A stretch of 64,000 nt of DNA from Peptoniphilus lacydonensis. GTDB lineage: Bacteria > Bacillota > Clostridia > Tissierellales > Peptoniphilaceae. The position numbers and the translations under genes are program-made. Shown in pieces: positions 1 to 64,000 of this stretch. The notes beneath the pieces were generated by a model, which was not told the origin of the DNA, made no database searches, and was given only the letters and a program-made list of their open reading frames with translations. The first letter of the stretch is position 1. Every line of letters begins with the position of its first letter. The stretch lies in contig NZ_FNWF01000003.1 of assembly GCF_900106515.1 (NCBI RefSeq), positions 434,001 through 498,000 of the forward strand. Direction: 5' to 3'.

Positions 1-1
1 T

Positions 2-409
2 ATTTTTGATAATAATAAAGTAGGCACATTTTATTTTAAGGATAGCGCTAAAGCTATGAATAATCCTTTTTTCTATGAAACTGAACAAGACCCTTGGTCA
101 TATCAAGGAAGTCAAAGAATAAGTCAAAAAGATGCTTCCAATCAAAGTTTTATTTATTCAATTGTTTCAAGCTTTGTTGGCATTGGTGCTATAATTCCGG
201 GATTTGTAATGATAATACTTGGTAAAATTAACAATGTTGGAGAAGCTGGAACCGTGGAATTTTGGAAATCCGAAAAAAGACAATATAAAACTTCTCAAAT
301 AACAGGTGAAAGACAGCTCAATGCTAAATGGGCTTTGTATCGTATGCGCTTAACAAGTACGGATGGAGAAGTGTTAAGTGATACAACTCGTTCTTTTAAA
401 ACCTACTAA
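2..409 (+). CDS. C-terminal part of an unidentified protein with one hydrophobic segment (5' end outside window)
   Basis: The reading frame is open from base 2, so the ATG at 56 is probably internal and the gene starts before the window. The visible 135 residues hold a polar start, a Gly-rich hydrophobic stretch (FVGIGAIIPGFVMIILGKI) that could span a membrane, and a polar tail ending TTRSFKTY. I do not recognise the family. A toxin or bacteriocin-like secreted protein is one possibility because a small two-helix membrane protein follows 24 bp later, but nothing seen proves this. Confidence 0.5.
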   Translation: MFDNNKVGTFYFKDSAKAMNNPFFYETEQDPWSYQGSQRISQKDASNQSFIYSIVSSFVGIGAIIPGFVMIILGKINNVGEAGTVEFWKSEKRQYKTSQITGERQLNAKWALYRMRLTSTDGEVLSDTTRSFKTY

Positions 410-433
410 TTTCTTAGAAAGCAGTGTAATTTT

Positions 434-721
434 ATGAAACTAAATAGAAAACTAGATATATTCTTAGAAAAAAATATTAAAAAATTTTATACTAATATAG
501 ACATAGATGGAGGAACTTTTTTTGTGGTAAAAAACTCTGCTAAGATGTGTATTTTTTCTATAATTTTTGCTATAACTTTTTTTATTTTATCTAGTTTTAA
601 AAATTCAAATTATTTTTTGGGAATGAATATTATTAGTACTTCTAAATCTTTTTTAACTTTAGCTATATTTTCACTTGTTATTAATTTTTGTATATTTATT
701 TTTCAAAAAGTTAAAAAATAA
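434..721 (+). CDS. small two-helix membrane protein
   Basis: A 95-residue basic protein with two predicted transmembrane helices, about residues 35-55 (IFSIIFAITFFILSSF) and 73-91 (FLTLAIFSLVINFCIFIFQ), and a lysine-rich C-terminus. It follows the preceding gene by 24 bp with only a weak ribosome binding site, so the two are probably cotranscribed; a terminator hairpin lies 5 bp past the stop. Its size and topology resemble immunity proteins of bacteriocin systems, but this is only inference from shape and position. Confidence 0.55.
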   Translation: MKLNRKLDIFLEKNIKKFYTNIDIDGGTFFVVKNSAKMCIFSIIFAITFFILSSFKNSNYFLGMNIISTSKSFLTLAIFSLVINFCIFIFQKVKK

Positions 722-726
722 AAATA

Positions 727-749
727 CCGGCAGAGAATTTCTCTGTCGG
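727..749. terminator. bidirectional rho-independent terminator
   Basis: Ten-base-pair stem (CCGGCAGAGA with TCTCTGTCGG, one G-U pair) and a 3-base loop. It is flanked by T-rich sequence on the plus side and by AAAAATA (T-rich in the minus transcript) on the other, so it can end both the plus-strand small gene and the minus-strand P-type ATPase that converge here. Confidence 0.8.
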
Positions 750-764
750 ATTTTAACATGAATT

Positions 765-3464
765 TTATTTATTTTTTCTAAATCTTATTTTCTTTTGTAT
801 TTCTCCAGCTAAAAGTGGTATTACTGCTGATCCTAGTACAACTCCAATTTCTTTTAGTCCTAAATCCATTAATTCAAAGGCATCATTTAATACTGGCACA
901 TAGATTACTACAAGCATTAGTATAAACGAAAATGCTGTTGCCATTACTAATTTTTTGTTTGTGAAAACTCCAATTTCAAAAACTGTCTTGTCAACTGATC
1001 TTGATGTATAGGCTCTTAAAAGTTCACAGATTATTAATGATGAAAACGCCATTGTTCTAGCATGGGCAATTCCTTCACCTATTCCGTACCATTTAAGACC
1101 AACTAGATATGCGATAAGTGTTGCTACAGTTATTGCAATGGATTGTATTGCAACTGTAATTTTTATTTCTTTATCAAGTATTGGCTCATTTGGGTCACGA
1201 GGCTTTTCATTCATTATGTCTGATTCTCCTCTTTCAACTCCAAGTGCAAGTGCTGGGAATGAATCTGTCACTAGGTTAAGCCACAATAATTGAATCGGAA
1301 CAAGTGGAACTGGCAAATTCATTAAAATAGAAATTAAAACTATAAAGACTTCGCCCAAGTTACATGAAAGAAGATATGAAACGAATTTTTTAATATTTGA
1401 ATAAATAATTCTACCTTCTTCAACTGCATTTACAATTGTGGCAAAATTATCATCTGTCAAAATTACTTCAGCAGTATTTTTAGCAACGTCTGTACCTGTT
1501 ATTCCCATGGCAATACCAATATCTGCCCTCTTTATTGCAGGTGCGTCATTAACTCCGTCACCTGTCATCGCTGCGATATGTCCATTTTGTTTTAGTGCAG
1601 TTACAATTTGAACTTTATTTTCAGGAGAAACTCTTGTGAAGACAGATTTTTCTTTTACAATTTCTCTAAGTTCTTCTTCGCTCATTTCATTTAATTCTCT
1701 TCCCATTATTGCTTCATCATCTGATGTTGCAATACCGAGATCTTTTGCAATTGCAAGTCCTGTTTCAAGATAGTCACCTGTAATCATTATAGGCTTTATC
1801 CCTGCTGTTTTACATTCTTCTATTGCAGATCTAACTTCTGGCCTTGCTGGGTCAATCATACCAGTAAGTCCTACAAAAATCATATCCTTTTCAATATTTT
1901 CAGAACTTATTTCTTTTGGAATATCTCTATGTTTTTTATAAGCATAGCCCAAACATCTAAGTGCAGATCTTGCAAACTCATTATTTTTATCTAAAACTTC
2001 TTTTTTGAGTCTATCATCTAATGGAACTTCTTTTCCATCAATTAAAATTTTGTCACATCTATTTAATACAATATCTGGTGCACCTTTTGTGAAAGATGCA
2101 ATATCGTCAAAATAATTATTGTGAAAAGTTGTCATCATCTTTCTTTCAGAATCAAAAGGAATTTCCTCTATCCTTTCAAAATTTTCATAAAGATTTTTTG
2201 TAGAATGACCTGCCTTTTCTGCAAAAGTTAGAAGTGCTCCCTCTGTTGGATCTCCTGTGATTGATGCTTCGCTTCCCTTAACTTTCAATTTTGAATCATT
2301 AGTTAGTGCTGCGATTGATGATAAAAGTTTCAAGTTTTCATCTTCATCTACATGAGTTTTTTTGTCATCTTTTATGACTTCTCCCTTTGGTAAATAACCT
2401 GTTCCTGAAACTTCATATACATTTCCATCAGTAAATACTTTTGTAACTGTCATTTCATTTTGTGTAAGTGTACCAGTCTTATCTGAACAAATTACTGTTG
2501 TAGTTCCAAGAGTTTCCACTGCTAAAAGTTTTTTTACTATGGCATTTTTTTCTGCCATTTTTCCCATTCCAATTGAAAGTACAATTGTAACAATAGCTGG
2601 AAGCCCTTCTGGTACTGCTGCAACTGCAAGAGATATCGCAGTCATAAACATATCGAGAGGATCGTGTTTATAAATTAGTCCTACAACCATTACAATAGCA
2701 CAAATAACTATTACTAAAATTCCAAGTGTTTTTGAAAGTTTTGCAAGTTTTTTTTGTAAAGGAGTTTGCTCATCGGAAACTGTAGCAATTGATGTCGCAA
2801 TTTTACCAATTTCTGTATTGTGCCCAGTTTCTACAACAACTCCCTCTCCTCGTCCATAGGTCACAATAGTCGAAGAGTATGCTAGATTTTCTCTATCCCC
2901 AATTTCCATTTTGCCATCATAAACTTTATCATAAAATTTTTCAACAGAAACAGATTCTCCAGTAAGAGATGATTCATCAATTTTTAAATTTGATGATTCA
3001 ATAAGTCTTAAATCTGCTGGGACAATATCTCCCGTTTCTAAAACAATAATATCCCCTGGCACAATTGTGTTAGAATCAACTTCCATGTGCTCGCCATCTC
3101 TTATTACCTTTGCCTTTGGTGAAGACATTTTTTGAAGAGCTGCTATGGCTTCTTCTGCCTTTCCCTCTTGGCGAATTGAAAGTATTGCATTTACAATTAC
3201 AATTGCGATAATAATTCCTGCATCAAGTGCTTCTCCAATAAAAATAGATATAATTGATGCTGCAATTAAAATTATTATCATCGGATCTAAAAATTGTTCC
3301 TTTAACTTTTCTCCAAAAGATTTTTTCTTTTCTTCTTCTAAAGCATTCTCTCCATATTCTTGAAGTCTTTTTTTTGCATCATCTTCTGTCAGTCCACTCT
3401 CCTTAGTTGTTGAAAGGTTTTTTAACGTTTCTTCAGGCGACTGATTGTACCAATTTTTCTCCAT
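765..3464 (-). CDS. P2A-type cation-transporting ATPase (Ca2+/Mn2+ class)
   Basis: An 899-residue P-type ATPase of the SERCA/LMCA1 group that pumps divalent cations out of the cytoplasm. Seen in order: actuator TGES (168-171), PEGLP in TM4 (285-289), phosphorylation motif DKTGTLT (Asp328), a KGAP nucleotide-binding motif, TGD, and GDGVNDAP at the hinge, then six C-terminal helices with NLVTDSFPALALG in TM6. I start at the ATG at 3464, preceded by AGGGGGA; an upstream ATG at 3527 lies inside the leader RNA. The leader is a yybP-ykoY riboswitch, which senses Mn2+, so manganese (with or without calcium) efflux is more likely than calcium alone, as known for MgtA of Streptococcus pneumoniae and YoaB of Lactococcus. 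It stands alone between terminators. Confidence 0.93.
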   Translation of the reverse strand: MEKNWYNQSPEETLKNLSTTKESGLTEDDAKKRLQEYGENALEEEKKKSFGEKLKEQFLDPMIIILIAASIISIFIGEALDAGIIIAIVIVNAILSIRQEGKAEEAIAALQKMSSPKAKVIRDGEHMEVDSNTIVPGDIIVLETGDIVPADLRLIESSNLKIDESSLTGESVSVEKFYDKVYDGKMEIGDRENLAYSSTIVTYGRGEGVVVETGHNTEIGKIATSIATVSDEQTPLQKKLAKLSKTLGILVIVICAIVMVVGLIYKHDPLDMFMTAISLAVAAVPEGLPAIVTIVLSIGMGKMAEKNAIVKKLLAVETLGTTTVICSDKTGTLTQNEMTVTKVFTDGNVYEVSGTGYLPKGEVIKDDKKTHVDEDENLKLLSSIAALTNDSKLKVKGSEASITGDPTEGALLTFAEKAGHSTKNLYENFERIEEIPFDSERKMMTTFHNNYFDDIASFTKGAPDIVLNRCDKILIDGKEVPLDDRLKKEVLDKNNEFARSALRCLGYAYKKHRDIPKEISSENIEKDMIFVGLTGMIDPARPEVRSAIEECKTAGIKPIMITGDYLETGLAIAKDLGIATSDDEAIMGRELNEMSEEELREIVKEKSVFTRVSPENKVQIVTALKQNGHIAAMTGDGVNDAPAIKRADIGIAMGITGTDVAKNTAEVILTDDNFATIVNAVEEGRIIYSNIKKFVSYLLSCNLGEVFIVLISILMNLPVPLVPIQLLWLNLVTDSFPALALGVERGESDIMNEKPRDPNEPILDKEIKITVAIQSIAITVATLIAYLVGLKWYGIGEGIAHARTMAFSSLIICELLRAYTSRSVDKTVFEIGVFTNKKLVMATAFSFILMLVVIYVPVLNDAFELMDLGLKEIGVVLGSAVIPLLAGEIQKKIRFRKNK

Positions 3465-3484
3465 AATTCCCCCTATTCTAAAAT

Positions 3485-3604
3485 TTAAAAAAAGACCGCA
3501 TATATATATAATATACATCGGTCTCACATACTTAATAATAAGCTTTCCAGCCGGGCAATGCCGTAATGACGACTGAAAATTTAAAAGTTACTCCCCAAAG
3601 TGAA
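3485..3604 (-). promoter_or_regulatory. yybP-ykoY (manganese) riboswitch with terminator
   Basis: Read on the minus strand, the leader begins TTTGGGGAGTAA, continues with CAGTCGTCATTACGGCATTG and CCGGCTGGAAAGC, and closes with TATGTGAGACCG. These are the conserved blocks of the yybP-ykoY aptamer (known: binds Mn2+). The AGACCG (3519-3524) at the aptamer end is also the 5' arm of a terminator whose 3' arm CGGTCT lies at 3493-3498, followed by TTTTTT. Mn2+ binding would hold the GACC in P1 and let transcription through, switching the ATPase on. Confidence 0.88.
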
Positions 3605-3607
3605 TAA

Positions 3608-3636
3608 ATTATATCAAATTATTCTAATAAAAACAA
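3608..3636 (-). promoter_or_regulatory. promoter of the riboswitch-ATPase transcript
   Basis: On the minus strand TTGTTT (3631-3636), a 17-bp spacer and TATAAT (3608-3613). The predicted start, about 3601, falls at the first base of the aptamer. Confidence 0.65.
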
Positions 3637-3688
3637 TTTTTTTGTCTAAATAATTTATAAAAATATTACTCAAAAATTTTAATCCAAA

Positions 3689-4975
3689 TTATTTTTTTGG
3701 AACAATTTTTTCCATTCCACCCATATACATTTGAAGTGGCTTAGGAATTTTAACACTGCCATCCTCTTGAAGAAGATTTTCTAAAAATGCAATTAACATT
3801 CTTGGCGGTGCAACAACTGTGTTGTTAAGTGTATGTGCAAGGTAAGTTCCATCTTTGCCACGAAGTTTAATATTAAGCCTTCTTGCTTGTGCATCTCCAA
3901 GGTTTGAACAAGATCCAACTTCAAAATATTTATTTTGTCTTGGAGAGAATGCTTCAACATCAAGAGATTTGACCTTTAAATCTGCCAAATCACCTGAACA
4001 ACATTCCAAAGTTCTCACAGGAATTTCAAGTGAACGGAAAAAGTCAACTGTGTTTTGCCACAATTTTACAAACCAATCCTTTGAATCTTCTGGTTTACAA
4101 ATTACAACCATCTCTTGCTTTTCAAATTGGTGAATTCTATAAACTCCTCTTTCTTCGATTCCATGTGCTCCAACTTCTTTTCTAAAACATGGAGAGTAAG
4201 AAGTCATTGCAAGGGGCATATTTTCCTCTGGGGTAATTGTGTTTATATATTTACCAATCATTGAATGCTCTGAAGTCCCAATTAAATAAAGATCTTCACC
4301 TTCAATCTTATACATCATATTTTCCATTTCAGCAAAACTCATTACACCAGTAACAACATCTGAACGAATCATAAATGGTGGGATGTGATATTCAAAACCA
4401 CGATCAATCATAAAATCTCTTGCATAAGATAAAATTGCAGAGTGAAGTCTTGCAATATCACCCTTTAAATAATAAAAACCTGAACCAGAAGTATTTCTAG
4501 CAGAATCTAAATCAATTCCGTCAAAAGTTTCCATAATATCAACATGATAAGGAATTTCATAATCAGGGATAACTGGTTCTCCAAACTTTTCAATTTCCAC
4601 ATTTTCACTGTCATCTTTTCCTATCGGTACACTTTTATCAATCATTTGTGGAATTACTTGCATTCTCTTTTTAAGCTCTTCAGCAAGATTTCTTTCAGAT
4701 TCTTCTAATCCTGTTATTTCTTCATTTATTTCAGCAACTCTTTTTTTAGCATCCTCCGCTTTATCTTTTTCACCCTTTTGCATAAAACTTCCAATTTCCT
4801 TTGACGTTTTATTTTTTTCTGCACGAAGATTATCTCCCTTAGTTTTTGCATCTCTAAGTTCTTCATCTATCTTTATAACTTCATCAACAAGTGGAAGCTT
4901 ATCTTCTTGAAATTTTTTTTTAATATTTTCTCTTACAGCTTCTGGGTTTTCTCTTACAAATTTAATATCTAACAT
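3689..4975 (-). CDS. serS: serine-tRNA ligase
   Basis: A 428-residue class II aminoacyl-tRNA synthetase that charges tRNA-Ser (and tRNA-Sec where present) in the cytoplasm. The N-terminal MLDIKFVRENPE start and the long helical-hairpin arm (about residues 30-105, rich in Lys/Glu) are typical of SerRS. The catalytic part shows class II motif 2 (SPCFRKEVGAHG...RVHQF-type, here GVYRIHQFEK) and motif 3 (LAHTLNNTVVAPPRMLIAFLE). Length matches the bacterial family. It is preceded by a T-box leader with a UCC specifier, so its expression should rise when uncharged tRNA-Ser accumulates. Confidence 0.97.
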   Translation of the reverse strand: MLDIKFVRENPEAVRENIKKKFQEDKLPLVDEVIKIDEELRDAKTKGDNLRAEKNKTSKEIGSFMQKGEKDKAEDAKKRVAEINEEITGLEESERNLAEELKKRMQVIPQMIDKSVPIGKDDSENVEIEKFGEPVIPDYEIPYHVDIMETFDGIDLDSARNTSGSGFYYLKGDIARLHSAILSYARDFMIDRGFEYHIPPFMIRSDVVTGVMSFAEMENMMYKIEGEDLYLIGTSEHSMIGKYINTITPEENMPLAMTSYSPCFRKEVGAHGIEERGVYRIHQFEKQEMVVICKPEDSKDWFVKLWQNTVDFFRSLEIPVRTLECCSGDLADLKVKSLDVEAFSPRQNKYFEVGSCSNLGDAQARRLNIKLRGKDGTYLAHTLNNTVVAPPRMLIAFLENLLQEDGSVKIPKPLQMYMGGMEKIVPKK

Positions 4976-4992
4976 ATATCCTCCCTTAAATT

Positions 4993-5181
4993 AAAAAAAG
5001 TCCCTCAATCCCTAAAGGGACGAGAAACCCGCGTTGCCACCCTAATTAACCTAATGGTTCACTTAAAATTAAATAGACTATGAGGTGGATTCGTTTTAAA
5101 AATTTTACAGATTTACACCAAACATCTGCTCTCTAAAAAACTTTTTAAAATTACTATTCTCAGTTATTGTCCTTTGTAGTT
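4993..5181 (-). promoter_or_regulatory. T-box leader of serS
   Basis: The minus strand carries the T-box core GGGTGGCAACGCGGG (5028-5042) followed by a terminator hairpin GTCCCT...AGGGAC (5000-5021) and a run of T. Upstream, AGAGAGCAGATG...TTTGGTG resembles stem I, and CGAATCCACC offers a UCC serine specifier codon (complement of 5087-5089). Uncharged tRNA-Ser would stabilise the antiterminator and allow serS transcription. The specifier position is my best reading, not folded. Confidence 0.9.
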
Positions 5182-5187
5182 TTTTTC

Positions 5188-5215
5188 ATTATATCATAAG
5201 AAAAAATTTTTTCAA
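5188..5215 (-). promoter_or_regulatory. serS leader promoter
   Basis: Minus-strand TTGAAA (5210-5215), 16-bp spacer, TATAAT (5188-5193), directly upstream of the T-box leader. Confidence 0.6.
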
Positions 5216-5228
5216 ATACTTTTAAATT

Positions 5229-5348
5229 TTATTTCTCTTTCAAATACTTTATAAGTGCAAGTATAGCTAATATTACAAGTATAAAAATTGCAATTTCAAA
5301 AATTATATAAAAAACTGATGCCATCATCATTTTGCTTGAAATTTCCAT
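5229..5348 (-). CDS. 39-residue single-helix membrane peptide (paralogue 1)
   Basis: The minus strand encodes a 39-residue peptide starting MEISSKMMMASVF, followed by one hydrophobic helix and ending in the basic tail ALIKYLKEK. A strong ribosome binding site (GAGGGGAAG) sits 7 bases before the ATG, and the stop lies at 5229-5231. The last 17 codons are nearly the same as those of the peptide encoded just upstream (5365-5472), so the two are tandem duplicates. I do not know the family. Size, helix and basic tail resemble type I toxin or holin-like peptides as well as small regulatory membrane proteins. Confidence 0.6.
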   Translation of the reverse strand: MEISSKMMMASVFYIIFEIAIFILVILAILALIKYLKEK

Positions 5349-5364
5349 AAAACACTTCCCCTCG

Positions 5365-5472
5365 TTATTTTTTCAAATACTTTATAAGTGCTAGTATTGC
5401 CAAAATTATAAGTACAAAGATCGCTACATAAAGAACAATTCCAAAAATTGCCATTCCATTTGCAATTGCCAT
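5365..5472 (-). CDS. 35-residue single-helix membrane peptide (paralogue 2)
   Basis: A 35-residue peptide starting MAIANGMAIFGIVL and ending LAILALIKYLKK. The ribosome binding site GAGGAAGG lies 8 bases before the ATG. It is the first gene of a two-gene unit behind a near-consensus promoter (5495-5522), with its paralogue following after 16 bp. The shared C-terminal block ILAILALIKYLK is conserved in DNA as well as protein, which argues that these are real genes and a recent duplication. Function unknown; a membrane toxin, a small transporter partner or a structural peptide are all possible. Confidence 0.6.
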   Translation of the reverse strand: MAIANGMAIFGIVLYVAIFVLIILAILALIKYLKK

Positions 5473-5494
5473 AAAATACACCTTCCTCTATCAA

Positions 5495-5522
5495 ATTGTA
5501 CCACATAAACAAATCATATCAA
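5495..5522 (-). promoter_or_regulatory. promoter of the two mini membrane protein genes
   Basis: Minus-strand TTGATA (5517-5522), 16-bp spacer, TACAAT (5495-5500), 23 bp upstream of the first ATG. It lies back to back with the promoter region of the plus-strand AAA+ gene. Confidence 0.6.
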
Positions 5523-5574
5523 AATATTTCATTATATATATAAATTTTTGTTATAATACACTAGAGGTGATGAA

Positions 5575-6483
5575 ATGAGAGAGTTTTTACTTTCCCAAGG
5601 CATTTCAAAAGAACTACTAAATGATGTAGATGAATTTATAGAAACACATGACTTAAATAAAAATTTTGAATATAGAATTCCAAAAATAAAATATAAATAC
5701 TACGGCAAAAAAACTTGGGAGAAGGCAATTGTAGCAATTTTATCTGGAGAAAATATACTTCTATCTGGTCCAAAAGCAACTGGAAAAAATGTACTTGCAG
5801 AAAATTTAGCATACCTTTTTAAAAGACCCCTTTGGACAATTTCCCTTAATATCTCCTCTGATCCAGCAAATTTAATTGGATCAGATACTTTCAAAAATAA
5901 CGAAGTTACTTTAAAAAAAGGACCAGTCTATGAAGCAGCAGAGCAAGGTGGCTTTGCAGTTTTTGACGAAATAAACATGGCAAAAAATGAAGCCCTTTCT
6001 GTTGTGCACTCAACTCTCGATTATAGAAGAGTCTTGGATATTTCAGGATATGATAGATTAAATCTTCACGATGCGACAAGATTTATTGCGACAATGAACT
6101 ACGGATACATTGGCACTCGAGATTTAAACGAAGCACTTGTTTCAAGATTTTTAGTAATTGATATGCCAACTATTTCTGAAAATGACTTGGCAAAATTATT
6201 TAAAGAAAATACAAAATTAAATAATGGTGCAATAAAAATCTTTACAAAATTATTTTTAGATTTACAAGAAAAATCTTTAAATTCAGAAATTTCTTCCAAA
6301 TCAATTGACCTTCGTGGACTTCTTTCTTCCATAGAACTTATGAATAGAGGTCTTGATATAAAAGACTCCCTTGAACTCGGCATCGTAGACAAAACCTTTG
6401 ATGATTACGAAAGAGAAATTGTTACAGATGTAATTGACACTCTCTTTTCAAAAAATATGGATAGAGCTGATTTATTTGAATGA
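5575..6483 (+). CDS. MoxR/CbbQ-like AAA+ ATPase with altered Walker A
   Basis: A 302-residue single-domain AAA+ protein. Walker A reads GPKATGKN (65-72), with Asn where Ser or Thr normally coordinates Mg2+; Walker B is FAVFDEINMAK; sensor 1 is FIATMN; the arginine finger region is LNEALVSRF. These features match the MoxR/CbbQ/NorQ branch, which remodels or activates partner proteins together with a VWA-domain protein. That partner is the next gene, which overlaps the end of this one. The start ATG has the ribosome binding site GAGGTGAT and a TATAAT box at 5552-5557. No metabolic target enzyme lies beside the pair, so the client is unknown. Confidence 0.85.
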   Translation: MREFLLSQGISKELLNDVDEFIETHDLNKNFEYRIPKIKYKYYGKKTWEKAIVAILSGENILLSGPKATGKNVLAENLAYLFKRPLWTISLNISSDPANLIGSDTFKNNEVTLKKGPVYEAAEQGGFAVFDEINMAKNEALSVVHSTLDYRRVLDISGYDRLNLHDATRFIATMNYGYIGTRDLNEALVSRFLVIDMPTISENDLAKLFKENTKLNNGAIKIFTKLFLDLQEKSLNSEISSKSIDLRGLLSSIELMNRGLDIKDSLELGIVDKTFDDYEREIVTDVIDTLFSKNMDRADLFE

Positions 6484-8191
6484 TGAAGATAGACTGAAAA
6501 ATATTTTTTGGACTGTATCTGATTTTTATGAATATGACATCTTTAGCTTTTCATTAAAACCTATTGACTCCTATGAAGCCGCCATACTGGGTTATGCCAT
6601 TAATTACTTCGATTTTTATGTAGTAGATGATTTCTTCAAAAAGTTTGTAAATAATTTAAATAATAAAAAAGATTTGTGGGAAATTTCAAAATTAATTTTA
6701 GAAAATATTTTTTCAGAAGAAATGATTATAGAAAGACCAGGAACAGCCGACTTCAAAATATATCACTTTAACAAAATTTTGAAAAATTTAAGCCGAAAAG
6801 AAATAATTTTAACAACAGAACTTAAAATTGGATATATCCAAAAAGAAAGAGGAATGTACCCCAAAGTTCAAAAAATTTTGGAAGAAATGTTAAATGAAAT
6901 CTGTAATTTTAAATCAAAGAACACCTGTGAATATTTAGACTTTTTAAAATATATCTTTAAAAAATATTTTCATATAAATAAAGACCTCTCAAATAACTGG
7001 GACATGGATTATGAAGAATTTAAAAAGGAAATAAAATCAAATTCATCTTCTAAAAAAAATAAACCTTACAAAAGAAAAAAATTTATAGACAACACCTTTT
7101 TAGAAAAATACAATATCGAATCAGCAGAGTTTACATTTTTTAACGACGACTTTAGAGATGTAAATGTTAAGGAAGACTCTTCTCCAAAAAATTTTAGTGA
7201 CCAAAACATTTACAAATCTCTACAAAAACGCTATGGAAAGGAAAATATAAATAGATACATTCCAGATAAAATAGAAGAGGAAATTTCAACAGGAATTCAC
7301 AATGACATTAAATTTTATTTTCCAAGTGGCGAATTTGGAAATAAAATTTCCTATTATGCTGAAGAAGAAAAAAATAATTATCTCGATAACTTAAAATTTT
7401 ACGAAGAAAATAAATTACAAAATCAAAGGGCGATAAGAGAACTATCTGCCACAATAAAAAATTCTCTACTAAAAGAATCAGAAGATGAAATAATAAAATC
7501 GACTTCAGGAAAAATTATTCCATCAGAAATTTGGAAAGCTAAAGAGCTAAATCAGAATAAAATTTTTAGAAAAATAAATAGAAAGAATTCCAATGAAATT
7601 TTTGTGGACATTCTCCTTGACTCATCAGCATCACAGAATAATAGAAAGGAAATCGTGGCAACAGAAAGTTATATTATAGCAGAAGCACTGACAAGCTTAA
7701 ATATAAAGACTAGAATTTTTTCTTACAATAATTTTTACAATTATATTGTTATAAAAAAATATAGGGACTACAATGACCCATCTTCAAAAAACAAAAATAT
7801 CTTTAAATACTCACCAAGTGGATCAAACAGGGACGGACTTGCAATAAAATTTATGCGTCACTTGATTTCAAAAAATTATGACTCAAGAAGATTTTTAATA
7901 ATCCTAACCGATGGACTTCCCTTTGATGAAATTGACATTGGAATAGTAGGTGCCTCAAAGATTCCTGGAGAAAATTATAAAGATGAAGCTGCGGTAATGG
8001 ATACGTCAAAGGAGATACTCCTTACAAAACTAAAAGGTATAAACACCTTTGGAGTTTTCACCGGAAAAGAATCAGAAAGTTCAAATATAAAAAAAATCTA
8101 CGGCAACGATTATGCCTATATAACCGATGTCGCAAGATTTCACAAAATCGTGGGAATATTTCTAAAAACATATGCAAATAAAATAGAGTAG
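6476..8191 (+). CDS. VWA-domain partner of the AAA+ ATPase (CbbO/NorD-like)
   Basis: A protein of about 571 residues whose C-terminal third is a von Willebrand A domain. The metal-binding MIDAS motif DSSAS starts at base 7619 and the later conserved aspartate is in LTDGLP (base 7910). The N-terminal 390 residues are helical, charged and without known motifs. The reading frame is open from the ATG at 6434, but a TTG at 6476 overlaps the AAA+ stop by only a few bases and gives the more usual coupling; the true start is uncertain. AAA+ plus VWA pairs such as CbbQ/CbbO, NorQ/NorD and MoxR systems insert cofactors or reactivate enzymes; the same kind of chaperone role is inferred here. Confidence 0.8.
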   Translation: MNDEDRLKNIFWTVSDFYEYDIFSFSLKPIDSYEAAILGYAINYFDFYVVDDFFKKFVNNLNNKKDLWEISKLILENIFSEEMIIERPGTADFKIYHFNKILKNLSRKEIILTTELKIGYIQKERGMYPKVQKILEEMLNEICNFKSKNTCEYLDFLKYIFKKYFHINKDLSNNWDMDYEEFKKEIKSNSSSKKNKPYKRKKFIDNTFLEKYNIESAEFTFFNDDFRDVNVKEDSSPKNFSDQNIYKSLQKRYGKENINRYIPDKIEEEISTGIHNDIKFYFPSGEFGNKISYYAEEEKNNYLDNLKFYEENKLQNQRAIRELSATIKNSLLKESEDEIIKSTSGKIIPSEIWKAKELNQNKIFRKINRKNSNEIFVDILLDSSASQNNRKEIVATESYIIAEALTSLNIKTRIFSYNNFYNYIVIKKYRDYNDPSSKNKNIFKYSPSGSNRDGLAIKFMRHLISKNYDSRRFLIILTDGLPFDEIDIGIVGASKIPGENYKDEAAVMDTSKEILLTKLKGINTFGVFTGKESESSNIKKIYGNDYAYITDVARFHKIVGIFLKTYANKIE

Positions 8192-8198
8192 ATAAAGT

Positions 8199-8242
8199 AA
8201 AAAGCCCTCATTACTGGCTTATGCAGTAATAAGTGGCTTTTT
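8199..8242. terminator. bidirectional terminator between convergent genes
   Basis: Long stem AAAAAGCC...ATTACTG pairing with CAGTAAT...GGCTTTTT around a short loop. It serves the plus-strand VWA gene and the minus-strand aminotransferase, which converge here. The remaining 170 bp up to 8411 hold nothing I can support. Confidence 0.8.
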
Positions 8243-8411
8243 AATATTATTTCTATTTTAAATCCTAATTTTACTAGACTTATTGAATAAATTAAATTTT
8301 CATTATTTGAAAGTCTTTAAAGCAACACTGATACAATTTCAAAGATAATTCTAATTAATCTAATTGTCATCATCTTATTCATTTTGCAACTCAACTATCA
8401 ACATAAAAATC

Positions 8412-9593
8412 TTATTTACTCATAAAATGCTTGCAGGCTTTTTCCATCCTCTTTAGCCCTTCTACAATATCATCATAACTACTTGCATAAGAAAATCTAA
8501 TAAAGCCTTCTCCTGCTGTTCCAAATACTGTACCTGGAACAACAGCTACACACTCTTCATTTAAAAGGTACTCACAAAATTCTTCTGCACTCACACCTAC
8601 ACCTTTTATATTTATAAAGGCATAAAATGCACCGTCAGGATTATTCAAACTAAGACCCTCAATTGAATTTACCTTTTCTACAATATAATCACGTCTTCTC
8701 TTATATTCTTTTACCATTTTCTCTACATCATCTTCTGCATCCTTAAGAGCAGTTACACCTGCGTGTTGAACAAAGGATGTTGCACAAGATGTATTGTGTT
8801 GATGAATAATATTTAATGTTTTAATAAAATCTTCTGATGCTGCAATATATGCAAGACGAAAACCAGTCATGGAAAAAGTTTTTGAAAAACCATTTATTGT
8901 AATAGTTCTTTCTTTCATTCCATCAACAGATGCAATTGAAAAATGTTCCCTATCACCATAAATAATCTTTTCATAAATCTCATCAGAAATCACAAGCAGA
9001 TCCTTTTCTTTTGCAAAATCTGCTAGTTTTTCAATAGTTTCTCTTGTAAGCATTGATCCAATTGGATTAGATGGTGTAATAATTACAATTGCCTTAGTTT
9101 TTTCTGATACAAGATTTTCCAATTCCTTAAAATCTATTTGAAAGTCATTTTCTTCTGAAAGATTATAAGACTTTGGTTCTGCTCCCATTATATGAGCTGT
9201 ATTTATATAATTTGGCCAACATGGATTTGGAAGTAAAATTTCATCTCCATCTTCCAAAATTAATGAATATGAATCATAAATTGCCTCACTTGCACCAGCT
9301 GTTATTAAAATTTCTTTTGCAGAATAATCTAAATTATTTTCATTTCTAAGTTTATCTGCAACAGCTTCTCTAAGATCCATTATTCCAAAATTAGAAGTAT
9401 AAAAAACTTCTCCTCTCTCAATGCTCTTTATAGTTGCTTCTTTTATAACCTGTGGAGTATCAAAGTCAGGTCTTCCAACTTCAAAGTGATAAACTCTCTT
9501 TCCATCTCTTTCCATTTCAAGAGTCTTTTCATTTATCTTTCTAATTCCTGACGGCGCTACTTTATTAAACTTTTCACAAATAAAATTTTTCAT
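8412..9593 (-). CDS. PLP-dependent aminotransferase, class I/II
   Basis: A 393-residue fold type I aminotransferase. The PLP lysine is in NGFSKTFSMTGFRLAY, with upstream motifs GASEAIYD and PNPCWPNY and the cofactor Asp/Tyr in ISDEIYEKIIYG. It belongs to the aspartate/aromatic aminotransferase subgroup; the substrate cannot be fixed from sequence alone. I start at the ATG at 9593, which has GGAGGG 5 bases upstream, rather than at an ATG 15 bases earlier. It lies 14 bp behind a threonine/serine dehydratase and shares its promoter, so a role in amino acid catabolism is likely. Confidence 0.9.
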   Translation of the reverse strand: MKNFICEKFNKVAPSGIRKINEKTLEMERDGKRVYHFEVGRPDFDTPQVIKEATIKSIERGEVFYTSNFGIMDLREAVADKLRNENNLDYSAKEILITAGASEAIYDSYSLILEDGDEILLPNPCWPNYINTAHIMGAEPKSYNLSEENDFQIDFKELENLVSEKTKAIVIITPSNPIGSMLTRETIEKLADFAKEKDLLVISDEIYEKIIYGDREHFSIASVDGMKERTITINGFSKTFSMTGFRLAYIAASEDFIKTLNIIHQHNTSCATSFVQHAGVTALKDAEDDVEKMVKEYKRRRDYIVEKVNSIEGLSLNNPDGAFYAFINIKGVGVSAEEFCEYLLNEECVAVVPGTVFGTAGEGFIRFSYASSYDDIVEGLKRMEKACKHFMSK

Positions 9594-9607
9594 ACTTCCC
9601 TCCAACA

Positions 9608-10564
9608 TTATGAATTAATTATTTTCTCAACAGAGCTTCCTTCTATATTTCCACCTGTCACTATTAATACTAACTTATCTCTTTCATCATACTTTATTTT
9701 ACCTTCCAAAATTGCACCAAGTCCAATTGCAGAAGAAGGCTCAACAATTAATTTTTCTTTATTATACAACAAATCAAGAGCTTTTTTAATATTTTCATCT
9801 TCACAAGTTACAACATCATCTACTAAATCCCTTACAATGGAAAAAACTTTGTCGCCTGGTTTAATTGACTGAAGTCCATCGGCAAGAGTCTTTCCTTTTT
9901 TTACTTCAGTTGGTCTATTTTCTTTTAAAGATCTAGTGTATCTAGCTATATTAACTGGCTCAACACCAATTACCTCACTCCACCTTGTTACACCCTTTGT
10001 GTACATTGCTATACCTGAAATAAGACCACCTCCTCCAATTGGAACAATCATTTTTAAATGATCCATTTTATTTAAAATTTCAACAGCAATAGTACCTTGA
10101 CCTTTCAAAATATCTTCGTCATCATAAGGATGAATAAAAGTCATATTTTCTTTTTTAGCAATTTCATTTGCAACTATAAATCTCTCTTCAACACTTGAAA
10201 TAATTACTTCAGCGCCTAAATCTTTTATCATTTTTCTTTTTATTTCAGTCGCAGTATCAGGGAGAATGATTTTTGCAGGAATGCCAAGCATCTTTGCACA
10301 AGTTGCAACACCTTTTCCATGATTTCCACTAGAAGCAGTTATCACTCCACCCTTTAACTCATCATTAGAAAGCTTTTTAATTTTATTTAGAGCACCTCTA
10401 ATTTTAAAAGAATTTGTCTTTTGCATATTTTCAAGTTTTGCATACACGCTTGTCCCAAGATATTCTGAAACATAATTAAGTCTAACAAGAGGTGTTTCAT
10501 AAATATCATCTCTAATTCTCTCTCTAGCCTTTAAAATATCTTTATAACCATTTCTATAATCCAA
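9608..10564 (-). CDS. threonine/serine dehydratase, catabolic type
   Basis: A 318-residue fold type II PLP enzyme that deaminates L-threonine to 2-oxobutanoate (or L-serine to pyruvate). The PLP lysine is in NSFKIRGA, the substrate loop is SSGNHGKGVA, and the phosphate-binding glycine loop is GGGGLISG. The C-terminal ACT-like regulatory domain of biosynthetic IlvA is absent, as in TdcB and serine racemases. The start is a TTG with GGGAGG 7 bases upstream. It is first in a two-gene operon with the aminotransferase. Keto acids from this step would feed fermentation. Confidence 0.88.
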   Translation of the reverse strand: MDYRNGYKDILKARERIRDDIYETPLVRLNYVSEYLGTSVYAKLENMQKTNSFKIRGALNKIKKLSNDELKGGVITASSGNHGKGVATCAKMLGIPAKIILPDTATEIKRKMIKDLGAEVIISSVEERFIVANEIAKKENMTFIHPYDDEDILKGQGTIAVEILNKMDHLKMIVPIGGGGLISGIAMYTKGVTRWSEVIGVEPVNIARYTRSLKENRPTEVKKGKTLADGLQSIKPGDKVFSIVRDLVDDVVTCEDENIKKALDLLYNKEKLIVEPSSAIGLGAILEGKIKYDERDKLVLIVTGGNIEGSSVEKIINS

Positions 10565-10617
10565 AATTTTCCTCCCTTTTAAAATCTTTTACATTGCTAA
10601 TTTTTTATATTATAAAA

Positions 10618-10646
10618 ATTATAATATGATAAAGAGAATTTGTAAA
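10618..10646 (-). promoter_or_regulatory. promoter of the dehydratase-aminotransferase operon
   Basis: Minus-strand TTTACA (10641-10646), exactly 17 bp, TATAAT (10618-10623), 54 bp upstream of the TTG start. Confidence 0.7.
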
Positions 10647-10701
10647 ATCATATTTTAATATATCATCAAACTAATTTATCTAAGATTACAACAAATAAAA
10701 A

Positions 10702-10729
10702 AGAACTCCAAATTTTAAAATGAAGTTCT
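10702..10729 (-). terminator. terminator of the rRNA/tRNA operon
   Basis: On the minus strand AGAACT...AGTTCT with an internal ATTTTAAAAT pairing, followed by TTTTTTATTTG. It lies about 100 bp past the last tRNA and ends the 6.5-kb ribosomal transcript. No gene lies between 10565 and 10828. Confidence 0.75.
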
Positions 10730-10828
10730 CAAAAAAGTTCTTTATACTTTATACTAAAATAAATAGTTCTAAAATATTTGTTGGTGATAAAAAATATTCT
10801 TTAACAGATATTTCTTTGAATAAAAAAA

Positions 10829-10904
10829 TGGTGACCCATGCGCGATTCGAACGCGCGACACCTTGATTAAAAGTCAAGTGCTCTACCGACTGAGCTAATG
10901 GGTC
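10829..10904 (-). tRNA. tRNA-Lys (TTT), copy 2
   Basis: Cloverleaf with acceptor GACCCAT/ATGGGTC, anticodon loop CTTTTAA and encoded CCA. Identical to the copy at 11073-11148. Last tRNA of the operon. Confidence 0.98.
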
Positions 10905-10963
10905 ACATAAAACAAATATATAAAATTTTCAACAAAAAATCTGTGACATTCACAGATTAAAAA

Positions 10964-11052
10964 TGGCGGAGAGGAAGGGATTCGAACCCTTGTGGGCTTG
11001 CACCCTAACGGTTTTCAAGACCGCCCCGTTATGACCACTTCGGTACCTCTCC
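10964..11052 (-). tRNA. tRNA-Ser (TGA)
   Basis: Long variable arm, acceptor GGAGAGG/CCTCTCC, anticodon loop CTTGAAA, encoded CCA. Confidence 0.98.
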
Positions 11053-11072
11053 ACAAATATAAAATTTTAAAA

Positions 11073-11148
11073 TGGTGACCCATGCGCGATTCGAACGCGC
11101 GACACCTTGATTAAAAGTCAAGTGCTCTACCGACTGAGCTAATGGGTC
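11073..11148 (-). tRNA. tRNA-Lys (TTT), copy 1
   Basis: Acceptor GACCCAT/ATGGGTC, anticodon TTT, encoded CCA. Identical twin of the copy at 10829; tRNA-Ser lies between them. Confidence 0.98.
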
Positions 11149-11160
11149 ATATTATTAAAT

Positions 11161-11236
11161 TGGCTGGGGTGGCAGGACTCGAACCTACGCATGCCAGAGT
11201 CAAAGTCTGGTGCCTTACCGACTTGGCTACACCCCA
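11161..11236 (-). tRNA. tRNA-Gln (TTG)
   Basis: Acceptor TGGGGTG/CACCCCA, anticodon loop CTTTGAC, encoded CCA. Confidence 0.97.
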
Positions 11237-11250
11237 ATGCTTTTTAGGTT

Positions 11251-11327
11251 TGGCGCACCTAGGAGGATTCGAACCCCCGGCACATGGATTAGAAGTCCAT
11301 TGCTCTATCCTACTGAGCTATAGGTGC
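11251..11327 (-). tRNA. tRNA-Arg (TCT)
   Basis: Acceptor GCACCTA/TAGGTGC, anticodon loop CTTCTAA, encoded CCA. Confidence 0.97.
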
Positions 11328-11332
11328 TTATA

Positions 11333-11406
11333 TGGAGCGGGTGAAGGGAATCGAACCCTCGCAACCAGCTTGGAAGGCTGGGGCTCTACCACTGAGCTAC
11401 ACCCGC
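11333..11406 (-). tRNA. tRNA-Gly (TCC)
   Basis: Acceptor GCGGGTG/CACCCGC, anticodon loop CTTCCAA, encoded CCA. Confidence 0.97.
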
Positions 11407-11429
11407 ATAAATAATTTTATTAAGTTATT

Positions 11430-11515
11430 TGGTGGAGGAGAGTGGATTTGAACCACTGAAAGCTAAGCTAACGGATTTACAGTCCGTCCCCTTTGGCCAA
11501 CTCGGGAACTCCTCC
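11430..11515 (-). tRNA. tRNA-Tyr (GTA)
   Basis: Acceptor GGAGGAG/CTCCTCC, long variable arm, anticodon loop CTGTAAA, encoded CCA. Confidence 0.97.
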
Positions 11516-11538
11516 ATGTGATTTCCCATAAGTTTTAT

Positions 11539-11614
<76 letters not shown>

Positions 11615-11651
11615 TTAATTAGTTGCATTTTTTATACTTACTAATTTTTAT

Positions 11652-11728
11652 TGGCGACCTGGATCGGGTTCGAACCGACGACCTCCAGCGTGACAGGCTG
11701 GCATTCTAACCAACTGAACTACCAGGCC
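11652..11728 (-). tRNA. tRNA-Asp (GTC)
   Basis: Acceptor GGCCTGG/CCAGGTC, anticodon loop CTGTCAC, encoded CCA. Confidence 0.97.
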
Positions 11729-11734
11729 ATTTCT

Positions 11735-11810
11735 TGGTGGACACAATAGGGCTCGAACCTATGACCCCCTGCTTGTAAGGCAGATGCTCTCCCAACTGAG
11801 CTATGCGTCC
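11735..11810 (-). tRNA. tRNA-Val (TAC)
   Basis: Acceptor GGACGCA/TGTGTCC with a wobble pair, anticodon loop CTTACAA, encoded CCA. Confidence 0.97.
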
Positions 11811-11814
11811 ATTC

Positions 11815-11889
11815 TGGTGACCCTGCCGAGAATCGAACTCGGGATACCACCGTGAAAGGGTGGTGTCTTAACCGCTTGACCACAGGGCC
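11815..11889 (-). tRNA. tRNA-Glu (TTC)
   Basis: Acceptor GGCCCTG/CAGGGTC, anticodon loop CTTTCAC, encoded CCA. Confidence 0.97.
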
Positions 11890-11894
11890 TTATT

Positions 11895-11922
11895 TGGTAG
11901 CGGTTCATGTAACACAAACCGT
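11895..11922 (-). other. hairpin ending in a tRNA-like CCGCTACCA
   Basis: Between tRNA-Met and tRNA-Glu the minus strand reads a 5-bp hairpin (CGGTT...AACCG) directly followed by CGCTACCA, the same 3' end as the neighbouring tRNA-Met. It is too short for a tRNA. It may be a remnant of a deleted tRNA or a duplicated 3' end acting as a processing signal. Confidence 0.35.
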
Positions 11923-11930
11923 ATTTTAAA

Positions 11931-12007
11931 TGGTAGCGGCGAAGAGATTTGAACTCCTGACACTACGGGTATGAACCGTATGCTCTAGCCAACTGAGCTA
12001 CGCCGCC
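11931..12007 (-). tRNA. tRNA-Met (CAT), elongator
   Basis: Acceptor GGCGGCG/CGCCGCT with a terminal wobble pair, anticodon loop TTCATAC, encoded CCA. An AUA-reading tRNA-Ile with CAT anticodon cannot be fully excluded without modification data. Confidence 0.92.
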
Positions 12008-12018
12008 ATAATTTTTTA

Positions 12019-12095
<77 letters not shown>

Positions 12096-12118
12096 TCATT
12101 TTCACCCGGCTTTTTTAT

Positions 12119-12207
12119 TGGTGCCGAGAATCGGAATCGAACCGATACGGTGTTTAACCACCGCAGGATTTTAAGTCCTGTGCGTCTGCCAGTTCCGCCA
12201 CCCCGGC
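12119..12207 (-). tRNA. tRNA-Leu (TAA)
   Basis: Acceptor GCCGGGG with 3' arm TCTCGGC, long variable arm, anticodon loop CTTAAAA, encoded CCA. Confidence 0.97.
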
Positions 12208-12219
12208 TTACTTTTTTTC

Positions 12220-12294
12220 TGGCTCTCAGGGTGGGACTCGAACCCACAGCCTACCGGTTAACAGCCGGTTGCTCCACCATTGAGCTACCTAAGA
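12220..12294 (-). tRNA. tRNA-Asn (GTT)
   Basis: Acceptor TCTTAGG/CCTGAGA, anticodon loop CTGTTAA, encoded CCA. First tRNA after 5S; a GAGGCT/AGCCTC hairpin at 12301-12316 separates the two and may guide processing. Confidence 0.97.
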
Positions 12295-12319
12295 TTATTT
12301 GAGGCTCTTTAGCCTCTAA

Positions 12320-12435
12320 ACTGGCGATAACTTACTCTCCCAGGTCGTTGCCAACCAAGTACCATCAGCGGACTAATGCTTAACTTCTGTGTTCGGTATG
12401 GGTACAGGTGTGTCCATTGTCCTATTCTCACCAGA
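12320..12435 (-). rRNA. rrf: 5S ribosomal RNA
   Basis: About 116 nt with terminal stem CTGG...CCAG, the conserved CCGAACACAGAAGTTAAG loop and the GGTACTTGG block. Ends are estimated from the terminal helix. Confidence 0.95.
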
Positions 12436-12470
12436 TTAACTTAAAAAACTAATCTACTCTTCTTTCTCTT

Positions 12471-15317
<2,847 letters not shown>

Positions 15318-15420
15318 TTGTTAATAAACATTTCTGTTTATTTCCAGTTTAATTGTTCTTTTTAGAAATTTTGATTAGTTTTTTAGTTGTTATGGTTCAA
15401 AACTTAGTATAACTAAGTTA

Positions 15421-15497
<77 letters not shown>

Positions 15498-15500
15498 ATA

Positions 15501-15523
15501 TATAATTAAAATAGTGTGAAGAT
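15501..15523. repeat. inverted repeat closing the 16S processing stem (3' side)
   Basis: TATAATTAAAATAGTGTGAAGAT here is the inverted copy of ATCTTCACACTATTTAATTAT at 17159-17179, with one bulged A. The two arms flank 16S and would form the double-stranded stem cut by RNase III. Confidence 0.8.
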
Positions 15524-15530
15524 TCATTTT

Positions 15531-17062
<1,532 letters not shown>

Positions 17063-17158
17063 AAATTTGTATGACTCATTAGTTTTATCAAACTAAACGA
17101 ATTTCTGGTTTGCTTTTGTGATTTTATCACGATTTTTTGATTCTTTATGAATCTTTCT

Positions 17159-17179
17159 ATCTTCACACTATTTAATTAT
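17159..17179. repeat. inverted repeat closing the 16S processing stem (5' side)
   Basis: Partner of the repeat at 15501-15523. Together they form a stem of about 20 bp around the 16S precursor. Confidence 0.8.
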
Positions 17180-17212
17180 CATTGTTCTTGCTACTCTTGA
17201 AGTAGCTTTTTT

Positions 17213-17241
17213 ATTATACTCTTGTATTTTTTTCTTGTCAA
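17213..17241 (-). promoter_or_regulatory. rRNA operon promoter, proximal
   Basis: Perfect consensus on the minus strand: TTGACA (17236-17241), 17 bp, TATAAT (17213-17218). A GCTACTTCAAGAGTAGC hairpin follows at about 17190-17206. Confidence 0.88.
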
Positions 17242-17318
17242 GTATTTTTTACAACTTTTTTGTTTTATTTTTACTTAACTTTTACAAAAGTTTTGTTGCC
17301 TTAGTTGACAACTATTAT

Positions 17319-17347
17319 AGTTTAGCATTTTATTGTTTTACTGTCAA
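17319..17347 (-). promoter_or_regulatory. rRNA operon promoter, middle
   Basis: Minus-strand TTGACA (17342-17347), 17 bp, TAAACT (17319-17324). Confidence 0.6.
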
Positions 17348-17396
17348 CTGTTTTTTTTATTTTTTTCCGTATTTTTTTGTTTTTTATTTAAAAAAT

Positions 17397-17421
17397 AACA
17401 GCTACTTTTGTTGTAGCTGTT
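17397..17421 (-). terminator. terminator of bioB
   Basis: AACAGCTAC pairs with GTAGCTGTT around a 7-base loop, followed on the minus strand by ATTTTTTAAATAAAAAACA. It ends the bioB transcript before the two stronger rRNA promoters. Confidence 0.8.
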
Positions 17422-17423
17422 AT

Positions 17424-17452
17424 ATATTACTATTTTTGTTTTTCTTTGTCAA
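17424..17452 (-). promoter_or_regulatory. possible distal rRNA promoter
   Basis: Minus-strand TTGACA (17447-17452), 17 bp, TAATAT (17424-17429). It sits directly upstream of the bioB terminator, so transcripts from it would have to pass that hairpin; ribosomal antitermination could allow this. Confidence 0.45.
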
Positions 17453-17457
17453 GTATT

Positions 17458-18423
17458 TTATACGGCTTTTATATTAAAATTTAATTTTTCTAATGTTTCT
17501 ATATCCTCTTCTATTGAAGGTCCTTCTGTTGTAAGAAGAACTCCTGATATAGTTGCATTTGCTCCGCTTCTAAAGGCAGACTTTCCAAATCCATCCATTA
17601 GGGCTCTTCCTCCAGCTAATCTTATGAAGGCATCTTTTAATATAAACCTGTATGTGGCACATGTCCTATTTACTTCTTCCATAGATAATTTTTCATTATT
17701 TTCTAGTGGTGTGTTTTTTACTGGGTTAAGTAAATTTACAGGCACTGATTTTATATTTAAATCTCTAAGCTCTAATGCCATATCTATTCTATCTATAAAA
17801 CTTTCCCCTAATCCTATTAGTCCACCTGAGCAAATTTCCATTCCTGAAGCTTGTGCTGCTTTTATTGTGTTTATTTTTTGATCATAACTGTGCGTTGTGC
17901 ATATTTCTTTAAAATAATTTCTAGATGTTTCTAAGTTGTTGTGCACTCTTTTTATTCCAGCATCTTTTAACTTTTTAAATCCTTCTTGAGATATTAATCC
18001 TCCTGAAAGGCATACTCTTATCCCTGGTGCTCTTTTATATATTTCTCTTGTTATGTCACAAATCTTTTCTATGTCATCTTCAGTGAGAGATTTGCCACTT
18101 GCTACCATAGAAAATCTTGGAACTCCTCTATTATATTTGTCTACTGCATCTTCGACTATTGTTTCTTTATCCAAAAGATCATATTCTTTTACTCTTGTTT
18201 TGTAGTGAGAAGACTGTGCACAAAATTTACAATTTTCAGAACACTTTCCACTCTTTGCATTTATTATGGTACAAATGTCAAAATCATTGCCACAAAAATA
18301 TTCTCGAAGTTCATTTGCTGCTGAGGTTAGTTTTTCATAATCACTTTTATAAATTTCTATGGCTTCTTCCCTTGTCACTTCATATCCATTTTTAACTTTT
18401 TCTTTTAATTCAAAAATATCCAT
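17458..18423 (-). CDS. bioB: biotin synthase
   Basis: A 321-residue radical SAM enzyme that inserts sulfur into dethiobiotin, the last step of biotin synthesis. The 4Fe-4S/SAM motif CSENCKFC is at about residues 60-67, with CAQSSHY next to it, and the 2Fe-2S ligands and Arg lie in the NLETSRNYF and SGG-type strands. Length matches the family. The start ATG has AGGAG upstream. The other biotin genes are absent here, so the cell may salvage dethiobiotin or carry bioD elsewhere. A terminator follows directly. Confidence 0.95.
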   Translation of the reverse strand: MDIFELKEKVKNGYEVTREEAIEIYKSDYEKLTSAANELREYFCGNDFDICTIINAKSGKCSENCKFCAQSSHYKTRVKEYDLLDKETIVEDAVDKYNRGVPRFSMVASGKSLTEDDIEKICDITREIYKRAPGIRVCLSGGLISQEGFKKLKDAGIKRVHNNLETSRNYFKEICTTHSYDQKINTIKAAQASGMEICSGGLIGLGESFIDRIDMALELRDLNIKSVPVNLLNPVKNTPLENNEKLSMEEVNRTCATYRFILKDAFIRLAGGRALMDGFGKSAFRSGANATISGVLLTTEGPSIEEDIETLEKLNFNIKAV

Positions 18424-18485
18424 CTCTTCAACTCCTAGAAGTTATTATATATTTCTGAACTTTTATTGTCAATTATTTTATAATT

Positions 18486-19127
18486 TTAGTTAACGTAATA
18501 TTCAAATACACCAAATTTAATTTCTTCGCCTAATTTTCTAAACTTATTTTCATATTCTGTGACAATATTTTCTGGATAATCTTCTAATTTCATATCAAAG
18601 TCATATATTAAAATGGAAAATCCTTCATCTATAAAATAATCCAAACTTTCTTCGAACAGTTCTAAGTCATCTGTTTTAAAAAATATTTGAGATTTTGGTT
18701 TTAAAATCACTTTATATTTTTCAAGTAACCTTGGATAAGTTAGTCTCCTTTTTTTGTGTTTCGATTTTGGCCATGGATTACAAAAATTTATATATATTCT
18801 ATTGATTTCGTCTTTGTCAAAATAGTCCAATATGTTCTCTGCATTTATTGGCATAGCCCTAACATTAGTTAAATCTTCTTCTAATATTTTTCTTGTTGCA
18901 TATATTAATGCATTTGTTTCAATATCTACCATTATATAATTAATATTTTTATTTCTTTTTGCTGACTCTATTGTAAATTTTCCTTTACCTGCCCCTATTT
19001 CAAGATAAATCGGATTGTCATTTCCAAAAATTTCTTTCCACTTTCCTTTGTTCTCTTCTCCGTTAAAAAATACGTATGGGTTTTTACGCATTTCAGGTAT
19101 AGCAAAATGTTTTTTCCTAAGTCTCAT
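18486..19127 (-). CDS. trmB: tRNA (guanine-N7-)-methyltransferase
   Basis: A 213-residue class I SAM-dependent methyltransferase that makes m7G46 in tRNA variable loops. The SAM motif is LEIGAGKGKF, the family motif is NFCNPWPKSKHKKRRL, and TDD lies in FFKTDDLELFE. I choose the ATG at 19127 because AAGGAG is 8 bases upstream; another ATG 6 bases earlier sits too close to it. It stands alone between bioB and the nuclease. Confidence 0.93.
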   Translation of the reverse strand: MRLRKKHFAIPEMRKNPYVFFNGEENKGKWKEIFGNDNPIYLEIGAGKGKFTIESAKRNKNINYIMVDIETNALIYATRKILEEDLTNVRAMPINAENILDYFDKDEINRIYINFCNPWPKSKHKKRRLTYPRLLEKYKVILKPKSQIFFKTDDLELFEESLDYFIDEGFSILIYDFDMKLEDYPENIVTEYENKFRKLGEEIKFGVFEYYVN

Positions 19128-19266
19128 AAGCATTCTCCTTTTTAGCTTATGGTATTATAACACATGATTTCCCCCTGTCAACAAATCTAATTAATTTTTA
19201 TAATTTTATTTATTATAAGATAAATGGGAAAATAATAGTTACAATTTATACTACTTTATTTTGATA

Positions 19267-20007
19267 TTAATTTTTTGCTCTTTTCGTTCTACCAGTTTTA
19301 TAATCTATGTCTACGCCTTCTTCTATATTTTTTGCAAAAACTCTAAACTTTATTTTTTTTCCATTGTCTTCAATACTATAAGCTTCAATTATAACTCCTC
19401 TTGCAACTAATTCATCCCCTACAAAAATTGGCGTTACTCTATATCTCACCTTTTTGCCAGTGTTTTTTATATATTCTGCCACTACATTTTCGAAAGGAAG
19501 CATTCCTTTTGTATTAAATGATCTTGTCCCCGTCATTAGATTTTTCCAATTGTCATTTTCTCCAGTTAATTGATACGCAATTAAGTGACACCTATTATAA
19601 ACTGCTCCTCCGTCTACAAACTTATAAAATTTTTGGTTCCAACCGCTGGGATAGACTTTCGAAATATCTCCCCTTGCCTTTTTAGGTAAACTTTCTGGTC
19701 CAATTAATGCATTAGCAGGACCTACTCTATTTAAGTTATCCAGCTCTGAAAATTCTTGATAATCTGGAGCCATTTGCAAATCTTCATTAGAAAATTGTGG
19801 AGGATTTTTATCTATTTCATAGTAGATGCTCTTTCCCTTTACTTCATATTCATTTTGAAATATTTCTAAAATTTCTTCTGCTATATTTATAAAATTCTTA
19901 TTTTTATAATTTTTATCAAAGTCTTGTAAGTTATCTATTCCAAACAAAACTCCAATAATAGTGAGTATAAGTGCTGTTATAATTTTTGTATTTTTATTTT
20001 TCTTCAA
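19267..20007 (-). CDS. DNA/RNA non-specific endonuclease, membrane-anchored or secreted
   Basis: A 246-residue protein with an N-terminal hydrophobic anchor (residues 8-23, IITALILTIIGVLFGI) and a betabetaalpha-metal nuclease domain of the EndA/streptococcal DNase type. The catalytic block reads YNRCHLIAYQLTGEN, followed by NLMTGTRSFN with the metal-binding Asn. Most relatives have DRGH; NRCH keeps the catalytic His. Relatives degrade extracellular DNA or process incoming DNA in transformation. Its 5' end overlaps the cupin gene by 14 bp, so the two are cotranslated. Confidence 0.88.
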   Translation of the reverse strand: MKKNKNTKIITALILTIIGVLFGIDNLQDFDKNYKNKNFINIAEEILEIFQNEYEVKGKSIYYEIDKNPPQFSNEDLQMAPDYQEFSELDNLNRVGPANALIGPESLPKKARGDISKVYPSGWNQKFYKFVDGGAVYNRCHLIAYQLTGENDNWKNLMTGTRSFNTKGMLPFENVVAEYIKNTGKKVRYRVTPIFVGDELVARGVIIEAYSIEDNGKKIKFRVFAKNIEEGVDIDYKTGRTKRAKN

Positions 20008-20323
20008 TGATACTCCTCTTTCTAAAAAGACAAATCCAAACTGCTTTATTTTGGAACACTACTTGATGTTTCTCATGGGCTTTTATTTCTAAAAAATCTC
20101 CTTCTTCTAATTTCAATATTTTTCCTTTTATAAATTTAATTTTTGCACTACCACTTATTAGAAAAACCAATTCTATCTCTTTTTGATCATAAACTTGTGT
20201 AACTTGATTTAAAGACATTGTTCTCAAAATTTTAATATCTCTATCTTCATAAATAATTTCTTCTAATTCTCTATCTTCTGAAAATTTTATATTTTTATAA
20301 ATGTTAAATATTTCTTTATTCAT
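19994..20323 (-). CDS. small cupin-domain protein
   Basis: A 109-residue protein with one cupin barrel: the central strands read ELVFLISGSAKIKF and LEEGDFLEIKAHEKHQV, with two turns typical of cupins but few of the usual histidines, so metal binding is doubtful. It overlaps the nuclease gene and is the first gene of the pair. Small cupins act as sensors or as epimerase-like enzymes; here the role is unknown. Confidence 0.7.
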   Translation of the reverse strand: MNKEIFNIYKNIKFSEDRELEEIIYEDRDIKILRTMSLNQVTQVYDQKEIELVFLISGSAKIKFIKGKILKLEEGDFLEIKAHEKHQVVFQNKAVWICLFRKRSIIEEK

Positions 20324-20372
20324 GACAATATTATATAAGATTATCTTTCTATATGAAACTACAAATGAAACG

Positions 20373-20540
20373 TATTTTACTTTAATAACAAAATACCATT
20401 TTAAATTAAAATTACTTCACAAACTTAATTTTAAATATTATAATTGATATAAATATAAAACTTATTTTTTATATAGACAAACGATATCATAGACTATATA
20501 AGTTTTTTCAGTTATAATTTTATGAGCGTATTTTACTTTA
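20373..20540. promoter_or_regulatory. intergenic region with a 14-bp direct repeat
   Basis: The region 20324-20624 separates divergent genes. It holds CGTATTTTACTTTA twice, at 20373-20386 and 20527-20540. The first copy is also one arm of a palindrome GTATTTT-N11-AAAATAC. The spacing of 154 bp and the nearby start of the NhaC/methionine lyase unit suggest operator sites, but no regulator is visible in the window. Confidence 0.35.
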
Positions 20541-20624
20541 TTAAAAATTTAAGAAAGGTTGTGATGATTTTATTATTTATCAATTAATAAATAAAGATTT
20601 TTGTTTTATTCAAGGAGGTTTTTT

Positions 20625-22010
20625 ATGGAAAACAAAAATTTAAAACCTAAAGCAAATGGTGCAGCACTTCTTCCTTTTATAACTTTTGTCCTTGTATATC
20701 TTTTAACTGGACTAATTTTAAATAATATGGGGATCGAGATGGCATTCTATCAAGTCGCTGCTCCTGTATGTATTTTGCCAGCTATTATTTTAGCATTTAT
20801 TATGTTTGATGGATCTATGGATGACAAATTTAATGACTTTGTAAGAGGCTGCGGAGATGAAAACATAATTATAATGTGTCTTATATACATATTGGCTGGA
20901 GCCTTTGCCACAGTGTCCAAAGCTTCCGGAGGAGTTGACTCTGTTGTAAACTTTGCTCTGTCTTTAATTCCTGTTCAATATATTACAGCTGGAATTTTTT
21001 TGATTGGATGTTTTATCTCTATTTCAACAGGGACTTCAGTAGGAACAATTTCTGCAGTAGGACCTATTGCAGTTGGTGTAGCAACTAAGGGAAATCTTCC
21101 GCTTACACTTGTAATTGGATCTCTAGTTGGGGGAGCTATGTTTGGAGATAACTTGTCTGTTATATCTGATACTACAATTGCTGCAACTAGAACTCAAAAT
21201 GTAGATATGAAAGACAAATTCAGAGCAAATATAAAAATCGCACTTCCTGCAGCTATCATCACTTTTATTATCTTATTGATTGTAGGAAAACCAGAGGGCG
21301 AAGTTGCACTTGATGATCTTTATTACAATTTTGTTCTTATAATTCCTTATCTTTTTGTTCTAATTACAGCTCTTATAGGTATGAATGTCTTTTTAGTTTT
21401 AACTAGTGGAATTGTTCTATCTGGAATTATAGGAATAATAACTGGCGGTCTAACTATGATGACTTTTGCACAAAATATTTTTGAAGGTTTTAGTGGAATG
21501 TTTGAAATCTTCTTATTGTCACTATTAACAGGCGGCCTTTCCTATATGGTTTCTAGCAATGGCGGGATAGCATGGCTTGTGCAAAAAATCAGTGGTTTTG
21601 CAAAAGATGTTAAGTCTGCAGAAATTTCAATTGCTCTACTTACACTTTTAACAGATGCTGCAACTGCAAATAACACTGTTGCAATAATAATTGGCGGCCC
21701 TGTTGCAAAAGAAATATCAAATGATTTTAATGTCGACCCAAGAAGATCTGCTTCTTTCTTGGATACTTTCTCCTGTGTGATGCAAGGTATTATTCCTTAT
21801 GGTGCTCAAATTTTAATAGCAGCAGGTCTAACTAAAGAACTAGGAACTCAGGCTATTTCTCCTATTGAGATAATACCATTTTTATGGTATCAAGGTTTTC
21901 TTTTCTTGTTTGCAATTCTTTCCATATTTATAAGATTTGCAGACCCAAAAGGCAAATGGAATTTTGAACTAGATATTCCACAAGAAGAAGTCAATCAAAA
22001 TTTAAAATAA
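20625..22010 (+). CDS. NhaC-family transporter, possibly for methionine
   Basis: A 461-residue polytopic membrane protein with about 11-12 helices. Segments such as STGTSVGTISAVGPIAVGVA and GAMFGDNLSVISDTTIAATR are hallmarks of the NhaC ion transporter family. The ATG at 20625 has the ribosome binding site AAGGAGG 6 bases upstream; an ATG-like start 24 bases earlier does not. It is followed after 27 bp by methionine gamma-lyase. Known NhaC relatives called MetT are methionine carriers in clostridia, so methionine uptake is a reasonable inference and Na+/H+ exchange the alternative. Confidence 0.85.
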   Translation: MENKNLKPKANGAALLPFITFVLVYLLTGLILNNMGIEMAFYQVAAPVCILPAIILAFIMFDGSMDDKFNDFVRGCGDENIIIMCLIYILAGAFATVSKASGGVDSVVNFALSLIPVQYITAGIFLIGCFISISTGTSVGTISAVGPIAVGVATKGNLPLTLVIGSLVGGAMFGDNLSVISDTTIAATRTQNVDMKDKFRANIKIALPAAIITFIILLIVGKPEGEVALDDLYYNFVLIIPYLFVLITALIGMNVFLVLTSGIVLSGIIGIITGGLTMMTFAQNIFEGFSGMFEIFLLSLLTGGLSYMVSSNGGIAWLVQKISGFAKDVKSAEISIALLTLLTDAATANNTVAIIIGGPVAKEISNDFNVDPRRSASFLDTFSCVMQGIIPYGAQILIAAGLTKELGTQAISPIEIIPFLWYQGFLFLFAILSIFIRFADPKGKWNFELDIPQEEVNQNLK

Positions 22011-22037
22011 TTATTTTATTTTTTAAGGAGGTATTTT

Positions 22038-23240
22038 ATGAATAGTAAAGATGAAATTAAAAAAATGCACTTTGAAACTAAAGCTATACATGGTGGATAT
22101 GAAAAAAACAAATATGGTGCTTTAGCCACTCCTATCTATCAAACTTCTACATTTATTTTCGATTCTGCAGAACAAGGTGGAAATAGATTTGCTCTTGAAG
22201 AAGATGGCTACATATATTCAAGACTTGGAAATCCAACTAATACTCAGCTTGAAGAAAAAGTTGCACTTCTTGAAGAAGGTGAGGCTTGTGTTTCTACTGC
22301 TTCTGGTATGGGTGCTATAACTTCTACCTTTTGGCCTTTCATCAAATGTGGCGATCACGTTATAGCTGCAAAAACTCTTTACGGCTGTACTTTTGCATTT
22401 TTAGAACACTCCGTATCAAAAATGGGTGTTGAGGTTGACTTTGTAGATATTACAAATGTGGATAATATCTTAAATTCAATAAAAGAAAATACAAAAATTG
22501 TCTACTTAGAAACTCCAGCGAACCCTAATATGGATATGTGCGACATAAAACTTGTCGCTACAAAAGTTCACGAAATAAACAAGGACTGTCTTGTAATCGT
22601 AGATAACACTTATTGCACTCCTTATATTCAAAGACCACTAACACTCGGTGCAGATATTGTGGTTCACTCTGCAACAAAATACTTAAATGGTCACGGTGAT
22701 GTTATTGCTGGATTTGCTGTTGGCAGAAAAGAATTAATTGATCAGATTAGACTCGTTGGCGTTAAAGATTGTACTGGAGCAGTGCTTGCACCTTTTAATG
22801 CCTATTTAGTTTTAAGAGGAATGAAAACTCTTCAAATTAGAATGGAAAAGCACTGCCAAAATGCAATGAAAGTTGCAGAATTTTTGGAAAAACATCCAAA
22901 AGTTAAAAATATTGAATATCCAGGTCTTAAATCTTTTAAATATTACGAAATTGCTAAAAAACAAATGAATCTTCCTGGTGCAATGATTGCTTTTGAAATT
23001 GAAGGTGGAAAAGAAGCTGGTGTAAAACTTATGAACAGTGTAAAACTTTGCACACTTGCAGTTTCTCTTGGAGATGCAGAAACACTTATCCAACACCCTG
23101 CTTCCATGACCCACTCTCCTTACACACCAGAGGAAAGAACTGTGGCAGGAATATCTGAAGGTTTAATAAGACTTTCTGTCGGTCTTGAAAATGCAGATGA
23201 TATAATAGAAGATTTAAAAAATGCTTTTGATAAAATTTAA
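22038..23240 (+). CDS. megL: methionine gamma-lyase
   Basis: A 400-residue PLP enzyme of the cystathionine gamma-synthase fold that splits L-methionine into methanethiol, 2-oxobutanoate and ammonia. PLP lysine is in HSATKYLNGHGDV. The active-site cysteine typical of methionine lyases is in TLYGCTFAF, while cystathionine beta/gamma-lyases usually have another residue there. SRLGNPT and the C-terminal LIRLSVGLEN are family signatures. The ribosome binding site AAGGAGG is strong. With the upstream carrier it forms a methionine catabolism unit, closed by a terminator at 23258. Confidence 0.92.
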   Translation: MNSKDEIKKMHFETKAIHGGYEKNKYGALATPIYQTSTFIFDSAEQGGNRFALEEDGYIYSRLGNPTNTQLEEKVALLEEGEACVSTASGMGAITSTFWPFIKCGDHVIAAKTLYGCTFAFLEHSVSKMGVEVDFVDITNVDNILNSIKENTKIVYLETPANPNMDMCDIKLVATKVHEINKDCLVIVDNTYCTPYIQRPLTLGADIVVHSATKYLNGHGDVIAGFAVGRKELIDQIRLVGVKDCTGAVLAPFNAYLVLRGMKTLQIRMEKHCQNAMKVAEFLEKHPKVKNIEYPGLKSFKYYEIAKKQMNLPGAMIAFEIEGGKEAGVKLMNSVKLCTLAVSLGDAETLIQHPASMTHSPYTPEERTVAGISEGLIRLSVGLENADDIIEDLKNAFDKI

Positions 23241-23257
23241 AATAAAATTTAATTTTC

Positions 23258-23281
23258 GGACTATTGCCCCAGCGATAGTCC
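23258..23281 (+). terminator. terminator after megL
   Basis: GGACTATT pairs with GATAGTCC around GCCCCAGC, followed by TTTTATTTTTT. Confidence 0.85.
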
Positions 23282-23376
23282 TTTTATTTTTTAATAAATT
23301 TATAAATAAAATCTTACCTTTATTTATAGATTTATTTGTTTTATGATAGAATCAACTTGTGTTTAAGGAGATTTTT

Positions 23377-24429
23377 ATGAAAATTGAAGTAAAAGAAAAT
23401 AATTATACTATTGATATTGATTATAAAAGTGATTTAAAATTAAAAAACTATTTAAATAAAAATAGAGATGCTAAATATTTAGTTATAACAGATAAAACTG
23501 TTTTTGATATCTACAGTGAAAGAATAAATTATATAATGGAAGACCTAAATTTTTTTATTTATAAATTTTCTCCTGGCGAAAATTCTAAATCTATGGAAAA
23601 CTTTATAAAGATAAATAAATTTTTGTCGGAAAATAATTTTAACAGAGGCGATATTATAATTGCTTTTGGTGGCGGTGTAGTTGGCGACATATCCGGTTTT
23701 GTTGCATCAACTTATCTTAGAGGAATAAATTTTATTTCCGTACCCACAACTCTTTTATCCATGATTGATTCTTCTGTTGGTGGCAAAAATGGAATTAATT
23801 TTTTAAATTTAAAAAATCAAATAGGAAGTTTTTATTTTCCACAGTATGTGCACATTGACTACAGCTTTCTAGAAACTTTAGATAATAAAAATATAAACAA
23901 TGGACTCGCAGAAATCTTTAAATATTCTGTATTAAAAGATAGAGAACTATTTGACTACTTAAAAGATTGTGGTTCTCTGGATTATGAAAAAATTATTTAT
24001 AGGTCATTAAATATAAAATTGGACTTTGTAAGAGATGACGAAAAGGACAAAGGTAAAAGACAAAGATTAAATTTAGGTCACACCATTGGTCATGGAATAG
24101 AATCACTTTCAAATTACAATTTAAATCATGGTGAAAGCATTGGAATAGGAACAATTTATATGGCAAGAGCAAGTTATAAAATGGGCCTTTCTGAAGACGA
24201 TTTTTCAAAAGAGTTGATTTCCACTTTTAAAAAATATGGTCTTCCAACTCAATACGAGTTTAATACAGATGAAATTTTAAAAATTTTAAAACACGACAAG
24301 AAGATAAATAAAAACTTAATAAATATTATTCTTCCTATAAAAATCGGTGAAGTAACAAATAAAAAAATTAGCTTTGATGAACTTAGAGAAATAATTGAAC
24401 TGGGAAAAGAAAATGAATCGAGTTATTGA
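23377..24429 (+). CDS. aroB: 3-dehydroquinate synthase
   Basis: A 350-residue NAD-dependent enzyme that cyclises DAHP to 3-dehydroquinate, second step of the shikimate pathway. Seen: the NAD-binding GGGVVGDISGF, VPTTLLSMIDSSVGGK, and the metal ligands in GLAEIFKYSV and LNLGHTIGHGIE with later LNHGESIGIG. The ATG at 23377 has AAGGAG 6 bases upstream. It is the first gene of an eight-gene aro/pab operon and overlaps aroA by 17 bp. Confidence 0.95.
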   Translation: MKIEVKENNYTIDIDYKSDLKLKNYLNKNRDAKYLVITDKTVFDIYSERINYIMEDLNFFIYKFSPGENSKSMENFIKINKFLSENNFNRGDIIIAFGGGVVGDISGFVASTYLRGINFISVPTTLLSMIDSSVGGKNGINFLNLKNQIGSFYFPQYVHIDYSFLETLDNKNINNGLAEIFKYSVLKDRELFDYLKDCGSLDYEKIIYRSLNIKLDFVRDDEKDKGKRQRLNLGHTIGHGIESLSNYNLNHGESIGIGTIYMARASYKMGLSEDDFSKELISTFKKYGLPTQYEFNTDEILKILKHDKKINKNLINIILPIKIGEVTNKKISFDELREIIELGKENESSY

Positions 24430-25648
24430 AAATAAAAAATTAAGTGGAGAAATCCAAGCTATAACATCTAAATCCTATGCCCACAGAGCCCTCTTTTGTG
24501 CAGCACTTGCAGAAGGTGAATCTATAATTGAAATAGAAGATATTTCCAAAGATATTGAATCTTCTATAAATTCTATAAGGGCATTGGGTGTAGAAATAAT
24601 TAAAAAAGACAATAAATTTCATATAAAACCTCCAAAATCTTTTAAGAAAAATGTGACAATAGACGTTTATGAAAGTGGAACTACTTTACGACTTCTACTC
24701 CCAATAATTGCAATTCTTGGAATAAGTGCAAAAATAATTAGACATGGTACTTTAATAAATAGAACTAACTCTGTTTATTTCAATTTATTTTCAAAACATG
24801 GTGTAAATATTTATGAAAAAAATGAGTGTATTTTCTTAGAAGGAAAACTATTAAATTATAATTTTGAACTCCCTGGAAATATTAGTTCACAATTTATCTC
24901 TGGTCTTTTAATTGCATCAGGCTATTCTTCTAAAGATTTTAATATTAGAATTACTACTGAAATAGAATCAAAACCCTACATCTGTATGACTATTGATGTG
25001 ATGAAAAAATTTGGTGCAAATGTTATTGAAAAAAATAATTTATATATCTGTAAAAATAACTTTAAAGCAACAAATTATATTGTGGAAAGAGATTGGAGCA
25101 ATGCACTATTTTTCTTGGTAACTGGCATAGAAGTAAAAGGCTTAAACAAAAATTCCAAACAGGGTGACAAAAATGCTTTAAAATTTTTAAAATCCTTGGG
25201 CTACGAAAATATTTCTATGGGAAATTTTAAACTTTCAAAAATAAAAGATGCAAAAGAAAGAATTATTTTGGATGCAAAGGATATGCCCGATGTAGTGCCC
25301 ATTCTCTCTATAATATCTGCACTTTCCAACAAAAAAATAGAAGTAATAAATATAAAAAGATTAAAATTAAAGGAAAGTGACAGGATAAATAGTACAATTG
25401 AAATGCTAAATAATTTGGGAATAGCAGTTAATTTATTTGAAAATTCTTTTTCTTTTAATGGACTAGATAATTTTAAAAGCACTACAATCAATTCCTATAA
25501 TGATCACAGGATTGCTATGGCTGCGAGTATTGCAGCAACTTTTGCAGATGGTCCTATTACAATTATAAATAGCCAATGCGTTGAAAAATCTTATAAAAAC
25601 TTTTTTCATGATTTTGAATCTTTGGGAGGAATAACACATGTCATATAG
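24413..25648 (+). CDS. aroA: 3-phosphoshikimate 1-carboxyvinyltransferase (EPSP synthase)
   Basis: A 411-residue enzyme joining shikimate-3-phosphate and PEP. Visible motifs: KSYAHRALFCAALAEGE, ESGTTLRLLLP, LKLKESDR and YNDHRIAMA. The family motif near residue 90 reads ESGTTLR instead of the NSGTTxR/AGNAGTAMR of other classes, which suggests a divergent, probably class II-type synthase with altered phosphate loop. I start at the ATG at 24413 inside the aroB end; the ORF could begin 18 bases earlier, but that has no better ribosome binding site. It overlaps aroC by 11 bp. Confidence 0.93.
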   Translation: MNRVIENKKLSGEIQAITSKSYAHRALFCAALAEGESIIEIEDISKDIESSINSIRALGVEIIKKDNKFHIKPPKSFKKNVTIDVYESGTTLRLLLPIIAILGISAKIIRHGTLINRTNSVYFNLFSKHGVNIYEKNECIFLEGKLLNYNFELPGNISSQFISGLLIASGYSSKDFNIRITTEIESKPYICMTIDVMKKFGANVIEKNNLYICKNNFKATNYIVERDWSNALFFLVTGIEVKGLNKNSKQGDKNALKFLKSLGYENISMGNFKLSKIKDAKERIILDAKDMPDVVPILSIISALSNKKIEVINIKRLKLKESDRINSTIEMLNNLGIAVNLFENSFSFNGLDNFKSTTINSYNDHRIAMAASIAATFADGPITIINSQCVEKSYKNFFHDFESLGGITHVI

Positions 25649-26732
25649 TTTTGGAAACAATTTTAAAATTACATTATTTGGTCAGTCCCATTCAAAAGAA
25701 ATTGGAATTGTCATTGATGGCGTAAAAACAGGTTATAAAATAAATTATGATTTAATAGAAAAAAATTTAGATAGAAGAAGACCTGGTAAAAATAAATTTT
25801 CAACTTCAAGAAAAGAATTAGATGAATTTAAAATTGTAAGCGGTGAAGTGGATGGCATAACTTGTGGTGCTCCTTTATCTATAATAATAAAAAATAAAGA
25901 TCAAAAAAGTGAAGACTATGAAAATTTAAAAGATCATCCTCGCCCATCTCACGCAGATTATCCTGCCTATGTTAAATACAATGGCTACAATGACATTAGA
26001 GGTGGTGGACAATTTTCTGGTAGAATGACTGCTCCAATAGTAATTGCCGGTTCCATTGCAGAAGATTTACTTTTGAAAAGAAATATTAAAATCATATCTA
26101 AAATTAAAAGTATAGGACAAGTTAATGATGTTGATTTAAACTATGAAGATTTAAATAATGATGAATTCTATAATTTAAAAAACTCTTATTTCCCTGTCTT
26201 TGACAAATTTTCAAAAGAAGAAATGCAAAAAGAAATTTTAGATGCAAAGGAAAAAAGTGATTCCATTGGTGGAATTATTGAAACTGCTATTTTAAATATG
26301 CCTATTGGAATTGGAGAACCATTTTTTGATTCTATGGAGTCAGTTATATCTCATGCTATCTTTTCTGTGCCAGGAGTTAAGGGCATCGAATTTGGAAGTG
26401 GATTTGAAGCAGCAAAAATGTTTGGAAGTTACCACAATGATTCCTACTATTATGATAATGGAAAAGTTAAAACGAAAACAAATAACCATGGAGGTATTAT
26501 TGGAGGTCTATCCACTTCGATGCCAATAATTTTTAGAACTGCAATAAAACCAACAAGCTCCATTGGAAAAGCTCAAGAAACTATTTCTATTAAAAATAAA
26601 AAAGTTGAAAATTTAAAAATAAATGGAAGACATGACCCATCAATTGTCCCAAGAGCAGTTGTGGCACTAGAAACGATGACTGCAATTGCAATTTTAGATC
26701 TAGTCATAGAAGGTGAGAAATGGAAAATTTAA
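25638..26732 (+). CDS. aroC: chorismate synthase
   Basis: A 364-residue FMN-dependent enzyme forming chorismate from EPSP. The N-terminus FGNNFKITLFGQSHSKEIG, the RRPGKNKFSTSRKE block, DIRGGGQFSGRMT and the C-terminal GRHDPSIVPRAV are family signatures. Reduced FMN is needed, and riboflavin genes lie 13 kb downstream. Starts inside aroA and ends inside the fusion gene that follows, so translation is coupled along the operon. Confidence 0.97.
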   Translation: MSYSFGNNFKITLFGQSHSKEIGIVIDGVKTGYKINYDLIEKNLDRRRPGKNKFSTSRKELDEFKIVSGEVDGITCGAPLSIIIKNKDQKSEDYENLKDHPRPSHADYPAYVKYNGYNDIRGGGQFSGRMTAPIVIAGSIAEDLLLKRNIKIISKIKSIGQVNDVDLNYEDLNNDEFYNLKNSYFPVFDKFSKEEMQKEILDAKEKSDSIGGIIETAILNMPIGIGEPFFDSMESVISHAIFSVPGVKGIEFGSGFEAAKMFGSYHNDSYYYDNGKVKTKTNNHGGIIGGLSTSMPIIFRTAIKPTSSIGKAQETISIKNKKVENLKINGRHDPSIVPRAVVALETMTAIAILDLVIEGEKWKI

Positions 26733-28231
26733 AGGAATCAAGAAAAACTTTGGATGAAATTGATTCAAAAATAATTTTACTTTTAGAAGAGCGAATGAAT
26801 GTTGCAAAAGACATTGGCATCTACAAATTAAATCACAATTTAAACACGACTGATAAAAACCGAGAAAAAGATATAATAGAAAATTTAGAAAGTAAAATTA
26901 ATCCAGAATTTAAAAATATTGTAATGCCAATTTATAAAGAAATCTTTAGTGAAAGCAAAAAAATTATCTCAAAAGTTAAAGAGGAAAATTTTCATTATGG
27001 ACTAATCGGCGAAAGCTTATCTCATAGCAAATCAAAAGAGATTCACGAGTCCTTTAGAAAATACAATTATAATTTAAAAAATATTGGAAAAAGTGAACTA
27101 AAAGATTTTTTTAAAAAAAGAAATTTCACAGGAATAAATGTTACAATCCCTTACAAGGAAACTTCCTTAAAATATTTAGATAAAATAGACCCCCTTGCAA
27201 AAGAAATTGGCGCAGTAAACACAATTATTAACAGAAATGGCAAATTAATTGGATACAACACAGATTATCTTGGATTTTCTTATAGCATTAAACACTTTGG
27301 CATAAGTCTTAAAAATAAAAAAGTTTTAATTTTAGGAAGTGGTGGTGCAAGCAAAATGGTCCAAAAATTTGTAGAAAATAATCTTGCGAAAAATGTCACT
27401 GTCATAAGCAGAAGTTCTAAGAATAATTATGAAAATTTAAATAAGTTTAAAGATTATAATGTAATAATAAATGCAACTCCTGTTGGAATGTATCCAGATA
27501 ACTTAGAATGCAAATTGGATTTAAATATTTTTAAAAGTTTAGAGAGCGTAGTAGATTTAATTTACAATCCTCTAAACACAAAATTAATTTTGGATGCAAA
27601 AAAGCTCGGTCTAAAAACAATGTCTGGACTATTAATGTTAGTAGCTCAAGCCTTTTACGCAGCAGAAATTTTCCTAAATGAAAAATTAGATGAAAATTTA
27701 ATAGAAGAAATGTATTCTAAAATAAAAAGAAATATGGAAAATATTATATTAATTGGCATGCCTTCAAGTGGCAAAACTACAATGGGAAGACTTCTTTCAA
27801 AAAAATTAAATAGAGAATTTTTTGACACAGATAATTTAATTGAAGAGGAAGAAAATTTATCTGTATCGGAAATATTTGAAAATAAAGGCGAAAAATACTT
27901 TAGAGATCTAGAAACAAAAATTTTAGAAGAAGTCAGCAAAAAAAATGGCATAGTAATTGCAACTGGGGGTGGAACTCCTATTAAAGAAGTAAATAGAGAT
28001 ATGATTTTGCAAAATTCCATAGTAATTTATTTGAATAGAAATATTGAAAAACTTGAAACCTTTGGCAGACCTCTATCTAAAAATTTAAAAACTCTAGAAA
28101 AAATGTATGACAAAAGAAATCCAATATACAGTGATCTCTCTGACATAAAAATAAATGTAATCGAAGACAAGGAAAAAACTTTGGAATTAATTTTGGAGGA
28201 ATTTGAAAAATATGAAAATTTTAGTAATTGA
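26720..28231 (+). CDS. trifunctional chorismate mutase / shikimate dehydrogenase / shikimate kinase
   Basis: One 503-residue chain with three enzyme domains. Residues 1-88 are an AroQ-class chorismate mutase (SRKTLDEIDSKIILLLEER, with Arg9, Arg25 and Lys36 in the usual spacing). Residues 92-335 are shikimate dehydrogenase: GLIGESLSHSKS, catalytic Lys146 in VTIPYKE, GYNTDYLGF with Asp182, and the NADP loop GSGGASK. Residues 340-503 are shikimate kinase: Walker A GMPSSGKT (346-353), FFDTDNLIE and ATGGGTP. No frameshift is present, and no separate aroE or aroK exists in the operon. The fusion puts steps 4 and 5 of the pathway and the exit to prephenate on one polypeptide. Overlaps aroC by 13 bp and aroQ by 20 bp. 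Confidence 0.92.
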   Translation: MENLKESRKTLDEIDSKIILLLEERMNVAKDIGIYKLNHNLNTTDKNREKDIIENLESKINPEFKNIVMPIYKEIFSESKKIISKVKEENFHYGLIGESLSHSKSKEIHESFRKYNYNLKNIGKSELKDFFKKRNFTGINVTIPYKETSLKYLDKIDPLAKEIGAVNTIINRNGKLIGYNTDYLGFSYSIKHFGISLKNKKVLILGSGGASKMVQKFVENNLAKNVTVISRSSKNNYENLNKFKDYNVIINATPVGMYPDNLECKLDLNIFKSLESVVDLIYNPLNTKLILDAKKLGLKTMSGLLMLVAQAFYAAEIFLNEKLDENLIEEMYSKIKRNMENIILIGMPSSGKTTMGRLLSKKLNREFFDTDNLIEEEENLSVSEIFENKGEKYFRDLETKILEEVSKKNGIVIATGGGTPIKEVNRDMILQNSIVIYLNRNIEKLETFGRPLSKNLKTLEKMYDKRNPIYSDLSDIKINVIEDKEKTLELILEEFEKYENFSN

Positions 28232-28652
28232 TGGCCCTAATATAAATATGTTGGGTATAAGAGAAGTCGACATCTATGGCAGTGAAAATTATGAAACCTT
28301 ACTAAAATCCTTTGACGAAATTTCAGAAATTGAAAATATTGACATTGAACATTTTCAATCAAATCATGAAGGTGAAATAGTTGATGTTATTCAAAAAAGT
28401 TACAAAAAAATTGATGGCATAGTTATAAATCCTGCGGCTTACACTCACACAAGTGTGGCAATACTTGACGCACTAAAAACCGTTGACATTCCAACTGTTG
28501 AAGTGCACATATCAAAAGTATCTGAAAGAGAAGATTTTAGGCAAATAAATTTTATAAGAAATTTTGCTATAAAATCTTTTGAAGGTTGCGGAATTTTAGG
28601 ATACAAAAAAGCAATAATATATCTAAAGAATTATTTAAAGGAGCAAAAATGA
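28212..28652 (+). CDS. aroQ: 3-dehydroquinate dehydratase, type II
   Basis: A 146-residue dodecameric-type dehydratase forming 3-dehydroshikimate. Motifs: MKILVIDGPNINMLGIRE (with the catalytic loop Arg), IVINPAAYTHTSVAILDAL and VEVHISKVSEREDFR. I use the ATG at 28212; a TTG at 28203 is in frame but only 3 bases from the GGAGG. Coupled to the fusion gene upstream and ending 4 bases inside pabAB. Confidence 0.95.
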   Translation: MKILVIDGPNINMLGIREVDIYGSENYETLLKSFDEISEIENIDIEHFQSNHEGEIVDVIQKSYKKIDGIVINPAAYTHTSVAILDALKTVDIPTVEVHISKVSEREDFRQINFIRNFAIKSFEGCGILGYKKAIIYLKNYLKEQK

Positions 28653-30670
28653 AATCACTTATAATAGATAATTACGATTCATACACTTATAATCTTTTTC
28701 AATTAATTGGAAAAGTCAGCGGGACAGAACCTATTGTAATTAAAAATGATGAAATGACTTATGACGAAATCTTAAATTTAGAATTTGACAATGTAATAAT
28801 ATCCCCTGGCCCTGGCAGTCCAGAAAAAGAAAAAGATTTTGGCGTGTGCAAAGAAATTATAGAAAATTTGGACAAACCAATTTTAGGTATTTGCTTAGGA
28901 CATCAAGGAATTTATTATTACAATGGTGGCAAAATTTTAAAAGCAGAAATACCAATGCATGGAAGACAAAGTGAAGTAAATCACAACGAAAAAAATTTAT
29001 TCAAGGGAATAAAAAATAATTTTAAGGTCACAAGATATCATTCACTAACTTGTGAAAACAAAGAACTTGAAAATATAAATATTGATGCAGTGACATCTGA
29101 TGGCGTAGTAATGGGTATTTCTCACAAAAATAAACCAATTTACGGAGTGCAATTTCACCCTGAATCCATAGCAAGTGAATGTGGAGAAAAATTAATAGAA
29201 AATTTTATAAATATTTGTAAAGATTTTTATAATGAAGATGAACTTTACTATGAAATAATCGATAAAATTTTTGATACAAAAGAGATTTACGAAAAGCTTT
29301 ATAATTACGACAAAAATACTCTTTGGCTCGACAGCAGCAAAGTTGAAGAAGGTCTATCAAGATTTTCTATTTTTGGAATTTGTGGTCCCAAAAGGGGTTA
29401 CAATCTAAAATACAATGTTAATGATAAAGTTGTAGAAAAAATTAATGAAAACTCTAAAAAAACAGAAAAATATAATGAGGATATTTTCACATTTTTAAAA
29501 GAAAATAGAAAAAAATGGAATTATGACAAGTCACTTCCCTTCGACTTTCAACTTGGGTATATTGGCTACTTGGGTTATGAACTAAAAAATGATACAGAAA
29601 AAGTTAAAAATAAACACTCTTATAAATATCCAGATGCCTATTTTAAATACTGCGACAGGGCTTTAGTCTACGATCACAAAGATGGCAAACTCTATATCCT
29701 TTCTTATAAAGACGACAAGAAATGGTTAAGTGAAGTCAAAAATATTTTAAATAAAAAATTAGAAACAGAAAAAGATAATAAAATAAAAAAAGAATTTCCA
29801 AAATTAAAATTTGTAAAAGACAAAGAAACCTATCTAAACGACATAAAAAAAATTAAAGAACTTATTTGCGAAGGAGAAACCTATGAAGTTTGCCTTACTA
29901 ATAGATTAGATATTTTAGACAATATTGATGGGAAAAAATATTATATGAATTTAAGAGAAAAAAGTCCTGGACAATACAGTGCCTTTCTTCCCTTAGATGA
30001 AATTAAAATTGCCTCATCTTCTATGGAAAGATTCTTAAAAGTAGATGAGAATAAAATTGTGACTACTAAACCAATTAAGGGTACAATTAAACGTGGGAAT
30101 TCAAAAGAAGAAGATCAAAAATTAATAAATGAACTTAGAAATGAAGAAAAGACAAAATCTGAAAATCTTATGATAGTGGATCTCCTCCGAAATGATTTGG
30201 GTAAATTCTGTGAAATTGGATCTGTCAATGTCCCAAAATTAATGGACGTAGAAACCTACAAAACTCTTCACCAATTAGTTACAACAGTTTCTGGAAAAAT
30301 AAAAGAAAATGTTGATGTAATTGATGTCCTAGAAAAAACTTTCCCAGGCGGTTCCATGACAGGTGCTCCCAAAAAAAGAACTCTCGAAATTATAGATGAT
30401 TTGGAAAATGTCCCTCGCGGAGTTTATTCTGGTACAATTGGATATATTTCAAATAATTCTACAATGGATTTTAATATTGTCATAAGAACTGCTATAATTG
30501 AAAAAGATATGACTACAATTGGAGTTGGAGGTGCAATCATACTCCTATCTGATGCTGAAGATGAATTTGACGAAATTGTTTTAAAAGCTAAGGGGGCGCT
30601 ATTGGCACTTCAGTCTTACTATAACAATTTTGACGAAATAGAAATTGAGGGAAGTCAAGAGGTAAAATGA
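28649..30670 (+). CDS. pabAB: aminodeoxychorismate synthase, fused PabA-PabB
   Basis: A 673-residue fusion making 4-amino-4-deoxychorismate from chorismate and glutamine. Residues 1-190 are a class I glutamine amidotransferase: GICLGHQ with Cys82 and VQFHPES. The rest is a chorismate-binding domain ending in GGSMTGAPKKRTLEII and IGVGGAIILLSDAEDE. The loop PIKGT marks PabB rather than TrpE, which has PIAGT; Lys in this loop is the covalent nucleophile. The ATG has AAGGAG 5 bases upstream. With pabC two genes later it makes p-aminobenzoate for folate. Confidence 0.94.
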   Translation: MKSLIIDNYDSYTYNLFQLIGKVSGTEPIVIKNDEMTYDEILNLEFDNVIISPGPGSPEKEKDFGVCKEIIENLDKPILGICLGHQGIYYYNGGKILKAEIPMHGRQSEVNHNEKNLFKGIKNNFKVTRYHSLTCENKELENINIDAVTSDGVVMGISHKNKPIYGVQFHPESIASECGEKLIENFINICKDFYNEDELYYEIIDKIFDTKEIYEKLYNYDKNTLWLDSSKVEEGLSRFSIFGICGPKRGYNLKYNVNDKVVEKINENSKKTEKYNEDIFTFLKENRKKWNYDKSLPFDFQLGYIGYLGYELKNDTEKVKNKHSYKYPDAYFKYCDRALVYDHKDGKLYILSYKDDKKWLSEVKNILNKKLETEKDNKIKKEFPKLKFVKDKETYLNDIKKIKELICEGETYEVCLTNRLDILDNIDGKKYYMNLREKSPGQYSAFLPLDEIKIASSSMERFLKVDENKIVTTKPIKGTIKRGNSKEEDQKLINELRNEEKTKSENLMIVDLLRNDLGKFCEIGSVNVPKLMDVETYKTLHQLVTTVSGKIKENVDVIDVLEKTFPGGSMTGAPKKRTLEIIDDLENVPRGVYSGTIGYISNNSTMDFNIVIRTAIIEKDMTTIGVGGAIILLSDAEDEFDEIVLKAKGALLALQSYYNNFDEIEIEGSQEVK

Positions 30671-31455
30671 AAAATAATTTAAGTAAAGGAAAAATTATAA
30701 AAGTTAGAGATTTAAATATTGGCGATGGGAGGCCTCTACTTATAGCTGGTCCTTGTTCCATAGAATCTCGCGATCATATAATAAAAGAAGCGAAATCACT
30801 AAAAAAAATGGGCGTAGATATTTTAAGAGGAGGTGCCTTTAAACCTAGAACAAGTCCCTACGACTTTCAAGGACTTGGCTTTAAAGGTGTAGAATACCTA
30901 AAAGAAGCATCAGAAAAGACAAGTCTTCCAATAGTTACAGAAGTTCTAAGCGAAGACCATGTTGATATGATGAAAGATTATGTAGATATTTTTCAAATAG
31001 GTTCTCGAAATATGTACAACTACTCTCTTTTAAAAAAAGTTGGAAAGACTAAAAAACCTGTTATATTAAAAAGAGGTTTTTCTGCAACTCTAAGAGAATG
31101 GGAAATGGCTGCAAAATATATTGAACTTGAGGGAAATGAAAATATAATTTTTTGTGAAAGAGGTATTAGAACTTTTGAAACAGAAACAAGAAATACTTTG
31201 GACCTTGCTGGAGCATATATATTAAAAGAAAAAACAAGTTATCCTGTGATTATTGACCCAAGCCATGGAACTGGTAAAAGAGAATTAATAGAGCCAATGG
31301 TTAAAGCAAGTCTTGCTCTTGATTTTGATGGAGTTATGATAGAAGTTCATCCAAACCCAGATGATTCAAAAAGTGATGCAGCTCAAACTATTGACTATGA
31401 AACTTACGAAAAAATTTCAAATTATGTGAGAGATTTTTATGAAAATAGAATTTGA
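30667..31455 (+). CDS. aroF: 3-deoxy-7-phosphoheptulonate (DAHP) synthase, type I-beta
   Basis: A 262-residue metal-dependent TIM barrel condensing PEP and erythrose-4-phosphate, the entry step of the pathway. Motifs: LLIAGPCSIESRDHIIKEA, GGAFKPRTSPYDFQGLG, VILKRGFSATLREW, IIFCERGIRTFE and DPSHGTGKRELIEPM. There is no N-terminal ACT-like or chorismate mutase regulatory domain, so feedback control by that route is not expected. The start overlaps the pabAB stop (ATGA). Confidence 0.95.
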   Translation: MKNNLSKGKIIKVRDLNIGDGRPLLIAGPCSIESRDHIIKEAKSLKKMGVDILRGGAFKPRTSPYDFQGLGFKGVEYLKEASEKTSLPIVTEVLSEDHVDMMKDYVDIFQIGSRNMYNYSLLKKVGKTKKPVILKRGFSATLREWEMAAKYIELEGNENIIFCERGIRTFETETRNTLDLAGAYILKEKTSYPVIIDPSHGTGKRELIEPMVKASLALDFDGVMIEVHPNPDDSKSDAAQTIDYETYEKISNYVRDFYENRI

Positions 31456-32164
31456 CGATGGATATTCTTTTGGAAAAGGTGCTTTCGAAACAATAAAAGT
31501 TGTAGATGGAAGACCTCTATTTTTAAAAGAACATATAGAAAGACTTGAAAAAAGTTTAAAATTTTTTGGAATAAATAGAAAAATAGAGTGCGATAAAATT
31601 TACGATTATCTATCTAAATCAGAGGAAAAAAATTTTGCACTTAAAATAATTGTTTCAGATGAAAATTTTATTTTGACATCAAGAGAAGACCATTACAAAA
31701 ATAACTATAAAAAATTTAAACTTAAAATATCTGATGCAAAAAGAAATAGCACCTCTAAAATAATTTACCACAAAAGCCTTTGCTACTATGAAAATATATT
31801 AGAGCACAAATTGGCAAATGAAAGTGGCTACGACTCTTCTTTATTTTTTAATGAAAAAAATGAAGTTGCAGAAACTTCTTTTGCAAATATATTTTTCGTA
31901 AAAGAAAATAAAATCTATACTCCACCTATTTCTTCAGGCATTTTAAAGGGAACAATGAGAGATTTTTTGTTAGAAACCTATGAAATAAAAGAAAAAGCTA
32001 TTAATTTTGGAGAACTATCAGACTTTGAAGAATGTTTTATATCAAACTCACTTATGGGAGTTAGAAATGTATCACTAATAAATTGTGAAAAAGAAAAAAT
32101 AAAATTTAGTGGAGAAGACAACACAAAATTAATTCAAGATAATTTAAAAAAATTTGGATTTTAA
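31439..32164 (+). CDS. pabC: 4-amino-4-deoxychorismate lyase (class IV aminotransferase fold)
   Basis: A 241-residue fold type IV PLP enzyme releasing pyruvate and p-aminobenzoate. Seen: SFGKGAFETIKVVDGRPLFL with the entry Arg/Glu block, the PLP lysine in YHKSLCYYEN, EVAETSFANIFFV, and PPISSGILKGTMRD. D-amino acid or branched-chain aminotransferases share this fold, but the position after pabAB supports PabC. Overlaps aroF by 17 bp and is the last gene of the operon. Confidence 0.85.
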   Translation: MKIEFDDGYSFGKGAFETIKVVDGRPLFLKEHIERLEKSLKFFGINRKIECDKIYDYLSKSEEKNFALKIIVSDENFILTSREDHYKNNYKKFKLKISDAKRNSTSKIIYHKSLCYYENILEHKLANESGYDSSLFFNEKNEVAETSFANIFFVKENKIYTPPISSGILKGTMRDFLLETYEIKEKAINFGELSDFEECFISNSLMGVRNVSLINCEKEKIKFSGEDNTKLIQDNLKKFGF

Positions 32165-32165
32165 A

Positions 32166-32185
32166 AGGCTGAAAAACTCCAGCCT
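32166..32185 (+). terminator. terminator of the aro/pab operon
   Basis: AGGCTG...CAGCCT with an 8-base loop, directly after pabC; the T-tract is weak (CATATTT). Confidence 0.6.
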
Positions 32186-32224
32186 CATATTTAACTTTCT
32201 AATAAATTTATTCAAATTATATAA

Positions 32225-33181
32225 CTACGCATTGTATTCTATATTATTTTCTATTAACTCTCTCCTATTCGCCCTAATATGTGCAAAAATTGAGCCAATT
32301 AAATTTTGTATTACAGAAAAAATTGCACCAGGAAGAGCTGCCAATGGATTTAGTGCAAAATTTGTATTTGCCAAGACCACTGCAAGTCCTGAGTTTTGCG
32401 TGCCAACTTCTATAGAAAGAGTTGAACTTTTATCATAATCTAGCTTAAATAAATTTGCAACACCTAGCCCCAAAAGAATTCCACAAATATTGTGAATAAT
32501 AACTACACCAAAAACTAAAAGACCTGATGTCAATATCTTCTCTGAATTTAATCCAACAATTGCAGCAATAATAAGAGCTATTGCAATAGATGAAATAAGA
32601 GGAAAAATATAATTGATCTTCTTTATCTCCTTTTTAAAAATAGTATTTGCTATAATTCCAAGGCCAACGGGAAGTACAATAACTTGAACTATTGACATAA
32701 ACATTGAAAAGAAAGAAACTTCAACAATTGACCCTGCCATTAAATATACAATAAGTGGTGTGACAATAGGTGCAAGAATTGTAGATGCAATAGTCAAAAG
32801 AACTGAATAAGCCACATCTCCACCAGAAATATGACTTAAAACATTTGACGCAGTTCCCCCTGGGCAAGCACCAACTAATATCAAGCCTAAACTTATATCC
32901 TTTGGAAGTTTAAACAAAATAGACAAAAATAATGCTAAAAGAGGCATAAAAGTGTATTGACAAAGAGCACCCAAAAACATCAATTTTGGCTCCTTTAGTA
33001 AACTTTTAAAGTCTTCAACTTCAATGCTCGTTCCCATCCCAAACATTGCAACTGCCAAAAATAAAGAAGTATAATTTGTCATAAATTTAAAATTATTTGG
33101 AAATTTCAAAGCAAAAGCAGACAAAATTAAAATTATGATAATCAAATACTTTTCAATGTAATATGAAATTTTTCTAAGCAT
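32225..33181 (-). CDS. BASS-family (bile acid:Na+ symporter-like) carrier, possibly PanS-like
   Basis: A 318-residue membrane protein with about ten helices. The blocks AMFGMGTSIEVEDFKSL, VGACPGGTASNVLSHISGGDVA and VGTQNSGLAVVLA are the conserved sodium-binding cores of the BASS family. I place the start at the ATG at 33181, which overlaps the panC stop (TAATATG), so it is translated after panC. BASS member PanS of Salmonella imports ketopantoate; coupling to panC makes uptake of a pantothenate precursor the best guess. Other BASS substrates are organic anions generally. Confidence 0.8.
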   Translation of the reverse strand: MLRKISYYIEKYLIIIILILSAFALKFPNNFKFMTNYTSLFLAVAMFGMGTSIEVEDFKSLLKEPKLMFLGALCQYTFMPLLALFLSILFKLPKDISLGLILVGACPGGTASNVLSHISGGDVAYSVLLTIASTILAPIVTPLIVYLMAGSIVEVSFFSMFMSIVQVIVLPVGLGIIANTIFKKEIKKINYIFPLISSIAIALIIAAIVGLNSEKILTSGLLVFGVVIIHNICGILLGLGVANLFKLDYDKSSTLSIEVGTQNSGLAVVLANTNFALNPLAALPGAIFSVIQNLIGSIFAHIRANRRELIENNIEYNA

Positions 33182-33182
33182 A

Positions 33183-34016
33183 TTAAACTTCGTAGAAGAA
33201 ATTATCAATAAGTCTTGTATTTCCAAAATGAACTGCTAAAGCCACAAGAACATCTCTATCAATAATTTCTACATCTTTTATCTCATCAGTATCAACAACT
33301 TGTATATATTCAATTTTTGCAAGCTGTTCCTTTTCTATCTCATCCCTAATAATTTTAACTAAATCATCAGACCTCATTCCTTTTTTTATGGAACTCCTTC
33401 CTTTTTCCAAAGCCCTATACAAAACAGGCGCTGCTTTTCTTTCCTCTTCTGAAAGATAAACATTTCTAGACGAAATAGCTAGTCCATCATCTTCTCTCTT
33501 AATAGGACAGGGAACAATATTAATACCAAAATTAAGATCCTTGACAGTCTTTTTAACAATTAAAAATTGTTGAGCATCTTTTTTACCAAAATAAGCATTA
33601 GTTGGTCTAAAAATATTAAATAATTTTGTCAACACAGTTAGAACTCCCCTAAAATGAATAGGTCTAGTCTTTCCACAAAGATTGTCCTTTAAATCCTCAA
33701 TAGTTACATAAGTCTTGTGATTATCATAAAACTCATTGGCATCAGGCACAAACACAGCATCAACACCAGCATTTTCACAAAGTTTAAAATCACTTTCCTC
33801 ATCTCTTGGATACTTTTCATAATCCTCATTTGGACCAAATTGAGTTGGATTGACAAAAATTGACACAACAACAATATTGTTATTCTTTCTCGCTTCTTCT
33901 ATTAATGACCTGTGACCTGCGTGCAAAAATCCCATAGTTGGAACTAAGCCTACAGATTTTTGGTAATTTCCTTTGGTAAATTCCATAGCGTCATCAACAT
34001 TTCTTAAAATTTTCAT
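33183..34016 (-). CDS. panC: pantothenate synthetase
   Basis: A 277-residue ATP-dependent ligase joining pantoate and beta-alanine. Motifs: VPTMGFLHAGHRSLIEEA (HIGH-like), FVNPTQFGPNEDYEKYPRD, YFGKKDAQQFLIVKK and AISSRNVYLSEEER. The start ATG is followed by the usual MKILRNVDD. panB, panD and panE are absent beside it, while a BASS carrier gene is coupled to its 3' end. The 285 bp upstream (34017-34301) hold only the terminator of the next gene and AT-rich DNA. Confidence 0.95.
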   Translation of the reverse strand: MKILRNVDDAMEFTKGNYQKSVGLVPTMGFLHAGHRSLIEEARKNNNIVVVSIFVNPTQFGPNEDYEKYPRDEESDFKLCENAGVDAVFVPDANEFYDNHKTYVTIEDLKDNLCGKTRPIHFRGVLTVLTKLFNIFRPTNAYFGKKDAQQFLIVKKTVKDLNFGINIVPCPIKREDDGLAISSRNVYLSEEERKAAPVLYRALEKGRSSIKKGMRSDDLVKIIRDEIEKEQLAKIEYIQVVDTDEIKDVEIIDRDVLVALAVHFGNTRLIDNFFYEV

Positions 34017-34262
34017 TCTTCTCTCCTTATAAATTATTTTAGAGAAATATTTAATAATAAATATTCAAGTACGGTTTAAAAATAATACCGTCTTCTCGAA
34101 TGATTATAACACTTTTTAAAAAATTATAAAGTGGAAAAAATCTTTCATAATTATATTGTTTAAAAATATGATAATAAATAGGAATTAAGGACTGGATTAA
34201 CTTTTTAGGAATTTGTCTATTTCTATATTCTTAATTTTTAATAGTCCTCTATAATAAAAAAA

Positions 34263-34280
34263 CCTCGGCAATAAGCCGAG
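34263..34280 (-). terminator. terminator of the PhaE-like gene
   Basis: CTCGGC/GCCGAG stem with loop TTATT, followed on the minus strand by GTTTTTTTA. Confidence 0.85.
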
Positions 34281-34301
34281 ATTTAAATAAATTTTAAAAA
34301 T

Positions 34302-35420
34302 TTATCTACTCTTTAATCTTTCTATTTCCTTATTTAGACTATCTATTTTATTTGACATTTTTATTATTTCATCATTTAAATCTCTCACATCGCCCTTATT
34401 TGATGGTTCTATAAAATTCATATAATCCATGTTTAATTTAAATAATTCTTCTCGAAGTTTTTTTGTTTCTTCTTCTGCCTTTTTGTAAGCTTCTTTAAAT
34501 TTGTCTATGTCAAATAATTTTTTGTACTGTTCTTTTGTTTTTTCTTCAAAGAACAAGTAAACTTCTTCTGGATTTTTCTTTTGAGATAATTCTTCTAAAT
34601 CTTTTTGATATTTTTCAAATGTAAACTCAGATATTTTGACCATTTCTTCATAAATCTCTTTGTAATAACTAATATAAACTTCATAATATTTAATTGATTT
34701 TTCTATAAAGCTTTTTTGATATTCAAATATCTTTGAAGTGCTTGCAAGGTAAGGATTATCTCCAAATAGCTTTTTATATTCTTCTAACTTCTTAAACATA
34801 TCTTGTGAAAATTTTTCCATACTTTTTAAGTAATCTACTTTACCAAAGAAGCTATCTGTCATAAAAAACATATTTCCATGATTTGGATTCATGATATTAA
34901 AGTTGTCGAAAAGTTTTTCGTTAAAATTCATTATATCTTTTGCTTTACTTCTCATTGATTCTGGCATAAATATGTTAATATAATTTTCTTGCTGTTTTTT
35001 GTAACTATTGAATAAATCATACATAGCACCACTATAATCTTCTAGAAATTTTCCATTTGCACTTAACATTGGGAAATAATTTTTAAAATTATTCATAAAT
35101 TCATTGCAAATTTTTCCTGGTTCTTTTAAATTATCTGCAAAAAATTTTTGAAAGTCCATAAAATTTTCAAAGTAAGGGTTCATTTCAAAAAAGTTAGTAA
35201 AATTTTTTGTGTAATCAATTGAAAATGGATTGTAATTACTCATCATATTCATATAATTTTTTGGTATTTCAGAAACATTATCAATCATCGCTTCGTTAAT
35301 TCTAGCCATTTCTCTAAAATAATCTTCTAATGTTATTTTTTCCTTTTTATTCTCTTCTCCATTAAAAGACTTAAATAAATTCATCTGTGCATCGTATATA
35401 TCCTTGTAAAGATTAAACAT
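34302..35420 (-). CDS. PhaE/phasin-like helical protein
   Basis: A 372-residue, almost entirely alpha-helical, Phe/Tyr/Lys/Glu-rich protein without catalytic motifs. The C-terminus carries a short conserved-looking segment, PSNKGDVRDLNDEI, followed by a coiled coil (SLNKEIERLKSR). That arrangement, plus overall length and composition, resembles the PhaE subunit of class III polyhydroxyalkanoate synthases and phasins. No phaC lies nearby. The start has a very strong ribosome binding site (AAGGAGGGG). It is monocistronic between two terminators. A structural or granule-associated role is inference; the family match is from memory of pattern, not a search. Confidence 0.5.
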   Translation of the reverse strand: MFNLYKDIYDAQMNLFKSFNGEENKKEKITLEDYFREMARINEAMIDNVSEIPKNYMNMMSNYNPFSIDYTKNFTNFFEMNPYFENFMDFQKFFADNLKEPGKICNEFMNNFKNYFPMLSANGKFLEDYSGAMYDLFNSYKKQQENYINIFMPESMRSKAKDIMNFNEKLFDNFNIMNPNHGNMFFMTDSFFGKVDYLKSMEKFSQDMFKKLEEYKKLFGDNPYLASTSKIFEYQKSFIEKSIKYYEVYISYYKEIYEEMVKISEFTFEKYQKDLEELSQKKNPEEVYLFFEEKTKEQYKKLFDIDKFKEAYKKAEEETKKLREELFKLNMDYMNFIEPSNKGDVRDLNDEIIKMSNKIDSLNKEIERLKSR

Positions 35421-35462
35421 AATGACCCCTCCTTTTATCTAATAAATTAATACCACAAAAAA

Positions 35463-35485
35463 GACCTTCCTAAACTAGGAAAGCC
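35463..35485 (-). terminator. terminator of the pyr operon
   Basis: On the minus strand GGCTTTCCT pairs with AGGAAGGTC (two G-U pairs) around AGTTT, followed by TTTTTTG. Confidence 0.85.
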
Positions 35486-35504
35486 CTTAATTATTTTACT
35501 TTAA

Positions 35505-36410
35505 TTAAATTAATTTTTTAATGTAATCATTTATATTTTTATTCTTTTCTTCTAAATAGTTTTCAAGATCTCTAATTATTTCATATCCTGCATTTGGATT
35601 CATAAAATTATAAGTTCCAACTTCTACTGCACTTGCTCCTGCCATTAAAAATTCTAATACGTCTTTATAATTCGTTATGCCACCCATACCTATAATTGGA
35701 ATTTCTACATTTTTTGCAACTTGGTGAAGTATCCTAAGTGCTATTGGTTTTACTGCTGCTCCCGAAAGTCCTGCATAAGTATTTTTGAATACTATTTCTT
35801 CTCTTTCAAAGTCAATTGCCATTCCAAGAATTGTATTTATTAGTGAAAGTCCATCTGCTCCTTCTGTTTCTACTGCCTTTGCTATTCCCACAATATCGCC
35901 TGCATTTGGAGAAAGTTTTACAAAAACTTTTTTATTTGTTACTTTCATAACTTCTCTTACAACTTTTGCGGCAGAATCTTTTTCCATTCCGAATGCCATG
36001 CCACCTTCTTTTACATTAGGACAAGATATATTAAGTTCAATTGCAGAAAATTCATAGTCATTTAAAATCTTTGCAGACTCTACGTATTCTTCAATTGTAT
36101 TGCCACCAAGATTTACAAAAATTTCTGTGCCAAGATTATTCATAGAATTTATTTTTTCTTTTACAAATTCTTCCACTCCTGGATTTTCAAGTCCAATTGA
36201 GTTTAAAATCCCTGAAGGTGTTTCCCAAACTCTTATGCCTTCATTCCCCTTTCTGGGAAATCTAGTTATCCCCTTTGAAGCAATTCCTCCAAGAATCTTG
36301 GGATCGTAAAAATTCTTAAATTCTTCGCCATATCCATAGGTGCCGCTTGCCATTATTATTGGATTTTTTAATTTTATTCCCGATAAATTTATTTCTGTTC
36401 TAGAAGTCAA
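35505..36410 (-). CDS. pyrD: dihydroorotate dehydrogenase B, catalytic subunit
   Basis: A 301-residue FMN-binding TIM barrel oxidising dihydroorotate to orotate. Seen: NPIIMASGTYGYGEEF, the base cysteine in LNISCPNVKEGG, KLSPNAGDI, and the FMN phosphate loop PIIGMGGI with GASAVEVGT. The cysteine base and the adjacent PyrK subunit place it in the NAD-linked class 1B. Start is TTG at 36410, preceded by AAGGGGAG; it overlaps the pyrK stop by 11 bp. Confidence 0.94.
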   Translation of the reverse strand: MTSRTEINLSGIKLKNPIIMASGTYGYGEEFKNFYDPKILGGIASKGITRFPRKGNEGIRVWETPSGILNSIGLENPGVEEFVKEKINSMNNLGTEIFVNLGGNTIEEYVESAKILNDYEFSAIELNISCPNVKEGGMAFGMEKDSAAKVVREVMKVTNKKVFVKLSPNAGDIVGIAKAVETEGADGLSLINTILGMAIDFEREEIVFKNTYAGLSGAAVKPIALRILHQVAKNVEIPIIGMGGITNYKDVLEFLMAGASAVEVGTYNFMNPNAGYEIIRDLENYLEEKNKNINDYIKKLI

Positions 36411-37101
36411 TTAAATCACTCCCCTTAAAAATTGGTCCTTCTTTGCATGATCTTCTTCTTCCATTTTTTGTATCAACGCTACATGAAAGGCAAGCACCAA
36501 CTCCGCAACCCATTCTCTTTTCAAGAGATACATAGGTTTTACAATCGTAAACTTTCCCCAGTTTCACAACTTTTTTCATCATTATTTCTGGCCCACAAAC
36601 ATAAATTAATGGATGATTTTCAAAATCTATTATATCTGTTATAAATCCTCCTTTTTTTATTTTTATATCGCAATTTACATCTAAAAATGAATTTTCCAGT
36701 TCAAGTTCTTCTCTTTCTCCAATATATAGTGTTATTTTTGAATCTGGTTTTAATCTTTTAATTTCTTTTATTAAGTAGTGAAAAGGTGCAACCCCAACTC
36801 CACCGCCAACTAGTGCAACTTCATCTACATTTGCGTAAAAGGAATTTCCTAATGGTCCAAATAATTTTATATCGTCACCTTTTTCTAATTTTTCAAGAAT
36901 TTCTGTGCCTTCTCCTTTTCTTTCAATTAAAAAATCTACACCATCAGTTTTGTCGTAAACTGAAATTGGTCTTGAAAGTGTTGGATAATTTTCCCAAGCT
37001 CTTAGCATAAAAAATTGTCCTGGATAAACTTTTACGTCTAAATCTGTTCGCAAAATAAAATAATCTTTGCAAACATCTATATTTTCAATAATCTTTGCCA
37101 T
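36400..37101 (-). CDS. pyrK: dihydroorotate dehydrogenase B, electron transfer subunit
   Basis: A 233-residue ferredoxin-reductase-like protein carrying FAD and a 2Fe-2S cluster, passing electrons from PyrD to NAD+. FAD-binding block TLSRPISVY, NAD-binding ALVGGGVGVAP and CGPEIMMKK, and cluster ligands in CGVGACLSCSV plus the last Cys in RRSCKEGP. ATG at 37101 has GGAGAG 4-5 bases upstream and lies 2 bases after the pyrI stop. Confidence 0.94.
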   Translation of the reverse strand: MAKIIENIDVCKDYFILRTDLDVKVYPGQFFMLRAWENYPTLSRPISVYDKTDGVDFLIERKGEGTEILEKLEKGDDIKLFGPLGNSFYANVDEVALVGGGVGVAPFHYLIKEIKRLKPDSKITLYIGEREELELENSFLDVNCDIKIKKGGFITDIIDFENHPLIYVCGPEIMMKKVVKLGKVYDCKTYVSLEKRMGCGVGACLSCSVDTKNGRRRSCKEGPIFKGSDLIDF

Positions 37102-37103
37102 TT

Positions 37104-37535
37104 TCACTCTCCATAAGTTGTAACTGTGTCACAATACTCACATTTATATTCTTTCTTATCCCTATTATAGAGATGAAATTTGTGTCCTGCAATTTCTCTC
37201 TCGCTATTTGTAATACATCTAGGATTTTTGCAAGTGAGAACTCCTTCCACAACTTCTGGCATTTCCATCCTAATTTTTTTAACTCGCTCGCCATTTTCTA
37301 TAAAGTTGACTGTGGTGTGAGGTGCGATAAGTCCTAAAACTGTAAAATCTAAATTATAATCTGTTTCTATTTTTATTAAATCTTTTTTCCCCATAGAAGT
37401 AGAGAAAATATTTTGCATAAGTACAACTGCATCTGTAACTTCTTCTAATTTTAATGCTCTGTAAAGCACATTTGCACGACCACTTTCAATGTGATCTAGT
37501 ACAATTCCTTTTTTTATTTTTGAAACATTTATCAT
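37104..37535 (-). CDS. pyrI: aspartate carbamoyltransferase regulatory chain
   Basis: A 143-residue nucleotide-binding regulatory subunit. The N-terminal half shows the allosteric fold ([16 protein letters not shown]), the C-terminal half the zinc domain with ligands in CKNPRC and CEYC. Its presence means the transcarbamoylase is the allosteric, E. coli-like type, controlled by CTP/ATP, unlike that of Bacillus. Starts in the pyrB stop (ATGA). Confidence 0.96.
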
Positions 37536-38443
37536 TTTGATACCCCCAAAAGTTTCATTATAAGTGCCATCCGCCCATACATTCCAAATTTTGTCTGTTC
37601 AAAATAAACTGCTCGTGGGTCTTTATCTACTTCTTTAGAAATTTCATTTACTCTTGGAAGTGGATGCAAGATTATCATATCGTCTTTTGCAAATTTTAAT
37701 TTTTCTTCTGTCAAAATATAATAATCTTTAAGTCTTTCGTACTCATCTGATGAAACAAACCTCTCCTGTTGAACTCTTGACATATAAAGTATATCTAGAC
37801 TATCTATTACGCTCATGAGATCTCTAGTTTCAGAATAATTATTTTCATCTATAAAACTCTTAAACTGTTCTGGCATTTTTAATTCATCAGGAGAAATAAA
37901 TACAAACTTTACATTTTCATATCGATTTAAAGCTCTTACAAGAGAGTGAATTGTCCTTCCAAACTTCAAATCTCCGCAGAGTCCCATTGTTAAATTGTCA
38001 AAACTTTTTTTATAATGTCTTATTGTTATTAAATCGGCAAGTGTCTGAGTTGGATGTTGGTGTCCTCCATCTCCTGCATTTATTATGGGCATAGTTGTTA
38101 CAACTTTTGACGCCAAAAGTGCTGCTCCTTCCTTTGGATGACGCATTGCACAAATATCTGCATAATTTTCTATTACACGAATTGTATCGACTAAAGTTTC
38201 TCCCTTTGTAGATGAACTAACTCCCGCATCAGAAAATCCAATTACTCTTCCTCCTAGTCTTAGCATTGCAGTTTCAAAAGAAAGTCTTGTCCTCGTTGAT
38301 GGCTCAAAAAAAAGACTGGCCAACAACTTATTTTCGCAAACATGAGAATAACTTACAGGGTTTGCAATAATGTCATCAACCAGACTAAAAATTTCTTCGT
38401 ATTCTTCTATTGTAAAATCTAATGGCTCTATTAAATGCTTCAT
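37532..38443 (-). CDS. pyrB: aspartate carbamoyltransferase catalytic chain
   Basis: A 303-residue enzyme making N-carbamoyl-aspartate. Carbamoyl-phosphate loop [12 protein letters not shown], then [24 protein letters not shown] and [10 protein letters not shown]. First gene of pyrBIKD. I use the ATG at 38443, five bases after GGAGG; an ATG just before it is too close. Upstream there is no PyrR-type attenuator: only 99 bp separate it from the divergent guanylate-kinase-like gene. pyrC, pyrE and pyrF are not in this window. Confidence 0.96.
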
Positions 38444-38554
38444 CATGACCTCCACCTAATTTTTTATCTAATTAATCTTACTTCAAAATTTAAAATTTGT
38501 AAAGTATCTCAATTTTTATGTTATACTTGTAATAATGATTTTTAAGGAGCAATT

Positions 38555-39094
38555 ATGATTTATTTAATACTTGGTCACTCTGGTTCTGGAAAAAGCACAA
38601 TTAGGGATATTTTAACAAGTCATGGTCTTAAAAAAATTGTAACTTATACCACAAGAGAACCCAGGCCAAATGAAATAGATGGCGTTGATTATAATTTTAT
38701 TAGTTTAGAAAATTTTCAAAAATTTGAAAATAAAAATTTATTTATAGGAACTACTTGTTATGCTGGAAATTTTTACTCTACATTAAAAAAAGATTTAGAA
38801 GAAAACAACAATAAAAATAAAAACTGCATAATTATTGTAGATAAAGAAGGTGTAATTGAAATAAAAAAATATTTTCCAAATGCAATTTCTATTTATTTAA
38901 AATGTTCCAAAGAAATTTTAATTGCCAGAATGAAAAAAAGAAGGGACAGCAAAAAAGAAATTGAAAAAAGAATTTCTGTTATGGAAGATTTAGATGATTA
39001 TGCCGATTACATTGTCGATGGTTCTAAGAATATAGACTTGGTCTTGGAAGATTTTCTTAAAATTATTAAAAACTTCCATAAAAATTTTGATTGA
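38555..39094 (+). CDS. guanylate-kinase-like P-loop protein
   Basis: A 179-residue protein with P-loop GHSGSGKST (8-16), the GMP-site block YTTREPRPNEIDGVDY and a LID-like arginine stretch. These match the guanylate kinase fold. It is shorter and more divergent than housekeeping Gmk, for instance GTTCYAGNFYST replaces the usual Y.GTP segment region, so it may be a paralogue with a different nucleotide or a regulatory job. It stands alone, 60 bp before the FMN riboswitch promoter. Confidence 0.75.
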   Translation: MIYLILGHSGSGKSTIRDILTSHGLKKIVTYTTREPRPNEIDGVDYNFISLENFQKFENKNLFIGTTCYAGNFYSTLKKDLEENNNKNKNCIIIVDKEGVIEIKKYFPNAISIYLKCSKEILIARMKKRRDSKKEIEKRISVMEDLDDYADYIVDGSKNIDLVLEDFLKIIKNFHKNFD

Positions 39095-39101
39095 CAAATA
39101 C

Positions 39102-39129
39102 TTGACAAATGTTTTCTTAGTGATATTAT
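39102..39129 (+). promoter_or_regulatory. promoter of the riboflavin operon
   Basis: TTGACA (39102-39107), 16 bp, TATTAT (39124-39129). A second TTGACA lies 11 bp upstream at 39091, overlapping the preceding stop codon. Confidence 0.75.
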
Positions 39130-39149
39130 AAATTTATAAGTTAATAAAA

Positions 39150-39294
39150 CTCTTCAGGGCGGGGTGCAATTCCCCACCGGCGGTAAAGTCCGCGAGCGAA
39201 AGCTGAATTGGTGCAATTCCAATACCGACAGTATAGTCTGGATGAAAGAAGATAATTTTTAAATTTTTGGAGCCCTGCATGGGCTCTTTTTTTA
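39150..39294 (+). promoter_or_regulatory. FMN riboswitch with terminator
   Basis: The RFN element is clear: TCTTCAGGGCGGGGTGCAAT, CCCCACCGGCGGTAAAG, the AGCGAAAGCT stem, CCAATACCGACAGTATAG and TGGATGAAAGAAGA. It is followed by a terminator GAGCCC TGCAT GGGCTC (39270-39286) with a run of seven T. FMN binding is known to favour termination, so riboflavin synthesis is shut down when FMN is plentiful. Confidence 0.96.
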
Positions 39295-39305
39295 TAGGTG
39301 ATTAA

Positions 39306-40421
39306 ATGTATATTGAAAATTTTAACGACAGCTTTTACATGGAACGTGCCATTGAGCTTGCAAAAAAAGGAATTGGAAAGACAAAGACAAATCCATTAGT
39401 TGGCTGTGTAATTGTAAAAGATGAAAAAATAATAGGAGAAGGGGCTCATTTAAAGTTTGGTGAAAATCATGCAGAGATAAATGCAATTGAAGATGCTAAA
39501 AATAGAGGAGAAGACGTAAGCGGTGCAACTCTTTATGTAAATCTTGAACCTTGCTCTCACTTTGGAAAAACACCACCCTGTGCAAATAGAATTGTCGAAG
39601 AAGGCATAAAAAGAGTTGTAATTGGAACTGCTGATCCTTTTGAAAAAGTTTCTGGAAATGGAATAAAAATTCTAGAAGATGCTGGCATAGAAATTACAGA
39701 AAATGTTTGCAGCGAAGAATGTTTAATTTTAAATGAGAGATTTTTTACTTATGTGAAAAATAAAAGACCCTTTGTAGTTTTAAAAGCTGGAATGTCTATT
39801 GATGGAAAAATTGCAACAGAAAGCGGAGAATCTAAGTGGATAACATCAGAATTTTCAAGGTCATACTCACATGAACTTCGTGGAAAGTTAGATGCAATAA
39901 TGGTTGGCATTGGAACAGTTCTATCAGACAATCCAACTTTAAATGTTCGCCATGGCAAATATAAAAATAATCCTATAAGAATTGTCACAGATTCAAAACT
40001 TAGAATACCTATCGAGTCAAATCTTTTTCGAGATGATTTAGATTCAATTTCTATAATTGCAACTACAGAAAATTGCGATAAAGAAAAATTAAAAGTATTA
40101 AGTGCAAAGAAAAATGTAGAAGTTTTAATTTGCAAGGAAAAAAATGGTAGAGTCGACTTAATAGATTTAATGGATAAATTAAAAGAATATAATATTTCTT
40201 CGATTTTACTTGAAGGTGGCAGAACTCTCAATGCAGAGATGTTAAAAAATAATTTAGTAGATAAATTTTATTTCTTTATAGCTCCAATCTTACTTGGCTC
40301 TCAAGGTATCCCTGTTATTGGCGATTTAGAAATTGACAAATTAAAAAACTCAATAAAAATTAAAGATATGAAATGTGAAAAATTATTTGATGACATATTA
40401 GTTACTGGAAGGTGTGATTGA
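39306..40421 (+). CDS. ribD: bifunctional diaminohydroxyphosphoribosylaminopyrimidine deaminase / reductase
   Basis: A 371-residue enzyme catalysing two early riboflavin steps. N-terminal cytidine-deaminase-like zinc site: HAEINAI and PCSHFGKTPPC. C-terminal NADPH reductase: DGKIATESGESKWIT, GIGTVLSDNPTLNVR and LLEGGRTLNAEML. The ATG has AGGTGATT upstream; the AGGTG directly follows the riboswitch terminator. Overlaps ribE by 8 bp. Confidence 0.96.
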   Translation: MYIENFNDSFYMERAIELAKKGIGKTKTNPLVGCVIVKDEKIIGEGAHLKFGENHAEINAIEDAKNRGEDVSGATLYVNLEPCSHFGKTPPCANRIVEEGIKRVVIGTADPFEKVSGNGIKILEDAGIEITENVCSEECLILNERFFTYVKNKRPFVVLKAGMSIDGKIATESGESKWITSEFSRSYSHELRGKLDAIMVGIGTVLSDNPTLNVRHGKYKNNPIRIVTDSKLRIPIESNLFRDDLDSISIIATTENCDKEKLKVLSAKKNVEVLICKEKNGRVDLIDLMDKLKEYNISSILLEGGRTLNAEMLKNNLVDKFYFFIAPILLGSQGIPVIGDLEIDKLKNSIKIKDMKCEKLFDDILVTGRCD

Positions 40422-41058
40422 AATTTTTACAGGAATAATTGAAGAAGTTGGAAAACTTTCTGAAATAAAAAAAGATAGAGATCTTTACACATTAAAAGTT
40501 TCTTGCAAAAAAGTTTTAGAAAATATAAAAAAAGGCGACTCTATTGCCACAAATGGAGTTTGTTTAACTGTAACAGAACTTGGAGATGATTTCTACAAAG
40601 CAGAAGTCATGGTAGAAACTATAAATTCTACAAATTTTAAAAATTTAAAACCACTTGATAATTTAAACCTAGAAAGAGCACTTAGTCCAAATAAAAGGCT
40701 TGATGGTCACATTGTGCAAGGTCACATTGATGGAATTGGAGAAATTATAAATATTCTAAATAGTGGAAATGAAATTGTCTATAAAATAAAGTTTGAAAGT
40801 GACAATTTTAAATACATTGTCCAAAAGGGATCTATTGCCCTTGATGGAATAAGCCTCACAGTTTCAAAAGTTTATGAAAATTATTTTGAAGTTTCAATAA
40901 TTCCAACAACAATTTCTGAAACAAATTTAAAGTATAAAAAAATAGGTGACAAGATAAATATTGAAACTGATATTATTGGCAGATATATTTATAGTTTTGT
41001 AAATAAAAAAAATAAGAGCAAAATTACAAGAGAATTTTTAATAGAAAATGGATTTTAA
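40414..41058 (+). CDS. ribE: riboflavin synthase, alpha chain
   Basis: A 214-residue protein with two lumazine-binding barrels: FTGIIEEVGKL...NGVCLTV (first) and GHIVQGHIDGIGEI...DGISLTV (second). It converts two 6,7-dimethyl-8-ribityllumazines to riboflavin. The start is unusual: GTG at 40414 lies only 2 bases after GGAAG, while the family's usual MFTG start would need ATT at 40423, spaced 8 bases from AAGGTG. Either is possible. Confidence 0.95.
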   Translation: MIEIFTGIIEEVGKLSEIKKDRDLYTLKVSCKKVLENIKKGDSIATNGVCLTVTELGDDFYKAEVMVETINSTNFKNLKPLDNLNLERALSPNKRLDGHIVQGHIDGIGEIINILNSGNEIVYKIKFESDNFKYIVQKGSIALDGISLTVSKVYENYFEVSIIPTTISETNLKYKKIGDKINIETDIIGRYIYSFVNKKNKSKITREFLIENGF

Positions 41059-41070
41059 TAAGGAGAGAAT

Positions 41071-42276
41071 ATGAAAGTTAACACAATAGAAGAAGTTGTA
41101 GAATCCCTAAAAAAAGGCGAAATAGTAATTGTAACTGATGAACCTGATAGAGAAAATGAAGGCGACATGATTCAAGCTGCAGAATTTGCAACTGGAAAAA
41201 GTTTAAATACTATGGCATCTCTTGCAAAGGGTTTAATATGTATGCCTATGTCAAAAGAATACGCAGAAAAATTAAAATTAAATCAAATGGTGGCAGAAAA
41301 TACAGATAATCACGAAACTGCCTTTACTGTTTCTGTGGATCATGTGGAAACAACAACAGGAATATCTGCCTGGGAAAGGGCACTGACTGCAAAAAAATTA
41401 ACTGAAGATGATGCCAAACCAGAAGATTTTAGAAGACCTGGCCATATGTTCCCCCTTGTTGCAAAAAAAGATGGAATTTTTGTTAGACACGGTCACACTG
41501 AAGCAACTGTTGATCTCTTAAAAATTGCAGGACTTAAAGAAGTTGGACTTTGCTGTGAAATTATGCAAGATGATGGTCACATGATGCGTGGTGAAGACTT
41601 ATTTGCTCTTGCCAAAAAACTTGATATGAAAATAACTACTACTGAAGAACTTTTGCTTTACAGAAAAAGACATGAAAAAATTGTAAAAAAAGTTGCAGAG
41701 GCAAATCTCCCCACAAAATTTGGGGGTTTTAGAGCTCACGCTTACATTGACAAAGTCACTGGAGAACATCACATTGCCCTTGTCAAAGGCGAAATTGGCG
41801 ATGGAATGAATGTGCTTACAAGGGTTCACTCTGAATGTTTGACTGGCGACTGTTTTGGCTCTTCAAGATGCGACTGTGGCAATCAACTCCACCTTGCAAT
41901 GAAACAAATTGATGAAGAAGGTCGAGGAATCCTACTTTATATGCGTCAAGAAGGTCGTGGCATTGGTCTTGTTAATAAAATTAGAGCTTACGCACTTCAA
42001 GATGAAGGAATGGACACAGTGGAAGCAAACCTAGCCCTTGGTTTCCCAGAAGATGCAAGAGATTACGCAACTGGTGCACAAATCTTGCAAGACCTCGGCG
42101 TAAAGGAACTTAGACTTCTAACTAATAATCCTGACAAAGTCTATTCCCTTCAAGAATTTGGAATGATTATAAAAGAAAGAGTCCCAATTGAAATTCACTC
42201 AACTAAGCACGATGAATTTTATTTGAGAACAAAGGCAGAGAAGATGAATCACATTTTATCTGAATTTAGTAAATAA
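41071..42276 (+). CDS. ribBA: 3,4-dihydroxy-2-butanone 4-phosphate synthase / GTP cyclohydrolase II
   Basis: A 401-residue bifunctional enzyme. N-terminal Rib[37 protein letters not shown]-terminal Rib[21 protein letters not shown] with the three zinc cysteines, and [18 protein letters not shown]. Provides both precursors of lumazine. The ribosome binding site AAGGAGAG is strong. Confidence 0.97.
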
Positions 42277-42344
42277 AAAATAATTTTAGTATAAAAATTT
42301 TAAGGTTAATGATAGTAATTTAAAAAATAAAAATTGGAGGAAAT

Positions 42345-42812
42345 ATGAAAATTTACAGTGCAAATTTAAAATCAGAAGGAAAAAAATATGCAATAGTATT
42401 GGCAAGATTTAACGAATTTATAGTTTCAAAACTATTAGATGGTTGTATAGATGGACTAAAAAGACATGGAGTAAATGACGATGAAATTGAGGTTATCTGG
42501 GTCCCTGGAAGTTTTGAAATTCCACTTACTGCAAAATCCCTTGCTCTTACAGAAAAATATGACGCTGTAATTGCTCTTGGTGCAGTCATAAGAGGGGCAA
42601 CAACTCATTACGAACTTGTTTCTGCTGAAGTTGCAAAGGGAATTGCAGCATCTTCTCTCGAAACTGGAGTTCCTATTATATTTGGAGTTATAACTACAGA
42701 AAACATTGAACAAGCAATTGAAAGAGCAGGCTCAAAATCTGGCAACAAGGGATTTGACGCAGCCACAACTGCAATTGAAATGGCAAATTTGTTAGGAGAA
42801 ATTCGTGGATAA
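42345..42812 (+). CDS. ribH: 6,7-dimethyl-8-ribityllumazine synthase
   Basis: A 155-residue subunit of the icosahedral or pentameric lumazine synthase. Motifs: [41 protein letters not shown] with the catalytic His, and [18 protein letters not shown] lies 4 bases before the ATG. A gap of 68 bp from ribBA shows nothing notable. The end is coupled to the HAD gene. Confidence 0.97.
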
Positions 42813-43452
42813 TATAAAAAGCATAATCTTTGACTTTGACGGCACTCTTCACAACACAATAAAAATTTATTATCCAGCTTTTTCATCTGGCGTAAAAACA
42901 TTGCAAGCTAAAGGTTTTGCAAATAACTTTGAATTAAACGAAGAAAATGTATCCAAATTTTTGGGAGAAAAACCAAATTATGCCTACGATTTAATAGCAA
43001 AGGATGCTGATGAAAATTTAAAAAAAGAAGTAATGCAACAAGTTGGCAAAAATATGGAAAAAAATATGCAAGAAGGTCTAGGCGAATTATATAAAGGTAC
43101 AACGAAAGTTTTGGAAACTCTTTATAATAATTATGACCTGTATATTTTATCAAATTGTCGTAAAAGGTATCTTGATGTAGCACTAGATGTTTACAATATA
43201 AAAAAATATTTTAAAAAATGCTTTGTAGCAGAGAGTTTTGACTACATTCCCAAAAAAGAAATCTTAAAAAAAGTTAGACCAAATATAAAAGAAGAAATTA
43301 TATTTGTCGGCGACAGATATCACGACATAAATGCCGCCAAAGAAAACAATATAAAAAGCATCTTTGCAACTTACGGTTTTGGACCTATTAGGGAAGGCAA
43401 AGACGCCAACTATAAAATAGATTCCATTGAAGAAATTCTAAAAATTTTATAA
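42805..43452 (+). CDS. HAD-superfamily phosphatase, candidate riboflavin-pathway phosphatase
   Basis: A 215-residue haloacid dehalogenase-type hydrolase with a helical C1 cap. Motif [11 protein letters not shown] (nucleophile Asp10), motif II ILSNCRK, motif III lysine in PKKEILKK, motif [14 protein letters not shown]. The start is GTG at 42805, with TTAGGAG 7 bases upstream, and it overlaps ribH by 8 bp. Riboflavin synthesis needs a phosphatase between RibD and RibH that is an HAD protein in E. coli and Bacillus (YigB, YcsE types); this one, translationally coupled to ribH, is a fitting candidate. A general phosphoglycolate-type activity is the alternative. Confidence 0.85.
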
Positions 43453-43537
43453 TCTTAAAAATTATAAAATCAGTTGACACTTAGAATTTATAAATTTAAT
43501 TTAAATTAAAGTAAAAGTTTAAAATCCCAAATATAAA

Positions 43538-43569
43538 AGGAGGACGCATCAAATTTAATGCATCCTCCT
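43538..43569. terminator. bidirectional terminator
   Basis: AGGAGGA-c-GCAT pairs with ATGC-a-TCCTCCT around an A/T loop. It separates the riboflavin operon from the converging radical SAM gene and has T-rich flanks on both sides. Confidence 0.8.
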
Positions 43570-43586
43570 AAAATTTTAGTTATTTT

Positions 43587-44993
43587 TTAGTTATTTTTAT
43601 TTTTTGCTTCTTGGCTCTTCTTCCACAATTCATTTGCCTTTTTATTCCAATCTTTTGCATATGGAGTAGTCTTTTCTTGCAATTCTTCAGCACTTTCTGG
43701 TGCAATCATGTCAGTGTTCTTTGCTCCTGAATCATTTACTATCTTAGTAAGTCTGCCAGGATTTTCAAGCATTGGGCATGGTTTTAATAAATTTTTATTA
43801 AAAGGTTGGTTTTCGTGAAATCCCATGAAAAGTGGACTTTGTAAACATTCCTTTATAGTTTTTTCTCTAATATTGGAATCGGAATAGTGAATAAATACAC
43901 ATGGTTCCATGTCACCCATTGAATTTATATGGAAATAATTCTTTCCACCAGCTATACAACCATTTATAAACTCGCCATCATTTTGGAAGTCAATTGTGTA
44001 AATATTTTGTGGGTATTCTCCTGATCTAATTTTTCTTACTTTGTGATATACATGTTCTCTTTGTTCAGGATTTAAAAGTAAACTTACATCCGCATCTTTT
44101 CCAACTGGCATGTAGTGGAAGTACCATGCAATTTTACATCCATGATCTACAAGAAGTTTAATAAACTCATCATCAGTTACATATTCATAATTCTTACTTG
44201 TATAACAAATTGAAGCACCATATAGAAGTTTATGTTCTTTCATAAGAGACATTGCATTCATAACTTTTTGGAAAACTCCATCACCTCTTCTAAGGTCAGT
44301 AGATTCTTCTGTACCTTCAATACTTAGTGCAAAAGAAATATTTCCAGCCTTTCTAACTTCTTCACAAAATTCTGCATCAATTAGAGTTCCATTGGTAAAA
44401 ACGTGAAATGCACTGTCGTTAAATTCATTTGCAAGTCTTAATATATCGTCTTTTCTAACAAGAGGTTCTCCACCAGTTAAAATAAAGAAATATGCTCCAA
44501 GTTCATTTCCTTGTCTTACGATACTTGCCATCTCATCATAAGTCAAATTGTTTTTATATCCATATTCAGCTGCCCAACATCCTGTACATTTTAAGTTACA
44601 AGCAGATGTAGGATCAAATAAAATTGTCCAAGGAATATTACAATTATATTCTTTTTGTAATTTATTTCTAAGTGTATTTCCCTTATAAGCTGCATTATAT
44701 CCAATATTTTTAATTGAAGTTTTTACGATATTTTCGTCAATTCCTTCTACAATATCAGTCCCAAAGGAAACCCATTTAGAATTAGGATCAGCAAGCTCAT
44801 CTCTTATTCTTTCCAAACCCTTTCTGGCACTGTTATAATCCTTTGAATTTGAAACCAAATATTTGTCAAAAACATTAACTATTTCAAGCATTCCCTTTTG
44901 TGGATCTTTCTTAATACGTTTGTACGCCAGGTTGACAGCCATCGAAAACAAAACATCATTTCTTTCTTTATCTTTAAGTAAAGTATTCATCAT
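43587..44993 (-). CDS. radical SAM protein with SPASM-like C-terminus
   Basis: A 468-residue radical SAM enzyme. The SAM/4Fe-4S motif CNLKCTGC is at 132-139, preceded by a 120-residue helical N-terminus; GGEP follows at FILTGGEPL. The C-terminal third has further cysteines in NGCIAGGK, EPCVFIHYS and KPCPML, as in SPASM auxiliary-cluster domains. The product is unknown: no peptide or anaerobic target protein gene lies beside it. Two ATGs in a row; GGGGG lies 4-7 bases upstream. Flanked by a terminator and 650 bp of empty DNA. Confidence 0.85.
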   Translation of the reverse strand: MMNTLLKDKERNDVLFSMAVNLAYKRIKKDPQKGMLEIVNVFDKYLVSNSKDYNSARKGLERIRDELADPNSKWVSFGTDIVEGIDENIVKTSIKNIGYNAAYKGNTLRNKLQKEYNCNIPWTILFDPTSACNLKCTGCWAAEYGYKNNLTYDEMASIVRQGNELGAYFFILTGGEPLVRKDDILRLANEFNDSAFHVFTNGTLIDAEFCEEVRKAGNISFALSIEGTEESTDLRRGDGVFQKVMNAMSLMKEHKLLYGASICYTSKNYEYVTDDEFIKLLVDHGCKIAWYFHYMPVGKDADVSLLLNPEQREHVYHKVRKIRSGEYPQNIYTIDFQNDGEFINGCIAGGKNYFHINSMGDMEPCVFIHYSDSNIREKTIKECLQSPLFMGFHENQPFNKNLLKPCPMLENPGRLTKIVNDSGAKNTDMIAPESAEELQEKTTPYAKDWNKKANELWKKSQEAKNKNN

Positions 44994-45644
44994 TAAACCC
45001 CCTTGAATTAAAATGTATTAATTATAAAACTAACACAAAATTAACTTTATCAAAACTCTTTAAAACTTCATAAAATTCATAACTTAAAAATTAATTTAAA
45101 GTATACTGCAAACTGTATATATGCAAAAAAATTATAAATTCTTAAATTTAAAGATTAAAATTATTTCTTAATAAACAAATTCAAACCCTTTAATAAGATG
45201 AAAATAGTTCTTATAAAAATTCAATTTTACAATTACTTAAATTAGAAAATTTACAAATATATTTCTACTTATATCTTCTGAACTTTGTTCATTTTTACCT
45301 ATATGCTTATTCTACTACACTTTTAAAAATTTTTAAAGATATTTTATAACAATTTTGTATATTTTATAAATTTCTTATATTTCATAAAGAAAATTATATA
45401 AATAAATTAAATCTCAAAACAATTACTACAATTTTATCTTTACCCTTTTAATCAAAAGTTATAGCATAAAATTTATAATAATTATTATAAACTATTTAAT
45501 TTTAAAAAATCATCTAAAAAATTATTTTCTTAAAATTTATTATAACAATATATTCTCTTAAAAATTTATTTTACATTTTATAATTATAACACCTTATTAT
45601 TTCAATTCAATTGTATTTAATAAAAATAAATATTAACTTAAAAA
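44994..45644. other. 650-bp AT-rich intergenic region without genes
   Basis: About 85 % A+T. I find no open frame with a ribosome binding site and no structured RNA. The only pattern is TATAC-N8-GTATA near 45111-45128, a possible operator upstream of the radical SAM gene. Confidence 0.5.
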
Positions 45645-45666
45645 AGCACCTACCATAGTAGATGCT
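45645..45666 (-). terminator. terminator of the butyrate-type operon
   Basis: AGCATCTAC/GTAGGTGCT stem (one G-U) with TATG loop, then TTTTTT on the minus strand. Confidence 0.85.
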
Positions 45667-45678
45667 TTCAAAAAAATT

Positions 45679-46524
45679 TTAATATTTATAGAATCCTTCA
45701 CCAGTTTTTCTTCCAAGAAGTCCAGCTCTAACCATTTTCTTAAGAAGTGGATGAGCTCTATATTTTGGATCTCCAAATTCAGTATAAAGAACTTCCATAA
45801 TCGCAAGCACAACATCAAGTCCAATTAAATCTCCAAGAGCTAGAGGACCCATTGGATGGTTTGCACCAAGTTTCATTGCTGTGTCAATATCTTCAACAGA
45901 TGCAATTCCCTCTGCATAAATTCCAATTGCTTCATTGATCATTGGAATTAAAATTCTATTTACAACAAATCCTGGAGCTTCTTCTACTTCTACTGGAGTT
46001 TTTCCAATTTCCTTTGAAAGTTCCACAATTGTATTCTTAACTTCTGGATCAGTTTTCTTTCCTGAAATAACTTCTACAAGTTTCATTGCTGGAACTGGAT
46101 TGAAGAAGTGCATTCCGATAACTTTTTCAGGTCTTTTTGTTGCTGCTCCAATATCTGTAATTGAAAGGGATGATGTGTTAGATGCAAGAATTGTTTTTTC
46201 TTCACAAGTTTCGCAAAGTTCTGTGAAAATTGCTTTTTTTATCTTTGGATTTTCTGTTGCTGCCTCTATTATAAGGTCACAATCTGCAACATCCTTAATA
46301 TCAGAAGATGTTGTCAAATTAGAAAGGGCTGTTTCCATTTCTTCTTTTGTCATTCTTTCTTTAGAAACATTTTTTTCATAACCTTTTTTTATTCTTTCCA
46401 TAGCTTTTTCAAGAGCTTCTGGTGCAATATCTCTAACTATTACTCTATGATATGGTGCAAGTACTTGAGCAATTCCTGCTCCCATAGTACCTGATCCCAC
46501 TACTGCTATTTTCATTTTTTTCAC
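45679..46524 (-). CDS. hbd: 3-hydroxybutyryl-CoA dehydrogenase
   Basis: A 281-residue NAD(P)-dependent (S)-3-hydroxyacyl-CoA dehydrogenase reducing acetoacetyl-CoA in butyrate formation. Rossmann loop [16 protein letters not shown], catalytic His in [15 protein letters not shown], and [15 protein letters not shown]. The start may be GTG at 46524 or ATG at 46515; both have usable ribosome binding sites. Last gene of an operon maoC-thl-crt-hbd. bcd/etf, needed to finish butyryl-CoA, are not here. Confidence 0.96.
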
Positions 46525-46525
46525 C

Positions 46526-47302
46526 TTATTCTCCTTTAAACTCAGTTTTTCCCTTATTTAAAAATGCCTTCATACCTTCTTTTTGGTCGTTTGTTGCAAA
46601 GCATAACCCAAAGTGAGTTTTTTCGATTTGCATTGCTGTATCTATATCTGTTTGAGATCCATTAATAATTGATTGTTTAGCATACTCAACAGCTTTCGGT
46701 GCATTTTTCACAATTTTTTTTGCCATTTCAATGGATTTGTCAATTAGCTCATCAGGCTCATAGACTCTATTTACAAGACCAATTTCCAAAGCTTTTTGGG
46801 CATCAATAGTTTCTGTTGTATAAATTAATTCTTTAGCATATCCAGGTCCAATAGTTCTTGAAAGTCTTTGAGTTCCACCAAATCCTGGTGTAATTCCAAG
46901 TCCAACTTCTGGTTGTCCAAATTTTGCCTTTGTTGATGCAATTCTAATATCACAAGCTATGGAGATTTCACATCCTCCACCTAGTGCAAATCCATTTACA
47001 GCCGCAATTACAGGAACTCTACATTTTTCTATTTCCATAAATGTATCCATTCCAAGTTTTGCAAAATCATAAGCTTCACTTGCAGAAAAGTTTGCCATTT
47101 CACTAATATCTGCACCAGCTACGAAGGATTTTCCTGCACCTGTCACGATTATACATCTGACATCATCATCTATGTGAGAAAAAAATTTGTGAAGTTCATT
47201 TAACATCTCAGAATTAAGTGCATTTAAACTTCTTTCTCTGTTTAAAGTTAATAGAACAATACCATCGGATTTTTTTTCTTCAATTAAAAATTTATATTCC
47301 AT
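46526..47302 (-). CDS. crt: 3-hydroxybutyryl-CoA dehydratase (crotonase)
   Basis: A 258-residue enoyl-CoA hydratase, (S)-specific. Oxyanion-hole segments [14 protein letters not shown] and [19 protein letters not shown], with catalytic Glu in [13 protein letters not shown]. Converts 3-hydroxybutyryl-CoA to crotonyl-CoA. Its ribosome binding site overlaps the thl stop, and it lies 1 bp before hbd. Confidence 0.95.
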
Positions 47303-47308
47303 ATTGAA

Positions 47309-48496
47309 TTAGTCCCTTCCAACAACAAGGGCAGTTCCCATTCCTCCACCTATACAAAGTGTTGCAAGTCCTTTTTTAGCATCTCTCTTCTTCATTTCAA
47401 ATAATAGTGTAGTTAAAATTCTAGCACCACTTGCTCCAATAGGGTGGCCAATTGCAATAGCTCCACCATTTACATTTACTTTATCTATATCAAATCCCAT
47501 AACTTGATTAACTGCACATGCTTGAGCTGCAAAAGCTTCGTTTGCTTCTATTAAATCAAGTTCATCAACTGTAAGTCCAGCAATTTCAAGAGCCTTAGTT
47601 GATGATGGAATAGGCCCAGTTCCCATTATTTTAGGATCGACACCTGCTGTTGCATAAGAAATAATATATGCAAGAGGTTCTACACCAAGTTCCTTAGCTT
47701 TAGATTCTTTCATTAGTACAAGCATTGCTGCACCGTCATTTATACCTGATGCATTTCCTGCTGTAACTGTACCGCCATCTTTTTTAAATGCAGGTCTTAG
47801 TTTTGCAAGGCTTTCTGGTGTAACACCATCTCTAATAAATTCGTCTGTGTCGTATACAGTTACATTTCCTTTTCTATCTTTTACTTCTACTGGAACAATT
47901 TCGTCCTTAAATCTTCCTTCTTTTTTTGCTCTTTCGGCATTATTTTGTGATCTTGCTGCAAGTTCATCTTGCATTTCTCTAGTAATTCCATATTTTTCAG
48001 CTACATTTTCAGCTGTAATACCCATGTGGTAATCGTTAAAGGCATCCCAAAGTCCATCATTAATCATTGTATCAACAACTTTTTTGTCACCCATTCTTGC
48101 TCCCCATCTTTCGTTAGTAAGAGCATAAGGTGCCATTGACATTGATTCAGTACCACCAGCAAGAACAATTTCTGCATCTCCAGCTTTAATAACTTGAGCT
48201 GCTAAACTTACTGCACGAAGTCCAGATCCACATACGACATTAATAGTAACTGCTGGAGTTTTGATGTCAATTCCTGCACCAAGAACAACTTGTCTTGCAA
48301 CATTTTGTCCTTGCGCTGCTTGAAGAACATTGCCAATGTAAGCTTCATCAACCATGTCAGGTTTTACATTTGCTCTTTTTAAAGCTTCTTTTACTGCAAC
48401 TACTCCAAGATCTACTGCTGAAGTATTTTTAAATTGACCTCCAAAACTTCCCACTGCTGTTCTTGCCGCTGATGCTATAACAATTCTATCTTCCAT
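47309..48496 (-). CDS. thl: acetyl-CoA C-acetyltransferase (thiolase)
   Basis: A 395-residue thiolase condensing two acetyl-CoA. Nucleophilic Cys89 in [11 protein letters not shown], base His in [18 protein letters not shown] and second Cys in [11 protein letters not shown]. The start ATG at 48496 has AAGGAGG 6 bases upstream; the frame continues upstream without one. Follows the MaoC gene by 14 bp. Confidence 0.97.
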
Positions 48497-48510
48497 TTTT
48501 TTCCTCCTTA

Positions 48511-48924
48511 TTAATCGCGTGGTGGCATTACAGTTGCCACTCCGTCTAAAACAATTTCTCCCTTTTGATTTGTACAAGTTGTCTTGAGTTTTAAAATTTT
48601 ATCTTTAATTATCTCAACTGCTTCAACCTTAGCTGTGATTGTGTCCCCAAAATAGACAGGCTTAGTAAACTTCATCTCTTGACCCATATAAATAGTTCCA
48701 GGACCAGGAAGTTTCATTCCAAGAACTGCAGAAACAAGTCCTGCTGTTAGCATTCCATGTGCAATTCTAGTTTTAAAATTTCCCTTTCCAGCTTCAACTT
48801 CATTAACATGAGCAGGATTTAAATCGCCTGTTATTCCGGCATAAAGATATACATCTGTTTCAGAAATAGTCTTTGTAAATTCGGCAGTATCGCCAATTTT
48901 AATTTCCTTAATAGTTTTTCCCAT
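48511..48924 (-). CDS. MaoC-like (R)-specific enoyl-CoA hydratase
   Basis: A 137-residue hot-dog fold hydratase. The catalytic block [14 protein letters not shown] (Asp/His pair) followed by [17 protein letters not shown] matches PhaJ-type (R)-hydratases. It is first in the thl-crt-hbd operon, so a second hydratase of opposite stereochemistry sits beside crotonase. AGGAGG lies 7 bases upstream of the ATG. (R)-3-hydroxyacyl-CoA supply or epimerisation is inferred. Confidence 0.88.
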
Positions 48925-48993
48925 AGATATACCTCCTAAAACCTCTTATTAAAAATATACCCATAATTTAGTGAGATAAATAAATATTTTAAT

Positions 48994-50097
48994 TTAATTC
49001 ATACCTTCTAAAATATCAACAATTTTTGTCGCAGCATGACCATCGCCATATGGATTTACAGCTTTTGCCATTTGATCATATAATTTTTTATCATCAAGTA
49101 ATTTTATTATATTTTCATATACATTTTTTGAATCAGTTCCTACAAGCTTAGCTGTTTTCGCTTTTACACCTTCCATCCTTTCTGTTTCATTTCTAAGAAC
49201 CAAAACAGGCTTTCCTAGCGCTGGAGCTTCTTCTTGAACTCCTCCAGAATCTGTAACTACAAATTTTACTCTAGACATTAAATTTGAAAAAGGCATATAT
49301 GAAAGAGGTTCTATCATATGAACTCTGTCCAAATCAGAAAAATATTTCTTAGCAGTATTTCTCACAATTGGATTTAAATGAATTGGAAATACAACTTCAA
49401 GATTTTCTCTTTCTAAAACAACACGCCTTATTGAAGAAAAAATATTTTCCATTGGTTCTCCCCAATTTTCCCTCCTATGTGCAGTTAAAAGTACTACATC
49501 TTTATTATAATCTAAATTATTCAAAATTTCATCGTCAAATACAAAATCTTCTTTAACAGAATACTTCAGTGCATCGATTACAGTATTCCCTGTGATAAAA
49601 ATATTCTTTTCATCATAGCCTTCTCGAAGTAAATTTTCTTTGTTTGAATTAGTTGGCGCAAAGTGATAATTTGCAATTACACCTGTAAGTTTTCTATTTG
49701 CCTCTTCTGGATAAGGTGAATATAAATTCCCAGACCTAAGCCCAGCTTCCACATGCCCAATTTTAATTTTTTTATAAAAAGCTGCAAGTGCTGCTGCAAA
49801 AACTGTAGTGGTATCTCCTTGCACAAGTAAAATATCTGGCTTCAATTCATCTAATATTTTTTCAAGACCCTGTAATGTTTTTGTAGTCACATCTGTAAGT
49901 GATTGACCCTTTTTAAAAATATTTAAATCATAATCTGGCTTTATGTCAAAAATTTCAAGAACTTGATCTAACATTTCTCTATGCTGACCTGTGACGCAGG
50001 TATAACTTTCAATATTGTTTCTCTTTTCAATTTCCTTTATAATTGGTGCCATCTTTATTCCTTCAGGTCTTGTACCAAATACAAATAATACCTTCAA
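48994..50097 (-). CDS. wecB: UDP-N-acetylglucosamine 2-epimerase (non-hydrolysing)
   Basis: A 367-residue GT-B fold enzyme making UDP-ManNAc for teichoic acid or capsule linkage. Motifs: FGTRPEGIKMAPI, VQGDTTTVFAAALAAF, HVEAGLRSGN, TAHRRENWGEP and TDSGGVQEEAPALGKPV. Starts with TTG at 50097, one base after the tagO stop, with GGAGGAG overlapping it. Works directly after TagO. Confidence 0.95.
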   Translation of the reverse strand: MKVLFVFGTRPEGIKMAPIIKEIEKRNNIESYTCVTGQHREMLDQVLEIFDIKPDYDLNIFKKGQSLTDVTTKTLQGLEKILDELKPDILLVQGDTTTVFAAALAAFYKKIKIGHVEAGLRSGNLYSPYPEEANRKLTGVIANYHFAPTNSNKENLLREGYDEKNIFITGNTVIDALKYSVKEDFVFDDEILNNLDYNKDVVLLTAHRRENWGEPMENIFSSIRRVVLERENLEVVFPIHLNPIVRNTAKKYFSDLDRVHMIEPLSYMPFSNLMSRVKFVVTDSGGVQEEAPALGKPVLVLRNETERMEGVKAKTAKLVGTDSKNVYENIIKLLDDKKLYDQMAKAVNPYGDGHAATKIVDILEGMN

Positions 50098-50098
50098 T

Positions 50099-51127
50099 CT
50101 ACTCCTCCTTGTTTTTTAACATTCCCGCTGCTACTCCAGTTAATAATATTATTACAATAACAGCTATTGAAATAATAAGACCAATTGATGACTGGAATTT
50201 TGAAATTACATTTGCAAGTATTCCAAAAATTGCAGATATAGAATATAAAATGACAACAGTTTGTCTTTGATTTAGACCCATATTTAAAAGTCTGTGATGA
50301 AGATGGCCCTTGTCCGCTTCAACCATAGACTTTCCAGATAATTTACGTCTTAGCATTGCAAATGCTGTGTCAAAAACTGGGACTCCTAAAATTAAAACTG
50401 GGACAAATATTGTAAGTATGGCAGCTTGTTTTAAAAAACCTGAAATACTTATATATGAAAGCATAAAGCCAAGATATAATGCTCCAGTATCTCCCATAAA
50501 AATTTTTGCAGGATTAAAATTAAAAGGCAAAAATCCAAGACAAGCTCCTGCAACAAGTGCACAAACTAAACTAACATTTACTCTTCCCATTTCATAAGTT
50601 ATAAAAAACATAGAAATCGCACAAATCATAGATACTCCCGATGCAAGCCCATCAAGACCATCTATTAAATTAATAGTATTGGTAATTCCACAAACCCAAA
50701 ATATGGTGACAGGAATTGACAAAATATTTAATATAAAAAGTGCATCATGTGAGTCAAAGGGATTTGTAAAAAATTCTATCTTTATTCCACCAATTATAAG
50801 TAATATTGCTGCAATTATTTGAAATACAAATTTTAGTTTTGGACTTAGATCATGCTTATCGTCATAAAGACCTGAGAATGCAATTAAAAGAGAACTTAAA
50901 ATTGTCATAACAAGTGCCTTTGTCAAAGGTAAAAATACAATCATCAAAATTGTCACAGTTATTACCATGGCAATTCCACCGCCAACTGGAATTGGCTTTT
51001 TGTGAACTCTTCTTGTATCCTTTGGCACATCTATAAAACTCCATTTTTTTGCAAGTTTTATGGTTAAGGGCATTTGAACAAATGTCAAGGCAAATGCTGC
51101 AAAAAAAGGAATTAAAAATTTATACAT
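50099..51127 (-). CDS. tagO: undecaprenyl-phosphate GlcNAc-1-phosphate transferase (TagO/WecA type)
   Basis: A 342-residue polytopic membrane enzyme linking GlcNAc-1-P to undecaprenyl phosphate, first step of wall teichoic acid synthesis. Motifs: DKHDLSPKLKF, NLIDGLDGLASG and FMGDTGALYLGF, then LRRKLSGKSMVEADKGHLHH. About ten helices. Linked to wecB and upp in a minus-strand operon. Confidence 0.94.
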   Translation of the reverse strand: MYKFLIPFFAAFALTFVQMPLTIKLAKKWSFIDVPKDTRRVHKKPIPVGGGIAMVITVTILMIVFLPLTKALVMTILSSLLIAFSGLYDDKHDLSPKLKFVFQIIAAILLIIGGIKIEFFTNPFDSHDALFILNILSIPVTIFWVCGITNTINLIDGLDGLASGVSMICAISMFFITYEMGRVNVSLVCALVAGACLGFLPFNFNPAKIFMGDTGALYLGFMLSYISISGFLKQAAILTIFVPVLILGVPVFDTAFAMLRRKLSGKSMVEADKGHLHHRLLNMGLNQRQTVVILYSISAIFGILANVISKFQSSIGLIISIAVIVIILLTGVAAGMLKNKEE

Positions 51128-51136
51128 ATTAACCTC

Positions 51137-51763
51137 TTACTTCGTTCCAAATAATCTATCTCCTGCATCTCCAAGTCCAGGAACAATGTATCCATCTTCA
51201 TTTAACTTTTCATCTAATGCTGCAATATAAATATGAACATCTGGATGAGCTTCTTCAACTGCTTTTAATCCTTCAGGTGCTGCTAATAGATTTATAGCTT
51301 TAATATTTGTAGCTCCATTTCTCTTGAGTTCATCAATTGCTTCTATAAGTGATCCACCTGTTGCAAGCATTGGGTCAACTATAATCATAAGTCTTGAAGA
51401 AATATCTTTTGGAAGTTTTGAATAATAAGTTACTGGTTTTAAAGTTTCTGGATCTCTATACATTCCAATGTGCCCAACTCTTGCGGCTGGCACTATTGTA
51501 AGAAGACCTTCTACCATTCCAAGCCCTGCTCTTAATATTGGAACTATCCCAATTTTTTTACCCGAAATCATTTTTCCTGTCGCTTTTGCAATTGGAGTTT
51601 CTATTTCAATGTCTTCTGTTTCAAGATCTCTTGTGACTTCATAACCCATAAGAGTTGAAATTTCATTTACAACTTGTCTAAATTCCATAGAGCTAGTTTC
51701 TTTCTTCCTTATTATTGTCATTTTGTGATCAATAAGGGGATGATTTATTATAGTATGTGCCAT
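51137..51763 (-). CDS. upp: uracil phosphoribosyltransferase
   Basis: A 208-residue salvage enzyme (uracil + PRPP to UMP). PRPP loop [18 protein letters not shown], uracil site in [13 protein letters not shown]. The ATG follows GAGGAGG formed by the last codons of rpiB. Complements the de novo pyr operon of this window. Confidence 0.97.
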
Positions 51764-51764
51764 A

Positions 51765-52196
51765 TTATTCCTCCTCGATTTTTTTTACTCTACTTATATG
51801 TCTTCCACCTTCAAATTTCTCATTCAAAAAGGCTTCTACTATTTCAATTGCCATATCATGACCAATTAATCTTGCTCCCATTGCAAGCACATTTGCATCA
51901 TTGTGACGTCTTGCAAGCTTTGCAGAATAAGGTTCAGAACAAAGTGCAGCTCTTATCCCCTTAACTTTATTAGAAGAGATTGAGATTCCAATTCCTGAAC
52001 CGCATATAACTATTCCAAAATCAAGATTATTGTCAATTACTTCGTGACCTACTGCGTGACCATAGTCTGGGTAATCCACTCGCTTATCATCAAAAGGACC
52101 CATGTCAATTACTTCAATATTTTTTTCATCTAAATATTTTTTAATATCTTCTTTTAAATAAAAACCTGCATGATCAGAGCCTATTGCTATCTTCAT
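51765..52196 (-). CDS. rpiB: ribose-5-phosphate isomerase B
   Basis: A 143-residue RpiB/LacAB-type isomerase. [14 protein letters not shown] at the start, active-site Cys in [16 protein letters not shown], and [14 protein letters not shown]. Supplies ribose-5-phosphate for PRPP, which fits its place before upp. AGGAGGG precedes the ATG. Confidence 0.96.
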
Positions 52197-52205
52197 TTTT
52201 CCCTC

Positions 52206-53261
52206 CTAAATTCTCATTACAACTTTCCCGCTGCACGCCTTGAGAAGTCTATTCATAATACTAAGTCCCATTCCTCTAAGCTCAAAGCCTTCAGCAAAAA
52301 TTATGTCAACTTCTTCTTCATCACACTTTCTAAGTGCGTCAAAAAGATTTTGTGCAACTTCTTCCAGGTTTTCTCTAGATCCCAAATTTATGAGAAGCTT
52401 GACATCTAGATTTTTATACTCATCATAGCTTTCATCTGTTGCAAGTATTGCTATTTTTTTGTCTTTATTTTCCTCTACATTCTTTTTTATTTCAGTTATA
52501 ACTTTATCAAGTCTTCCACCAAAACAAATTGCATCTGCTTTTGGAGCATAATGTCTATATTTTTGTCCTGGAGATTTTGGCACTTCGCCACTTTTTGAAT
52601 CAATTGTGGCACTATCAATAGTTATATTCCTATCTATTTCTTGTAAATCTTCTAAAGTAATTTTTCCAGGTCTTAAAATCATTGGTGGATCAACTGTTAC
52701 ATCTAAAACAGTTGATTCAATTCCTACAACAGAATGACCTCCATCTACAATTATATCCACTCGTCCATTTAAATCTTCTATTACGTGTTCAACCTTTGTC
52801 GGAGATGGACGTCCAGATAAATTTGCAGAAGGTGCTGCCACTGGAAAATTAACTGATTTCAAAATTTCGTGTGCTATTTTATTACTTGGTTCTCTTATTG
52901 CAACTGTGGGAAGTCCACCTGTAGCTTCATCTGGAATTATTTCTGATCTTTTAAAAATAATAGTCAAAGGACCAGGCCAAAACTTATCAATACATTTTTT
53001 TGCAACTTCAGGAATTTCTGTTACTAAATCATCAAGTTGTGAATTCTCTGCAATATGTAATATAAGTGGATTGTCACTTGGTCTACCCTTTGCCTCATAA
53101 ATTTTTTTGCAAGTTCTCTTATTTAAACCATTTCCTCCAAGTCCATACACAGTTTCAGTTGGAAGAACAACAAGACCGCCTTCCCTTAAAGTTTTACTTA
53201 TCTTTTTTAAATAAACTTTATCTTTTTCCTTTCCTTTAAACTTAATTATATCTGTTTTCAA
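52206..53261 (-). CDS. tsaC: threonylcarbamoyl-AMP synthase with Sua5 C-terminal domain
   Basis: A 351-residue two-domain protein making threonylcarbamoyl-adenylate for t6A37 in tRNA. YrdC domain: LREGGLVVLPTETVYGLGG, PSDNPLILHI, PVAAPSANLSGRPSPT and IVDGG; then a Sua5 domain after SPGQKYRHYAPK. An ATG at 53285 overlaps a TGATATAAT promoter box and cannot be in the transcript; the TTG at 53261, with GAGGTG 6 bases upstream, is the better start. First gene of the rpiB-upp-tagO-wecB run. Confidence 0.93.
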   Translation of the reverse strand: MKTDIIKFKGKEKDKVYLKKISKTLREGGLVVLPTETVYGLGGNGLNKRTCKKIYEAKGRPSDNPLILHIAENSQLDDLVTEIPEVAKKCIDKFWPGPLTIIFKRSEIIPDEATGGLPTVAIREPSNKIAHEILKSVNFPVAAPSANLSGRPSPTKVEHVIEDLNGRVDIIVDGGHSVVGIESTVLDVTVDPPMILRPGKITLEDLQEIDRNITIDSATIDSKSGEVPKSPGQKYRHYAPKADAICFGGRLDKVITEIKKNVEENKDKKIAILATDESYDEYKNLDVKLLINLGSRENLEEVAQNLFDALRKCDEEEVDIIFAEGFELRGMGLSIMNRLLKACSGKVVMRI

Positions 53262-53283
53262 AAAAAACACCTCTATCCCTAAC

Positions 53284-53292
53284 ATTATATCA
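53284..53292 (-). promoter_or_regulatory. extended -10 promoter of the tsaC operon
   Basis: Minus-strand TGATATAAT (TATAAT at 53284-53289), an extended -10 with no good -35. The predicted start of transcription near 53277 is 16 bases before the TTG. Confidence 0.6.
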
Positions 53293-53424
53293 AGAACAAA
53301 AGTGTTTTTTAATAGTTAATCCTTATTTAATTTATTATGGTGTATAATTTTATAATCTTTAATACTTTCTTTGAATTATTTTAAAACTTTTCGCAAATTC
53401 CCTACTTCAAAATTCTAATTTCAT

Positions 53425-55275
53425 CTAATCATTTATTCTGTAATATTCATACTTTTTATAATCTTCGTACAAATCTTTAGTTTTGCCATCTACGTTTAGT
53501 CTTGAATAAGTATTTTCTCCATCAAAAATAAAATTTCTAGAAATAATTGGAAGTTCCTTTCTAAGTTCTGAATTATACATAAAGAAATTGTCCACTTTGT
53601 TGTAACCCAACATATCCAAAATAATAGAAGACAAGTAATTTGCAGAAATAGCATTTCCATCTCTTACTTCAACATTTTCTCTATTTAAAAACTCTCTTCC
53701 CCTTTCATTTGCAACAACTACATAGGGAGTTGAGTAAAATTCAATTTCTTTTGCCAAATCATCATGACTCAAATTTATTCCAATTTCATCAAAGGCACTA
53801 GGTTCATTCCCAAGTCCTGGCAAATGATCTCCATAAAATACCATAATAGTAGGTTCGTCAAAATTCATCATCATATCATAGACTTCACCAATCATTATGT
53901 CCATGTCCTTTACACCCAAGAAGTAGGATCCAAAATTATTTGCAGCTTCTTCTGTCAAATTTACATCGCAACTATATGGTAAATTTTCTCCATACTTGTC
54001 ATAAAAATATGGCCCATGATTTTGAATGTCAACTGCATAACTTAAAATTGGCTCATCAGAATTCTTTGCCTTTTCCAAAAATCTTTCTCTATAAATTTCT
54101 GAGAATTGTTTTTCAGACACATATCCACCTTTCATATCAGGCTTTTCTATATCTTCATAAAAATAATTATCGTCAAGACCAATCTTTGGATAGACATCTT
54201 GTCTTCCATAAAACCAAGCATAGCCTGGGTGAAATCCATAAGTCTTATATCCAATTGTCTTTAAGAGGTTTGGCATTGATTTTATATCTCTCTTTATTGC
54301 ATTAAAAGAAAAACTTTCATCTGGTGCACAATCAACTGTTAAAGTTCCTGTCAAAACATCAAACTCCGTATCGCCAGTACCTCCCCCAAAGGAAGGAGTG
54401 ACAATTCTTCCATGGATTATAGAATTTTCCTTTAATTTCTTAAAATTATAATTTGGATCATTCCCTTTGCTAAAGGAAAAATGTTGATTTTCAGATAAAT
54501 CTGTAAAGGCTTCTCCCATTATCCAAATAATATTTGGCCTTTCATTGTATTTTATTACAGAAATTTCTTCTCCATGACTAACTTTGTCCCTCTTTTCCAT
54601 TTCTTTTTTATCATAACCCTCTGGAGCTCTCACAAAGGATTTTTTTAAATTAAATAAAAAAGTATAATTAAATCCCTTAGAATTAAAATGATCAATTAAA
54701 TTATAAGTGTTTCCATTTAATGGTAAAGAGTTGTAAATAGCATCTTTTGAATACACAAAATTAAAGAGTAACCCACAAGCTATAACAACAGAAAAAATGG
54801 AAATAATTCTGTCTTTTATTCTCAATTTATCATCCATAAAAAATTTAGTAACAGTCATGACCAAAACCAAAACAATCACAAATATAAAAATAGAGTATTT
54901 ATCTGGAAAATAAGAATTTTTTGACATAGTAGCAGCTTCAAGTCCAAGACTAATATCCGAAACTCTAAAGGGTGCATTTCTATATATTACTTTCGTCCTA
55001 TGTACAGTGTAGAGTATTAAATAAAAAACCGTATTAAATATCATCGAAAATCTTCGCTTTCCAAAAAGACCTTGAAAAAATATTCCCATTAAAAAAATTG
55101 GAATAAAGTTTAAAATTAATACTAAAACATTTTTTTGAATTTTATTTGAAAATCCCGAATTATCAGGAGCTAATAAAAGCATTGTAAAAGTCAATATCAA
55201 AGCAAGCACAATATGTGAAATAAAATCAACTTTATTAAAGCTTCTCCTCTTATTATTTTTATTCCTTTTAAACAT
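53425..55275 (-). CDS. LTA-synthase-like membrane sulfatase/phosphoglycerol transferase
   Basis: A 616-residue alkaline-phosphatase-fold protein: five N-terminal helices (about residues 20-190), then an extracellular catalytic domain starting at PNIIWIMGEAFTD. The nucleophile Thr is expected in FGGGTGDTEFDVLTG, and metal ligands in FYGDHLPGLG and PIS/HGP blocks. Relatives move glycerol phosphate to lipoteichoic acid or capsule; the exact product is unknown. The ATG at 55275 has GGAAGGTG 5 bases upstream. Confidence 0.85.
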   Translation of the reverse strand: MFKRNKNNKRRSFNKVDFISHIVLALILTFTMLLLAPDNSGFSNKIQKNVLVLILNFIPIFLMGIFFQGLFGKRRFSMIFNTVFYLILYTVHRTKVIYRNAPFRVSDISLGLEAATMSKNSYFPDKYSIFIFVIVLVLVMTVTKFFMDDKLRIKDRIISIFSVVIACGLLFNFVYSKDAIYNSLPLNGNTYNLIDHFNSKGFNYTFLFNLKKSFVRAPEGYDKKEMEKRDKVSHGEEISVIKYNERPNIIWIMGEAFTDLSENQHFSFSKGNDPNYNFKKLKENSIIHGRIVTPSFGGGTGDTEFDVLTGTLTVDCAPDESFSFNAIKRDIKSMPNLLKTIGYKTYGFHPGYAWFYGRQDVYPKIGLDDNYFYEDIEKPDMKGGYVSEKQFSEIYRERFLEKAKNSDEPILSYAVDIQNHGPYFYDKYGENLPYSCDVNLTEEAANNFGSYFLGVKDMDIMIGEVYDMMMNFDEPTIMVFYGDHLPGLGNEPSAFDEIGINLSHDDLAKEIEFYSTPYVVVANERGREFLNRENVEVRDGNAISANYLSSIILDMLGYNKVDNFFMYNSELRKELPIISRNFIFDGENTYSRLNVDGKTKDLYEDYKKYEYYRIND

Positions 55276-55405
55276 ACAATCACCTTCCAGAAATCCATTA
55301 TATAATAATTTGTAAATTTTTGGAAAAGTTTTTGTAAATTTATTCATTAAATATTTTACAATTCATATATTTAATTTTAATTGAAATAATTTATCGCAAA
55401 ATAAA

Positions 55406-55422
55406 AAGCCCCTATGAGGCTT
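55406..55422 (-). terminator. terminator of the lactate-dehydrogenase-like gene
   Basis: AAGCCTC ATA GGGGCTT on the minus strand followed by TTTATTTTG, directly at the stop codon of the gene. Confidence 0.8.
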
Positions 55423-56328
55423 TTAAATTTTTGGCAAAGTGTCCTTTATAGTTTTTATAGACTTATTCCACTTAACATTTTCTTCTTCATTTAATTTTAG
55501 TTCATAATCGCCAAGAACTCCTTCTCGTCCAACAATTGTTGGGTGTCCAATATAACATCCGTCTTTTTTAGAATAAGAAGATACTGGTAAGATGGTTCTG
55601 GAATCTTGAAATATTGACTCAATTACAATTGAAGTCGAATTTGCAATTCCATAAGAAGTATATCCCTTGGCTTTTATAGTTTCAAAAGCACGTATTTTAG
55701 TTTCTTCTTCAATTTCATCGCAAACATTTTTATCAAAAATTTCAAGAATTGGTTTTGTGGCAATTGACACACTTGACCATGCAACAAATTGACTATTGCC
55801 ATGTTCTGCTATAACATATCCATCAACACAATTTGGATCAATATTTAGTTTTCTTGCCACAGAATTTTTCATCCTAGCCGTATCCAAAATAGTTCCCGTT
55901 CCAATTACTCTTTCTCTAGGAATGCCAGAAAGTTTTTGCAAATACTCCGCTATCACATCGCAAGGGTTTGTTATACTCACAATTATTCCCTTAAAATTAG
56001 AATCTTTTATTTTCTTGCCCCATTCTTCTGCACAAGTTTTTGTATATTCAAACTCCTTTAATCTATCATCATTTTTTTGCAAAATGGAAATATCTCCTGG
56101 AGCAAAAACTATAATATCTGACTCATCTAGATCTTTCAAATCTCCAGCAACTATATTTATATGCCCATTTCTTCTAACAAATCCATCAGACAAATCACTT
56201 ACTTCAGCTTCTGCAAGACCTTCTTTTTTGTCAAATAAAAAGAGAGTGTCACAAAGAGATCTTTCAACAATTGTATGTGCAACAGTAGCACCAACATTTC
56301 CCAAGCCTATTATAGAAACTTTTCTCAT
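55423..56328 (-). CDS. L-lactate / L-2-hydroxyisocaproate dehydrogenase family
   Basis: A 301-residue NAD-dependent LDH/MDH fold enzyme. GLGNVGATVAH is the NAD loop, NPCDV the catalytic Asp region, LDTARMKN carries the substrate-binding Arg, and AEHGNSQF the catalytic His. The mobile loop reads ILQKNDDRLKEF instead of a typical lactate loop, which suits bulkier 2-oxoacids, as in L-2-hydroxyisocaproate dehydrogenases of amino acid fermenters. Lactate remains possible. AGGAGG precedes the ATG. Confidence 0.85.
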   Translation of the reverse strand: MRKVSIIGLGNVGATVAHTIVERSLCDTLFLFDKKEGLAEAEVSDLSDGFVRRNGHINIVAGDLKDLDESDIIVFAPGDISILQKNDDRLKEFEYTKTCAEEWGKKIKDSNFKGIIVSITNPCDVIAEYLQKLSGIPRERVIGTGTILDTARMKNSVARKLNIDPNCVDGYVIAEHGNSQFVAWSSVSIATKPILEIFDKNVCDEIEEETKIRAFETIKAKGYTSYGIANSTSIVIESIFQDSRTILPVSSYSKKDGCYIGHPTIVGREGVLGDYELKLNEEENVKWNKSIKTIKDTLPKI

Positions 56329-56489
56329 TTTTCCTCCTATTTTTTAATACATCTTGTATAAATTTTATTATCACTTTAAAATTTCTTCTATATGTTATCT
56401 ATAAAACAAAACTACAAATTTTTCACCTGTAAAAATCTACATTAAATATTTTATAAAAGATTTTTAAGAAAATCAAAACTTTTTATAAA

Positions 56490-56629
56490 ACAAAAAAGAC
56501 TGCCTATAAGCAGTCCCTTTGTTCTCTTAAAGAGTGAAGATTGGTATAATTTTATTATTAATCTTAGGAGTTAGTTATGGGGTGTCCCAAAATCAAATTT
56601 TTGTTAAATGACATTAACTATCATTAACT
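56490..56629 (-). ncRNA. candidate small RNA between promoter and terminator
   Basis: The 380 bp between the LDH-like and htrA genes hold a minus-strand unit: a good promoter (56636-56664), about 140 nt without a credible gene, and a terminator GACTGC...GCAGTC with TTTTTT at 56492-56515. The RNA would contain two copies of GTTAATG near its 5' end and AAGATT/AATCTT that can pair. It does not resemble 6S, SRP, tmRNA or RNase P to me. It could also be the 3' leader of readthrough from htrA. Confidence 0.4.
56498..56515 (-). terminator. terminator of the candidate small RNA (and of htrA readthrough)
   Basis: Six-bp stem GACTGC/GCAGTC with six-base loop and a run of T on the minus strand. Confidence 0.8.
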
Positions 56630-56635
56630 GTTTTT

Positions 56636-56664
56636 ATTATAATATATGTTTTTTTATTTGTAAA
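56636..56664 (-). promoter_or_regulatory. promoter of the candidate small RNA
   Basis: Minus-strand TTTACA (56659-56664), 17 bp, TATAAT (56636-56641), located 46 bp after the htrA stop. Confidence 0.6.
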
Positions 56665-56709
56665 GAGTTTTTGATAAAATTTATCAAAATTTTTATATTT
56701 TAATCAAAT

Positions 56710-57984
56710 CTAAAATCCATTTTCAAACTCTTGTCTAAATCTATTGAAAAGTTCTTGTTCTTGTTGTCTTCTTTGTTGTTGTTCTTTTGCTCTTTCTTGT
56801 TCTTGAGTCTCAATATCTTTTTGAGCTTCTTTGTCGTTTTCTATTGAATAATCTGTAAAGGTAATATCAGTAGACTCTTCTTTTCCCTTTCTCAAGTAAC
56901 TTATGTTAACAGTATCGCCCACTTGATACTTATATAAAATTGATTTAAGAGCATTGTTGTCTGTTACTTGATCCTTTCCGATTCTTGTAACTATATCTCC
57001 TGCTTTAAGTCCCGCCTTTGCTGCTGGTGAGCCATTATAAACTTTATAAACAAAGATTCCTTTTTCTGTTCCAACTTTGCCATTAAACACTTGAGAAGCT
57101 GCATCTAAATTCATTGTCAACATTCCAATAGACATTTCTTTGTAGTCCCCAGTTTCAATAACTTGTTTTACAACTGGCTTTATAAAATTAATTGGAATAG
57201 AAAATCCAAGCCCCTCTGCTGATTGAACTTTTACTGTATTAATACCTATTACTTCTCCTTCAGCATTTAAAAGTGGTCCACCAGAATTTCCTCCGTTGAT
57301 TGAAGCATCTGTTTGAATAAGCCCAGTCATATAGCCTCCGCCACTTACTGCCCCAACATATCTATCAAGACCAGAAATAATGCCTTGAGTTACAGTTTGT
57401 GAAAATTGAAGTGAAATCGGATTACCTATTGCTATTGCTGTATCTCCAATTTCAAGTGAATCAGAATCTCCTAAGGTTGCAACATTTAATTTTTCATTTG
57501 TGTCTATTTTTACAATTGCAAGGTCAATCATATCATCTGCCCAAATTGTCTTACCTTGAATGTCTTTTTCATTGTTAAGTCTAACCGTAACATCTTTTAC
57601 AACTTGATTATTTAATTTAACAACATGAGCATTAGTCAAAATGTATCCCTTTGAATCGACAATTACACCAGATCCAACACCTTGCACTTCAACTTGCCCA
57701 AAAAAAGATTGTTGTACCCCTTTTGTAGTAATTCCCACTACAGAAGACATTGATTTCTTGGCAACAGCAGATGCAACACTTACATTATCTTTTGCAGAAA
57801 TTGTAATATTAGAATTATTTCCACTATCACTAGAAGAAGAACTCTTTTGTGGAATCGTTTTGTAACTTGTGATACAAGATCCTATAATTCCTCCAATCAT
57901 AGAAAAAATAATTGCAATAAGAATTATAATCTTGCCTTCTCCTTTATTCTTTTTATTTATTTTTTTTATCTCATCTTTATCCAT
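56710..57984 (-). CDS. htrA: HtrA/DegP-like membrane-anchored serine protease
   Basis: A 424-residue surface protease. One N-terminal transmembrane helix (residues 19-38), a trypsin-like domain with His120 (TNAHVV), Asp154 (DLAIVKI) and Ser234 (GGNSGGPL), and one PDZ domain (about 288-372). The end is a Gln/Glu/Arg-rich helical tail (QQQRRQQEQELFNRF) that is longer and more polar than usual and may form a coiled coil. Degrades misfolded proteins outside the membrane. AGGAGG precedes the ATG. Confidence 0.93.
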   Translation of the reverse strand: MDKDEIKKINKKNKGEGKIIILIAIIFSMIGGIIGSCITSYKTIPQKSSSSSDSGNNSNITISAKDNVSVASAVAKKSMSSVVGITTKGVQQSFFGQVEVQGVGSGVIVDSKGYILTNAHVVKLNNQVVKDVTVRLNNEKDIQGKTIWADDMIDLAIVKIDTNEKLNVATLGDSDSLEIGDTAIAIGNPISLQFSQTVTQGIISGLDRYVGAVSGGGYMTGLIQTDASINGGNSGGPLLNAEGEVIGINTVKVQSAEGLGFSIPINFIKPVVKQVIETGDYKEMSIGMLTMNLDAASQVFNGKVGTEKGIFVYKVYNGSPAAKAGLKAGDIVTRIGKDQVTDNNALKSILYKYQVGDTVNISYLRKGKEESTDITFTDYSIENDKEAQKDIETQEQERAKEQQQRRQQEQELFNRFRQEFENGF

Positions 57985-58075
57985 AATCTTCCTCCTAACA
58001 ATTTTATATTCAATTAAATCTTAATTCAGTTTTGTGAAAGATTGATGATTAATTATAAAAATTTTTGATAAAAAA

Positions 58076-58103
58076 ATATCTGTCAGGTATCCCCAACAGA
58101 TAT
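58076..58103 (-). terminator. terminator of the pxp operon
   Basis: ATATCTGT/ACAGATAT stem with a GC-containing loop, followed by TTTTTTT on the minus strand. Confidence 0.85.
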
Positions 58104-58115
58104 TAAAATTAATTT

Positions 58116-58913
58116 CTAAAAAACTGAAACGTAAGCATCTTTTTTATCTAATATCAACATATTTCCAGGTGCATGAGTAATCATAATTTCTGGTTTAGAT
58201 GCCATTGCCACTGCTTGAGGTGTTACCCCACAAGCCCAAAATACTGGAACTTCCCCTTCTTTTATTTCACTTCTTTCACCAAAATCTGGCTTGTCAATAT
58301 CTTTTATTCCAATAACAGATGGATCTCCTATATGAATTGGTGCACCATGCGTTGCAGGGAATCTTGCGGTTACAGTTGTAGCCTTTACAATATCTTTGTA
58401 AGGAATAGGCCTCATTGAAACAACTGTATTCCCATGAAACATTCCAGCAGGTTCTGTTTCTATATTTGTAATATACATTGGAACATTGTGTTCATCTTCA
58501 ATATGTCTAACAGGCACATCTGCCTCAAGCATTGCCTTTTCGAAAGAAAAAGAACATCCAATTACAAAAGTCACGAAATCATCTTGCCACACGTCTTTTA
58601 AATCCTTAACTTCTTCTACAAATTCTCCATCTTTATAAATCCTATATCTTGGCACATCCGTTCTAATGTCAGCTCCATCAGCCATGATTTTTGTAATAGG
58701 ACTTCCTTCATCTAAAACTTCAAGAATTGGACAAGGCTTTGGATTTCTTTGAGCAAATAATAAAAAGTCATAAGCGTATTTTTTAGGAAGAATTGCAAGA
58801 TTTGCTTGCAAATATCCCTCACTCATTCCAGATGTTGGAAGATCAACTTCACCTTTTCTTATGAGATCTCTTACATCTTTTGGATGCATCTTTGCAAGTT
58901 CACTTAATTTCAT
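58116..58913 (-). CDS. DUF1445 protein (YcsI / D-glutamate cyclase-like)
   Basis: A 265-residue protein of the putative hydro-lyase family of B. subtilis YcsI. Conserved stretches: TSGMSEGYLQANLAILP, FVIGCSFSFEKAM, PIPYKDIVKATTVTARFP, THGAPIHIGDP and FWACGVTPQ, ending THAPGNMLI. The mammalian relative turns D-glutamate into 5-oxo-D-proline. Last gene of the pxp operon, overlapping pxpC by 4 bp, so a role in 5-oxoproline supply or racemic substrate handling is likely. Confidence 0.85.
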   Translation of the reverse strand: MKLSELAKMHPKDVRDLIRKGEVDLPTSGMSEGYLQANLAILPKKYAYDFLLFAQRNPKPCPILEVLDEGSPITKIMADGADIRTDVPRYRIYKDGEFVEEVKDLKDVWQDDFVTFVIGCSFSFEKAMLEADVPVRHIEDEHNVPMYITNIETEPAGMFHGNTVVSMRPIPYKDIVKATTVTARFPATHGAPIHIGDPSVIGIKDIDKPDFGERSEIKEGEVPVFWACGVTPQAVAMASKPEIMITHAPGNMLILDKKDAYVSVF

Positions 58914-59854
58914 ATTATAGACTCCTTCTTCATCTTTTCAAATTTATTTTTATAATCAACTACAAGTCTTTGAGCTTCTTCAATACTAACTTCCTCAAAT
59001 AAAACTTTGTCCAAAAAAGACATCTGTGCAAGTTTATAAAGATCAGCCGTTATTACATTTCCAATTTTTGTATAACCACCAGTTGTCTGTCTGTCCGCTA
59101 CTAATATAATTGGCTGTCCATTTGCAGGAACTTGTATTGATCCAAAATTTGTTCCATCAGAAATAATATCTGCTGTTTCTTTGTGTTCTATTGCAGACCC
59201 CTTAAGTCTAATTCCCATTCTGTCAAAATCTTTTGTAACTTGATATCCACCAGATCTAAACAAATCGTGTATTCCCTTTTCTGTGAAATAATCATCTTGA
59301 GGTCCAAGAACTACTCTCAAAATATTGCAGTGAGAAAATTTTGGAAGATACATATCAGGAATTTTTCTCATAGTTTTATCTTTTGACTTCTTAATGTTAA
59401 TTTCATCCTTAGATTTTAATGCTCTACCACTCATTCCACCCATCTTTGTCTTTATGTGAGTTGATTTAGAACCATTTACAACAGGAACGTCAATAGAACC
59501 TCCAAATGAAATATATCCCCTTACACCTTCATTAACTTTTCCAAATTGAAGAGTGTCACCTGATTTTACTTTTATAGTTTCAAACATTGGAGCAACTTCA
59601 CCATTTATCTTTGGATTCATATCACTTCCTGTTATTGCAATTGTAAGTTCTTCATTAAATTTAAATGTAGGTCCAAAATAAGTCATCTCAAGCACAGCTT
59701 CATCTAGATTATTTCCAACTAAAATATTTGCAAGTCTATAATTGTAATCATCCATGACACCTGATGTTGGAATCCCTAGTTCTTGATAGCCATATCTACC
59801 ACTATCTTGAATCGTTGTGAGAATCCCACCATTTATTACATCAATACTACTCAT
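58910..59854 (-). CDS. pxpC: 5-oxoprolinase subunit C (biotin-dependent carboxylase-like, KipA)
   Basis: A 314-residue member of the KipA/AHS2 family. TIQDSGRYGYQELGIPTSGVMDDY at the start, a core with ITGSDMNPKINGE, and GRALKSKDEI, VVLGPQDDYFT, ADRQTTGGYTKIG near the end. Works with PxpA and PxpB to hydrolyse 5-oxoproline with ATP. I use the ATG at 59854, 6 bases after GAGGTG, rather than a GTG 9 bases earlier. Overlaps pxpB by 8 bp. Confidence 0.9.
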   Translation of the reverse strand: MSSIDVINGGILTTIQDSGRYGYQELGIPTSGVMDDYNYRLANILVGNNLDEAVLEMTYFGPTFKFNEELTIAITGSDMNPKINGEVAPMFETIKVKSGDTLQFGKVNEGVRGYISFGGSIDVPVVNGSKSTHIKTKMGGMSGRALKSKDEINIKKSKDKTMRKIPDMYLPKFSHCNILRVVLGPQDDYFTEKGIHDLFRSGGYQVTKDFDRMGIRLKGSAIEHKETADIISDGTNFGSIQVPANGQPIILVADRQTTGGYTKIGNVITADLYKLAQMSFLDKVLFEEVSIEEAQRLVVDYKNKFEKMKKESII

Positions 59855-60593
59855 GAAGCTCACCTCTCTTTACCCTTTTTATTGAAACTTTGTAAGAATC
59901 ATTTGCAACTTCTTTTTCTATTTCATCATATTCTTTTCGATCAATCGGCACATATCTAATATAATCCCCTGCTTGAATAAAGACTGGTGGTTCCTTAGTA
60001 TCATCAAAAAGTTTAAGTGGAGTTCTTCCTATTAATTGCCATCCTCCAGGTGATTCAAGTGGATACATTCCAGTTTGATTTGCTGCAATTCCAACAGAAC
60101 CTGGCTCAATTTTAAGCCTTGGGCTTTTTAGTCTTGGAGTTGCAATCCTTTCATCAAGGCCTCCAAGATAAGTAAATCCTGGAATAAACCCCATCATATA
60201 AACTAAATAATCTGTACCAGAATGAATCTTTATAACTTCATCTTTTGATAATTTTGCATTTTCCGCTACAAAGTCAATATCTGGTCCATACTCACCACCA
60301 TAAAGTGTAGGAATTTCAATTAACCTAACTTCATCACTTTGTTTACTTGAATCAGCTTTGCTAAGTCCCTTTAGAATGTCAGTCATCTCACCATAAGAAA
60401 TCTTTACAGGATCATAATTAATTAAAATAGATCTGTAAGTTGGCAAAATATCTAATACTCCATCAATCTCTTTATTTTTTAAATTTCCCACAACTGTTGC
60501 GATTTTTGAATTTATTTCTTTTTCAATTGTATCGCCAAATTCCATTACTATTGCAGAATCTCCAGCAGTTAAAAATTTTATTTTATCATACAT
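59847..60593 (-). CDS. pxpB: 5-oxoprolinase subunit B (KipI / AHS1)
   Basis: A 248-residue AHS1-domain protein with a cyclophilin-like fold. Motifs: GDSAIVMEFGD, LPTYRSILINYDP, YLVYMMGFIPGFTYLGGL and GSVGIAANQTGMYPLESPGGWQLIGRTP (read in two blocks). Partner of PxpC. Its Bacillus homologue KipI also inhibits the sporulation kinase KinA, but here the metabolic role fits the operon. Confidence 0.92.
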   Translation of the reverse strand: MYDKIKFLTAGDSAIVMEFGDTIEKEINSKIATVVGNLKNKEIDGVLDILPTYRSILINYDPVKISYGEMTDILKGLSKADSSKQSDEVRLIEIPTLYGGEYGPDIDFVAENAKLSKDEVIKIHSGTDYLVYMMGFIPGFTYLGGLDERIATPRLKSPRLKIEPGSVGIAANQTGMYPLESPGGWQLIGRTPLKLFDDTKEPPVFIQAGDYIRYVPIDRKEYDEIEKEVANDSYKVSIKRVKRGELHE

Positions 60594-60609
60594 TTTTTAC
60601 TCCTAAATA

Positions 60610-61806
60610 TTACTTAATTATATTAGTTATTAAAGTTTGAACTCCCATAAATGCAGTAACTGCAACAACAATCCATCCGAGTACAAAAAGTACCTTTGAG
60701 TGAACATAATCACCAACAATTTTTTTCTTTTGAGATGCAACTAAAATTACTGCAAGTGTAATTGGAAGTATAAATCCATTTAATGTTCCCACTACTACAA
60801 GTAAAGTTTGTGGTTTTCCAATTAGTATAAATAAAATTGTAGAAATTACAATAAATAAAATAGTAACCATATTTTCATGTTCTTCTACAAATTTAAATAA
60901 TGTTTTCAAGAAAGATACTGATGTATAAGCAGCACCTACTACAGAAGTGAAGGCTGCTGCTGCAAATACAAATCCAAAAATTTTATATCCCACAACACCA
61001 CTGGCAGCTAAAAAGGAAGATGCCGCAATATTATCAGGATCAATTTGTGCATTTGCCATTTTTGTAACCCCTAGAATTGCTAAGAAAAGAAGAACTCTCA
61101 CAATAAAAGCAACAAGCATTCCTAATGAAGCTGATTTATTAACTTGAGATAGATTTTCTTCACCAGTAATTCCAGCATCAATAAGTCTGTGTCCACCTGA
61201 AAAAATAATATATCCACCAACAGTTCCACCAATTAAAGTAAGAGTTGGTTGAACTATACTTTTAAATCCTCCTACGGGTGCTACTGCAGTGTGAACAGCT
61301 TCTCCCACTGGAGGCTTTGTCTTAACTGCAACAAAAGCAATTAATATAATCATAAGAGCACCTAAAACTTGTGTAACTCTATCCATAATTGAACTTGCTT
61401 GTTTAGACGAGAAAAGGATAATACCTATAACTCCACCAATAGCTGCACCAATCTTTACATCAATACCAAAAATTACATTAAGGCCAAGTCCTGCTCCACC
61501 AATATTTCCAATATTAAATGCCAAACCACCAATTGCAACTAAAAGTGCAATTAGATATCCAAGCCCTGGAAGTACATTGTTTGCAATATCTTGTCCTCTC
61601 ATCTTAGAAACTGCAATAACTCTCCACACATTAAGTTGTGCTATGTATGAAAAAATTATTGAAATTAAAATTACTGCTGCAAAATCTGCCCCAATTTTAG
61701 TCGTAAATGTAGCGGTTTGCGTCATAAATCCTGGCCCAATAGCAGATGTTGCCATCAAGAACGCTGCCCCTAATAAGACAGATAAATTACTTTTATTTTT
61801 TTCCAT
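60610..61806 (-). CDS. NRAMP-like membrane carrier of the oxoprolinase operon (YcsG-like)
   Basis: A 398-residue protein with about 11 helices related to NRAMP metal transporters. The first helix reads AIGPGFMTQTA, so the DPGN metal ligands of true NRAMPs are missing, and the TM6 MPH motif is replaced near YIIFSGGHRLID. This argues against Mn2+/Fe2+ transport. Its place between pxpA and pxpB, as in B. subtilis ycsFG, suggests uptake of 5-oxoproline or a related solute. The substrate is unproven. Confidence 0.8.
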   Translation of the reverse strand: MEKNKSNLSVLLGAAFLMATSAIGPGFMTQTATFTTKIGADFAAVILISIIFSYIAQLNVWRVIAVSKMRGQDIANNVLPGLGYLIALLVAIGGLAFNIGNIGGAGLGLNVIFGIDVKIGAAIGGVIGIILFSSKQASSIMDRVTQVLGALMIILIAFVAVKTKPPVGEAVHTAVAPVGGFKSIVQPTLTLIGGTVGGYIIFSGGHRLIDAGITGEENLSQVNKSASLGMLVAFIVRVLLFLAILGVTKMANAQIDPDNIAASSFLAASGVVGYKIFGFVFAAAAFTSVVGAAYTSVSFLKTLFKFVEEHENMVTILFIVISTILFILIGKPQTLLVVVGTLNGFILPITLAVILVASQKKKIVGDYVHSKVLFVLGWIVVAVTAFMGVQTLITNIIK

Positions 61807-61816
61807 TTTTATCTCC

Positions 61817-62590
61817 TTATTTTAAGAAACTAGTTAAAGGTTTCACTATAATACCTTCAGCTTTTAATCCATCTCTAATATTTTTTACAAATTCAAGAGC
61901 TTCAGGATTATCACCATGAACACAAATTGAATCTGCAACAATATCAATTTCTTTGCCATCAGCTGTGACAACTTTATTTTCTTTAATCATTTTTACAACT
62001 CTTGGTATTGCTTCCTTTGGATCTTTTACAAAAGCTCCTGGAAGGGATCTATTTACAAGAGTTCCATCTTCGTTGTAACCTCTATCAGCAAAAACCTCCT
62101 GAGCAACTCTAAGCCCTCTTCTCTTTCCTTCTTTTGCAATATAAGAACCACTAAGTACCATTAAAATTAAATTTTTATCATATTCTTCTACCGCATCTAA
62201 AATTGCATTTGCAAGTTTCTCATCATTGCAAGCAGTGTTATAAAATGCACCATGAAGTTTCATATGTTGAAGTTTTTTTCCATGAGCCTTGGCAAAAGCA
62301 GCAAGAGCTCCAACTTGGTAAAGCATATAAGCTTTAGCTTCTTCAGGTTTAACATCCATTTTTCTTCTTCCAAATCCCGTCAAATCAGGATATCCAGGAT
62401 GAGCGCCAATTTCTACACCGTTTTCAGCCGCTGCAGCACAAGTAGCATCCATAATAAGTGGATCCCCTGCGTGATAACCACAAGCACAGTTAATACTTGT
62501 TACATATTTTATAATTTCTGAATCCATGCCCATTTTATAAGCACCAAAAGATTCCCCAATATCACTATTTAAATCTACAAAATATTCCAT
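61817..62590 (-). CDS. pxpA: 5-oxoprolinase subunit A (LamB/YcsF)
   Basis: A 257-residue TIM-barrel-like subunit. [64 protein letters not shown] and [15 protein letters not shown] are family signatures. First gene of pxpA-carrier-pxpB-pxpC-DUF1445. AGGAGG lies 5 bases before the ATG. The operon would turn pyroglutamate into glutamate for fermentation. Confidence 0.95.
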
Positions 62591-62953
62591 TTCTTCCTCC
62601 TGTTACATATAAATTATTGCAATAACGTAATTCAATTATATTAAAAAAATAAAAAACTTGCAAACATTATCACATTGGAAATACAAATTCTATTGTCGCA
62701 ATTAAAAAGGCTATGACCCTTATATTTCATAACCTCCGATATCTATTTATGTTATAGATTATATCCACAATAAAGATAAAATTTATATCAATATTTTTGT
62801 CGTTTTTAGTTTGTATATTTTGATCATAGATGTTGGTTTAAAACAAGCTTAAACAAAATGTGCATTTGCAAGTTATGTCAATTATGAATACAATGCAAAT
62901 ATAATATTAATACTTCTTTTTCTAAAATTATCCAAGTTATAGATTTTTTTGCT
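62591..62953 (-). promoter_or_regulatory. pxp operon promoter region with palindrome
   Basis: Promoter TTGCAA (62658-62663), 17 bp, TATAAT (62635-62640) on the minus strand. A perfect palindrome TTATTGCAATAA (62614-62625) lies between the -10 and the ATG and may be an operator. From 62735 to 62953 I see only AT-rich DNA. Confidence 0.55.
62709..62734 (-). terminator. terminator upstream of the pxp promoter
   Basis: GGTTATGA pairs with TCATAGCC (one G-U) and is followed by TTTTTAAT. It closes minus-strand transcription coming from the ABC/CPBP remnant region. Confidence 0.75.
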
Positions 62954-63064
62954 TTAACGCTTCCTTGTAAATTCAATATTTGGCAAAAATTTTTCACTTA
63001 AATATATATCCCATCTATATAATCTTTTTCTATAATGAACGGAATTTTCACAAAAGTACCACAT
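62954..63064 (-). CDS. possible 36-residue basic peptide or gene remnant
   Basis: A minus-strand frame from ATG at 63064, starting MWYFCENSVHYRKRLYRW and ending IEFTRKR, 18 bp after the ABC fragment stop. It is aromatic- and Arg-rich and has no good ribosome binding site. It may be the tail of a broken gene rather than a real peptide. Confidence 0.25.
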   Translation of the reverse strand: MWYFCENSVHYRKRLYRWDIYLSEKFLPNIEFTRKR

Positions 63065-63082
63065 CTCTAAAACAGAGGCTCT

Positions 63083-63535
63083 TTATATTCCTAAAAGTTT
63101 CTTATAAAATTTTCCTTCTCTTAATAAACTTTCATGATTTCCTCTCTCAATTATTTTTCCATCTTGTAAAATAATAATCTCGTCTACAAAACCTACAATA
63201 TTTAAAAATTTATGAGCAATTATAATTCCAATTTTATTTTCTAAAATATCTTTATATAAACTTGAAATCTCTCTTTCTGTAATAGAATCCATTGAAGCAT
63301 TTGGTTCATCTAATATATATAAACTACTTTCTTTTGCAAATGCCCTTGCAAGAGCCACTTTTTGCCACTGACCCATAGATAAATTAATTCCTTCGTCAAA
63401 CCACATACCTAATTGAGTATCTAGTCTCTTATCATAGGAATTGATTAAATCTAAAAAATTAAATTTATTAGCTATGTTTTTTATTTTCTCATCTTCATTC
63501 ATAACCTTTAAATTACTATAAGTTATATTTTCTCT
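63083..63535 (-). pseudogene. 5'-truncated ABC exporter ATP-binding domain
   Basis: Codes for the C-terminal half of an ABC nucleotide-binding domain: FRENITYSNL, signature LSMGQWQKVALARAFA, Walker B LYILDEPNASMDS, H-loop IIAHK and D-loop. Walker A, the Q-loop and the membrane domain are gone. In frame, a stop lies 18 bases before FRENI, exactly where IS30-like sequence begins on the other strand. It looks like an exporter cut by an insertion and deletion. An ATG at 63502 is internal to the domain. Confidence 0.75.
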
Positions 63536-63538
63536 AAA

Positions 63539-63640
63539 GCTGTGGCTGATATAGAATCATGGATGAATCATTACCCTAGAAAGATGTTTAATTATAAATG
63601 TCCTTTAGATCTTCCTGAAGTGGCTAACTTATTCTTGTAA
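63539..63640 (+). mobile_element. IS30-type transposase C-terminal remnant
   Basis: A plus-strand frame of 33 codons ending TAA reads ADIESWMNHYPRKMFNYK followed by CPLDLPEVANLFL. This resembles the C-terminus of IS30-family transposases (WMNNYPRK...NYK type). The rest of the element and the inverted repeats are missing. It sits between two interrupted minus-strand genes. Confidence 0.5.
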
Positions 63641-64000
63641 TTTATATTATACTTTTTATTTAATAAAAACGGAGTATATAAAACTATATTAATTATTACA
63701 GATACAAGTAAAAATTCTTTTGTAAAAATAAAATCTTGATTGTATTCTGCACTCGTGAAATTAGTCATAAACATATTGTGCAAAAGATGGATGAAGGTTA
63801 CCATAATAACACTTCTACTCTCCATGTAGATGAGTCCAAGCACTATCCCAATGGCGATACAAAATACAGTAATTTCTATACCTGCATATATACCTTCTGT
63901 TCCAGAATAAAATACCATACAATATAAAGGAAAATGAGTCAAGCCCCACATAAGACCAGTTAACAAAACTCCTATTCTATTACCATATAATGATTGAAGT
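63592..64000 (-). CDS. CPBP-family intramembrane protease-like protein (5' end outside window)
   Basis: The frame is open through the window edge at 64000. Visible residues include GVLLTGLMWGLTHFPLY and VTFIHLLHNMFM, the second and third CPBP (Abi) motifs with their His and Asn. Four to five helices are seen. The last 15 or so codons run into the antisense of the IS30-like remnant, so the natural end was probably lost. CPBP proteins often serve in bacteriocin immunity or maturation, which would suit the ABC exporter fragment beside it. Confidence 0.7.
   Translation of the reverse strand, partial: LQSLYGNRIGVLLTGLMWGLTHFPLYCMVFYSGTEGIYAGIEITVFCIAIGIVLGLIYMESRSVIMVTFIHLLHNMFMTNFTSAEYNQDFIFTKEFLLVSVIINIVLYTPFLLNKKYNINYKNKLATSGRSKGHL

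Follow-up and report, generated by a model that had tools for sequence, protein, structure and literature searches.

A fused chorismate mutase, shikimate dehydrogenase and shikimate kinase gene in Peptoniphilus lacydonensis and its relatives

A single gene of Peptoniphilus lacydonensis encodes a chorismate mutase (CM), a shikimate dehydrogenase (AroE) and a shikimate kinase (AroK) on one chain. The mutase domain is conserved in the clade to which this organism belongs, and throughout this clade it has lost one of its active-site residues. We give an even chance to the reading that the protein combines a working AroE-AroK pair with an attenuated mutase, which would still bind its ligand, in a pathway that has been turned to folate.

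The fusion gene and the gene row around it

The gene lies in the window, as the whole analysed stretch of 64,000 nucleotides is called here (contig NZ_FNWF01000003.1, positions 434,001 to 498,000), and occupies positions 26720..28231 of its forward strand. It is a single open frame of 503 amino acids with zero internal stops. The letters AGGTGAG stand before the ATG start, and the first 13 bases of the frame are shared with the end of aroC. The CM type II domain (26741..26965, +, residues 8-82) scores 61.2 bits with Pfam CM_2, whose cut-off is 27. It is followed directly by the codon for Ile83 (26966..26968, +), which an ungapped alignment matches to Gln88 of the E. coli enzyme. The shikimate dehydrogenase part (26996..27736, +, residues 93-339) contains the Pfam domains Shikimate_dh_N (residues 95-169) and Shikimate_DH (residues 193-248), both above their curated cut-offs; the aroE model TIGR00507 scores 179.6 bits on this part, below its cut-off of 200.2. 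The shikimate kinase domain (27764..28198, +, residues 349-493) matches Pfam SKI with 135.4 bits, above the curated cut-off. The residues K146, D182, G346, G351-K352, R395, R450 and R466, which we take to be catalytic or binding residues of AroE and AroK, are invariant in the alignment of ten sequences. An AlphaFold2 prediction made on a two-row alignment has a mean pLDDT of 38, too low for a usable model.

The initial annotation had described three domains on a single 503-residue chain without a frameshift. This is borne out by the open frame, the Pfam matches and the unbroken frame in ten of the 14 genomes of the GTDB genus. Among named organisms, the closest relative found was Peptoniphilus grossensis ph5 (locus L002), with 71% identity over the whole fusion protein, and the nine other unbroken fusions of the genus are 67-72% identical to the window protein. 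A different account would be that separate genes were fused by a sequencing or assembly error. In one genome of the genus (G119, 87% complete) the CM frame does stand apart from the AroE-AroK frame, but AroA and PabAB are broken in this genome too. The same unbroken frame in ten genus genomes excludes an error at the joints, and the probability left to this account is negligible.

The fusion gene is part of a row of genes on the forward strand in the order aroB, aroA, aroC, fusion, dehydroquinase II, pabAB, short DAHP synthase and pabC-like gene. The gene aroB (23359..24429) encodes 3-dehydroquinate synthase and matches TIGR01357 above its cut-off. The gene aroA (24395..25648) encodes EPSP synthase according to Pfam EPSP_synthase, and aroC (25638..26732) encodes chorismate synthase, with Pfam and NCBIfam matches above cut-off. 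Downstream of the fusion follow a type II 3-dehydroquinase (28203..28652, Pfam DHquinase_II) and a fused pabA-pabB gene (28586..30670), which contains the Pfam domains GATase and Chorismate_bind and matches the pabB model TIGR00553 above cut-off. It holds the sole Chorismate_bind match in the genome of the window (G000). The next gene encodes a short DAHP synthase without about 80 N-terminal residues (30667..31455), matched by NF006421 from profile position 79. The last one encodes a pabC-like class IV aminotransferase (31439..32164, Pfam Aminotran_4) that scores below the cut-offs of the pabC models. All fusion-bearing genomes of the genus share this row. In one of them (G117, L045) pabAB is interrupted by a stop and the fusion is unbroken. 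As judged from the encoded enzymes, the operon-like row covers the route from central metabolism to p-aminobenzoate, and its output would be p-aminobenzoate for folate. The AroE and AroK parts would catalyze two consecutive steps of this route, from 3-dehydroshikimate to shikimate and on to shikimate 3-phosphate.

Recurrence of the fusion and comparison with known enzymes

The aro domains were annotated in 62 sequences (the window, L002 and 60 loci), then in 40 more and then in another 14. An unbroken CM-AroE-AroK frame was found in 18 of the 130 genomes of the GTDB family, namely the ten of the genus and G043, G044, G071, G012, G022, G025, G036 and G037. In the remainder of the genus the frame is broken (G119), CM and AroK make up one gene (G114, G116) or no match was obtained (G115). 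The three-domain frame is broken or shortened in G010, G011 and G038, all of the group g3. The search at the level of the order (249 genomes, 119 of them beyond the family) gave no further unbroken three-domain frame among the matches listed, which are those with the best scores. The phylum was sampled with 398 genomes, from which 18 loci were taken for domain annotation; a three-domain frame was found in G319 and G277, both of one other family, and in G300 a CM frame and an AroE-AroK frame adjoin as separate frames. One of the carriers, G025, has a second aro row in addition to its three-domain fusion, and this row includes an AroE-AroK gene and a separate chorismate synthase gene (L056, L100).

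Several other fusions were seen among these loci. Four-domain AroC-CM-AroE-AroK chains of about 860 aa, one step past the fusion of the window, are encoded at L063:5844-8417 (G059) and L064:4607-7195 (G068). A chain of 560 aa joins AroE, AroK and dehydroquinase II (DHQ2) at L067:5312-6991 (G042). In L080, L081, L082 and L084 (G114, G116, G070 and G069) CM is fused straight to AroK, with no AroE between them and with Gln88 kept.

The genes of the fusion are found separately in the same order elsewhere. Separate genes are ordered aroB-aroA-aroC-CM-aroE-aroK-DHQ2 in G447 and G544, and aroB-aroA-aroC-CM-aroE-aroK in G185, a genome of the window's order. The fusion therefore follows a gene order that already existed, and adjacent operon genes for CM, AroE and AroK would have become one gene. 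The slot right before aroE-aroK is filled by pheA in several relatives and by separate small CM genes in G447, G544 and G185. The slot shared with pheA suggests that the fused CM may have been derived by truncation of pheA, but with the small CM genes in the same slot the change may equally have gone the other way.

In a tree built from 75 AroE-AroK rows by a quick search with SH-aLRT as the sole measure of support, the three-domain label needs at least six changes, at least four of them forced by well-supported branches; one of the label changes is the broken G119 frame, and the four-domain chains were labelled separately. This indicates that gains or losses of the three-domain form have recurred. 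The clade of G043, G044, G125 and the fusion-bearing members of the genus has a support of 99, and G125 groups with the genus with a support of 87.

A fusion of CM and AroE is already known. In the PDB, the AroE part is matched best by 3fbt (1.6e-45), which is entitled 'chorismate mutase and shikimate 5-dehydrogenase fusion protein', and CM and AroE likewise share one chain in the window protein. The title of 3fbt names no kinase, and its deposited chain of 282 aa matches the dehydrogenase part only. The pentafunctional fungal polypeptide AROM, which appears among the PDB matches, also has a dehydrogenase and a kinase among the shikimate steps on its one chain. We take its order to be AroB-AroA-AroK-AroD-AroE, with no CM, whereas the window chain is CM-AroE-AroK and aroB and aroA are separate genes. 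AroE-AroK fusions, in the same dehydrogenase-kinase order but with no CM in front, are found in many genomes of the family. Such fusions have also been reported in Methanomicrobiales, as have fusions of CM with prephenate dehydratase (PDT) (PMC11237513). The CM-PDT enzyme PheA carries its CM at the N terminus, as the fusion of the window does, but the latter has no PDT domain (PF00800).

The three-part order had been described as unfamiliar in the initial annotation. In line with this, a literature search covering titles and the beginnings of abstracts found no description of the CM-AroE-AroK order, and a search on shikimate, chorismate and prephenate in Peptoniphilus found, in the same parts of the records, nothing on the fusion gene. 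The order is, however, not unique, since it recurs in the 18 family genomes and the two genomes of the phylum sample.

The active site of the mutase domain

The CM alignment comprises 86 rows and includes every one of the 68 family genomes in which CM_2 matched. Its E. coli reference row is assumed to be correct, and the numbering of this row is consistent with PMC5526877 and PMC4281200. Seven residues (R11, R28, K39, D48, R51, E52 and S84 in the numbering of the E. coli enzyme) do not vary among the 11 sequences of the window's clade. Position 88 is Ile in six of these sequences, Thr in three and Ser in two. The 72 other non-degenerate rows have Gln at this position with a single exception, a Glu in the second CM of G540, a genome beyond the family. 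The window protein belongs to the CM_2 family and has seven of the eight E. coli active-site residues, with Ile83 in the place of Gln88. The description of the catalytic residues as intact in the initial annotation fits AroE and AroK, whose presumed catalytic or binding residues are invariant, and fails for CM.

The exchange of Gln88 for Ala cuts the activity of the E. coli CM 2x10^4-fold (PMC4281200). The loss of this residue need not abolish activity, however. The CM of M. tuberculosis has no equivalent of Gln88, and it reaches high activity only together with DAHP synthase (PMC7762937, PMC4281200). This AroQ-delta enzyme also has no equivalent of Ser84 and carries Arg for the conserved Lys, whereas the CM of the window keeps both Ser and Lys. 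The AroQ-delta type is characterized by the loss of both Ser84 and Gln88 (PMC4281200), and the CM of the window has lost the Gln and kept the Ser.

The three domains were compared for selection. The mean pairwise identity among the ten genus sequences is 0.70 for CM, 0.75 for AroE and 0.72 for AroK. The median dN/dS in the genus is 0.19 for CM (29 pairs), 0.13 for AroE (32 pairs) and 0.17 for AroK (40 pairs), and in the five three-domain proteins of g3 dN/dS is 0.11 for CM (6 pairs), 0.19 for AroE (10 pairs) and 0.19 for AroK (9 pairs); these values come from pairs with dS < 2 by simple counting and are rough, with dS near 1. Invariant columns make up 36 of the 81 CM columns in the ten genus sequences. 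All seven kept active-site residues are among these 36 columns, with a chance of about 0.0024 for seven out of seven. Judged from these comparisons, the CM of the clade is under constraint, perhaps slightly less so than in g3.

These values bear on the possibility that the CM domain no longer has a role and is decaying as a relic, heading for loss. Such a decay would fit the loss of Gln88 at a position that varies freely and the sister genome G125, which has no CM. It would also fit the AroE-AroK proteins of G057, G058 and G056 (L077, L078 and L079), whose N-terminal part resembles CM but retains few of the active-site residues. The higher dN/dS of CM than of AroE in the genus (0.19 vs 0.13) points in the same direction, but in g3 the value for CM is below that for AroE (0.11 vs 0.19). 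The seven active-site residues are nevertheless invariant across 11 sequences, and dN/dS is far under 1. Drift of the domain is not supported by the dN/dS values from this rough counting method; the CM domain is under purifying selection, so that we do not take it for a drifting relic and regard decay as very improbable. The CM-like stretches of G056, G057 and G058 were placed by alignment only. Pfam gave no CM_2 match in the chain of G057, and the search of the family gave none in G056 and G057; in G058 the CM_2 match is in a separate gene, with all eight active-site residues. G056 and G057 also have no U32-family protein.

The loss of Gln88 next to seven invariant residues and a low dN/dS could also mean that the domain is non-catalytic. 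Its role would then be to form dimers or to sense chorismate, and in this way to adjust the activity of the dehydrogenase, the kinase or the short DAHP synthase. In the window's clade, and also in G059 and G068, the DAHP synthase is without the 70-100 N-terminal residues found in most relatives examined, which favors a partner of this kind. The correlation is not strict, however, as the DAHP synthase is short in G125, which has no CM, and long in G071, which has a fused CM. The loss of Gln88 need not have ended the activity, and we consider a purely non-catalytic domain rather unlikely.

Chorismate and prephenate in the family and the proposed role of the fusion

The use of chorismate and prephenate was surveyed by searching the 130 family genomes, with control genomes matching in 14 of 14 cases for PDT, PDH_N, chorismate synthase and Chorismate_bind. 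CM_2 was found in 68 family genomes and an AroH-type CM above cut-off in 12. Chorismate synthase was found in 78, partial matches among them. PDT above cut-off was found in 21 genomes, Chorismate_bind in 30 and U32 in 126. PDH_N, indicative of prephenate dehydrogenase (PDH), is above cut-off in 24 genomes, of which 19 with more than 45 bits were kept; the count omits G043, G044, G049, G050 and G114, whose sole above-cut-off matches score 24.8 to 29.3 bits and of which the protein of G114 alone was inspected. Identity to the glycerol-3-phosphate dehydrogenase of G000 is 71% for the frame that gave the PDH_N match in G114 and 70% for the one in G116.

Seventy genomes have chorismate synthase together with a CM of either type. 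In 49 of them neither PDT nor PDH was found (45 with the weak PDH matches included), and 32 of these 49 are also without Chorismate_bind (28 on the same basis). In these 32 genomes no exit from the chorismate pathway besides prephenate was found among the PDT, PDH and Chorismate_bind families at the thresholds used, a search in which users such as MqnA, UbiC or PheC-type dehydratases would not show. An AroQ CM is present in 23 of the 32, and Gln88 is kept in all 23. Chorismate synthase without CM was found in eight genomes, all of which have Chorismate_bind. A CM (AroQ or AroH) without a match for chorismate synthase occurs in nine genomes (G058, G064, G067, G074, G091, G092, G093, G095 and G107).

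Neither PDT nor AroH nor a kept PDH was found in the ten genus genomes with an unbroken fusion; each of these genomes has one Chorismate_bind match, in pabAB. The genome of the window has no PDT (PF00800) and no PDH above cut-off. A weak PDH_N match in it was rejected, as the protein scores as a glycerol-3-phosphate dehydrogenase. The sister genome G125 has pab genes in its aro row and no CM. The view in the initial annotation that the fusion links steps before and after chorismate therefore applies to gene content only, as neither PDT nor a PDH above cut-off was found in the window's genome.

Prephenate may have another use. If the CM were effective, through compensation or a partner, its prephenate could serve a purpose other than Phe and Tyr, for instance the U32-family RNA hydroxylases (TrhP). 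The efficiency that the M. tuberculosis CM gains with DAHP synthase would allow for this, and the 32 genomes without PDT, PDH or Chorismate_bind above thresholds are consistent with it. Prephenate is required for TrhP-dependent tRNA hydroxylation in E. coli, and in B. subtilis the trhP genes adjoin the methyltransferase gene trmR (PMC6599085). In the window's genome, the genes for a Methyltransf_3-family protein, a TrhP-like U32 protein and a uridine kinase adjoin one another. The TrhP-like protein scores 378 bits, however, below the 534 cut-off of the model, and the presence of CM shows no association with that of U32 (Fisher p 0.30). A TrhP-like U32 protein stands beside the methyltransferase at L190 and in all 21 hand-picked loci, even in 11 genomes without CM, seven of which have no chorismate synthase. 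The pair in CM-less genomes and the missing association make the use by TrhP a ranked rival and not the answer, and an effective mutase in the fusion appears improbable.

A bolder reading is that the pathway in Peptoniphilaceae often ends at prephenate for a use other than Phe and Tyr. In the window's clade, where the operon includes a p-aminobenzoate exit, the fused CM would have changed from an enzyme to a chorismate-binding domain tuning AroE-AroK or the short DAHP synthase. This combined reading seems to us unlikely.

We thus return to the attenuated mutase beside a working AroE-AroK pair. The attenuation is proposed because Gln88 is lost, seven residues are kept and the genome shows no ordinary use of prephenate for Phe or Tyr. 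The N-terminal mutase domain probably has the dimer-forming AroQ fold, and it may have been kept because it still binds chorismate or yields a little prephenate. It would have been weakened because a fast mutase would drain chorismate from PabAB. In the simplest story, p-aminobenzoate becomes the purpose of the pathway and the mutase is then weakened, as in the genus, or dropped, as in G125. Two points count against attenuation: the loss of Gln88 is one event in one clade, and the M. tuberculosis CM is efficient with its partner though it is without the residue (PMC7762937). In addition, G054, G055, G083, G084, G085 and G106 have Chorismate_bind and CM, no PDT or kept PDH, and keep Gln88, which shows that the p-aminobenzoate exit alone does not bring about the loss of this residue. 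G043 and G044 keep Gln88 and have no Chorismate_bind match (G043 is 76% complete).

Along the operon order, the loci described here form a series that starts with separate genes and continues with fusions of two, three and four domains, and this series shows a possible route to multifunctional shikimate enzymes. The clade-wide loss of one catalytic residue with its neighbours fixed offers a ready test for a mutase turned sensor. The survey of the family also raises the question of the fate of prephenate, as 49 of the 70 genomes with CM and chorismate synthase are without a strong PDT or PDH match.
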